From the IMG/VR virus record IMGVR_UViG_3300033997_000179, positions 1 through 26,441 of that record: a stretch of DNA of 26,441 bases, one strand, 5' to 3'. The stretch comes from a virus. The translations under genes were made by a program, and so were the position numbers. This document shows, one piece after another, positions 1-26,441 of the stretch (position 1 is the stretch's first letter; each line of letters begins with the position of its first letter). The notes beneath the pieces were generated by a model that was not told the origin of the DNA, ran no database searches, and saw nothing but the letters and a program-made list of their open reading frames with translations.

Positions 1-521
1 TAGCGGATGTCCGCAGGAGGCATCGGCTCCAGCGCCCATTCCTTGCCGGGCTGTAGGTCAGCCACCGAAACAACCTGGTAGCCCCGCTTGCGCAGCTGCG
101 CGGCGGCGATGGCGATATATTCCGGCAATGGGTTGCGAGCATCCGCTCGCCATTCCTCGCGAACCGTTACCGGCCGCACCACAACGTATTGGCCGGACAC
201 CGGCGATGGGCCGAAGTCGGGCAGGTCAAGCAGGCCAGGCTCAAGGCGAAAACATTGGCGCATGCCGGTATAGATACCGGCGGCGCCGTATTGAATGCGT
301 TTCTGGGCGCCGCTGATTGGCGGACGTGCCCAGCGTGATTGCCTAGCGATGTTCTTGGCCTGGGTGCGCAGCTTGGTTGCAGGCCTGACGCACTGCACAT
401 GCGGCATGTCCCGATACAGCTCAGGCCATGGCGTTTCTAGAAAGACCGGGCGGCGAATCTGTCGAATGAAGGCGCGCTGGTAGATGTTGTCGCCAAGGCC
501 TTTTAATCCACGGATGAACAA
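1..521 (-). CDS. Glycosyltransferase-9-like phage protein (partial, 3' end outside window)
   Basis: An open frame runs from a TTG codon at 521 to the window edge with no stop, about 173 codons. The start overlaps the 3' end of the upstream gene by 19 bases, and GGAG lies about nine bases upstream of the TTG. The N-terminus (FIRGLKGLGDNIYQRAFI, then VFLETPWPELY) resembles the first Rossmann fold of ADP-heptose-type glycosyltransferases (GT9), which begin with a strand, a G-x-GD loop and a helix. Proteins of this kind occur in the head region of some Proteobacteria phages, where their role is not established. The family call is inference from the N-terminal pattern; the catalytic C-terminal half is not in the window. 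Confidence 0.6.
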   Translation of the reverse strand, partial: MFIRGLKGLGDNIYQRAFIRQIRRPVFLETPWPELYRDMPHVQCVRPATKLRTQAKNIARQSRWARPPISGAQKRIQYGAAGIYTGMRQCFRLEPGLLDLPDFGPSPVSGQYVVVRPVTVREEWRADARNPLPEYIAIAAAQLRKRGYQVVSVADLQPGKEWALEPMPPADIR

Positions 522-1108
522 AGCGCCAACTCCAGACTCTCGCGCGGGAAGCAGCGCAAAGCCGTCTCGCGTGAACAGTTGATGATTTCCACGCCGCTCA
601 GCGCCTTGGCCACCTTCTCGAAGTGCTCAGGCCATTGGGCTATGGAGCCGGCATTGCCCAGGTTGCGCGGGTGATCGCCGTGCCAGTGGCGTTTGCCGCC
701 GGTGTACTGCACGTCGTAGCCCAGCAGGATCACGCGCGTGGCGCCACGCAGAGCAGCAAGCGATATAGCTCCAGCACCGGAGTTGCCGTGCTCGCCGATG
801 CCCGCAGGCTTGGCGCCGTAGCGGTTGAGCCGCATCGAAAGGCGCTCGCCGGTGAAGCTCTCGACCTCAGCTGCGTACTGCTTCCACCAATCGCGGTCGA
901 TGGCGAAAACGGCATCGGCCCAGGGCGTCATCCGAAACGTGGTGTTGACGCAGACTACTCGGCGACCTTCTTCTTCCGGGCAGGCTTGGCGCCACTGCCT
1001 GACTCGCTCGCAGTCGTCTGCGGTGAGGCTTGGGCCGCTGGCGATGCAGACGACGGTGCGCCAGCCCCAGGCTTTGGGGCTTCTTCTTGCAGATCGAGGA
1101 TGGTGCAC
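503..1108 (-). CDS. Rossmann-like phage protein, DUF115/'norphogenetic' type
   Basis: This 201-residue protein starts at GTG 1108 and overlaps the preceding gene by about 150 bases. The recognisable domain starts near residue 16 with VVCIASGPSLTADDC, followed by VVCVNTTF and AVFAIDRDWW. This is the glycine-loop and aspartate pattern of DUF115/MptE-like proteins, also seen in sialyltransferase-like folds. A second conserved block is VILLGYDVQYTGG with HWHGDHP. Similar phage proteins are annotated as 'norphogenetic protein' with no known function. It is followed directly by a glycosyltransferase-like gene, so the two may modify a sugar or a virion protein together; that is inference. The long overlap means the true start could be internal, but no better in-frame start codon is visible. 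Confidence 0.65.
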   Translation of the reverse strand: MHHPRSARRSPKAWGWRTVVCIASGPSLTADDCERVRQWRQACPEEEGRRVVCVNTTFRMTPWADAVFAIDRDWWKQYAAEVESFTGERLSMRLNRYGAKPAGIGEHGNSGAGAISLAALRGATRVILLGYDVQYTGGKRHWHGDHPRNLGNAGSIAQWPEHFEKVAKALSGVEIINCSRETALRCFPRESLELALCSSVD

Positions 1109-1230
1109 AAGCCACGCGCCTCGAGCTGCTTTGCATGGCGCAGCGGCACGACATAGGCCGGGCTGCGCGCAGTGCGAATCTGTCCGCCGTCCTGATAGGA
1201 ACGCAGCGGTTTGATCTGTACATCGGTCAT
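955..1230 (-). CDS. Small head-region protein downstream of the capsid gene, unknown function
   Basis: The preferred start is ATG 1230, with GAGG five bases upstream; a GTG two codons earlier is less well placed. The product is 91 residues. Its first half (MTDVQIKPLRSYQDGGQIRT, ending ILDLQEE) looks folded. The second half is a low-complexity Ala/Pro/Ser tail ending in a lysine-rich stretch (KPARKKKVAE). It lies just after the major capsid gene, across a terminator-like hairpin, where HK97-like phages often keep head-decoration or connector genes. No family was recognised. The tail region is also read in another frame by the next gene, which may explain its odd composition. Confidence 0.65.
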   Translation of the reverse strand: MTDVQIKPLRSYQDGGQIRTARSPAYVVPLRHAKQLEARGLCTILDLQEEAPKPGAGAPSSASPAAQASPQTTASESGSGAKPARKKKVAE

Positions 1231-1243
1231 GGTCACCTCAACA

Positions 1244-1271
1244 GAAACGGGCCGGCATGCCGGCCCGTTTC
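1244..1271 (-). terminator. Perfect 28-bp palindrome after the capsid gene, terminator-like
   Basis: A perfect GC-rich inverted repeat runs from 1244 to 1271 (arms GAAACGGGCCGGCA and its complement) with essentially no loop. It lies 13 bases past the capsid stop. The T run after it on the minus strand is short and interrupted. It could be a weak terminator or a 3'-end stabiliser that sets capsid mRNA above that of the genes downstream. Confidence 0.55.
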
Positions 1272-1283
1272 AAGGGTTGTGGA

Positions 1284-2471
1284 TCAGGTCGCGGTCAGCG
1301 AGCCGGTGACGAAGGCCTCGTCGCGGTACAGCGCGAACGCCAGACGCTCTTCGGCACGGATGGTCACCATGTTGTTCTCAAAGTCCTTGTCGTTCTCGGT
1401 GGAGACCAGAACCTCGATGTCCATGCGGTCGAAGATCTGGGCGCCGAGCGCGAAGGCGCCGACCAGGAATTCGTCCTGCACAATGGCCTGGGTCTCAACC
1501 ACCGGCAGGCGCCACAGGGTCGGGGTAGTGCCATTCTGCGGGCTGCCAACGATGTAGCGGTTCTCGCCATCTTTGGTGAGCTCGATCAGAGCCCAGTCAA
1601 TCGGGTTCAGCACGATGCCGCTCGCCGGGAACTCAGCAAGCTGCGCCTGCAGGATGGCCAGACGGATGCGGTCGATGCGCTGCTCGGCGGTCACGGAAAC
1701 ACCGCTGGGCGGCGCATACTGCTGAGCCTGCGGGATAATGCCGTGCAGGTTCGCCCCGGAGCCGTTGCCGTAGAGCAGCTGCGCTTCTTCGGCCAGCATC
1801 AGGCCGTAGCGAGCACGTGCATCGATGTAGCTCTGCAGGGCCGAGGAATCGTCCAGGATCTGACGGCTGGCCTTGAACAGGTGGGCAATGGTGCGCACCG
1901 GCGCATTGTCCAGTTCGAAGGTCAGATCCGAGTACGGCTTACCAGAGCCCTCGGTGACCGCTGCGGCGGCATTGACGAAACCAGTCTCGCGCACGTACTC
2001 GATCGAGTTGCTGCCGGTGGTGCCCGGTGCAATCAGGTCACGGATGGTCATGCGGCGCTGAGGCGCAGCCACGACGCCCGGACGACGATCAGGAGCGACC
2101 AGGGCGCCACCGGAACTGTCGATGGAGGTGATGGCGGAGCGCGGCATGCTGACGCGGTGAGAGCCCTTGAAGGAGCCGCCAATGCCAGCTTCCTTCATGC
2201 TCTCGGCCATCAGCTGGCCGGCGGTCTTCTCGACCTCTTCGCCGCTTTCACGGCGGCCGGCATTCACCAGCTTCTGCTCTGCTTCCTGCAGGCGGGCCTG
2301 CAGTTCGCCCTGCTTGGTCAACATCTCGTCGACCTTGGCGCGGGTCTCTGCGTGCATCTCGCCGGTGCGGGCGATCTCTTTCTGTGCCGATTCGGCTTGG
2401 GATTTGATCTGATCACCGATCTGCTTCAGGCTGGCGCTCAGTTCGTTGTACTGCTTCTCGAAGTCGCTCAT
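1284..2471 (-). CDS. HK97-family major capsid protein
   Basis: This 395-residue protein has the layout of HK97 gp5. Residues 1-70 are a charged coiled coil (the delta/scaffold domain), followed by a linker to about residue 105, then a capsid fold containing ALVAPDRR, TIRDLI, IEYVRETGF, LVGAFALGAQIFDR and the C-terminal MVTIRAEERLAFALYR. In the family the N-terminal scaffold is removed by the prohead protease after assembly; the adjacent upstream gene is such a protease. The start ATG overlaps the protease stop in an ATGA junction, and AAGGAG precedes it. It forms the icosahedral shell. The family call is firm; whether the subunits crosslink as in HK97 cannot be judged here. Confidence 0.93.
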   Translation of the reverse strand: MSDFEKQYNELSASLKQIGDQIKSQAESAQKEIARTGEMHAETRAKVDEMLTKQGELQARLQEAEQKLVNAGRRESGEEVEKTAGQLMAESMKEAGIGGSFKGSHRVSMPRSAITSIDSSGGALVAPDRRPGVVAAPQRRMTIRDLIAPGTTGSNSIEYVRETGFVNAAAAVTEGSGKPYSDLTFELDNAPVRTIAHLFKASRQILDDSSALQSYIDARARYGLMLAEEAQLLYGNGSGANLHGIIPQAQQYAPPSGVSVTAEQRIDRIRLAILQAQLAEFPASGIVLNPIDWALIELTKDGENRYIVGSPQNGTTPTLWRLPVVETQAIVQDEFLVGAFALGAQIFDRMDIEVLVSTENDKDFENNMVTIRAEERLAFALYRDEAFVTGSLTAT

Positions 2472-3334
2472 CGCGATTCTCCTTTAAGGGTGTTAAGGAT
2501 TGCAGACGCCTCTGACAGGGAGGCGGAAAGGTCAGGGGCGACAGCGCGTGGCTTATCGGTCGGGCCAGCGTTCTGCGTGGCCCCGCCGGCAGCGCTAGGC
2601 ATGCCGGACTTGAAATTGGCGAAGAGCTCGCGGCGCTGGGAGCGCGGCAAGCCTGCTTTGGCCAGCGCGATATCCATGGCCTTAAGCGCGTTGTTCTGGT
2701 GCGCTTCGGTGGTGCTGCGCTCGGTGATCTCGTCGGCGGAGAGCAAGCCAGTGGCCAGGCCAAGTTCGACGGCGCGCTTGCCGCGAATGAACGTCTCGTC
2801 GTCCATCATCTCTGCCATGCTTTCCACGGGCTGGCCGCTGGTTTCGGCATAGAGGTCGGCCATGGCAGCGTCGAACTCTTCCATATCGTCAGCCACGGCG
2901 CGCAGGTAATGGCGGTTACCGGCGAGGAAGGTCCAGCAGTTGTGGATCATCAGGAAGGCGCTGCTGGCAACCTCGCGCTCCTCGCCGGCCAGGTAGACCA
3001 CCGAGGCGGCGCTGGCAGCCATGCCGAGCACCTTGGTGGTGACCTTGTGACTGTGCTCTCGCAGGCGGTTGTAGATGGCGATGCCCTCGAACATGTCGCC
3101 GCCCGGCGAGTTGATGTAGACGGTCACGTCGCGTTCGCCGATGGCTCGCAAGGCTGCGTCGATGCGCTTGACCGTGACGCCTTCGCCAGTCCAGAAGTCC
3201 TCGCCGATCACGCCGTAGATGGTGATGGTGTCGGAAGTGTTCTCAACCGCCGCTTGGATGGCAGGGTTCCATTTCTCGAGCGCGCGCGGGCTCATCTCGC
3301 TGCGCAGGCCGCGAGACTGGATTTTCAGTTTCAT
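2468..3334 (-). CDS. ClpP-like (S14) prohead maturation protease
   Basis: The protein has 288 residues. The ClpP fold is visible as ITIYGVIG (about 37-44), YINSPGGDMFEG (73-84), the nucleophile in GMAASAAS (Ser108), the histidine in LMIHNCW (His131) and an acidic candidate in MMDDETF (Asp178/179). In HK97-like phages that use a ClpP-type enzyme, it digests the scaffold domain of the capsid protein inside the prohead. The gene sits between portal and capsid genes, the usual order, and shares ATGA with the capsid start. AAAGGA lies upstream of the chosen ATG. Residues after about 210 form a low-complexity linker and a C-terminal tail that may be the part targeted into the head. Confidence 0.92.
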   Translation of the reverse strand: MKLKIQSRGLRSEMSPRALEKWNPAIQAAVENTSDTITIYGVIGEDFWTGEGVTVKRIDAALRAIGERDVTVYINSPGGDMFEGIAIYNRLREHSHKVTTKVLGMAASAASVVYLAGEEREVASSAFLMIHNCWTFLAGNRHYLRAVADDMEEFDAAMADLYAETSGQPVESMAEMMDDETFIRGKRAVELGLATGLLSADEITERSTTEAHQNNALKAMDIALAKAGLPRSQRRELFANFKSGMPSAAGGATQNAGPTDKPRAVAPDLSASLSEASAILNTLKGESR

Positions 3335-3337
3335 GGG

Positions 3338-4642
3338 TTATTCCTTTGCGGGTTCGGCGGTGAGCCAATTCATCAGGGCTGCGCGAACGTTTTGGCTTTC
3401 GTTCTGCTTGCCCAGTTGGTCGAGCGGCACGAGGTTGGATTGAACGGTGAGGATGTCGCCGCCAGGCTTGGCCGGCATGTTCTCTTTCAGGCGTCCTTCA
3501 TTGCGGGTAAGGAAACCGTTCTGCGCCATGGTGCTGAGGTATGCAGCCCGGCCAGCGCTGTCTGCGCGCAGGAAGGCTTCCAGCGAATACTCGGCGTAGT
3601 AGGTGATGCGATCCACGGCGGTGAGCAGCTTCTTCTCCACGCACTGCTCGATGGGCGCGGTGTAGCTCATGATGCAGTAGGTCAGGAAGGCGAGCTGCTG
3701 TTGCTCCAGGCCAGTGCCCCAGTTGCTGCCCTTGTCGGTCTTCATGACCATCCAAGTGGGCACGCCGAACCAGCGGCAAATCTCTTCGACGCTGTGCCCG
3801 CGAGACTCAAGCAACTGAGCATCGGCGGGGTTGATGCCAATGGCTTCCGGGGTGATGCCATACTCCAGCACCGGTGATTTGCCGGCGTTCATGGCGCCAC
3901 TGATGGTCTTGGCGTACTCGCGGAAGTCCGTCCGCTGATCGGGAGTCAGCACCCGATCCATCTTGAATGCGACGGTCGGCATCATGCCGTTCTTGAACGT
4001 GCTGTTGGCTGCGTCATCTGCCGACATCGCAGACCCGAACACGTCGGCACCGTAGCGAATCGCGGAGAGCCCCATCTTCCCATCCAGGGTGAAGGCGGGA
4101 ATGTGCAGCATGTTCTCGCGGCGAATCTCTCGGCGCGCGCCTTTCTTGGGGTGGAACCAGTACCGCAAGCGGCCATCATCATCCTGCTCAGGCTTGACGC
4201 GCCCTGGCATCAGAAAGTCCAGGGCGATAACTCGGCCAGCTGATCGATGGATCTCACAGTAGGCATTACCCCACAGGAGCATCGAGGCAACCACCGACTG
4301 CCAGAAGTGAAAGGCCGTGGTGTCCTCGTTCGGGCTGGTATGCACCACGTCGTACAGCGAGAAGTCACGCGCCGTCTCACGACTGCCGTCCGCCTTGCGG
4401 CGGTAGATGTTGAGCGGCAAGCCAGCAACAGACATCGAGATGATGCGAACGCAGGCCCAGACCGTAGACAGGCGCATGGCGTTGTCGATGGTGACCGTCT
4501 TGCCAGAGCTGGATTGACTGCCAAAGTAGGCACCCCAGAAACCGCCATCACTGAGGCGGATGGACTTACCCATCCAGTCGCCGAGGCTGGCTGCCGGACT
4601 TTGGGCGGAAGTCACCAGCGCCTGCATCAAGCTCTTACCCAT
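3338..4642 (-). CDS. HK97-family portal protein
   Basis: The chosen start is ATG 4642, giving 434 residues; GAGG lies eight bases upstream, and the 8-base overlap with the membrane-protein gene fits the rest of the operon. A GTG/ATG ten codons earlier has no comparable signal. Family marks include NAMRLSTVWACVRIIS near the N-terminus, SLYDVVHTSPNE, WGNAYCEI, MLHIPAFTLDG and IEEICRWFGVP-like VEEICRWFGVPTWMV. Portals form the dodecameric ring at one vertex through which DNA is packaged and to which the tail attaches. It lies between terminase and protease, the standard order of this module. Confidence 0.93.
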   Translation of the reverse strand: MGKSLMQALVTSAQSPAASLGDWMGKSIRLSDGGFWGAYFGSQSSSGKTVTIDNAMRLSTVWACVRIISMSVAGLPLNIYRRKADGSRETARDFSLYDVVHTSPNEDTTAFHFWQSVVASMLLWGNAYCEIHRSAGRVIALDFLMPGRVKPEQDDDGRLRYWFHPKKGARREIRRENMLHIPAFTLDGKMGLSAIRYGADVFGSAMSADDAANSTFKNGMMPTVAFKMDRVLTPDQRTDFREYAKTISGAMNAGKSPVLEYGITPEAIGINPADAQLLESRGHSVEEICRWFGVPTWMVMKTDKGSNWGTGLEQQQLAFLTYCIMSYTAPIEQCVEKKLLTAVDRITYYAEYSLEAFLRADSAGRAAYLSTMAQNGFLTRNEGRLKENMPAKPGGDILTVQSNLVPLDQLGKQNESQNVRAALMNWLTAEPAKE

Positions 4643-4796
4643 TGGTAATACCTCGGCGGATGAACCCGGCAATGCAGAACAGCGAGAGCCCGCCGGCGAT
4701 CAGCGCCCAGCCGGTACCGGCTAGCATCCAGACGCCAGCGCACAGCAATGCGAAGCCGGCAAGGCTGACCAGCAGGAAAGCGAGAAAGGCGTTCAT
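4635..4796 (-). CDS. 53-residue two-helix membrane protein between terminase and portal
   Basis: This short gene starts at ATG 4796, sharing ATGA with the terminase stop, and ends at TAA 4635, eight bases inside the portal gene. The product begins [19 protein letters not shown] and is almost wholly hydrophobic, with two predicted membrane spans at about residues 3-24 and 27-45 and a short basic C-terminus (FIRRGITNG). Small membrane proteins at this spot are common in HK97-like phages, with no agreed role. Coupled overlaps on both sides support it as a real gene. Confidence 0.75.
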
Positions 4797-6520
4797 GTGA
4801 TGATGGGGTCCCGTATGGCGGCGAACCAGTCGTCTTCTGTGTTCGGGTTGGTGGCCTGGGCCATGACGCGCCCAACGGCCATGATCAGCGCCACGGCGCC
4901 GTCAATCTTGTTGTCGTTGCCCTGCTTGATCGGGCGGACGACGTCGTCGTTGCCTGGCAGGTTCTTGCCGATCACGTTGCCCACGCACCAGGTCATGATC
5001 GGGTTGCCGTCATGGTGGAAGCGTCCACTCAGGATTGCCGCTTCCAGCTCCTTCATCGGCGTGGACATGTTGGTGTAGTTCTGTGTGATCACGACCGGGG
5101 TCAGGCCTTCGTCCTCAAGCTCATGCGCTAGTCCCGTGGCGCCGTGCGGGTCAATCGGGCACTCCTTAACTGCGCACTGGCGGCCGGCCTCCTTGGCCTC
5201 TTCGAGGATCTCCCGGTAGTCCACCTCGGCGCCGGCCGTCTCGATCAGGTCTCCGGTGTTCACCCAGGCTTGGTAGCGTTCAGACATACGCTGGTTATCG
5301 GTACTGCGCACGGTGTCTTCCGGCACCCAGAAGCGCGGCGCCACGCAGTAGTAGTGGATACGGTCATCAATCACGCGCCAGAACAAGCGAGCCATGCTGT
5401 TCATGTCGAGCTTGCGAGCCAGGTCGAAGCCCAGCACGCAGTCCTGGCCCTCGTATTGCTCCAGCGTCAGGCTGGCGTCGGCGCTGTTGCGCCAGGCTTC
5501 CATGTTGTAGAAGCCAGACTTGGCCGAAACCCAGATATTCAGGTGCTTGGTCTTGAAGGTGTTGGTAAATCGAGCCGTGCGAATGGCTCTCTGCTGCTGG
5601 CTTTCCAGGTACTCGCGAAAAACCGAGATACCAAAGTTGGGGTTGGCCTTGGCCAGCACCTTGGGGTCTGTCCAGTCATCGCCTTCGTCGATGGTCCATA
5701 TCCAGCCGAACAGCTCGTCATCAGGAACGTCACCACACAGCATCTCGATGACTTGGCGACGCAAGTCATAGCATGGGCCTTCGATGTCAGAGCCGGCAGT
5801 GGTGATGATGAACATCAGCGGCTGGCGGCGAGCACCCATGCCAGTCAGCATGGTTTCGTACAAGGCGGCAGTCTGATGCTCGTGATACTCGTCAACGATT
5901 GCGCAACTGGGCGAAGCACCGTCACCTGGGTTGCCGATCAATGGTTCGAAGCGGCTACCGTCCGCGGGGCGGTTCATGTTCGAGGCGTTGACCTCGATGC
6001 CAGCCGCCTCCATCAGCATCGGCGAGCGCTTGACCATAAGCCGCGCTGGCCTGAAAACCTCCCACGCCTGTTTCTCGGTTGTCGCGCCGGCGTATATCTC
6101 GGCGCCGAATTCGTCGTCCGCCGTGAACATGCTGATGCCAAGGCCAGCGGCGATAACGCTCTTGCCGTTCTTCCTGGGCACTTCCCAATAACTGACGCGG
6201 AACCGGCGCTGCCCACTGTGCTTGCGCACCCAGCCGAATGTCATGGCCAGGCCGAACAACTGCCAGGGCTCAAGCGTGACCAGCTGACGCTTGAATGCCC
6301 ACTCCCCTTTGGTGTGGGGCAGCATCTGAATCAGCCGCAGCTTCTTCTCGGCCTTGGCCGGGTCGAAGCGATACTTGAACTTGGCACTACGGCTCTTGGC
6401 CATCTCGCAGAAATGACGCTCAACCGCCTGCTTGACGTACTTACAGCACGGCACCTTACCAGCCACGACACGCTTACCCCACCGAATCGCTGATTCGACG
6501 TTGGGGTACTTTGTTGCCAT
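4793..6520 (-). CDS. terL: Terminase large subunit
   Basis: The protein has 575 residues, normal for the HK97/P27-associated large terminase. The ATPase Walker A is in VPRKNGKS (residues 114-121), the Walker B is CAIVDEYH (206-213), and the coupling motif follows in [10 protein letters not shown]. The C-terminal nuclease has its first acidic site in [14 protein letters not shown] and a late acidic site in the stretch [14 protein letters not shown]. It pumps DNA into the prohead and cuts at packaging ends. It follows the small subunit by one base and shares ATGA with the small membrane gene. The N-terminal 45 residues before the family core are basic. Confidence 0.95.
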
Positions 6521-6521
6521 G

Positions 6522-7001
6522 TCAGCCTTCGATCAGATCCGCAAACGGGTTGGTTGCCTTGTTCTTCTTCCCGCCGGTCAAACGAGAACGGCTCGAAGGA
6601 TCAAGGCCGAGAAGCGCACCGGTCGTAACCATCTGCGCCATTGCTTCCTTGGCTGCTGTCAGCGCTGGGTTCTTGATGGGGCTTCCCATTGCCGACGTCA
6701 TGATCGCGCCATGCTGGACAACCAGTTCCTGAGCTGATCGCCAGTTTGCATAGGCAGTACAGAACGCCTCGACTATGTGCAGGTCGGTCACGCAAACGAT
6801 GTGCTGGGCCAACAGCTCTGGCACCACCGTTTCCCACATCTGAATTGCAAGCGGCTCCATCCACTCAGGAGGGTCAACATGTGTGATCTGGGTGAAATCC
6901 GGCTCCGATTTGTTCAGTGCTCGCTTGCCAGGATTACCAGCCAGCTCCTTCTTGGCCGTGGGTTTCGGGCGACGGCCAGACCGCCCCGCAACACCAGGCA
7001 T
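6522..7001 (-). CDS. terS: Terminase small subunit, P27 family
   Basis: This 159-residue protein begins with the family's basic leader ([21 protein letters not shown]), in which the GNPGKR motif is typical of P27-like small terminases, and continues with DPPEWM and a helical core. The small subunit recognises the packaging site and recruits the large subunit. The gene directly precedes terL and follows a non-coding gap and an HNH gene, the order seen in cos-type HK97-like phages. Confidence 0.9.
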
Positions 7002-7076
7002 GCGCCAAACTCCTGAATTTCATTTTTCGCGGGTATGAAAATTTGGCTCCCCCCGTCGTTCGGGCAGTGAAATCGC
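7002..7076. other. Non-coding gap between HNH and terminase genes, candidate cos region
   Basis: This 75-base gap contains an AT-rich patch (ATGAAAATTTGG) next to a C-run (CTCCCCCCGTCG) and no ORF. In HK97-like phages with an HNH nuclease before the terminase, cos lies in this gap and the HNH protein takes part in cutting it. Position is the only argument; no cleavage site can be identified from sequence alone. Confidence 0.3.
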
Positions 7077-7499
7077 TCAAGCTTTCGACCCACCCTCCCC
7101 ACCAGAGGAATGAGAACCGATATCACCTACAAGCCCAACGCGCTCGCCGATGCTGTTGTGGCATGGACGGCACAGAGCACGGAGGTTGTCCCACGCCAAC
7201 GCCAGCTCAGGATTAGTTTTGACTGGCTTGATGTGGTCAGTGATGTCGCTGGCGGCGTTATCGCAGTGCTCGCATACGGGATGCTTCTTGCGGTAGTAGG
7301 CGCTGAGCTTCTTCCAGCGCTCTGTCTTGTAGAACGAGTCGGATGCGTCACGCACTTCGTTGTAGCGTTTATGCGTCTGACGACGAGCAAGCGCAGCAGC
7401 TGCTTCAGCCATGGGCGCGTGCTTAGAGCAGTAGGAGGTGCCACGCACAAGCACCGAGCACCCAGGAGCTGCACAGGGCCGCAATGGCCTAGCGGGCAT
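7077..7499 (-). CDS. HNH endonuclease of the packaging module
   Basis: The chosen start is ATG 7499 (AGAGG five bases upstream), giving 140 residues; the longer frame to 7595 only adds residues read from the holin gene. The N-terminus has a zinc-binding pattern (CAAPGCSVLV with SYCSKHAP). The C-terminal HNH domain shows FYKTERWKKL, CEHCDN, DITDHIKPV, NLRALCRPCHNS. It should nick or cut DNA with a metal-dependent beta-beta-alpha fold. In cos phages such proteins stimulate terminase cleavage of cos, and its place just upstream of the small terminase supports that job. Confidence 0.88.
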   Translation of the reverse strand: MPARPLRPCAAPGCSVLVRGTSYCSKHAPMAEAAAALARRQTHKRYNEVRDASDSFYKTERWKKLSAYYRKKHPVCEHCDNAASDITDHIKPVKTNPELALAWDNLRALCRPCHNSIGERVGLVGDIGSHSSGGEGGSKA

Positions 7500-7803
7500 C
7501 GCTACCTCTGCGCCGGTCACGCCTGCCATCCCATGCATCAGGCCCGCGCAATACTGCCGCGATATTGCCGCCGCACCGCATGGTGGCAGCAGCAAGGAAG
7601 GCCAGCAGCGCTACCAGAGGCCAAGCCTCTATCTGAACAACCAGATCACCAGTCGCAATGTGGATCACAGCAGACCCACAGCACACCATCACAGTGGCTG
7701 CCATGCCTGACTTCCATCGACTGAACCGCGCGCCGTCACGCTGATACGTGAACAGGCGAACGAAGATCGCCAGGCACAGGATGATGACAATCACATTGAG
7801 CAT
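7489..7803 (-). CDS. Phage holin family 3-like membrane protein
   Basis: The protein has 104 residues with three hydrophobic segments at about 1-17, 33-50 and 58-75, joined by a basic loop containing YQRDGARFSRW. That pattern resembles the three-span putative holins of family PF05449. Holins form lesions in the inner membrane that start lysis. The C-terminal 25 residues are charged (RGPDAWDGRRDRRRG). It lies two bases after another membrane protein and overlaps the HNH start by 11 bases. No endolysin gene follows, so the assignment rests on topology and position. Confidence 0.65.
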   Translation of the reverse strand: MLNVIVIILCLAIFVRLFTYQRDGARFSRWKSGMAATVMVCCGSAVIHIATGDLVVQIEAWPLVALLAFLAAATMRCGGNIAAVLRGPDAWDGRRDRRRGSDAR

Positions 7804-7805
7804 GA

Positions 7806-8159
7806 TCAGCCCCCCGTGGATGCCGATCTGCTTCGGCTGCGGATAGCTGCAAGGGTGACAGTCACGACCATTGCTGACGCCATGAATGCCGCTGGGCCTG
7901 GCAGATCAATCGGCCCAACGCCGAGCCACTCGATCTTCGCCTTAGCCACTGCAGGGGCGAACAGATACCCCATGATGAAGGAGATCAGGAACAGCACCAG
8001 CCGCGTGCGCACAGCAAACTCACTGGCCGCAATGAAGAAGATGACCGCACCGCACAACGCACCCACGGCTGCCGCTCCATTGATGCCAGCGAGCACCCCC
8101 GCCAAACCGGCGCCGACTGCACTGACTGCAACAACGGACGCAGTGCTTGGCTCAGCCAT
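7806..8159 (-). CDS. Membrane protein, second holin-like gene, first gene of the late operon
   Basis: The preferred start is ATG 8159, with GGAG six bases upstream; two earlier ATG codons overlap that signal. The product is 117 residues with about four hydrophobic stretches (VVAVSAVGAGLAGVLAGING; AVGALCGAVIFFIAASEF; LVLFLISFIMGYLFA; a C-terminal span before a basic tail). This fits a holin or antiholin and it is paired with a second holin-like gene. It is the first gene after two tandem terminators and is therefore the first late gene. Which of the pair forms the lethal hole cannot be told. Confidence 0.6.
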   Translation of the reverse strand: MAEPSTASVVAVSAVGAGLAGVLAGINGAAAVGALCGAVIFFIAASEFAVRTRLVLFLISFIMGYLFAPAVAKAKIEWLGVGPIDLPGPAAFMASAMVVTVTLAAIRSRSRSASTGG

Positions 8160-8170
8160 ACCCATCTCCA

Positions 8171-8196
8171 AAATAAAAAGCCCGCACTCGGCGGGC
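8171..8196 (-). terminator. Rho-independent terminator upstream of the late genes
   Basis: On the minus strand the stem GCCCGC/GCGGGC (8180-8185 with 8191-8196) is followed by TTTTTATTT. It sits just before the first late gene, so late transcription must pass through it. Confidence 0.75.
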
Positions 8197-8235
8197 AGGG
8201 CGACGAGCCAGGGAAGCCGCCGCAGAGCAGGAACG

Positions 8236-8260
8236 AAAAAGCCCGGCTCAGTGGCCGGGC
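8236..8260 (-). terminator. Second tandem terminator after the Q-like gene
   Basis: The stem GCCCGGC/GCCGGGC (8241-8247 with 8254-8260) has a six-base loop and is followed on the minus strand by TTTTT. Together with the one at 8171-8196 it forms a tandem barrier between the Q-like gene and the late operon. Confidence 0.78.
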
Positions 8261-8307
8261 TTTCGGGATTCTCAATCCTGAACGCGCAAGATCGACAGGA
8301 TGGAAGA

Positions 8308-8336
8308 ACTTTCGGCCAATCGGCTAATCAAGTCAA
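8308..8336 (-). promoter_or_regulatory. Candidate late promoter (pR'-like)
   Basis: A TTGACT -35 box at 8331-8336 overlaps the stop codon of the Q-like gene. Seventeen bases on is GAAAGT, a poor -10 with three of six matches. The place, just before two terminators and the late genes, fits a pR'-type promoter; the -10 does not give strong support. Confidence 0.3.
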
Positions 8337-8884
8337 GCGGCATGTGACAACAAAACCCCCTCGGCCTGCAGGATGGCCTCTGCGTGCTGCAGCGCCTCCT
8401 TCACCATCTCATCCAGCACAGCTCCAACACCCTGCCGCCAGCGGCGTCGAGTGCGCTCAGGGTTGGCCGACAAGTCCCAAGTGTTCATGTCATAGAACGC
8501 CGCCGGCAGCACGATCATGTCAGACGAGCGCTTGCCCTCTGCGCCCTTCAGCGGCGGGATGGCCCAGGCGGTCACTGCCTTGTAGACGAACAGCTTCGGC
8601 GCAGGCGAGGCAATCAGCGGGGCCAGAGCGCTGATGGCTGCGACCTTGCGCCCCTTGTGCGTGCCATACCGCGCAGCCAGCGCATGCCAGTGACGCGGGA
8701 TCAGCTCACTATGCAGGCGAGCGAACACCCAGCAGTCGATCAAGTCGCGGTCAGGCACACCGCCTCGCCCGACCATCGCCGTATCCAGATCGATCAACTT
8801 CTGCCAGGCCTGGCGAGACGTGCTGTCCTTGCACTCGGCTGCCAGGGCCGACACCACTGCACTCAATACGCTCGAATAAACCAT
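8333..8884 (-). CDS. Unknown protein in the position of a Q late-gene antiterminator
   Basis: The protein has 183 residues and no domain I can name. It is rich in helices, has a basic middle (RYGTHKGRKVAAISALAPLI) and a basic patch near residue 146 (ERTRRRWRQGVG), with a tryptophan-containing core (YDMNTWDLS). It is the last gene before two tandem terminators, beyond which the late genes start. In lambda that spot belongs to Q, which lets polymerase read through the late terminator. The call as a Q-like regulator is positional inference only; a role as an activator or an unrelated ninX-type gene is equally open. Confidence 0.6.
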   Translation of the reverse strand: MVYSSVLSAVVSALAAECKDSTSRQAWQKLIDLDTAMVGRGGVPDRDLIDCWVFARLHSELIPRHWHALAARYGTHKGRKVAAISALAPLIASPAPKLFVYKAVTAWAIPPLKGAEGKRSSDMIVLPAAFYDMNTWDLSANPERTRRRWRQGVGAVLDEMVKEALQHAEAILQAEGVLLSHAA

Positions 8885-8894
8885 GCCCTTCCCC

Positions 8895-9206
8895 TCAATC
8901 CCCGGTGAAGTGCGCCCCGCCGGCGCCCTTCCTGTTATTGCCTTGATAACCCACCGCCGCGCCCTGCTCCGGCATCAAGCCGGCCTGCCGCAGGACACGC
9001 TGCATCCGCTTGCGCTCATCGCCCGACATGGCCAGGCGAAGGCGCAGCTGCTCGACCAACTCGGGATACTCCAGCGCCGTGCCGTCCGGCTTCACGAACC
9101 CGCCACCGTTGCAGCCAGCGCAAGCCATGAGATGGAAGATGCCCCGGATGCGGCCAGCGCCTCGGCACACCTCGCACCGTTCCAACGGAATCAGGCGCGC
9201 TTTCAC
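8895..9206 (-). CDS. Zinc-ribbon protein of the nin-like region
   Basis: This 103-residue protein opens with CEVCRGAGRIRG and CAGCNGGGFV, two CxxCxGxG motifs like those of the DnaJ zinc-binding domain, so it should bind one zinc. The rest is helical (LVEQLRLRLAMSGDERKRMQRVLRQAG) and basic. Short proteins with this motif are frequent between replication genes and Q in lambdoid phages, with no fixed function. The start shares ATGA with the stop of the rusA-like gene. Confidence 0.75.
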   Translation of the reverse strand: MKARLIPLERCEVCRGAGRIRGIFHLMACAGCNGGGFVKPDGTALEYPELVEQLRLRLAMSGDERKRMQRVLRQAGLMPEQGAAVGYQGNNRKGAGGAHFTGD

Positions 9207-9568
9207 TGCTGCGCCTCGGCCCTAAATGGCGAGAGAGTCACCCGCACCGCGCCGCCAGGGTGAACCTCGCCGATCTGCACCTGGCTGACGAACAGGCTGT
9301 CATCGATACCCAGCGCATCGGCCAGGCCATCGCGGCCAGCCTTGAACGAGGCCAGCAGGTTGTCATCGTCACGCCGCCGAGCATTCGGCGGCAGGAACTC
9401 CAGTTGCAGCAGGATGCGACCGGCCGGCGCGACCAACCCCGCCTTCTTGGCGAACAGGAAGCACTGCATGCGGTAGGCCTTCGCCGCCCTGCTGCGCTGC
9501 GACCAGTGGCCCCGTGCGTTCGGGCTCAGGGCTCGGGATGGCCAAGGAAGCACAACCTCAAATGCCAT
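9203..9568 (-). CDS. rusA: RusA-family Holliday junction resolvase
   Basis: The protein has 121 residues, the family's size. It begins FEVVLPWPSRALSPNARGHW, the usual RusA opening, and holds the metal-binding acidic residues in RRDDDNLL (67-69), FKAGRDGL (Asp80) and GIDDSLF (89-90). RusA dimers cut four-way DNA junctions symmetrically, resolving branches before packaging. It follows the recombinase and shares ATGA with the zinc-ribbon gene, the normal nin-region context. Confidence 0.9.
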   Translation of the reverse strand: MAFEVVLPWPSRALSPNARGHWSQRSRAAKAYRMQCFLFAKKAGLVAPAGRILLQLEFLPPNARRRDDDNLLASFKAGRDGLADALGIDDSLFVSQVQIGEVHPGGAVRVTLSPFRAEAQQ

Positions 9569-9571
9569 TCT

Positions 9572-10618
9572 TCACCCTCCCCACGTAGAAATACTGTTTT
9601 CGGCTGTAGCGCCCGCCATTACTGGCGCCCCGCCCGATTGCAGAAATGCAGGAGCGGCCACTTTCGGCACAACCTGCACGCCATGCGCACCCGCAAAACC
9701 GCACTCGTCCAGCCGCGCATGCCACCGCTCCAACGCCTCGCGCCGACGCTCCATGGCATCACGGGTCAGGTAGGTTTCAGTGGTCACGCCCAGGGCATGA
9801 TTGATCAGCAGCTCACCCACCATGTGGTCAACGCCGATATCCGCCAGGCTCGAGCGCATCAGCTTGCGCAGGTCATGGCTAGTCCACTGCCGGCCGCTCA
9901 CCTCACGCATCAGCGCATGCCCGCTGGTCAGCGCCATGGCAGCCCCACCGCGCACCGGGAACAACCAGGCCGCCTTCATGCGAGCATCCGGCAGCGCCTG
10001 GCGATACTTGGCCAGCAGGCCGAGCACCTGAGCCGTCAGCGGCAACACATGCTCGCGCCGGCTCTTCGTGTTCACCTCCGGGATCACCCACACCCGCTCG
10101 TCCAGCGAGATATGCGCCCAGCGCGCCGCGAGCGTCTCGGCGATGCGCGTACCGTGCGCCAGCATCATCAGCGGCAGCATCCCCTTGCCCGGGTCACGGT
10201 TGAACACCTCCACCAGGTGCTGCACCAACGCATGCAGGTCGACGCGCGACAACGCCGCCGGCTTCGGCCGCAGCTTGCCCTTGTAGAAATCGCGGAAGGT
10301 GGTGCCCGCCAGCGGGTTGGCCTCGATGCGCCCCTGCGTCTCCGCCATGCGGAACGCCTGACGCAGCCCCTGCAACGCCTTCTGCACCGTGCGCGGCGCC
10401 AGCTCTTGGTGCATGGGGAAAACCAGCTTGTCGTCCAGCAGCACCCGATCCAGCTTGCGCAGCAGCACCTTGCCCACGCGCGGAATCACATGCCGGCGCA
10501 TCAGCGAGCCCATGCTGCCGCGATACTTCTCGCTGCGCGTGCGGTCGCCCTCGATGCGCGACAGCCACCACTCCACCACCTCGCCAACCGAGCGCATGCC
10601 CGCCTTCTTGCTCGCCAC
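9572..10618 (-). CDS. Tyrosine recombinase within the early operon
   Basis: The protein has 348 residues and starts at GTG 10618, which overlaps the upstream TAG stop. The core-binding domain covers about residues 10-110, and the catalytic set is complete: Arg158 in GTRIAE, Lys185 in NTKSRREH, His248 and Arg251 in SHDLRKL, His274 in INHALG and the nucleophile Tyr283 in ETYLT. It should cut and rejoin DNA through a covalent phosphotyrosine. An unusual tail after residue 310 is Ala/Gly/Val-rich. Position is odd for an integrase: inside the replication/nin transcript, away from the element's ends and with no xis or att site in sight. It may serve integration, or replace a nin-type resolvase. Confidence 0.88.
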   Translation of the reverse strand: MASKKAGMRSVGEVVEWWLSRIEGDRTRSEKYRGSMGSLMRRHVIPRVGKVLLRKLDRVLLDDKLVFPMHQELAPRTVQKALQGLRQAFRMAETQGRIEANPLAGTTFRDFYKGKLRPKPAALSRVDLHALVQHLVEVFNRDPGKGMLPLMMLAHGTRIAETLAARWAHISLDERVWVIPEVNTKSRREHVLPLTAQVLGLLAKYRQALPDARMKAAWLFPVRGGAAMALTSGHALMREVSGRQWTSHDLRKLMRSSLADIGVDHMVGELLINHALGVTTETYLTRDAMERRREALERWHARLDECGFAGAHGVQVVPKVAAPAFLQSGGAPVMAGATAENSISTWGG

Positions 10619-10860
10619 TACGCGCCCTCCCCTTCGAACTTCGCCACAGCCCGCCCGGCCATGTGATCAGTGATCGCCGCCACCACGCCGTCACGGGTCT
10701 TGCGATAGGCCATCGCCACCGAATCACCCGGCGCCGTCACCGAGTACACCGGCAGCCAATCAATCTGGTACTCCGCCACCGTATAACCGCCATCGGTGAT
10801 CCAACAGCCAGGCGTCGGCTGCCCGTCGCGGTTCTTCTTCGGTGCCCAGCCGATGCTCAT
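10618..10860 (-). CDS. Small unknown protein (80 residues)
   Basis: This protein begins MSIGWAPKKNRDGQPTPGCW and has a mixed fold with TVAEYQIDWLPVYSVT and a helical C-terminus (AAITDHMAGRAVAKF). No family was recognised. It is joined on both sides by overlaps (ATGA with the DUF5664-like gene, TAGTG with the recombinase), so it is translated as part of the early operon. Confidence 0.65.
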   Translation of the reverse strand: MSIGWAPKKNRDGQPTPGCWITDGGYTVAEYQIDWLPVYSVTAPGDSVAMAYRKTRDGVVAAITDHMAGRAVAKFEGEGA

Positions 10861-11297
10861 GGCTGCGCGTTATCCGCAATCGTGAAGTGCCTCGGCGCGC
10901 GGTCTGCATGCGCGTCCTGCAGGCGCGGCACATGCTGCGTCAGGGCATTGATCAGCGCCCGGTGGCCACCCTGCACCTGCCGATCATCCACCAGCAGGCC
11001 GGCGGCCTCTGCGTCGACGATGATCGCCAGGCATGCCAGCGCATGCGCCAGGTGCGGCAGGCCGCTATCCGGGTCGGCCTCCTCACCCTCGAACCACGCG
11101 GCCAGGTGACGGTTGGCGGCATCGAAGTAGATCGAGGCGCGCACCCCAGCCTTGCGCCAGTTGGCCCGGCCATACTTCAAGGCGCCATCCATCAGCCCCA
11201 GGCAGCCCATCGCGGTCGCCGTGGTCGGCCACAGGTGCATCGGCAGCTTCAGGCTGCCGATGGCGTCTTTCGGGTTCGTATCCTTCAGCTCACTCAC
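10857..11297 (-). CDS. DUF5664 / dATP-dGTP pyrophosphohydrolase-like (MazZ-related) protein
   Basis: The chosen start is GTG 11297, which shares GTGA with the preceding stop and has GGAGG seven bases upstream; the longer ATG frame lacks this. The product is 146 residues. Signature blocks are DTNPKDAIGSLKLPMHL, GALKYGRANWRKAGVRASIY, ANRHLAAWFEGEEADPDSG and LPHLAHALACLAIIVDA, the full pattern of the DUF5664 family. Some members hydrolyse dATP and dGTP to the monophosphates, and in phages with diaminopurine DNA such an enzyme (MazZ) works with PurZ. Acidic residues in EGEEADPDSG and the helix after them are the likely metal ligands. No purZ is present here, so the role in this phage is open. Confidence 0.8.
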   Translation of the reverse strand: MSELKDTNPKDAIGSLKLPMHLWPTTATAMGCLGLMDGALKYGRANWRKAGVRASIYFDAANRHLAAWFEGEEADPDSGLPHLAHALACLAIIVDAEAAGLLVDDRQVQGGHRALINALTQHVPRLQDAHADRAPRHFTIADNAQP

Positions 11298-11524
11298 ACC
11301 AATACCTCCGGCAATTCCATCCAACCCTTGATCGTGCGTTCGTACTCAGTCACAAAGCCGGGGTCAGCCTTGCCGTCGCAGACGTTCCACTCCAGCTCCG
11401 CCAGTACCCACTTCTCGGCGTACTCGCTCCACGTGGCCACGCTGACCCACGGCATGCCGGTATCGACGAGGATCATGCGGTCACGCGGCGCGGTTTCAGG
11501 CGGTTGCCAAACCAAATCAGCCAC
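11294..11524 (-). CDS. DUF551-like small protein
   Basis: The start is GTG 11524, five bases after a strong GGGAGG, giving 76 residues. The pattern LVWQPPETAPRDRMILVD at the N-terminus and TIKGWMELPE at the C-terminus is that of DUF551 proteins, in which a W-x-P opening and a closing W-x-LP frame a small beta fold. These are common accessory genes in phage early regions; function is unknown. Overlaps of eight and four bases join it to its neighbours. Confidence 0.7.
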   Translation of the reverse strand: MADLVWQPPETAPRDRMILVDTGMPWVSVATWSEYAEKWVLAELEWNVCDGKADPGFVTEYERTIKGWMELPEVLV

Positions 11525-12179
11525 GGCGACCTCCCAACATCCCCCGAATCTTCGACAGGTGCGCATTCGCCACCTCTGGCGCACCCTTGCGCAGCGGTGC
11601 CGGCAGCGCGGCAACCGGCGCAGGCGGCAGTTCCTCGCCATCGCCCAGGCGGCGGCATACGGCGTCGTAGTGGCGACCGAACAACTTCAGGCCGGCGTCA
11701 CGAGGGAGCAGCTGCAGGTTGCTGAACCCGGCGGCGACGGCCGCGTGGTAGATCGCCGCGTGCGACCAGCGCGCTGACGGCGCTTGGCACGGATGCACGT
11801 TGCGGCACACCTCGGCATAGGCGCGCTCCAGCGGTGCCAGGCCGAGCATCTCCGGCGTGGGCTGGCACCACTTCACCAGCTTGCCGGCGCTCGGCGCGAA
11901 GTCGGCGGCATCCTGCCGGCAGCGCTGCATGGCATAGCGCACCTGCTCCAGAGTGGTGATTCCCGCCTCGGCAAACGCCTTGATCAGCGACTTGCGATAG
12001 GCGTTCAGCGCCTTGTCGTCCGGCCAGGCTTGCCGCCAGGCGGTGTAGCAGGCCTGCAACTCGCGGATCACATCGTTGACCACCGCGCCCGTCGCCTCGT
12101 CCACCTGCCTCCGAGCCGGCATCGGCTTGCTCGTCGCCACCAGGTTGGCGGCGCGTTCCAGTTCAATCACTCGGCTCAT
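11517..12179 (-). CDS. Lambda P-like replication protein (helicase loader)
   Basis: Starting at ATG 12179 (shares ATGA with the O-like stop), the protein has 220 residues. It has a helical core with VNDVIRELQACYTAWRQAWP, RYAMQRCRQDAADFAPSAGKLVKWC and a C-terminal region (RHYDAVCRRLGDGEEL) typical of the phage lambda P family. P recruits the host DnaB helicase to the O-bound origin. The order O-like then P-like in one transcript supports the call. The mid-protein cysteines (VCRNVHPCQ) are not a clear zinc site. Confidence 0.72.
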   Translation of the reverse strand: MSRVIELERAANLVATSKPMPARRQVDEATGAVVNDVIRELQACYTAWRQAWPDDKALNAYRKSLIKAFAEAGITTLEQVRYAMQRCRQDAADFAPSAGKLVKWCQPTPEMLGLAPLERAYAEVCRNVHPCQAPSARWSHAAIYHAAVAAGFSNLQLLPRDAGLKLFGRHYDAVCRRLGDGEELPPAPVAALPAPLRKGAPEVANAHLSKIRGMLGGRRG

Positions 12180-12922
12180 ATCCCAAGGTCCTCGTGAATC
12201 CAATCCAGGCTGTCGAAGTCAGGCCCGGCGGCAGGCTGGCGGGCCATCTGGGCGCGCTGGGCGTAGGTTTGCGCGTTGAGCATCCACGTTCGCCATGTGG
12301 CCACCCAGTCGGCCCGCGTCTCACCCTTGCCGCGCCAGTGGTTGCAGAACTTCTCGGTTTCCAGGCTCAAGTTCGCCGCCGGCGCACGCTCCCGCGCCCA
12401 CCGGGCCATCTCCGTGGTCAGCAGGAAGGGGTCAGGCAGCGCCGTCTTGCGCTTGGACTTGGGCTTAGGCTGAGCAACAGCAGGGGCCACAGCAGTACCC
12501 GGCGCGACAGCGGCGGGTTTCGGTTGCTCGGAGGGGACTACAGGGGTAGATGCTTTTTCTTCTGTATCTGTATCTGTATCTGGGGGCGTTACTGTAACGT
12601 TACATGCCTGTTTCTTGCGCTTGCGATAGGCTGCAACCCGCGCCGCGCTTGAGTCCGACACATATTGCCGCTTATCCCAAGCAGTGGGCTGACACGCCTC
12701 ATCAATCAGCCCCTTGGCCAGCAAAACGGCCTTTGTCTCGGCCCATTGCTCGTTACTGATGCGCAGCTGAAACGCTATCTCTGTTTCATGTAACGTTACA
12801 TCGCCGTTACCGCAACGCAGGCATAACAGCATCAGGTAACGACGCTGGTCGACCTCGCTCAGCATCTGCACCTTCGGATCGGTGGCGAACTCGGCATACA
12901 TCCGGAACCATGCATTAGCCAT
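12176..12922 (-). CDS. Lambda O-like replication initiation protein
   Basis: The chosen start is ATG 12922 (MANAWFRMYAEFATDPKVQM), giving 248 residues; the longer frame only adds sequence antisense to no conserved block. The N-terminal 95 residues look like a winged-helix replication domain (DQRRYLMLLCLRC, ISNEQWAETKAVLLAKG, YVSDSSAARVAAYRKRKK). A low-complexity linker follows (TPPDTDTDTEEKAS, then Ala/Pro-rich), and then a C-terminal domain with EKFCNHWRGKGETRADWVATW, a block common in phage replication proteins. The next gene is P-like. Palindromes and an AT-rich stretch inside this gene suggest that the origin is here, as in lambda. Confidence 0.75.
   Translation of the reverse strand: MANAWFRMYAEFATDPKVQMLSEVDQRRYLMLLCLRCGNGDVTLHETEIAFQLRISNEQWAETKAVLLAKGLIDEACQPTAWDKRQYVSDSSAARVAAYRKRKKQACNVTVTPPDTDTDTEEKASTPVVPSEQPKPAAVAPGTAVAPAVAQPKPKSKRKTALPDPFLLTTEMARWARERAPAANLSLETEKFCNHWRGKGETRADWVATWRTWMLNAQTYAQRAQMARQPAAGPDFDSLDWIHEDLGI
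12540..12841. other. Candidate replication origin inside the O-like gene
   Basis: The perfect 12-bp palindrome TGTAACGTTACA occurs twice, at 12593-12604 and 12789-12800. Further GTTAC or GTAAC pentamers lie at about 12588, 12751, 12805 and 12836, one side of the first palindrome being a triple 6-bp repeat (TGTATC) leading into an A/T-rich tract at 12540-12580. Repeated binding sites next to an easily melted stretch within the initiator gene is the lambda origin plan. The role is inference. Confidence 0.5.
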
Positions 12923-13664
12923 GGCTGTGCACCCCCATCTTCTGCGCCAGCTCAGCCAGCCCCTTTGGTGTGATGCGTACCTGGCTGGCCAGGCGCTGAT
13001 CACCCTCATCATCCAGCCCCAGCACCGTCACCTTGTGCTCCAGCCAGCCGGACGCCATGCGCGGCTGATACGCCAACCAGCGCGCACAGCCCTCCCGCCG
13101 GTAGATCCAGCGGTTGGCCTTCATCCAATCGATCATCTTGCAGCGCTGCACACCCAGGTGCTTGGCGGCATCGGTCATGCACATCGAGCCGCGGGCATTG
13201 GCAATGCGCGCCAGGGCTTCCACCTTCGGCGCCTGCTCGGTCACCACCAGGCGCAGCTGGTTGTTCTGCTCGGCCAGGTCGGCCGCAAGGCGCAGGGCTT
13301 CGGGGAGTGTTTGGGGGATGGCCGGAGCGGCCTCCAGGGCGTTCAGGCGGGCCAGCACACGGCGGCGCACGCCCTTGGATTCACGCATCGAAACCAGCAT
13401 GCACTGGTCGCGGGTCAGGTCGAAGATCACCGACTCTGTTTTGTTCAAATTTTGCACTACCCTTTTTGTGTAGTGCTCGCCTTCCAGCTCATCCTCGATC
13501 TTCTCGGCAAACTTGTTGCGCCGGATCTCGGGCTCGCCGGCCTCGGCGCGGGCCGCATTGATGATCTCCAGCAACTCGGCGCTGGTCATCGTGCGCGCCA
13601 CATTCTGCGCAGCGTGAAAACGTGGCGCGGCACTGGTGTTGCTTGGGTAATTGTCTGAGTGCAT
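12915..13664 (-). CDS. Antirepressor-type regulator with KilAC/ANT C-terminal domain
   Basis: The protein has 249 residues; ATG 13664 has GAGG seven bases upstream. The N-terminal part (MTSAELLEIINAARAEAG, RVVQNLNKTESVIFDLTRDQ, MRESKGVRRRVLARLNALE) resembles Rha-type regulatory domains. A helical linker follows, and the C-terminal part is the ANT/KilAC pattern: MTDAAKHLGVQRCKMIDWMKANRWIYRR with WLAYQP and HKVT. Proteins of this build act as phage antirepressors or early regulators. Its place as the gene before O, downstream of the CII-like gene, means it is expressed when the repressor fails. Because the cI-like protein here lacks a self-cleavage domain, an antirepressor would be a sensible inducer; that is inference. 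Confidence 0.78.
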   Translation of the reverse strand: MHSDNYPSNTSAAPRFHAAQNVARTMTSAELLEIINAARAEAGEPEIRRNKFAEKIEDELEGEHYTKRVVQNLNKTESVIFDLTRDQCMLVSMRESKGVRRRVLARLNALEAAPAIPQTLPEALRLAADLAEQNNQLRLVVTEQAPKVEALARIANARGSMCMTDAAKHLGVQRCKMIDWMKANRWIYRREGCARWLAYQPRMASGWLEHKVTVLGLDDEGDQRLASQVRITPKGLAELAQKMGVHSHG

Positions 13665-13722
13665 AATCAGGCCTCACATGTTGTTGCTGTTGAAGAAGCC
13701 GGGCTGCTACCCCGGCTTTTTT
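13639..13722 (+). ncRNA. Candidate short antisense RNA (OOP-like): promoter plus terminator
   Basis: On the plus strand, opposite to the early operon, TTGCTT (13639-13644) is followed after 17 bases by CATAAT (13662-13667). About 30 bases beyond the expected start lies a strong terminator. The result would be an RNA of about 50 bases antisense to the antirepressor leader. Lambda makes OOP RNA from the same place between cII and O. The promoter match is only moderate. Confidence 0.35.
13696..13722 (+). terminator. Strong plus-strand terminator inside a minus-strand operon
   Basis: The stem AAGCCGGG/CCCGGCTT (13696-13703 with 13711-13718) has a seven-base loop and is followed by six T on the plus strand. 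On the minus strand the T run is broken, so it is a much better plus-strand terminator, although no plus-strand gene precedes it. Confidence 0.7.
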
Positions 13723-13733
13723 GTGCCAGTGAA

Positions 13734-14156
13734 TCAGGCGGCCTTGACCGACTCGCGCAGCACATCGAGCGAAGCCGAAGCCTCACCGATCGCACGCTTG
13801 ATCTGCTGCTTCTCGTGCTGGCTCACGTGCCCGTCCTCCAGCGCCTCGACCACCGCCTTCGTCACGTCGGCAATCTCGTCATGCATGTGCAGCACTGCTG
13901 CCTGCAGGCCGGTCGACTTCACCGGCTGCTTCGCCACCAGCTCAAAGCCGAACTCATGCGCCAGCGCGGCCAAAATCCGCTTGTCCTGGCTGTGCAGCAT
14001 GATCTGCAGCAGCTGCTCCACATTCAGGCGGTGCGTGTCATCGTTCGGGTTGCAACGGTTCAACAGGCTCGTGTGGCTCATGCCCATGGCATGCGCCAAC
14101 TGCTTCGGGCCAGCGTCCAGAACCGTCTCGTGAATGGCGCGGTGTACCTCTTCCAT
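13734..14156 (-). CDS. CII-family (Phage_CP76) regulatory protein
   Basis: The protein has 140 residues. Its opening, EVHRAIHETVLDAGPKQLAHAMGMSHTSLLNRCNP, is written here only in part: the key blocks are AIHETV, KQLAHAMGMSHTSLLNRCNP (the helix-turn-helix, about residues 18-37) and DDTHRLNVEQLLQIM. This is the pattern of the phage regulatory CII/CP76 family. It binds DNA as an oligomer and is expected to promote lysogeny or early control. The C-terminal part (about 75-140) is helical. AGAGG lies nine bases before the ATG. It is followed by a strong opposite-strand terminator and the antirepressor gene. Confidence 0.82.
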   Translation of the reverse strand: MEEVHRAIHETVLDAGPKQLAHAMGMSHTSLLNRCNPNDDTHRLNVEQLLQIMLHSQDKRILAALAHEFGFELVAKQPVKSTGLQAAVLHMHDEIADVTKAVVEALEDGHVSQHEKQQIKRAIGEASASLDVLRESVKAA

Positions 14157-14243
14157 ATCGGGAAACCTCTGCTCGTTTATCGTGGCGCCGGCTCTGTGGC
14201 GGCGTGATCATGGCGGCCATGAACAACGCCGCACCTGTAAAGC

Positions 14244-14304
14244 TCGGAACCTCACTGCTACGCTCTGGAGCTCCTACACAACAGCGCGAACCAGGAGGTT
14301 CCGA
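14244..14304 (+). promoter_or_regulatory. Inverted repeat that can mask the ribosome site of the next gene
   Basis: TCGGAACCTC (14244-14253) is a perfect 10-base complement of GAGGTTCCGA (14295-14304), which holds the Shine-Dalgarno sequence and the first base of the ATG at 14304. A GGAGCTCC palindrome in the loop can pair alternatively with AGCTC at 14241 or with AGGAG of the ribosome site. This looks like translational control. Confidence 0.5.
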
Positions 14305-14633
14305 TGACCAACTACATACCCCCAACCGAATCGGCCCTTATGCAGCGCCTGGAGGAGTGCGTTCAAAAAGCGGCAGGCCCAATGGAGGTGGAGGCCTGGT
14401 ACCGGATTGCCTGCCTCGGAGACTTCTTCGCCGAGCAAAATGGCTGGGTCTTCAATGGCTGGAGCGCTGTGATCCTGGTGCTCGTCAAGCGCCACAACTG
14501 GTTGCCGGAGGAAATAGAGCGCATGAGCGTCAGCCATCTTGCGATCGTCCTGACCGAGGATCTCGTAAACCACAAACTCACCCCTCTGCAGAGCTCGTTC
14601 CTGGCTCAGTGGATGAAGCGCCAGCAGCGGTAA
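14304..14633 (+). CDS. Unknown 109-residue protein antisense inside the early operon
   Basis: The gene has AGGAGG six bases before its ATG, a strong signal. The protein begins MTNYIPPTESALMQRLEECV and includes AWYRIACLGDFFAEQNGWVF, WSAVILVLVKRHNWLPEEI and MSVSHLAIVLTEDLV; it looks like a compact helical protein. I recognise no family. It is read opposite to the early minus-strand operon that runs across it, and its 3' end overlaps the convergent gene at 14578 by 56 bases. It may be a separately controlled extra gene ('moron'). The opposite-strand frames here have poor, Arg-rich or Ser-rich content and look spurious. Confidence 0.68.
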   Translation: MTNYIPPTESALMQRLEECVQKAAGPMEVEAWYRIACLGDFFAEQNGWVFNGWSAVILVLVKRHNWLPEEIERMSVSHLAIVLTEDLVNHKLTPLQSSFLAQWMKRQQR

Positions 14634-14847
14634 AGCGCGGCCAGAATTCAGCCTCCGGATCATTGGGAACAACAGCAGAAGGCTCGGCTCGGAGCGCAAT
14701 AACCCCCGCAGCGATGGCGGCTGCGCACTCAGCGGCCGCCTTCTGCATCTCCTCCGGCTGGAGCCGGACGGCGACACCAGGGAAAGTGCTCTGGAAAATG
14801 GCAATCGCGACCTCGCGCTCTGCCAGGGTCAGCTTCTGCTCGCTCAT
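14578..14847 (-). CDS. Small early protein downstream of cro, unknown function
   Basis: The preferred start is ATG 14847 with GAAGGA just upstream, giving 89 residues; the longer frame to 15141 only reads through cro antisense-phase sequence. It opens MSEQKLTLAEREVAIAIFQS and holds a helical stretch, EEMQKAAAECAAAIAAGVIAL, then an acidic tail ending in a Ser/Thr/Gly-rich stretch. It is the second gene of the early operon. No family recognised. It ends inside the convergent plus-strand gene. Confidence 0.6.
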   Translation of the reverse strand: MSEQKLTLAEREVAIAIFQSTFPGVAVRLQPEEMQKAAAECAAAIAAGVIALRAEPSAVVPNDPEAEFWPRFTAAGASSTEPGTSSAEG

Positions 14848-14908
14848 AGTCCTTCGTACTCCTCGATGTGCTGGGTGGTGTGGGTCATGACGTTGTCCTC
14901 GGGGTGGC

Positions 14909-15145
14909 TCAGGCGGCGCCTTGCAGAATCTTCTTGGCCAGCGGGACAAGATCAGGGCGCAACCCGGCAATGGTGATCTCGCCACCGGATGCCTCCTGAA
15001 GGCGCTCAGCAATCTCAGGAGTCGGCTTGCGGTGGCCGCCAGCCAACTGCCAGAGATAGCCAGCACTGGTGCCGGCCTTCTTGGCGACTTCATCGCGGCG
15101 CTCTGGTGACGCTTTCGCCAGCCATTCACGCAAGTGGTCATTCAT
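14909..15145 (-). CDS. cro: Cro-like repressor, YdaS-type helix-turn-helix
   Basis: The protein has 78 residues. The helix-turn-helix is in RRDEVAKKAGTSAGYLWQLAGG (about 16-37), followed by RKPTPEIAERLQEASGGEIT, the pattern of YdaS/Cro-like phage regulators. GGAGGGG lies six bases before the ATG. As the first gene leftward of the operator region, it should compete with the cI-like repressor for the TTTAGC-N5-GCTAAA sites and lower early transcription. The divergent cI-like gene and shared operators support this. Confidence 0.85.
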   Translation of the reverse strand: MNDHLREWLAKASPERRDEVAKKAGTSAGYLWQLAGGHRKPTPEIAERLQEASGGEITIAGLRPDLVPLAKKILQGAA

Positions 15146-15176
15146 GTGGAACCCCTCCGACTATTTCACGGAGGAA

Positions 15177-15193
15177 TTTAGCCCACGGCTAAC
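15177..15193. promoter_or_regulatory. Operator O1 (TTTAGC-N5-GCTAAC)
   Basis: A 17-bp dyad with 11 of 12 consensus positions. It lies downstream of the cro promoter start, 30 bases before cro. Confidence 0.7.
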
Positions 15194-15209
15194 ATTTCAG
15201 CAACGCAAA

Positions 15210-15226
15210 TTTAGCCATGGGCACAT
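15210..15226. promoter_or_regulatory. Operator O2 (one perfect TTTAGC half)
   Basis: TTTAGC, five bases, then GCACAT; only one half is perfect. It abuts the next operator, so a bound dimer here would touch its neighbour, and it lies next to the -35 of the cI promoter. Confidence 0.5.
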
Positions 15227-15251
15227 TTAGCAGGCAGCTAAAGAGTGTCAA
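15224..15251 (-). promoter_or_regulatory. Early promoter PR driving cro and the replication operon
   Basis: On the minus strand a consensus TTGACA (15246-15251) is followed after 16 bases by TAAATG (15224-15229). The 3' half of O3 lies over the -10. The same layout recurs at 18661-18689. Confidence 0.65.
15226..15242. promoter_or_regulatory. Operator O3 (perfect TTTAGC-N5-GCTAAA)
   Basis: Both half sites are perfect. It fills the space between the -35 and -10 of the cro promoter and contains the presumed -35 of the cI promoter. Confidence 0.75.
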
Positions 15252-15260
15252 TATCGATCT
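15226..15260 (+). promoter_or_regulatory. Candidate PRM for the cI-like gene, probably leaderless
   Basis: CAATAT at 15249-15254 ends six bases before the ATG, so transcription would start at or within a base of the ATG. The matching -35 is TTTAGC inside O3, a poor match, as in lambda PRM. No Shine-Dalgarno sequence is visible. Confidence 0.4.
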
Positions 15261-15788
15261 ATGGATATCTTCGAAATACGAAAGGCCAACCTGATCAGGC
15301 TGATAGGCAGCCGAAGGAAAGGTGCGTGCGCTGAAAAGTGGGAGATGGCTCCAGCTCATCTAAGCCAGGTGCTTTCGAACAAAACAGCCAAGAACCTGGG
15401 CGAGGATGTCGCGCGCCGGATTGAGCAGAAGGAAGGGCTGCCGCATGGGTGGCTAGACGCCCTGCAGACGAAAGAAATTGCCGAGATGGCAGAAGCGGTC
15501 AGGCCACGCCCTTCATCGGAATCAATCAGCGAGCAGGCCGCCACCTACCAGCAGGCCCAGCGCGCCGCAGCCCTGATGGATTTCGCCACACCACGCACCC
15601 GCTCGGTGCTTGAGCGCATCAACCAGGCGGCCCTGGCCGGACGCCTGACTGACGCAGACCTCGATCTACTCGACCAGATAGCGGCGCGCTTCGAGAGCAG
15701 CGAAGGCGAACAACACGCCAGCCAGCAAGGAAGCCACCAACGCCTAAGGGAAAAGCTGCAGAAAAATGATCCACACACTCGGAAGTGA
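15261..15788 (+). CDS. cI: cI-like immunity repressor without a peptidase domain
   Basis: The protein has 175 residues. The first 68 (MDIFEIRKANLIRLIGSRRK, then WEMAPAHLSQVLSNKT and DVARRIEQKEGLPHGWLD) match the DNA-binding domain of Pseudomonas phage C-type repressors. The remainder is helical (residues 90-165) and lacks the S24/LexA-like Ser-Lys protease domain of such repressors, so RecA-driven self-cleavage is not expected. It diverges from cro across the operator cluster and overlaps the next gene, a HipA-like kinase, by 23 bases. It may thus act both as immunity repressor and as a HipB-like partner of the kinase; the second role is inference. ATG 15261 has no ribosome site, consistent with a leaderless message. 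Confidence 0.78.
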   Translation: MDIFEIRKANLIRLIGSRRKGACAEKWEMAPAHLSQVLSNKTAKNLGEDVARRIEQKEGLPHGWLDALQTKEIAEMAEAVRPRPSSESISEQAATYQQAQRAAALMDFATPRTRSVLERINQAALAGRLTDADLDLLDQIAARFESSEGEQHASQQGSHQRLREKLQKNDPHTRK

Positions 15789-16644
15789 TGCATTTGCAGG
15801 TGCGCTCAAGGCGCCGAAAGCAGTAGGTATCAGCCCCCTGTTCCGTGCCAACATCAGGGTCAACGGGGAGCGGTTGCGCTGCTACGTCAAGCCCATGCCG
15901 GACATGATCGACTGCCCGGCCACGCGCCGCAGCGTTGAAAACCGCGAAATCATCAATGAGGCGCTGGGCTACGTGCTGGCCGAGGCCTGCGGTTTTCGCG
16001 TGCCCGCTGTGGCCGGCATCATCCTGCTGGAGCGCGAGCAGATCCCCCAGCACCTGGCCGAGGAGCTGACCCGGCTGGGTGGCGGCGCCCAGGCCAACTA
16101 CCTCTGCTGGTTCAGCCAGGACATGAACCACCCCAACCTGGTGCAGAAGCACATGAAGGGCATCACGCTCGACTTCTTCCACCAGCGGCGCCTCAAGCGC
16201 CTGGTCAAGCACATTACCGAAGCACCCAATACGCCCAAGGTCATCGCCTTTGACGACTGGCTATTCAACTCGGATCGCCACCCCGGCAACCTGCTGGCCA
16301 GCACCCCAGACCCTACCCTGATCGATCATGGCAGGATCTTGGTCTACCCTAACTGGAAACCAGGCAGGCTTGGCGCGTTTGGCCCTGGCTACAGGCCAGG
16401 CAACCGCCTGCGGAACTTCATCGACGAGCACGAGCCGAATTGGAGTGAGAAGTTACCCAAGAAAAGCGAGATGCTCATGGCGTACAATTCGTTCGCAGTC
16501 AGCTTCAGGGAGCGAGGCGAAACAGCGGCCAGAGCAGTGCTGGCTGAGTTTTTCGACACCATCGACACTGACGCAATTGTCACCCTGCTGCGCATGCGGC
16601 ACGACCCGGCGGCCTACGCCAAAGCATCTGGCATGGTTCTATGA
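15766..16644 (+). CDS. HipA-like kinase
   Basis: The protein has 292 residues and shows the protein-kinase-like HipA_2/PI4K pattern: a likely ATP-binding Lys42 in YVKPMPD, an acidic helix RSVENREIINEALGYVL with Glu61 or Glu65, the catalytic loop FDDWLFNSDRHPGNLL (Asp170, Asn175) and the metal-binding IDHG (Asp187). All key residues are present, so it should be active. HipA kinases phosphorylate tRNA synthetases and stop growth; the target of this class is not known. The start overlaps the repressor gene by 23 bases with a weak ribosome site, implying coupled translation; the stop shares ATGA with the DUF3037-like gene. In lambda this place holds rexA, a phage-exclusion gene. Confidence 0.72.
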   Translation: MIHTLGSDAFAGALKAPKAVGISPLFRANIRVNGERLRCYVKPMPDMIDCPATRRSVENREIINEALGYVLAEACGFRVPAVAGIILLEREQIPQHLAEELTRLGGGAQANYLCWFSQDMNHPNLVQKHMKGITLDFFHQRRLKRLVKHITEAPNTPKVIAFDDWLFNSDRHPGNLLASTPDPTLIDHGRILVYPNWKPGRLGAFGPGYRPGNRLRNFIDEHEPNWSEKLPKKSEMLMAYNSFAVSFRERGETAARAVLAEFFDTIDTDAIVTLLRMRHDPAAYAKASGMVL

Positions 16645-17516
16645 GCAACCTGGCAAAATTACGCGAGCGGCTGAGCGCTACCGAACAATCGGTAGTCAAG
16701 GGCTTGTGGCGCCCGATAAGCGCCTGCCTGGATGAAGACACCGGCGAGTTCCTCAACGTCGGCGTCATGTTCGAGCACGGCGGCAAGGTTGAAGTGCGCA
16801 TGCTTGACAGCTTCGAGCGCATCAAATGCCTCTACGGCCAGCGTCTCGACCAAGCCAGCCTGATGCACCTGATGGTCGACATCGAAGAAACCATCCGCCG
16901 CAACCCGGTTGATCTGCCCAGCGAACTCAGCGAAACCATTCGCCTGGGTGAACCGCTGTTCGCCTCCGGGGCGGATGCCGAAAGCGTGGTCGATGAGTTC
17001 TTCCTCGACGTAGTGACACTGGGCATGCCCAGCGACAAGACGCGCAACAACAACTTTCGCTACCGCTCCAACCACAAGGTGCGTGAAACCCTGTTCGAGA
17101 TCATGCGCGAGAAGATGGCGCTACAGGCCGACCGCATCATCTGTGCCGAGCCCTACACGCTGAAGCTGCCCAACAGCGCCAGCATCGAGGTCGACATCGC
17201 CCTGCTCAATGAGCGCGCCGCCGGCGCTGTGGTGTCAGCCTGGTACAAAAGCCCCATGGTAGTCGAGAACAACCTACTGCAGGCGTCATCCGATCTACTG
17301 CTGATCACCAGCAACTCCGACCGCAAGCACGCCTCCATGTCCGTGCTGATGCCGCATGAGGCCAGCGGCATGAGCCGCCTGGAGTTCACCAAGCACCAGG
17401 ACACCACGCGGCGCTTGCTTGATCGTTACCAGAAGTACGGCATCGACATCATCGAGGCGCCATCCAGCGATGTGCTGGCCAACAGCACCATTGAGTGGTG
17501 GGGGAAAGTGGCTTGA
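16641..17516 (+). CDS. DUF3037-like protein paired with the kinase
   Basis: The protein has 291 residues. The N-terminal third (GLWRPISACLDEDTGEFLNV, then GVMFEHGG and MLDSFERIKCLYG) has the DUF3037 pattern, in which E-F-x-N-V/I-G-V is the key motif. The C-terminal half (about 165-280) looks like a separate alpha/beta domain with IEVDIALLNERAAGAVVSAW, NLLQASSDLLLITSNSD and RLLDRYQKYGIDIIEAP, which I cannot name. DUF3037 genes are often next to HipA_2-type kinase genes, which supports both calls. ATGA overlap with the kinase implies a fixed ratio. It could be an antidote, a substrate adaptor or a sensor; nothing in the sequence decides. Confidence 0.6.
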   Translation: MSNLAKLRERLSATEQSVVKGLWRPISACLDEDTGEFLNVGVMFEHGGKVEVRMLDSFERIKCLYGQRLDQASLMHLMVDIEETIRRNPVDLPSELSETIRLGEPLFASGADAESVVDEFFLDVVTLGMPSDKTRNNNFRYRSNHKVRETLFEIMREKMALQADRIICAEPYTLKLPNSASIEVDIALLNERAAGAVVSAWYKSPMVVENNLLQASSDLLLITSNSDRKHASMSVLMPHEASGMSRLEFTKHQDTTRRLLDRYQKYGIDIIEAPSSDVLANSTIEWWGKVA

Positions 17517-17550
17517 TCAATACCGCTAAAACGCTGGACAAACGGTCAGT

Positions 17551-17586
17551 ATTGAAGGCGTATTCAATCTAGCTATACAGTGGCTT
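17551..17586 (+). promoter_or_regulatory. Promoter and dyad before the YafO toxin pair
   Basis: TTGAAG (17552-17557), 16 bases, TATACA (17574-17579). An inverted repeat ATTGAA-N6-TTCAAT (17551-17568) covers the -35, a natural place for an autorepressor. The pair can therefore be expressed in a lysogen on its own. Confidence 0.5.
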
Positions 17587-17634
17587 GTGCCTTACAATTT
17601 CGGCCCTTTTCAGCAACACCAATAGGAGTGCGCC

Positions 17635-18138
17635 ATGTCTGCAAAAGCCGCCGCTCCTGCGCTCATCGTCGCAGCAATGGCACTGGTTGGAGACTACTCG
17701 GCAGCAGCCGAGACAACCAAGCAGGGTCGTGATGCTCAACACCTGTCGATTCCATTCAAGCAGGAAGACATCCGCGAGGTCATCGCAAAGATGGTCGGAG
17801 ACTGGAACGCGCTGGATGCCGATTACATGAAAATCGTTGCGAGCCTGGCTGAGTTCAGCAGGTTCGACGAAGAGCAGTTTCTCAAGAACATGGAGCTGCT
17901 GAAGGCCACTCGCCAACTCGAGGCGGCGCTGCAACAAGCGCAAGTGCCTGAGATTTTGAGCAGCGAGCATATGGCGCTACGCCGGGCTATCGCCAAGGTC
18001 AGAGGCCGCCTGGTCACCATTGATCACCTCCTCCGCCAACACTTCGTAACCCTAGACGAGTTTGAAACCCGTCTGTCTGGCAAGGCGTTAAGCGACTTGG
18101 CCGATCACACCAATCGGCAGCTGGCTAAGCTAGCCTAA
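17635..18138 (+). CDS. Unknown protein upstream of YafO toxin, candidate antitoxin
   Basis: The protein has 167 residues; AGGAG precedes ATG 17635. The first 25 residues (MSAKAAAPALIVAAMALVGD, then YSAAAE) are mildly hydrophobic and could be a weak signal peptide. The rest is helical and charged (FKQEDIREVIAKMVGDWNAL, MELLKATRQLEAALQQAQVP, AKVRGRLVTIDHLLRQHF). It is not a Phd/YefM protein like the usual antitoxin YafN. It ends eight bases before the toxin gene and both share one promoter, so it is the natural antitoxin candidate. If the N-terminus is truly exported, that role fails and the protein is something else. Confidence 0.65.
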   Translation: MSAKAAAPALIVAAMALVGDYSAAAETTKQGRDAQHLSIPFKQEDIREVIAKMVGDWNALDADYMKIVASLAEFSRFDEEQFLKNMELLKATRQLEAALQQAQVPEILSSEHMALRRAIAKVRGRLVTIDHLLRQHFVTLDEFETRLSGKALSDLADHTNRQLAKLA

Positions 18139-18146
18139 GGGAGCCA

Positions 18147-18587
18147 ATGGCGGTTGAAGTCAGCTTCCACCCGGAAACATTCGCGCTCTTCTTCAAGCCG
18201 GTAGACGCCAAGCATCCAGGCCTTTCAGACACGCTTCGGGCGGAGTTTGCGCGCTACATGGAGTCCGGCCGCCTGGAGATACCCTCGATATTCGGCAAGG
18301 ATGTGCCGTACATGCAGCCCGTGCAGGCCGCCCAGGCCTGCATGATGCATATCCATATCAAGATTCCGCCTGCCACCTTCCCCAAGGGCGTGCCGCAGCA
18401 CAATCGCGTATGCCGGCGCGGCAGCCCTGGCGAAGACGCCGCCCTGATCTACGTGCCCGGCGAACTGTACGAGGATCGCTTCCTTATTCTGGCTTTCTTC
18501 TGGCCTGATGCGCACGGCAAAGCCAGGGATCGCGCCACCATGAAGAAACTTGCAAGGCTTGCACAGGCCTGGCGCGACCAGAACTGA
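18147..18587 (+). CDS. YafO-family type II toxin (ribosome-dependent mRNA interferase)
   Basis: The protein has 146 residues. It matches the YafO pattern along most of its length: SGRLEIPSIFGKDVPY, a MHIHIKI strand, the PHNR-like PQHNRVCRRGS turn, DAALIYVPGELYEDRFLILA and a C-terminal RDRATMKKLARLAQAWR, against the known E. coli YafO layout of about 130 residues. YafO cleaves mRNA during translation near the start codon. AAGGGAG lies just before the ATG. The gene ends the immunity-region insert and is followed by a strong terminator. Confidence 0.82.
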   Translation: MAVEVSFHPETFALFFKPVDAKHPGLSDTLRAEFARYMESGRLEIPSIFGKDVPYMQPVQAAQACMMHIHIKIPPATFPKGVPQHNRVCRRGSPGEDAALIYVPGELYEDRFLILAFFWPDAHGKARDRATMKKLARLAQAWRDQN

Positions 18588-18603
18588 CCGCCAGCAAAAA
18601 CTG

Positions 18604-18627
18604 AAGCCCGCCCAGCGCGGGCTTTTT
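18604..18627 (+). terminator. Terminator after the YafO gene
   Basis: The stem AAGCCCGC/GCGGGCTT with a five-base loop is followed by TTTTT. It closes the repressor-side transcripts just before the second operator cluster. An A run on the 5' side would let it work on the other strand too. Confidence 0.85.
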
Positions 18628-18645
18628 CATGCCCAGCGAAAATAA

Positions 18646-18662
18646 TTTAGCTCTGAGCTATT
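18646..18662. promoter_or_regulatory. Operator O4 (TTTAGC-N5-GCTATT)
   Basis: One half perfect, the other with GCTA conserved. It ends on the first two bases of the -35 of the rightward promoter. Confidence 0.65.
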
Positions 18663-18689
18663 GACGTTATTTTAGCCTGTAGCTAAATT
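18661..18689 (+). promoter_or_regulatory. PL-like promoter of the right operon
   Basis: TTGACG (18661-18666), a 17-base spacer, TAAATT (18684-18689). O4 and O5 overlap it, so the lysogenic repressor should shut it off. Expected start near 18696. Confidence 0.7.
18671..18687. promoter_or_regulatory. Operator O5 (perfect TTTAGC-N5-GCTAAA)
   Basis: Both halves perfect, lying between -35 and -10 of the rightward promoter exactly as O3 lies in the cro promoter. Confidence 0.75.
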
Positions 18690-18718
18690 CACTCCATCGC
18701 CGCCGGAAACGACGGCCA

Positions 18719-18778
18719 GGCCGCAAGGCCACCGCTCTTTAACAACCAGCGCCATGAACAGCTAGCCGGGCAACCGGC
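18719..18778 (+). promoter_or_regulatory. nut-like antitermination site: boxA with two GCAA hairpins
   Basis: CGCTCTTTAACA at 18733-18744 is a consensus boxA. It is flanked by GGCC-GCAA-GGCC (18719-18730) and GCCGG-GCAA-CCGGC (18765-18778), hairpins with GNRA tetraloops. Lambda boxB loops fold like GNRA. The site lies 25-80 bases after the expected transcription start. Confidence 0.6.
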
Positions 18779-19002
18779 GAGGCAGCCCCGGCCATCACCT
18801 GTGGGGCGACAGAAAGTCAGGTGAACCAACCGCTACGCCGAACGGCGACCGGCGTTCAGAGGTAGGCCACAGAGGGGCCGAGCCTGACGAGGTGCTGACC
18901 GAACCGCGCGAATGACCCGAGAGGCGTAGCGAGCAAGACAAGGTTTCACTGGCTGGCCTTCCACCGAGGGCCAGACGGGAAGCCAGCCAGGGAGACACGG
19001 CC
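18779..19002 (+). other. Long untranslated leader of the right operon
   Basis: From the promoter to the first ATG there are about 300 bases with no ORF carrying a ribosome site. After the nut-like site the leader is GC-rich with several inverted repeats (for example CACCTG with CAGGTG at about 18797 and 18819, and GCCG/CGGC pairs near 18840-18860). It ends with the 43-nt element at 18942-18984. Confidence 0.5.
18942..18984 (+). promoter_or_regulatory. Structured RNA element, copy 1
   Basis: Outer stem GGTTTC/GAAGCC, linker ACTGG, inner stem CTGGCC/GGCCAG, ten-base loop, linker ACGG. Its end lies 18 bases before ATG 19003. A second copy with the same dimensions lies at 19244-19286. Confidence 0.65.
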
Positions 19003-19239
19003 ATGTTCGAAGCTATCCACTACAACCGCCACAGCAGCGAAGGGCACACCTGCTGCACCTACTTCTCCGATGACGTTACGGGCGTCTTCGGCTTTCACGT
19101 CACCGAGCAGCGCGCCGCCTTGAATTGCCAGCTCGGCCCCATTGAGGCCACTCGCTCAAACACCATCAGCCACTACTACAGCCACGCCCGCGGCCGGTAT
19201 GTGGCGCGGACTGAAGACGAAGTGCACGACTTCTCCTGA
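19003..19239 (+). CDS. First protein of the right operon, unknown (78 residues)
   Basis: GGGAG lies eight bases before the ATG. The protein begins MFEAIHYNRHSSEGHTCCTY and continues FSDDVTGVFGFHVTEQRAAL and SHYYSHARGRYVARTEDEV, a small beta-rich pattern with several His and Cys but no spaced zinc motif. No family recognised. Being the first gene under the repressor-controlled promoter, it is where lambda has N, but the protein is not Arg-rich and does not look like N. Confidence 0.62.
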   Translation: MFEAIHYNRHSSEGHTCCTYFSDDVTGVFGFHVTEQRAALNCQLGPIEATRSNTISHYYSHARGRYVARTEDEVHDFS

Positions 19240-19243
19240 TCAC

Positions 19244-19286
19244 GGTTTCACCGGCAGCCCTTCTCACCAGGGGCTGACGGGAAACC
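19244..19286 (+). promoter_or_regulatory. Structured RNA element, copy 2
   Basis: Outer stem GGTTTC/GAAACC, linker ACCGG, inner stem CAGCCC/GGGCTG, ten-base loop, linker ACGG. Length and spacing equal those of copy 1, and two inner base pairs differ by double changes that keep pairing. It ends 20 bases before GTG 19307. Confidence 0.65.
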
Positions 19287-19306
19287 AACCAACAGGAGCG
19301 CAAAAA

Positions 19307-19954
19307 GTGCCCAACCACATTACCAACCGCGTCAGCGCGCCCGCAGAAGTGCTGCGTTCGCTGATCAACGAACAAGGCGATATCGACTTCAACACCTTGC
19401 TGCCGTTCAAGGGCACTTTCCCTTGGGACTTCATCAGCGGCGGTGCAGAAACTGCGGCAGAGATGATCAGCGGAACGCCGCTCAATGACCATCCGCTGAT
19501 CAGCTCACTGCAGGCGTCGAACCGCCAGCGCGCAAACGTCATGGAGCTTGATGACGAAGATTTCGAGCAGTTCGTACAGATGCTGCGCAACAAGCGGGTT
19601 TGCGGACATCTGCATAATATGGACTGGGGGCGCGTTGCGTGGGGAACCAAGTGGAACGCCTATAGCCAGGAGATCGAACTGGAAGAAGGCCGCCTCAAGT
19701 TCGACACCGCCTGGTCTTGCCCGCAGCCGGTATTCGAGGCCCTTTCCAAGCAGCATCCGGCGGCTGTCATCGAAGTGCAGTTCGCCGATGAAGACATCGG
19801 CAGCAACTGCGGAACCCTGATCTTCAAGGGCGGGCAAATCGCCGAGAAAGACTGTGCTGGCCAATGGGGCGCCATGAGCAGCGCCGCCCAGCAGAAATGG
19901 TCGGCCTTTGCCTACGCCGTCAAAGGCTGGGAACCCGAGCAAGACGAAGACTGA
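19307..19954 (+). CDS. Api92-like protein (DUF1281/YubB ferredoxin-like)
   Basis: The chosen start is GTG 19307, eight bases after AGGAG, giving 215 residues; the longer frame to 19142 reads through the upstream gene and leader. The opening MPNHITNRVSAPAEVLRSLI is the typical start of this family, followed by IDFNTLLPF, the WGRVAWGTKWNAY block, FDTAWSCPQPVFEALSKQHP and a late ADEDIGSNCGTL block. These proteins carry a ferredoxin-like fold and are frequent on phages and plasmids; function is unknown. It lies after the second structured RNA element. Confidence 0.82.
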   Translation: MPNHITNRVSAPAEVLRSLINEQGDIDFNTLLPFKGTFPWDFISGGAETAAEMISGTPLNDHPLISSLQASNRQRANVMELDDEDFEQFVQMLRNKRVCGHLHNMDWGRVAWGTKWNAYSQEIELEEGRLKFDTAWSCPQPVFEALSKQHPAAVIEVQFADEDIGSNCGTLIFKGGQIAEKDCAGQWGAMSSAAQQKWSAFAYAVKGWEPEQDED

Positions 19955-20212
19955 CTCCAGCACCACCCGCTAAGCGCTGGGCGAACCCGGCGGGCGTGTG
20001 GTGCCCGTGCCGCTTCGGCATGCCAATGCGTTAGCGCCGGTCCATCTCAGCCGGCAGATCGGGCGCGCCAACGCCTGGATCAAAGCGCGCACGGGTGAAT
20101 AAAGCGGTAGCCAGGTGGCCGGTGAACGCCGGCATCCCCTGCAAGCGGCGGGCCTCGCCGCGGGCGACAGAGAGGCCAACCCCTACATCAACATCCACCA
20201 CAGGTGCCCACC
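19955..20212 (+). other. Structured intergenic region, no gene seen
   Basis: The 258-base gap has no ORF with a ribosome site. It holds nested inverted repeats: CACCAC/GTGGTG enclosing CCCGC/GCGGG, GTGCCG/CGGCAT, GCGTT/AACGC and GCGGCG/CGCCGC (20145-20161). The transcript should be heavily folded. Purpose unknown. Confidence 0.45.
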
Positions 20213-20476
20213 ATGAACGTACTCACCAAAGCCCGCGACTCCATCGCCGAGCTGCTCGACGCCATGCGCCACACCAGCCAAGCCAGCATGGCCGCCCAGC
20301 AGCGCCAGCGCCAGCCAGTACCCGCCCCGCGTGCCACCCACCTGGTGTGCAGCGGCAACGCCATGATCCGCGTGGTAGACGTCGACACCGGCCGCGTGCT
20401 CGGCTTCCGCCGCACCGTGCGCGAAGCGCGCTGGCTCGCCAGCCACCTGGAGCGTGGCCTGCACCTGCAACAGTGA
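20213..20476 (+). CDS. Small unknown protein (87 residues)
   Basis: ATG 20213 is preceded by AGGTG. The protein has a helical N-terminus (MNVLTKARDSIAELLDAMRH), a Gln/Arg/Pro linker, then a small beta part: THLVCSGNAMIRVVDVDTGR with VLGFRRTVREARWLASHLE. No family recognised. It ends 10 bases before the tandem-HTH gene. Confidence 0.65.
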   Translation: MNVLTKARDSIAELLDAMRHTSQASMAAQQRQRQPVPAPRATHLVCSGNAMIRVVDVDTGRVLGFRRTVREARWLASHLERGLHLQQ

Positions 20477-20486
20477 GGGCGCCAGC

Positions 20487-20948
20487 ATGCTCCAGAACCC
20501 GCACTACAGCAGCCACGCCGAGCAACAGGCCGCACTCGGCTGCGCCGCCACGCTAGACCCCGAAAAACACCCGCGCCGGTTTGCCCAGCACCAGGCGCGC
20601 GAGAAGTTCAAGCCACCCAAGCGCTGCCACCAGCCGGGCAGCGAAGCGCGCACGCCGGAGCTGCTCGAAGCAGCACGCGCCCTCTCCCACCTGCGCATCA
20701 GTGAGGCAGCGCGCGAGCTGGGCATAAGCCGCAGCGTCCTCACCCGCCTGCGCGATGACTACGGCATCGAGTTCGCGCCATCCCGCGAAAACGCCTCCAG
20801 CCGGCTACGCCGACTGGCCGGCACCAACCCGACTATGTACGAGTTGGCCGATGCCGCAGGCCTCTCCTACTCGCACACCTACAAGCTGTGCAAGGAATAC
20901 GGCATAGAACCCGGAGTGCACTATGGCCAAACCCCAGAAGGAGCGTGA
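20487..20948 (+). CDS. Tandem helix-turn-helix protein
   Basis: Starting at ATG 20487 (GAGGG seven bases upstream), the protein has 153 residues. Two similar helix-turn-helix units are visible: ISEAARELGISRSVLTRLRD with DYGIEF (71-96) and MYELADAAGLSYSHTYKLCK with EYGIEP (117-142). They look like an internal duplication. The N-terminal 60 residues are basic and probably flexible. It should bind DNA and may regulate this operon or the phage switch; the target is unknown. Its 3' end overlaps the next gene by 26 bases. Confidence 0.72.
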   Translation: MLQNPHYSSHAEQQAALGCAATLDPEKHPRRFAQHQAREKFKPPKRCHQPGSEARTPELLEAARALSHLRISEAARELGISRSVLTRLRDDYGIEFAPSRENASSRLRRLAGTNPTMYELADAAGLSYSHTYKLCKEYGIEPGVHYGQTPEGA

Positions 20949-21237
20949 CGCCGCCACGGCCCAGCGCCGCAAGGCCGCCGGCGAAGAGGAACTGCGCCAC
21001 CGCGTGCGCCCCGGCATCCTCGCCATCCTCACCGAGCTGATGGAATGGGGCGAACACACCGAGCGCACCGAATGCCTGCAAACGCTGCTGCTCAACGTCC
21101 ACGCCCTGGGCCGCGACCAGGCCGCCGCCCTGCTCCAACCGCCGCGCCACGAAATCCACATATCCGCAACCGTGGCGCGCCAGCTCTACCAGCAAGGCGC
21201 CGAACAAGCCGGGCGCCTCGATCGGCAAGAGCAGTAA
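20923..21237 (+). CDS. Small unknown protein with Arg/Lys-rich N-terminus
   Basis: The protein has 104 residues and overlaps the preceding gene. The first 28 residues (MAKPQKERDAATAQRRKAAG, then EEELRHRV) are charged and helical, and resemble the general look of arginine-rich RNA-binding heads of N antiterminators; the length also fits N. The rest is helical (ILTELMEWGEHTERTECLQT, ATVARQLYQQ). The N comparison is only a possibility suggested by the nut-like site in the same operon; a DNA-binding or unrelated role is as likely. Confidence 0.62.
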   Translation: MAKPQKERDAATAQRRKAAGEEELRHRVRPGILAILTELMEWGEHTERTECLQTLLLNVHALGRDQAAALLQPPRHEIHISATVARQLYQQGAEQAGRLDRQEQ

Positions 21238-21298
21238 ACCACCACCCACCACACCGGCCGCAGCAGCGGCACGGGATCGTTCGTTCTGGAGAAAGCCC

Positions 21299-21742
21299 AT
21301 GCACTCATCCGTACTGATTGGCCGCAAAGGCGTGCCGGTGATTTGCCGAAACCTGCTGCCAAGCGAACTCAGAACCGTTATCCAGCCAGACAACGACCGC
21401 GAAGAGTTCTTGCTTCTGCTGGCCGAAGAGCAGCACCTGAGAGCTGTGGCTGCCGAACAGCTCGGCGAGGACTACGACGACAGCGACGATGACGAGCTGA
21501 TCGGCTACAAGCTGAGCCTTGCGGAAAAGGTCGAGCGCGCAGAGAGCCAGGTTGGCGACATGCTCCGCAGGATTGATCGGACCAGAGATCAAACCAACGA
21601 GATCCTGGGCATTGCGAAGCGCGCCCTGCTGAATCAGTCGATGGTTGCCAGCAGCGAGGAAAGGCTGCAGAGCCTTCTGAATGACCTGGCCGAACTCAGG
21701 CATCTGGTCGGTTCGCGCGCTTGGGACGATCTGCGGATATGA
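21299..21742 (+). CDS. Unknown acidic, coiled-coil protein (147 residues)
   Basis: ATG 21299 has GGAG eight bases upstream. The N-terminus is a short folded part (MHSSVLIGRKGVPVICRNLL), followed by a very acidic stretch (GEDYDDSDDDELIG, about 56-69) and a long coiled coil (LAEKVERAESQVGDMLRRID and onward). No family recognised. Base use matches its neighbours. Confidence 0.65.
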   Translation: MHSSVLIGRKGVPVICRNLLPSELRTVIQPDNDREEFLLLLAEEQHLRAVAAEQLGEDYDDSDDDELIGYKLSLAEKVERAESQVGDMLRRIDRTRDQTNEILGIAKRALLNQSMVASSEERLQSLLNDLAELRHLVGSRAWDDLRI

Positions 21743-21788
21743 GCCTGCGCGACCAGGGCTTCCGCTTCTGCCTGAGACCTGACAAGCG

Positions 21789-21820
21789 GAGTTCACTGGC
21801 GACAGCAGGCGGTTGAACTC
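21789..21820 (+). promoter_or_regulatory. Hairpin abutting the ATG of the small zinc protein
   Basis: GAGTTCA (21789-21795) pairs perfectly with TGAACTC (21814-21820), which touches the ATG at 21821. The 5' linker ACTGG and the 3' CGG resemble the elements at 18942 and 19244, but the inside is shorter. It leaves no free ribosome site. Confidence 0.5.
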
Positions 21821-21949
21821 ATGACCAAAGCCTGCTGGTACGTCTGCCTGCCCTGCGGAAAGCGCTTCCCCATGGTCGGCAGCAAATGCGACCACGACGA
21901 AGCGCTGACCCACGCCCTGGGCATCTGGCCCCACTGCTGGGTGGAGTAA
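21821..21949 (+). CDS. 42-residue zinc-finger-like protein
   Basis: The frame runs from ATG 21821 to TAA 21947-21949, where it overlaps the first possible methyltransferase ATG. The product begins MTKACWYVCLPCGKRFP and carries C-x3-C-x2-C, then KCDHDE, and ends IWPHCWVE, so it has enough Cys and His to bind a zinc ion. Its translation must open the hairpin just before it. Too short for a firm family call. Confidence 0.55.
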   Translation: MTKACWYVCLPCGKRFPMVGSKCDHDEALTHALGIWPHCWVE

Positions 21950-21954
21950 TGAAC

Positions 21955-23469
21955 ATGACCATAACCTACGGCTCAATCTGCAGCGGCATCGAGGCCGCGA
22001 CCGTCGCCTGGCACCCGCTGGGCTGGCGGGCGGAATGGTTCGCAGAGATCGAGCCGTTCCCTTCGGCGGTGCTCGCCTACCGCTGGCCCGAGGTTTCCAA
22101 CCTGGGCGACATGACCAAGCTGGCCCGCCAGGTGCTGGCCGGCAGTATCGCCGCGCCGGAGGTGCTGGTGGGAGGCACGCCCTGCCAAGCGTTCTCTGTC
22201 GCCGGCATGCGCGCGGGCCTGGACGACCCGCGCGGCCAACTAACCATCAAGTATGTGGAGCTTGCAGATGCAGTTGACCATGTTCGAACCGCCAGAGGCG
22301 AGCCAGAGTGCATCGTTGTCTGGGAAAACGTCCCCGGCGTCCTCTCCGACAAAGGCAATGCGTTCGGGTGTTTCCTCGGGGCCCTGGTGGGCGAATCCGA
22401 TGCGCTCCAGCCGTCAGGGGGAAAATGGACGGACGCTGGTTGTGTGTATGGCCCCGTCCGAACAGCCGCATGGCGGGTGCTGGATGCCCAATATTTCGGC
22501 CTGGCCCAACGACGCCGCCGTGTGTTCGTTGTCGCAAGTGCTAGAGCAGGGTTCGATCCCGCTGCGGTACTTTTTGAGTCCGAAGGCGTGCGCCGGGATA
22601 CTGCGCCGCGCAGAGGCGAGGGGGAAAACCCTACCGGCACAATTGCAGGTGGCGCTCGCAGAAACGGCGGATACAGCACCGACGATATCCCACTGACTGC
22701 TGCGACTATCACAGCCAACTACGGCAAGGATGGCGGCGCCCGAGCAGGCAACGACTGTCAGCCAGTGAACCTCATCGTCGCCGGTACGCTTCAGGCCAAC
22801 GGCAAAGCAGCCAGCAGCGCCACACAGCAGGATGCGGAAAGCGGCCTGCTGGTGGTGCACGGCACGCAAGATCCATGCGTCGATGACCATATCGCTCACA
22901 CCCTGGGCAGAAACCATGGCCAAGAAAACGCCATTTTCGCAATTCAGAACGCCACTCGCGGGAAGGATCAGAACGGCCTTGGCATTGCCGCCGACTCGCC
23001 GATGTACACGCTGGATCAGGCCAGCCAGCACGCTGTTTTCGCTATTCAAGCCGGCGCATTGCGCACCAATCCACTGAGCGGCCCTGATGGCGTAGGCGTT
23101 CAGGCTGATCATGCATACACGCTTGAGGCTCGCGCCGAAGTTCAGGCGGTGGCTGTCGCTCTGCGCGGCAGGGATGGTGGCGCAACGGCGGAGCTGGGAG
23201 ACGAGGTGCAAAACTGCCTGCGCGCTTCGAACGGTGGCGGGGACAAGTCGCACGTTATGATCAGTTCTGGTGTCCGCAGACTAACTCCCATCGAATGCGA
23301 GCGACTACAGGGATTCCCTGACAACTGGACGCAGATCCCATGGCGCGGCAAGCCGGCCGAGGAATGTCCCGACGGCCCGCGCTACAAGGCCATCGGCAAC
23401 AGCAAAGCCGTCCCGGTTGTTCGCTGGATCGGCCGGCGCATTCAGCGCGAACTGGAGCGTGCCCAATGA
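21955..23469 (+). CDS. dcm: Cytosine-C5 DNA methyltransferase
   Basis: The chosen start is ATG 21955, eight bases after GGAG; an ATG two codons earlier is too close to it. The protein has 504 residues. Motif I is YGSICSGIEAAT, motif IV is GGTPCQAFSVAG with the catalytic Cys77, motif VI is WENVPGVL, motif VIII is FGLAQRRRRVF, and IX-X lie at the end (LTPIECERLQGFPDNW, YKAIGNSKAVPV). The target-recognition region is long, with two similar units marked by FAIQ and by AD-x-x-YTL. It methylates cytosine, likely shielding phage DNA from host restriction. No cognate nuclease is nearby. Part of the coding region doubles as the frame at 22268-22696. Confidence 0.93.
   Translation: MTITYGSICSGIEAATVAWHPLGWRAEWFAEIEPFPSAVLAYRWPEVSNLGDMTKLARQVLAGSIAAPEVLVGGTPCQAFSVAGMRAGLDDPRGQLTIKYVELADAVDHVRTARGEPECIVVWENVPGVLSDKGNAFGCFLGALVGESDALQPSGGKWTDAGCVYGPVRTAAWRVLDAQYFGLAQRRRRVFVVASARAGFDPAAVLFESEGVRRDTAPRRGEGENPTGTIAGGARRNGGYSTDDIPLTAATITANYGKDGGARAGNDCQPVNLIVAGTLQANGKAASSATQQDAESGLLVVHGTQDPCVDDHIAHTLGRNHGQENAIFAIQNATRGKDQNGLGIAADSPMYTLDQASQHAVFAIQAGALRTNPLSGPDGVGVQADHAYTLEARAEVQAVAVALRGRDGGATAELGDEVQNCLRASNGGGDKSHVMISSGVRRLTPIECERLQGFPDNWTQIPWRGKPAEECPDGPRYKAIGNSKAVPVVRWIGRRIQRELERAQ
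22268..22696 (+). CDS. Out-of-frame gene inside the methyltransferase gene
   Basis: ATG 22268 has GGAG seven bases upstream and opens a 142-residue frame, MQLTMFEPPEASQSASLSGK, continuing with TSPASSPTKAM, PNISAWPNDAAVCSLSQVLE and RYFLSPKACAGILRRAEARG before KTLP. The last block is a pattern I know from separate phage proteins that lie beside methyltransferase genes. In the methyltransferase frame the same bases encode conserved parts such as WENVPGVL and AQRRRRVF. Both frames therefore look functional. Long open frames arise easily in GC-rich DNA, so the case rests on the recognised pattern and the ribosome site. Confidence 0.5.
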   Translation: MQLTMFEPPEASQSASLSGKTSPASSPTKAMRSGVSSGPWWANPMRSSRQGENGRTLVVCMAPSEQPHGGCWMPNISAWPNDAAVCSLSQVLEQGSIPLRYFLSPKACAGILRRAEARGKTLPAQLQVALAETADTAPTISH

Positions 23470-23927
23470 CCCGCCGCAAACCCCACAACATGCGCGCCCG
23501 CATGGAGCGCGCAGCGGGCGCACTGTTGCGCCAGCACCATGCTTGCATCGTCGACGCCAGCGTGCCCGAGGTGCAGGTCATGCTCAATTACAACAACCTG
23601 GGCCAGATCATCAGTCGCACCGTTGCCAACGCCCTATGCGATTTACCCCACCACTGGACGGTCTACATCTCCGCCATCTGCCAGAGCGGCAATGAGCGCT
23701 GGGCGAAGTCGGTCGAGTACGAACTGGCTGGCATCCACGTCATCACCAAGTTGCCCGACCTATTCGAGCAGCCGGTGCAAGACATCATCGCCACCTGCAA
23801 CCCCGCTCACGTCATCGGCCACGCCTGGATAGCCGTACCCGACAGCATCGACCTCGACGCACGGCACGCTCACCGCATCTACGAGCGCGTAGGTGCCTGG
23901 AATCAGGCTCAGCAGGTGAGCGCATGA
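23466..23927 (+). CDS. Unknown protein after the methyltransferase (153 residues)
   Basis: The start shares ATGA with the methyltransferase stop, and GGAG lies eight bases upstream. The protein has a basic N-terminus (MTRRKPHNMRARMERAAGAL) and a folded core, MLNYNNLGQIISRTVANALC, DLPHHWTVYISAICQSGNER and VIGHAWIAVPDSIDLDARHA. No family recognised. Close coupling suggests co-expression with the methyltransferase. Confidence 0.68.
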   Translation: MTRRKPHNMRARMERAAGALLRQHHACIVDASVPEVQVMLNYNNLGQIISRTVANALCDLPHHWTVYISAICQSGNERWAKSVEYELAGIHVITKLPDLFEQPVQDIIATCNPAHVIGHAWIAVPDSIDLDARHAHRIYERVGAWNQAQQVSA

Positions 23928-24022
23928 ACGCCCCTATCTACTGCCGCACCTCCGGCAAGCGCATCGGCACCTGCTGCTGCCTGCGCTGCAACCCGCCCCA
24001 GGAGCAAGCACCATGCCCCTGA
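23924..24022 (+). CDS. 32-residue cysteine-rich micro-protein
   Basis: This tiny frame shares ATGA with the previous stop and overlaps the next ATG by ten bases. The product is MNAPIYCRTSGKRIGTCCCL followed by RCNPPQEQAPCP. Four cysteines spaced as C-x9-CCC-x2-C and the basic middle fit a small zinc-binding protein. Coupled overlaps on both sides argue that it is translated; a role only in coupling is also possible. Confidence 0.45.
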   Translation: MNAPIYCRTSGKRIGTCCCLRCNPPQEQAPCP

Positions 24023-24222
24023 CCCTGAACGCCTGGCACACCACCAACCGGCCAGACTGGCAGCCGCAAACAGTCTCCATCAGCGGCGAGAGCCCCATCA
24101 AAACCATCAGCGGCTACTACACAGCCGCCGAGCTTCGGGCCATAGCGCGCCAGCTCATCACCATTGCCAACGACTCTGACCAGGGCGAAACCGGCCCGGC
24201 CACCTACACCGTCGAGGACTGA
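24013..24222 (+). CDS. Small unknown protein (69 residues)
   Basis: ATG 24013 has AGGAG eight bases upstream. The protein begins MPLTLNAWHTTNRPDWQPQT and has GYYTAAELRAIARQLITIAN, one clear helix, then an acidic end (DSDQGETG...VED). No family recognised. It ends three bases before the DUF4406 gene. Confidence 0.62.
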   Translation: MPLTLNAWHTTNRPDWQPQTVSISGESPIKTISGYYTAAELRAIARQLITIANDSDQGETGPATYTVED

Positions 24223-24225
24223 CCC

Positions 24226-24645
24226 ATGCTCCCACTGATCTACGTGGCCGGCCCCTACCGGGCGGCCACGCGGGATGATATTGCCCGCAACATCGACGCC
24301 GCCCGCGTGGTCGGCATCAGCGCCGCCGCCCTTGGCTGGTTCCCCGTCATCCCCCACGCCAACACCGCCCACATGGAGCTCGACCTGCCCGGCCTTGGCG
24401 ACGACTTCTGGCTGGCCGGCACCCTGGAGATGATGGAGCGCTGCGACGCCGTAGTCCTCGTGCCTGGCTGGCAGAACAGCGCCGGCACGCGCGGCGAAAT
24501 CATCCGCGCAGAAGAGCTGGGCATCCCCATCTTCCGCACCCTCGACGCTCTCCCCAGCGCCAGCGTGTTCCTCGACTGGGCGCGCATCGCCACCCACCGC
24601 ACCAGCCCACAAACCAAACAGCGCCTGCAGGAGCAAAAGCCATGA
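24226..24645 (+). CDS. DUF4406 protein, nucleoside 2-deoxyribosyltransferase-like
   Basis: The protein has 139 residues. The opening LIYVAGPYRAATRDDIARNI and the later GWFPVIPHANTAHMEL, EMMERCDAVVLVPGWQNSAG and TRGEIIRAEELGIPIF are the DUF4406 pattern, a Rossmann-type fold related to nucleoside 2-deoxyribosyltransferases; the Glu in TRGEII and the Asp in ERCDAVV are the conserved active-site-like positions. Phages often carry this gene in early regions; the substrate is not established. It shares ATGA with the next gene. Confidence 0.82.
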   Translation: MLPLIYVAGPYRAATRDDIARNIDAARVVGISAAALGWFPVIPHANTAHMELDLPGLGDDFWLAGTLEMMERCDAVVLVPGWQNSAGTRGEIIRAEELGIPIFRTLDALPSASVFLDWARIATHRTSPQTKQRLQEQKP

Positions 24646-25148
24646 CACAACAATGCGTGAACTGCCCATGTGCTGAAGATCACAGCACAGCTCAGTGCCC
24701 GCTGGTGAGTGAGCAGAACAAAGATGCGGAGCGGGCTGCGTTTGAGGCCTGGCTAGGCATTAAGCCATGCGGGGCGGCGCATGATCTGGCCGTTATGGCT
24801 TTCCAGGCCGGTGCAGCATGGCAGCGCACTCAGGCTGCATGGGTGCCGGATGGCTACATGCCAATCCCGACAGCCGAGCAACTGGCCGATGCGCTGGAGA
24901 ACGTCCGCTGCTTTCACGATATGAGCGCTGAACTGATTGCGCCTGAACTGCTGGCTAATTTGCTCGCCGCCCTTTCCGCGCAGCAGTCCGCGCATGTGAG
25001 CGTGCCGAGGGAGTTGTTGGAGCGGGTAGAAAGCCACCTAGACAGAACGACTTTCGCCCCGTTCGGAGAGCCATTACCGCCAGATAATACTGAGCGCCGA
25101 GAGCTTCGCGACAACATCCGCGCCCTTCTCAATGGGGGTGAGGCATGA
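24642..25148 (+). CDS. Unknown phage accessory protein with N-terminal Cys cluster
   Basis: The protein has 168 residues. The first 20 (MTQQCVNCPCAEDHSTAQCP) hold four cysteines and a histidine, a possible metal site. The middle, AERAAFEAWLGIKPCGAAHD and AFQAGAAWQRTQAA, is a pattern common in phage early accessory proteins, and the end has helices with PRELLERVESHLDRTTFAPF. Function unknown. ATGA overlaps join it to both neighbours. Confidence 0.65.
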   Translation: MTQQCVNCPCAEDHSTAQCPLVSEQNKDAERAAFEAWLGIKPCGAAHDLAVMAFQAGAAWQRTQAAWVPDGYMPIPTAEQLADALENVRCFHDMSAELIAPELLANLLAALSAQQSAHVSVPRELLERVESHLDRTTFAPFGEPLPPDNTERRELRDNIRALLNGGEA

Positions 25149-25906
25149 GCGGTACAATCACAATGACCGGCGAGGAATACGACGCCCTGCACGCAGAGGC
25201 CGAGGCGCTGCGCGATCAAAACCGCGATCTACGCATTGAGGCAGAAGGCTGGTTTTCGAGAGTGAACGGGGTGGAAGCCAAACTGGAGGAGCTGCGGGCT
25301 CAGCACTCTGGCCTGAGCGAGCGTCATGATGTGTTATCGCTCGCGCTCAATGAGGTGGCTGGTGAGCTTGAGGCGGCGCGGGGATTGCTGGAGCGCGTCA
25401 CCACGTCCTTCGTGGCTGGTGCACTGGCTCAGCGCTATCCGAAGCCGTCTCTGCTCAAGGACTGCAATGTCAGCTACTCGAACAGTTCGCGACCGCTGGC
25501 CGAGCAGGGAGAGCGGCAGGAGGCGGTGGCGTGGGCGTTAGCAAATAGCGCAGACGAGATTGGCGGGTTTGCGCCGATTTATTACACCAAAGAAGGCGCG
25601 ATCAGTTGGGCAAATGGCCGGAACATTTTCCCGCTCTACACCACCCCGCAGCCAGGCCAGGACGTGCGGGGGCTGGCTGCGTTCTTCATCGAGCTATTCG
25701 ACGGCGCGCTTGATGGTGGCAGCTTCGACGGCGGCGACATTCAAGATGCCGGTGTTCGCCACGGACTACTGATCGTCGAGCAGCGAGAGGAATCGTGCGG
25801 CGAGCACTGTGCATGCGCCGAGTACGGATTCCCGGTTGATTGCTACCGACTGGCGCCAGCCCTCGCCGCCCACCGCCAGGAGCAACGCAAGGCATCAGAA
25901 CAATGA
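25145..25906 (+). CDS. Ead/Ea22-like protein with N-terminal coiled coil
   Basis: The protein has 253 residues. Residues 8-80 form a coiled coil (EEYDALHAEAEALRDQNRDL, VEAKLEELRAQHSGL). A middle block, EAVAWALANSADEIGGFAPI with IFPLYTTPQPG, is the small domain found near the end of many Ead/Ea22-type phage proteins. A C-terminal part carries CGEHCACAEYG. These accessory proteins have no firm function. ATGA overlaps on both sides. Confidence 0.65.
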   Translation: MSGTITMTGEEYDALHAEAEALRDQNRDLRIEAEGWFSRVNGVEAKLEELRAQHSGLSERHDVLSLALNEVAGELEAARGLLERVTTSFVAGALAQRYPKPSLLKDCNVSYSNSSRPLAEQGERQEAVAWALANSADEIGGFAPIYYTKEGAISWANGRNIFPLYTTPQPGQDVRGLAAFFIELFDGALDGGSFDGGDIQDAGVRHGLLIVEQREESCGEHCACAEYGFPVDCYRLAPALAAHRQEQRKASEQ

Positions 25907-25983
25907 CCATCATCATTGCATGGGTGTGCCTATCGCCGCTATTCGCTGCGGTAGCATGCCGGATAATCAGGAGTGACCAATGA
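25903..25983 (+). CDS. 26-residue membrane micro-protein
   Basis: The frame shares ATGA with both neighbours. The product, MTIIIAWVCLSPLFAAVACR followed by IIRSDQ, is a single membrane span with a basic end. The coupling on both sides supports translation; it may only serve to keep ribosomes moving to the next gene. Confidence 0.42.
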   Translation: MTIIIAWVCLSPLFAAVACRIIRSDQ

Positions 25984-26381
25984 AACGACCAGAACGATAC
26001 ACCGAGAACAATTCCAGCCGCGATTGGATCGACGAATTTTGCGCGACCAGCTCAGTCGAGGAAGTGCGCGGGGCTTTCCGGTTTACTATCGGGAAATACC
26101 TGAGACGGTATGGCAAGAAAGATGACCCATTGCAGGAAGCCATCAAGATTCAGGACTACGCCAATCGCCTTGTGGCGTTTGAGCGAGAACAGAAGGCAGG
26201 CGACCATCTTGAGAATCGCCGCCACCCAATGACGCCGAACATCATCGAGCCAGCATCGCAGATTGATGACGATAGCCCTCGAATGCAGGCGATTGGTCAG
26301 AATGGGCCAAGCGCTGAGCACTACAGCGAGCTTGATCGCCTGCAAGCTGCTGCTGATTTCAATGATGACAAGCCCGTTTAA
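25980..26381 (+). CDS. DUF3310-like protein
   Basis: AGGAG lies six bases before ATG 25980. The protein has 133 residues. The pattern WIDEFCATSSVEEVRGAFRF, then TIGKYLRRYGKKDDPLQEAI and KIQDYANRLVAFE, is that of DUF3310, a small helical domain of phage proteins whose core is a helix, K-Y-x-x-R-x-G-K-K-D and a second helix. A polar tail follows. Function is unknown, though it often lies near nucleotide-metabolism genes. Confidence 0.72.
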   Translation: MKRPERYTENNSSRDWIDEFCATSSVEEVRGAFRFTIGKYLRRYGKKDDPLQEAIKIQDYANRLVAFEREQKAGDHLENRRHPMTPNIIEPASQIDDDSPRMQAIGQNGPSAEHYSELDRLQAAADFNDDKPV

Positions 26382-26441
26382 TTGCGGGCCTTCTCCATAA
26401 CCTTGTTCGCGTATGCGTGGCACTTCAGCAGTAGGCTGTAT
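26378..26441 (-). CDS. Possible 3' end of a convergent gene
   Basis: Read on the minus strand, the last bases encode YSLLLKCHAYANKVMEKARN and then TAA, which overlaps the plus-strand stop. The 20 residues look like a normal helical C-terminus. A GCCCG/CGGGC inverted repeat spans the junction (26372-26389). With so little sequence this could be chance. Confidence 0.3.
   Translation of the reverse strand, partial: YSLLLKCHAYANKVMEKARN

Follow-up and report, generated by a model that had tools for sequence, protein, structure and literature searches.

What are a HipA-like kinase and a DUF3037 protein doing directly behind the immunity repressor of a lambda-like prophage, in the slot that rexAB occupies behind cI in lambda? 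The two genes lie in a 26,441-nt stretch of DNA (the window) from one IMG/VR virus record, IMGVR_UViG_3300033997_000179, and the host of this dormant virus is probably Pseudomonas. We conclude, with a probability of about 0.7, that they form a divergent HipAD (PDC-M66/DS-6) toxin-antitoxin (TA) defence cassette, expressed in the lysogen from the rexAB position.

A kinase-DUF3037 cassette between two operator clusters

The reading frames of the repressor and the kinase share 23 bases (15766-15788), and those of the kinase and the DUF3037 protein share the four bases ATGA (16641-16644; Table 1). Inverted repeats of the type TTAGCNNNNNGCTAA stand on either side of this unit. With at most one mismatch allowed, four such sites occur in the window versus 0.39 expected, a count reached in none of 100 shuffles, and all four surround the immunity region. 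An initial reading made from the letters alone (the sequence-only reading) had described three overlapping genes between two operator clusters, and the reading frames, overlaps and operator clusters are confirmed. The DUF3037 gene does not directly adjoin the right-hand operators, with a second two-gene cargo (17635-18587) placed between them. The 167-aa gene and the YafO gene of this second cargo are also paired in Pseudomonas phage D14L. Because they too lie between the operators, the immunity region carries two toxin-like cargoes.

Table 1. Coordinates of the immunity region and its cargo genes in the window.
Feature	Position	Strand	Remarks
KilAC antirepressor	12915-13664		left of cro-like gene; PF03374
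CII-like regulator	13734-14156		left of cro-like gene; PF06892, E=5.9e-32
Cro-like HTH protein	14909-15145	-	divergent from repressor; phrog_10248, E=5.5e-16; phrog_35 (repressor), E=8.8e-11
Operator cluster OR	15178-15241		between Cro and repressor
OR site TTAGCCCACGGCTAA	15178-15192		
OR site TTAGCCATGGGCACA	15211-15225		weaker
OR site TTAGCAGGCAGCTAA	15227-15241		
HTH immunity repressor	15261-15788	+	175 aa; phrog_5736, E=1.7e-12
HipA-like (HipAD/PDC-M66A type) Ser/Thr kinase	15766-16644	+	292 aa; alignments, AF2 model, fold matches
DUF3037 (HipAD/PDC-M66B type) protein	16641-17516	+	291 aa; likely antitoxin/sensor
Possible antitoxin, second cargo	17635-18138	+	167 aa; phrog_22162; upstream of YafO-like toxin gene
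YafO-family toxin, second cargo	18147-18587	+	PF13957, E=3.9e-19
Operator cluster OL	18647-18686		
OL site TTAGCTCTGAGCTAT	18647-18661		
OL site TTAGCCTGTAGCTAA	18672-18686		

A replication gene also lies left of the cro-like gene, with the terminase and portal genes farther left. To the right of the immunity region is a DNA-methyltransferase-like gene (21886-23469; phrog_116, E=6e-87) with a possible anti-restriction role. The cargo is co-oriented with the repressor and runs from OR to OL, as does that of five relatives, in agreement with the rexAB-like position claimed in the sequence-only reading. Scans with Pfam, PHROGs and PADLOC matched no RexA or RexB family in the window; the cargo genes belong to the kinase, DUF3037 or unnamed families instead.

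The repressor had been called cI-like. This description fits its HTH half, which is about 67-77% identical to Pseudomonas phage repressors, but not its length or its C-terminal half. Four of the five Pseudomonas phage repressors compared are of S24 length (most 264-285 aa, e.g. AV001), and a Pfam scan of the 175-aa protein gave no match to the S24 self-cleavage domain. Its C-terminal part comprises a two-helix domain (about residues 105-145) followed by a basic tail.

The kinase retains the residues Lys42, Asp170, Asn175 and Asp187 singled out in the sequence-only reading, together with Glu65 of alpha-C, and all five are invariant across 18-19 homologues, down to 21% identity. Its AF2 model (pLDDT 89.5) matches CtkA (Z 15.6), HipA (2wiu; Z 12.6) and Legionella HipT (8ezs; Z 12.4), and the predicted fold is of the HipA/CtkA type, in keeping with the HipA-like kinase of the sequence-only reading. 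A dead kinase is rejected in view of the invariant catalytic residues, the confident model and these fold matches. Nonetheless, the best match, CtkA, is not known as a TA toxin, a point against the HipAD reading. The kinase also differs from the long HipA of canonical HipBA: it has 292 residues, its alignments with HipA start at about HipA residues 63-125, and the fused N-subdomain 1 is missing.

The family names HipA-like and DUF3037 are weak for the window proteins by themselves and firm across the family. The window kinase matches HipA_2 with an E value of 0.041 as a single sequence. Among 19 kinases, HipA_2 is found in 18 and PDC-M66A in 12, the window kinase itself falling below the cut-off. 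Similarly, the window DUF3037 protein has a weak single-sequence score against DUF3037 (E=0.078) and a better one against PDC-M66B (E=7.8e-5), and these profiles are found in 9 and 12 of 16 members, respectively. The weak scores of the window proteins count against the HipAD reading. Searches of solved-structure sequences returned nothing significant for either protein, and Foldseek gave no match below 1e-3 for the DUF3037 model. A class-wide DUF3037 search had matches in 2 of 369 genomes. The model of the C-terminal half of the DUF3037 protein (residues 143-291; window 17067-17513) resembles XPF/ERCC1/Can2-type nuclease folds with Z of about 9. This predicted likeness is too weak to use, the identity to those nucleases being low and no conserved catalytic motif being seen in this half.

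The sequence-only reading knew of no described system with this arrangement, a claim that fails for the kinase-DUF3037 pair. A HipA-like kinase with a DUF3037 protein is PADLOC's PDC-M66, which as part of retron-Sda1 defends against Bas51 (PMC12548924). In that system, deletion of the kinase abolishes defence and deletion of the DUF3037 gene is toxic, while the HTH gene, the ncRNA and the reverse transcriptase are dispensable (PMC12548924). The same kind of pair was described as DS-6 and renamed HipAD; a kinase residue is required and AlphaFold3 predicts that the two proteins bind each other (PMC13092281). According to PMC13092281, HipAD was also found independently by work on the defences of E. 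coli prophages. The predicted products of the window have both sequence attributes of HipAD, an intact HipA-like kinase and an adjacent DUF3037 protein, and we place them as a divergent branch of PDC-M66/DS-6/HipAD.

Recurrence behind exchangeable repressors

Viral contigs, genomes and phage records together yielded 68 loci, which fall into 43 clusters at 90% kinase identity; five loci were left out, three as unrelated matches and two because their sequence stopped within the kinase or shortly behind it. A DUF3037-type gene lies 3' of the kinase in all 43 clusters, and an HTH repressor lies directly upstream of the kinase in 33, so the triplet recognized in the window recurs elsewhere. The 43 clusters rule out an artefact of a single contig. 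Pfam scans of 41 upstream proteins detected HTH_3 in 32 and S24 in 11.

Six phages have six different operators, each of which flanks the repressor-kinase-DUF3037 unit. They are the window, P. aeruginosa phage D14P (L002), Moraxella phage Mcat22 (L003), L005, L014 and L017, and their operators include ATAGGNNNNCCTAT in L005, a TTAACC type in L002 and a TAAACA type in L003. Six differing operators around one unit indicate that the cassette persists while immunity specificity changes. A scripted examination of eight other loci gave no convincing shared site, and in Acinetobacter phage qsb1 the homologous pair adjoins an Arc-like gene and a tape-measure gene rather than following a cI-type repressor. 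For these two reasons the slot behind the repressor is not obligatory, and the qsb1 arrangement counts against the HipAD reading. From gene order across these loci, the pair nevertheless turns up repeatedly as cargo in the immunity regions of prophages, which is the new element here.

A repressor tail that stays with the kinase

The window repressor ends in SHQRLREKLQKND (about residues 158-171). In subfamily A, whose kinases are roughly 42-71% identical to that of the window, repressors with unrelated HTH domains share the end HxRLRxKLxx(N/D)D; in subfamily B a different tail, DDMLKMLEHGMNK...KKK, stands in the same role. Both subfamilies exchange the DNA-binding domain freely, and the last 25-45 repressor residues stay with the kinase. 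Thus L097 and L103 are 72% identical in the HTH domain, 24% in the tail and 50% in the kinase, and the corresponding values for L102 and L103 are 18%, 53% and 87%. In these comparisons tail identity tracks kinase identity and not HTH identity.

Scans of viral contigs gave eight matches to tail A and seven to tail B, every one before a kinase and in an already known kinase locus; the tail A scan used the close tail alignment, the wider one being too variable for scanning. Among 398 Pseudomonadaceae genomes, the tail-bearing form occurs in eight, seven of which have the kinase, versus 19 with the two-helix core but no tail, in none of which a kinase lies directly beside it. The association has a Fisher P of 9e-6 (1e-12 per genome), values that are descriptive since related genomes are not independent.

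The linkage has exceptions. Tails are absent at many other kinase-DUF3037 loci, and in L005 and L030 the pair follows an S24 repressor, with tail DNA surviving only as a frameshifted remnant. In L005 this remnant, at positions 5960-6003, lacks one base of the tail-coding sequence and lies just before the kinase. L050 (132-1235, minus strand) has the same type of repressor, core and RLRxRL-like end included, but the gene after it is not a kinase; judged by eye from its translation, it looks DUF262-like. The DUF262-like gene suggests that other defence genes may occupy the same slot. An exclusive tail-kinase linkage is weakened by L050 and by the tail-less loci.

The tail might act mainly as a translation device, in which synthesis of the kinase would be coupled to that of the repressor through the gene overlap and an SD-like AGG, without any contact between the proteins. 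We regard this as a possible account, though less likely than not. Most members of subfamily A keep an overlap of 20-23 nt; part of the constraint on the final ND of the tail comes from the ATGAT of the kinase gene, which it overlaps; and the second tail arginine is encoded by AGG in 10 of 10 cases with arginine, despite six possible codons, at about 16 nt before the kinase ATG. That distance, however, is long for a ribosome-binding site. Moreover, synonymous differences in the tail codons are saturated (pS 0.80 versus pN 0.33), and Leu4, Leu8 and Arg3 are preserved through several synonymous codons. Because these residues are kept with different codons, most of the tail conservation is at the protein level. 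In the window (15742-15765) and at the same place in 10 relatives, the AGG stands as if it were part of a long-spaced ribosome-binding site. Coupling of this kind is compatible with the HipAD reading, and it and a protein partnership are not mutually exclusive.

Protein-level conservation is what would be expected if the repressor were a HipB-like or HipR-like third component whose tail binds the kinase or the kinase-DUF3037 complex. The toxin would then be gated by repressor status, or set free when a phage protein binds to the repressor. Such a tripartite arrangement is a stronger version of the HipAD reading and compatible with it. The travel of either tail with its kinase subfamily, the position of all 15 viral-contig matches and the distribution among Pseudomonadaceae genomes argue for it, and HipBST and the HipR/Stl proposal (PMC8262856) provide precedents. 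Conversely, physical linkage alone would also keep tail and kinase together, the L005/L030, L050 and tail-less loci manage without the combination, and in retron-Sda1 defence is intact after deletion of the HTH gene and DUF3037 alone neutralises the kinase (PMC12548924). On balance we consider a tripartite system somewhat improbable. Its most specific form, in which the phage repressor physically joins a HipAD TA system as its third component, with an exchangeable HTH that reads the operators and a tail that docks on the kinase or antitoxin, is unlikely. In looser terms, the repressor is possibly a regulatory third partner acting through its tail.

A different matter is the sequence-only proposal that the repressor is itself the HipB-like antitoxin. 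As sole antitoxin it is rejected as the best reading, because DUF3037 is the neutraliser in the tested relative, where loss of the HTH gene has no effect and loss of DUF3037 is toxic, and because the pair follows unrelated repressors.

Proposed function and relation to known systems

We propose that the cassette is transcribed in the lysogen together with the repressor, from the repressor promoter. Lysogenic expression, as the sequence-only reading had it, is likely, even though a scan found no consensus sigma-70 promoter, which speaks against the HipAD reading. The kinase, judged by its residues, fold and tested relatives, would be the toxin. The DUF3037 protein would be the antitoxin and, by comparison with Sda1 and DS-6, probably a phage sensor. 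Once freed, the kinase would stop the infected cell by abortive infection, through phosphorylation of a target that by analogy would be an aminoacyl-tRNA synthetase or some other translation factor. The repressor would set the dosage, and its tail suggests contact with the kinase-DUF3037 complex or coupling of kinase translation. At induction the operon would shut off along with the repressor, limiting self-poisoning; as the repressor falls, the phage's own lytic cycle would be spared. The defence role foreseen earlier is likely by analogy with the tested relatives.

Alternatively, the pair could regulate lysogeny by modifying the S24-less repressor or host factors and thereby triggering or blocking induction, as the KKP module of Pf prophages, which controls virion production and also defends (PMC11341870), might suggest for a repressor without a self-cleaving domain, but this is very unlikely given that the pair also follows S24 repressors and, in qsb1, an Arc-like gene, that the tested relatives defend (PMC12548924, PMC13092281), that short S24-less repressors without a kinase are common (L051-L069) and that the tail has no invariant phospho-acceptor.

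On the HipAD reading, a defence system validated only recently occupies, in many unrelated prophages, the slot classically used for exclusion, and there the cassette survives replacement of the repressor and of operator specificity. The connection that this draws between a phage immunity repressor and control of the toxin can be tested directly; if the tail does bind the kinase complex, the lysogeny switch itself would be part of a TA complex. Within the limited collection of papers searched, we found no description of the repressor-HipAD linkage or of the tail.

Several known systems share features with the locus. The kinase-kinase-phosphatase (KKP) module likewise brings prophage Ser/Thr kinases to Pseudomonas defence, but, as PMC11341870 describes it, with other kinases, a phosphatase partner and a filamentous phage. 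Lambda RexAB and the RexAB-type system of P. putida prophage P1 (PMC12894663) are likewise two-gene prophage exclusion systems, the former in the same slot behind cI as the window pair; they consist, however, of a DNA-binding sensor, RexA, and a membrane effector, RexB, without a kinase. For the HipF and HipG kinases, control by the Stl-like HipR, a relative of mobile-element repressors, with phage proteins as the possible trigger that relieves it, has been put forward (PMC8262856). That control is a proposal only and concerns other kinase families, and PMC8262856 does not mention a DUF3037 gene. HipBST also combines an HTH protein, a separate antitoxin and a short HipA-family kinase in one operon, but its order is hipB-hipS-hipT, HipS is a homologue of the HipA N-subdomain and not of the DUF3037 family, and its HipB is not a phage immunity repressor. 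No HipS-type gene lies between repressor and kinase in the window, where the two overlap, and the third gene is of DUF3037 type. PDC-M66/DS-6/HipAD comes closest, with the same two protein families, intact kinase residues and the expected roles of kinase toxin and DUF3037 antitoxin. The window pair differs from these relatives in its low similarity to them, in being overlapped by a phage immunity repressor, where retron-Sda1 has a dispensable HTH gene, and in being enclosed between that repressor's operators.

Follow-up and report, generated by a model that had tools for sequence, protein, structure and literature searches.

A 43-nt RNA hairpin with a conserved tail before early genes of Pseudomonas phages

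We found a conserved RNA unit, consisting of a 43-nt hairpin and an AACC tail (together 47 nt) in unconserved flanks, at two places in the window, by which we mean the whole stretch of 26,441 nt of viral DNA analysed here (IMG/VR record IMGVR_UViG_3300033997_000179), and in homologous copies elsewhere. That this element is a real, selected RNA signal is in our judgement practically certain, and it apparently represents an undescribed control element before many unrelated early genes of Pseudomonas phages. As to its function, we favour, at a probability of roughly 40%, the reading that the hairpin is an RNA processing or translation signal of early operons, which the host RNase III would cut or bind.

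Fold of the hairpin and its conservation

Both copies lie exactly where a first-pass annotation had placed them from the letters alone (Table 1), and the compensatory changes between them are as it described: the inner stem differs at two pairs, each by a true double change (U-A to A-U at one, G-C to C-G at the other), and one pair of the outer stem is altered from U-G to U-A. The gaps to the two start codons (ATG at 19003 and GTG at 19307) amount to 18 and 20 nt, as claimed. The proposed loop of 10 nt does not stand, as most of it is predicted by RNAfold to be additional stem, with 9 inner pairs and a 4-nt loop in copy 1 and with 8 inner pairs and a 6-nt loop in copy 2, which otherwise folds like copy 1. 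Similarly, AC(T/C)GG and ACGG are predicted not to stay open as a loop but to pair at three places (CYG/CGG), with one A bulged out and a G.A mismatch. The predicted folding energies are -27.5 and -28.5 kcal/mol, and when each copy was folded with 4-6 nt of flank (z -4.6 and -4.7), none of 200 dinucleotide shuffles was as good.

A covariance model (R1), built from 31 unique copies in other viral contigs with the window sequence excluded, scored copy 1 at 64.0 bits (E 7.3e-15) and copy 2 at 61.2 bits (E 3.9e-14), as against 18.5 and 11.5 bits on the mirror strand of the two hairpins and 10.2 bits at the best other site of the window. By this model, the hairpin precedes only the first two genes of the window operon. 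A third, shorter relative had been suggested at the ATG at 21821; the stretch in question (21785-21824) has similar letters, but it scores at chance level (10.2 bits, E 1.3; z -1.8, with 8 of 200 shuffles as good) and was rejected. Copy 2 begins 4 nt past the stop codon of gene 1. For gene 1 of the window, neither PHROG nor Pfam gave a match; its homologue in the closest relative, locus L295, likewise lies behind a hairpin. Directly 5' of the presumed early promoter, the window encodes a YafO-toxin family protein (18147-18587, plus strand; Pfam E 3.9e-19), and the stretch 17635-18138 might hold its partner.

Table 1. Features of the early region in the window
Feature	Position	Strand	Description
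Sigma-70-like promoter, presumed early promoter	18661..18689	+	TTGACG-17-TAAATT; consensus match only, 1 found vs 0.2 expected
boxA-like site at leader head	18733..18745	+	CGCTCTTTAACAA; sequence and leader alignment
Putative leader hairpin	18765..18778	+	GCCGG-GCAA-CCGGC; sequence, inside aligned region
Predicted leader pseudoknot	18785..18824	+	Stem 18785-18789/18803-18807; loop 18795-18801 pairs with 18818-18824
Hairpin copy 1	18942..18984	+	43 nt; RNAfold and R1; lower stem 6 bp, bulged A, CUG/CGG, G.A mismatch, upper stem 9 bp, loop 4 nt
3' tail of copy 1	18985..18988	+	AGCC, consensus AACC
Shine-Dalgarno-like site of gene 1	18990..18994	+	GGGAG; sequence
Gene 1, downstream of copy 1	19003..19239	+	ATG start, 78 aa
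Hairpin copy 2	19244..19286	+	43 nt; compensated variant CAGCCC/GGGCTG
3' tail of copy 2	19287..19290	+	AACC
Shine-Dalgarno-like site of gene 2	19294..19298	+	AGGAG; sequence
Gene 2, downstream of copy 2	19307..19954	+	GTG start, 215 aa, DUF1281_C / Api92-like, PHROG 12644

The first-pass view that the two copies reflect a selected RNA fold before start codons is strengthened by the homologues, as a covariance model search of other phage and bacterial sequence yielded further copies with covariation. Across 96 unique 43-mers, 95.5% of the pair cells are paired and 158 cells hold double changes; sliding the partners lowers these figures to 27-57% and 13-26 cells. Of the 18 pairs, 13 show one or more double changes; since the slid controls also reach 4-11 of 15-18 pairs, the count of double-change cells is the telling measure. 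Column shuffles of the 96 sequences still left 83.9% paired, and 109 unique hairpins aligned to the model contain 95.9% standard pair cells vs 82.5% when shuffled. Our first collection was gathered by an exact pattern, and some of the conservation that A1 and R1 show at the letters of this pattern therefore stems from the selection.

Particular features of the fold recur throughout the 96 sequences: the bulged base is A in 90, the G.A mismatch is present in 66, and GNRA (52) and UMAC (11) are the main loop types. At two positions, U-G wobbles outnumber every other pair type (87/96 and 73/96), which indicates that the RNA strand and not a DNA dyad is under conservation; wobble pairs are tolerated by RNA pairing and are not favoured in a DNA inverted repeat, which argues for selection at the RNA level. 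Among six variant forms that were folded, five keep a similar geometry, in which a loop of 3-4 nt closes an upper stem of 12-13 layers above 4-6 lower pairs; four of these have the bulged A and one a small internal loop. In subtype II, a 1x1 mismatch replaces the bulge. One further copy (L328:2476-2526, minus strand) lacks both bulge and mismatch and reads as an almost perfect duplex. Conservation ends shortly after the hairpin: in 72 hairpins, one per downstream cluster, the information content is 1.49 bits per base within the hairpin, 1.08 in the next five bases and 0.07-0.15 outside, with 1.65, 1.38, 1.21 and 0.73 bits at tail positions +1 to +4.

The first-pass annotation had recognised no known family, and Rfam 15 gave the same result, with no covariance model matching the window at gathering score; at E values up to 5, the region 18600-22000 returned three implausible hits, none of them on the hairpins. 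In titles and abstracts of the open-access literature, no description of the hairpin element was found among the matches listed. Searches of literature text for the hairpin sequence strings gave, among the matches listed, only hits to one 10-letter word in papers on unrelated subjects. The hairpin does not resemble an intrinsic terminator, as its AACC tail holds no U tract and no terminator-like site was detected at either hairpin of the window.

Placement, distribution and the upstream leader

The hairpin holds a narrow position before start codons. At 179 of 190 unique places, a start codon follows within 60 nt (median 17 nt, IQR 16-22), with distances peaking at 16-17 and 22-24 nt. A start codon alone within this range is common by chance (1216-1229 of 1900 random positions). 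Under matched rules, a start codon together with a Shine-Dalgarno-like site was found at 167 of the 190 places vs 370 of 1900 random positions on either strand and 419 of 1900 on the hairpin strand; with the start placed 14-25 nt from the hairpin, the counts are 152 of 190 vs 114 and 142 of 1900. Narrower rules for the random positions had given 165/190 vs 258/1900, so that the matched rules make the enrichment weaker, though it is still clear. On the other side, an upstream ORF of at least 40 aa ends no more than 80 nt before the hairpin or just inside it at 111 of the 190 places, its stop codon often abutting the hairpin, which sits on the coding strand between this stop codon and the Shine-Dalgarno site. 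Hairpins on both strands occur in none of the loci that make up the 144 locus-strands; the set selected by leader sequence (see below) includes one best match on the opposite strand.

The genes behind the hairpins are varied. Their 178 proteins, mostly short, fall into 85 clusters, and the known types among 70 downstream proteins that were scanned include CsrA-like, alginate-lyase-like, TerB-like and ParB-HTH proteins. An alginate-lyase family gene lies behind the hairpin in phage contigs (L022:4789-5460, plus strand; Pfam E 1.4e-39) and belongs to a cluster of 5 loci, and phage CsrA-like genes are found in the same position in L013, L035, L045 and others (a cluster of 6 contexts).

At least 120 stretches in viral contigs match the exact hairpin pattern (TTTCACYGG...ACGGGAAR). 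Among the matches listed, 83 of 127 share an identical 39-nt span, which is mostly located directly 5' of a Shine-Dalgarno-like site and a start codon. R1 at E values up to 1e-4 detected the element in 64 of 298 genomes drawn from the Pseudomonas genus of genome G001, this genome included; G001 (Pseudomonas graminis, holding locus L141) served as the centre of the draw and was chosen as a carrier of the element. In a class-wide draw of 274 genomes, it was the sole match of R1 under strict filters. A blastn search matched 32 phage records, comprising 29 Pseudomonas phages, 2 unclassified phages and 1 weak Gordonia match, and the element is present in phages of P. aeruginosa and P. syringae (e.g., phi297, LESphi3, phiPSA1 and Medea1). 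Each of 38 phage records of at least 40 kb, selected as carriers, contains 1-5 matches, with mirror-strand matches counted. Plasmid records matched in 51 cases; most of the query is covered in 6 of them, every one from Pseudomonas, and the other 45 are partial. A pattern scan of bacterial genome contigs was discarded, as the matches listed appear by spacing and organism to be mostly chance, with few Pseudomonas loci among them.

The hairpin is linked to a conserved leader. In the window, this leader carries at its head CGCTCTTTAACAA, which we take to resemble rrn boxA, followed by a small putative hairpin and the predicted pseudoknot (Table 1). Fourteen aligned leaders have the boxA-like site and long conserved stretches in common, and several further leader types lie behind the same boxA. 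Compensatory sets for the pseudoknot were present in 54 of 56 unique leaders of one leader type, and none were found in the other 2; composition-only shuffles reached the median score in 0.3%, a figure to be read in view of the mutual relatedness of the leaders. The conserved boxA/pseudoknot leader is a candidate RNA antitermination leader, and Rfam returned no match for 18733-18824 of the window. A leader-encoded peptide was considered and rejected, since the reading frame is not kept (in the window it reads ATG AAC AGC TAG), whereas the stems are. In phi297 (L290), the early leader contains the annotated CDS phi297_00024 (14387-14599, minus strand), which is flanked by the hairpin and by a boxA variant recognised by eye near 14620 and may therefore be spurious.

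In 76 of 144 locus-strands, the first hairpin is preceded by a boxA-like site no more than 1.5 kb away, and the entire 5.1-Mb set contains 93 such sites on both strands. The other 68 locus-strands are without a strict boxA-like site within 1.5 kb, and 8 of the 144 had less than 600 nt upstream; a much looser boxA pattern, applied with no control, was seen in 40 of the 62 remaining locus-strands with 600 nt upstream. Conversely, among 64 testable loci fetched by leader sequence alone, R1 (E up to 0.5) located a hairpin on the same strand within 1 kb in 54, and in 46 of these it lies 205-260 nt downstream. Of the 10 without a model match, 8 show a divergent hairpin in the same place by eye (two such forms were folded), and the leaders of L352 and L365 appear by eye to lack a hairpin at the expected place.

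Possible readings of the hairpin

We propose that the 47-nt unit is a cis-acting RNA signal in temperate phages of Pseudomonas, where it marks the 5' edge of ribosome-binding sites of first genes in early (pL-like) operons and is often preceded by a boxA leader. These early operons would be antiterminated, and a factor that reads double strands, most likely the host RNase III, would cut or bind the hairpin in the nascent early mRNA. Such a cut could release every small cistron from the leader bound at boxA or from the upstream cistron, and the resulting clean 5' end beside the Shine-Dalgarno site would permit independent translation of each exchangeable early gene. Release of this kind is the current understanding of the RNase III site in the lambda N leader and of the T7 R sites. 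With 18 pairs, a bulge and a mismatch, the helix comes near two helical turns, and 18-19 stacked pairs are at the low end for efficient RNase III cleavage.

The RNase III reading is favoured because the layout follows that of lambda nutL and N, with promoter, boxA, about 200 nt of leader, hairpin, Shine-Dalgarno site and first gene in this order. RNase III reportedly modulates the repression of N translation (work of Wilson et al. from 2002). PMC5725501 places lambda nutL about 200 bp before N, describes the RNA between them as highly structured, and states that Nus factors together with N repress N translation. In 54 of the 64 leader-selected loci and in the window, the hairpin follows a boxA-type site and precedes the Shine-Dalgarno site of the first early gene. 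Unlike in the lambda N leader, the genes behind the phage hairpin are diverse and the first gene of the window is without a family, and the hairpin is repeated before later genes with its conserved bulge and tail. No family of the N antiterminator appeared among the 25 of 62 PHROG families listed for 70 downstream proteins. The T7 R sites offer a second likeness, being several related irregular hairpins between the cistrons of one phage transcript, near ribosome-binding sites; unlike them, the present hairpin spans many different phages of one host genus and carries the AACC tail.

Several observations fit less well. RNase III is present in nearly all bacteria, so the restriction to Pseudomonas in our genus and class draws is left unexplained by the RNase III reading. 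The low number of stacked pairs, the confinement of the hairpin to the first two genes of the window operon and the 68 locus-strands without a strict boxA-like site also speak against it. Moreover, the bulged A, the G.A mismatch and the U-G pairs, as well as the tail, are conserved beyond what RNase III would demand of its substrates in general. This pattern is indicative of a specific RNA-binding protein and ranks this second, tentative reading directly after RNase III. Here, the hairpin would be a translational operator: a host or phage protein might recognise the bulged A and the upper helix and block or help 30S loading, and thereby coordinate many early genes. Coat-protein hairpins of RNA phages and the translational repressors of T4 are parallels. 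The upper stem of five of the six folded variants retains its 12-13 layers despite differing sequences, the AACC tail is conserved along with the bulged A, and the start codon is mostly found at distances that correspond to the edge of what we take to be the 30S footprint. Subtype II with its mismatch in place of the bulge, and the nearly perfect duplex of the L328 copy, argue against such recognition. The operators of the PP7 and MS2 coat proteins are likewise bulged-A hairpins at a translation start region, but the phage element differs from them in its upper stem of 12-13 layers, its location 5' of the Shine-Dalgarno site, its occurrence in DNA phages and its lack of a known partner.

The first-pass annotation had named RsmA as a candidate for binding. 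RsmA/CsrA sites are characterised by a conserved GGA in the hairpin loop, whereas the loops of the 96 unique 43-mers, mostly GNRA or UMAC, do not conserve such a GGA. Among the 38 hairpin-carrying phage records (40-63 kb, possibly fragments), CsrA is encoded in 7 and DUF1654 (PF07867) in 21, so that both were rejected as the common partner. The absence of a universal partner among these two phage families weakens the operator reading, and that neither is common to all carriers fits a host factor. In phi297 and LESphi3, DUF1654 is annotated on the opposite strand just beyond the early promoter region.

We consider it improbable that the hairpin is a passive insulator or stabiliser, a strong structure without a specific reader that keeps upstream sequence off the Shine-Dalgarno site and shields the 5' end. 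The folding energies of the window hairpins would suit this role, and shuffling the hairpin lowers the predicted unpaired probability of the start region from 0.522 to 0.489, the native form having the higher value in 90 of 129 cases. However, the effect is small, as omitting the hairpin in silico gave 0.513 (p 0.17) and exchanging it for more upstream sequence gave 0.511, and an insulator would not need the conserved bulge, wobble pairs and tail.

Gene exchange, which clusters at the 3' edge of the hairpin, raises a further alternative. Homology to L295, the closest relative, runs from 18686 to 19286 of the window, the last base of the second hairpin, and resumes at 20186, i.e., 899 bp later. 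The window thus has an Api92-like gene segment of 899 bp (19287-20185) that is missing from L295 at the corresponding place (2575-2582), and the left junction of this segment coincides with the end of hairpin 2. Among hairpin pairs of at least 90% identity, 4353 of 4645 are embedded in flanks of less than 40% identity; in 102 of 151 anchored pairs that share only the left flank, homology ends 0-7 nt past the hairpin, and in 47 pairs that share only the right flank, the onset of homology falls within positions -15 to +2 relative to the hairpin start. The pairs in these counts are not independent of each other. Such junctions fit a needed signal that heads swappable cassettes, or homology-driven swapping, and both may hold. 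That the hairpin is kept mainly as a homology patch for swaps of early cassettes, with structure and spacing to the ribosome-binding site as by-products, seems to us quite unlikely: near-identical hairpins in unrelated flanks would be expected of such a linker, but homology alone predicts uniform sequence and not compensatory subtypes with a similar fold, and junctions at the hairpin edge are equally expected if swaps must preserve a needed RNA signal.

Least likely of all is an antitermination element of the boxB or put type, repeated along the operon and acting on RNA polymerase, for which the linkage to the boxA leader and the GNRA loops speak (lambda boxB adopts a GNRA fold), whereas the tight spacing to the start codon and the recurrence of copies before later genes speak against it. 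HK022 putL and putR are also structured RNAs in a phage early operon, but put, as described in PMC9378689, spans about 70 nt with two stem-loops and acts on RNA polymerase, unlike the single 43-nt hairpin at its near-fixed distance from start codons; since that account puts putR at about 270 nt from its start site, promoter distance is no objection to antitermination.

The element also opens the way to a direct test, in that a single host factor, RNase III or another, either acts on all copies or does not. A broader idea, which we regard as doubtful, is that the hairpin may be a portable RNA tag common to Pseudomonas temperate phages and read by a Pseudomonas host factor, which would make genes inserted behind it in the boxA-led early operon separately controlled immediate-early genes. 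Hairpin and pseudoknotted leader would then constitute a two-part RNA expression system for swapping early genes and, if this is true, possibly a new kind of antitermination leader. The element is carried by about a fifth of the sampled genomes of the genus, G001 included, and yet has no match in Rfam. As it marks the starts of dozens of small and mostly unknown early-protein families, it can guide both gene calling and the search for genes of host takeover in these phages.
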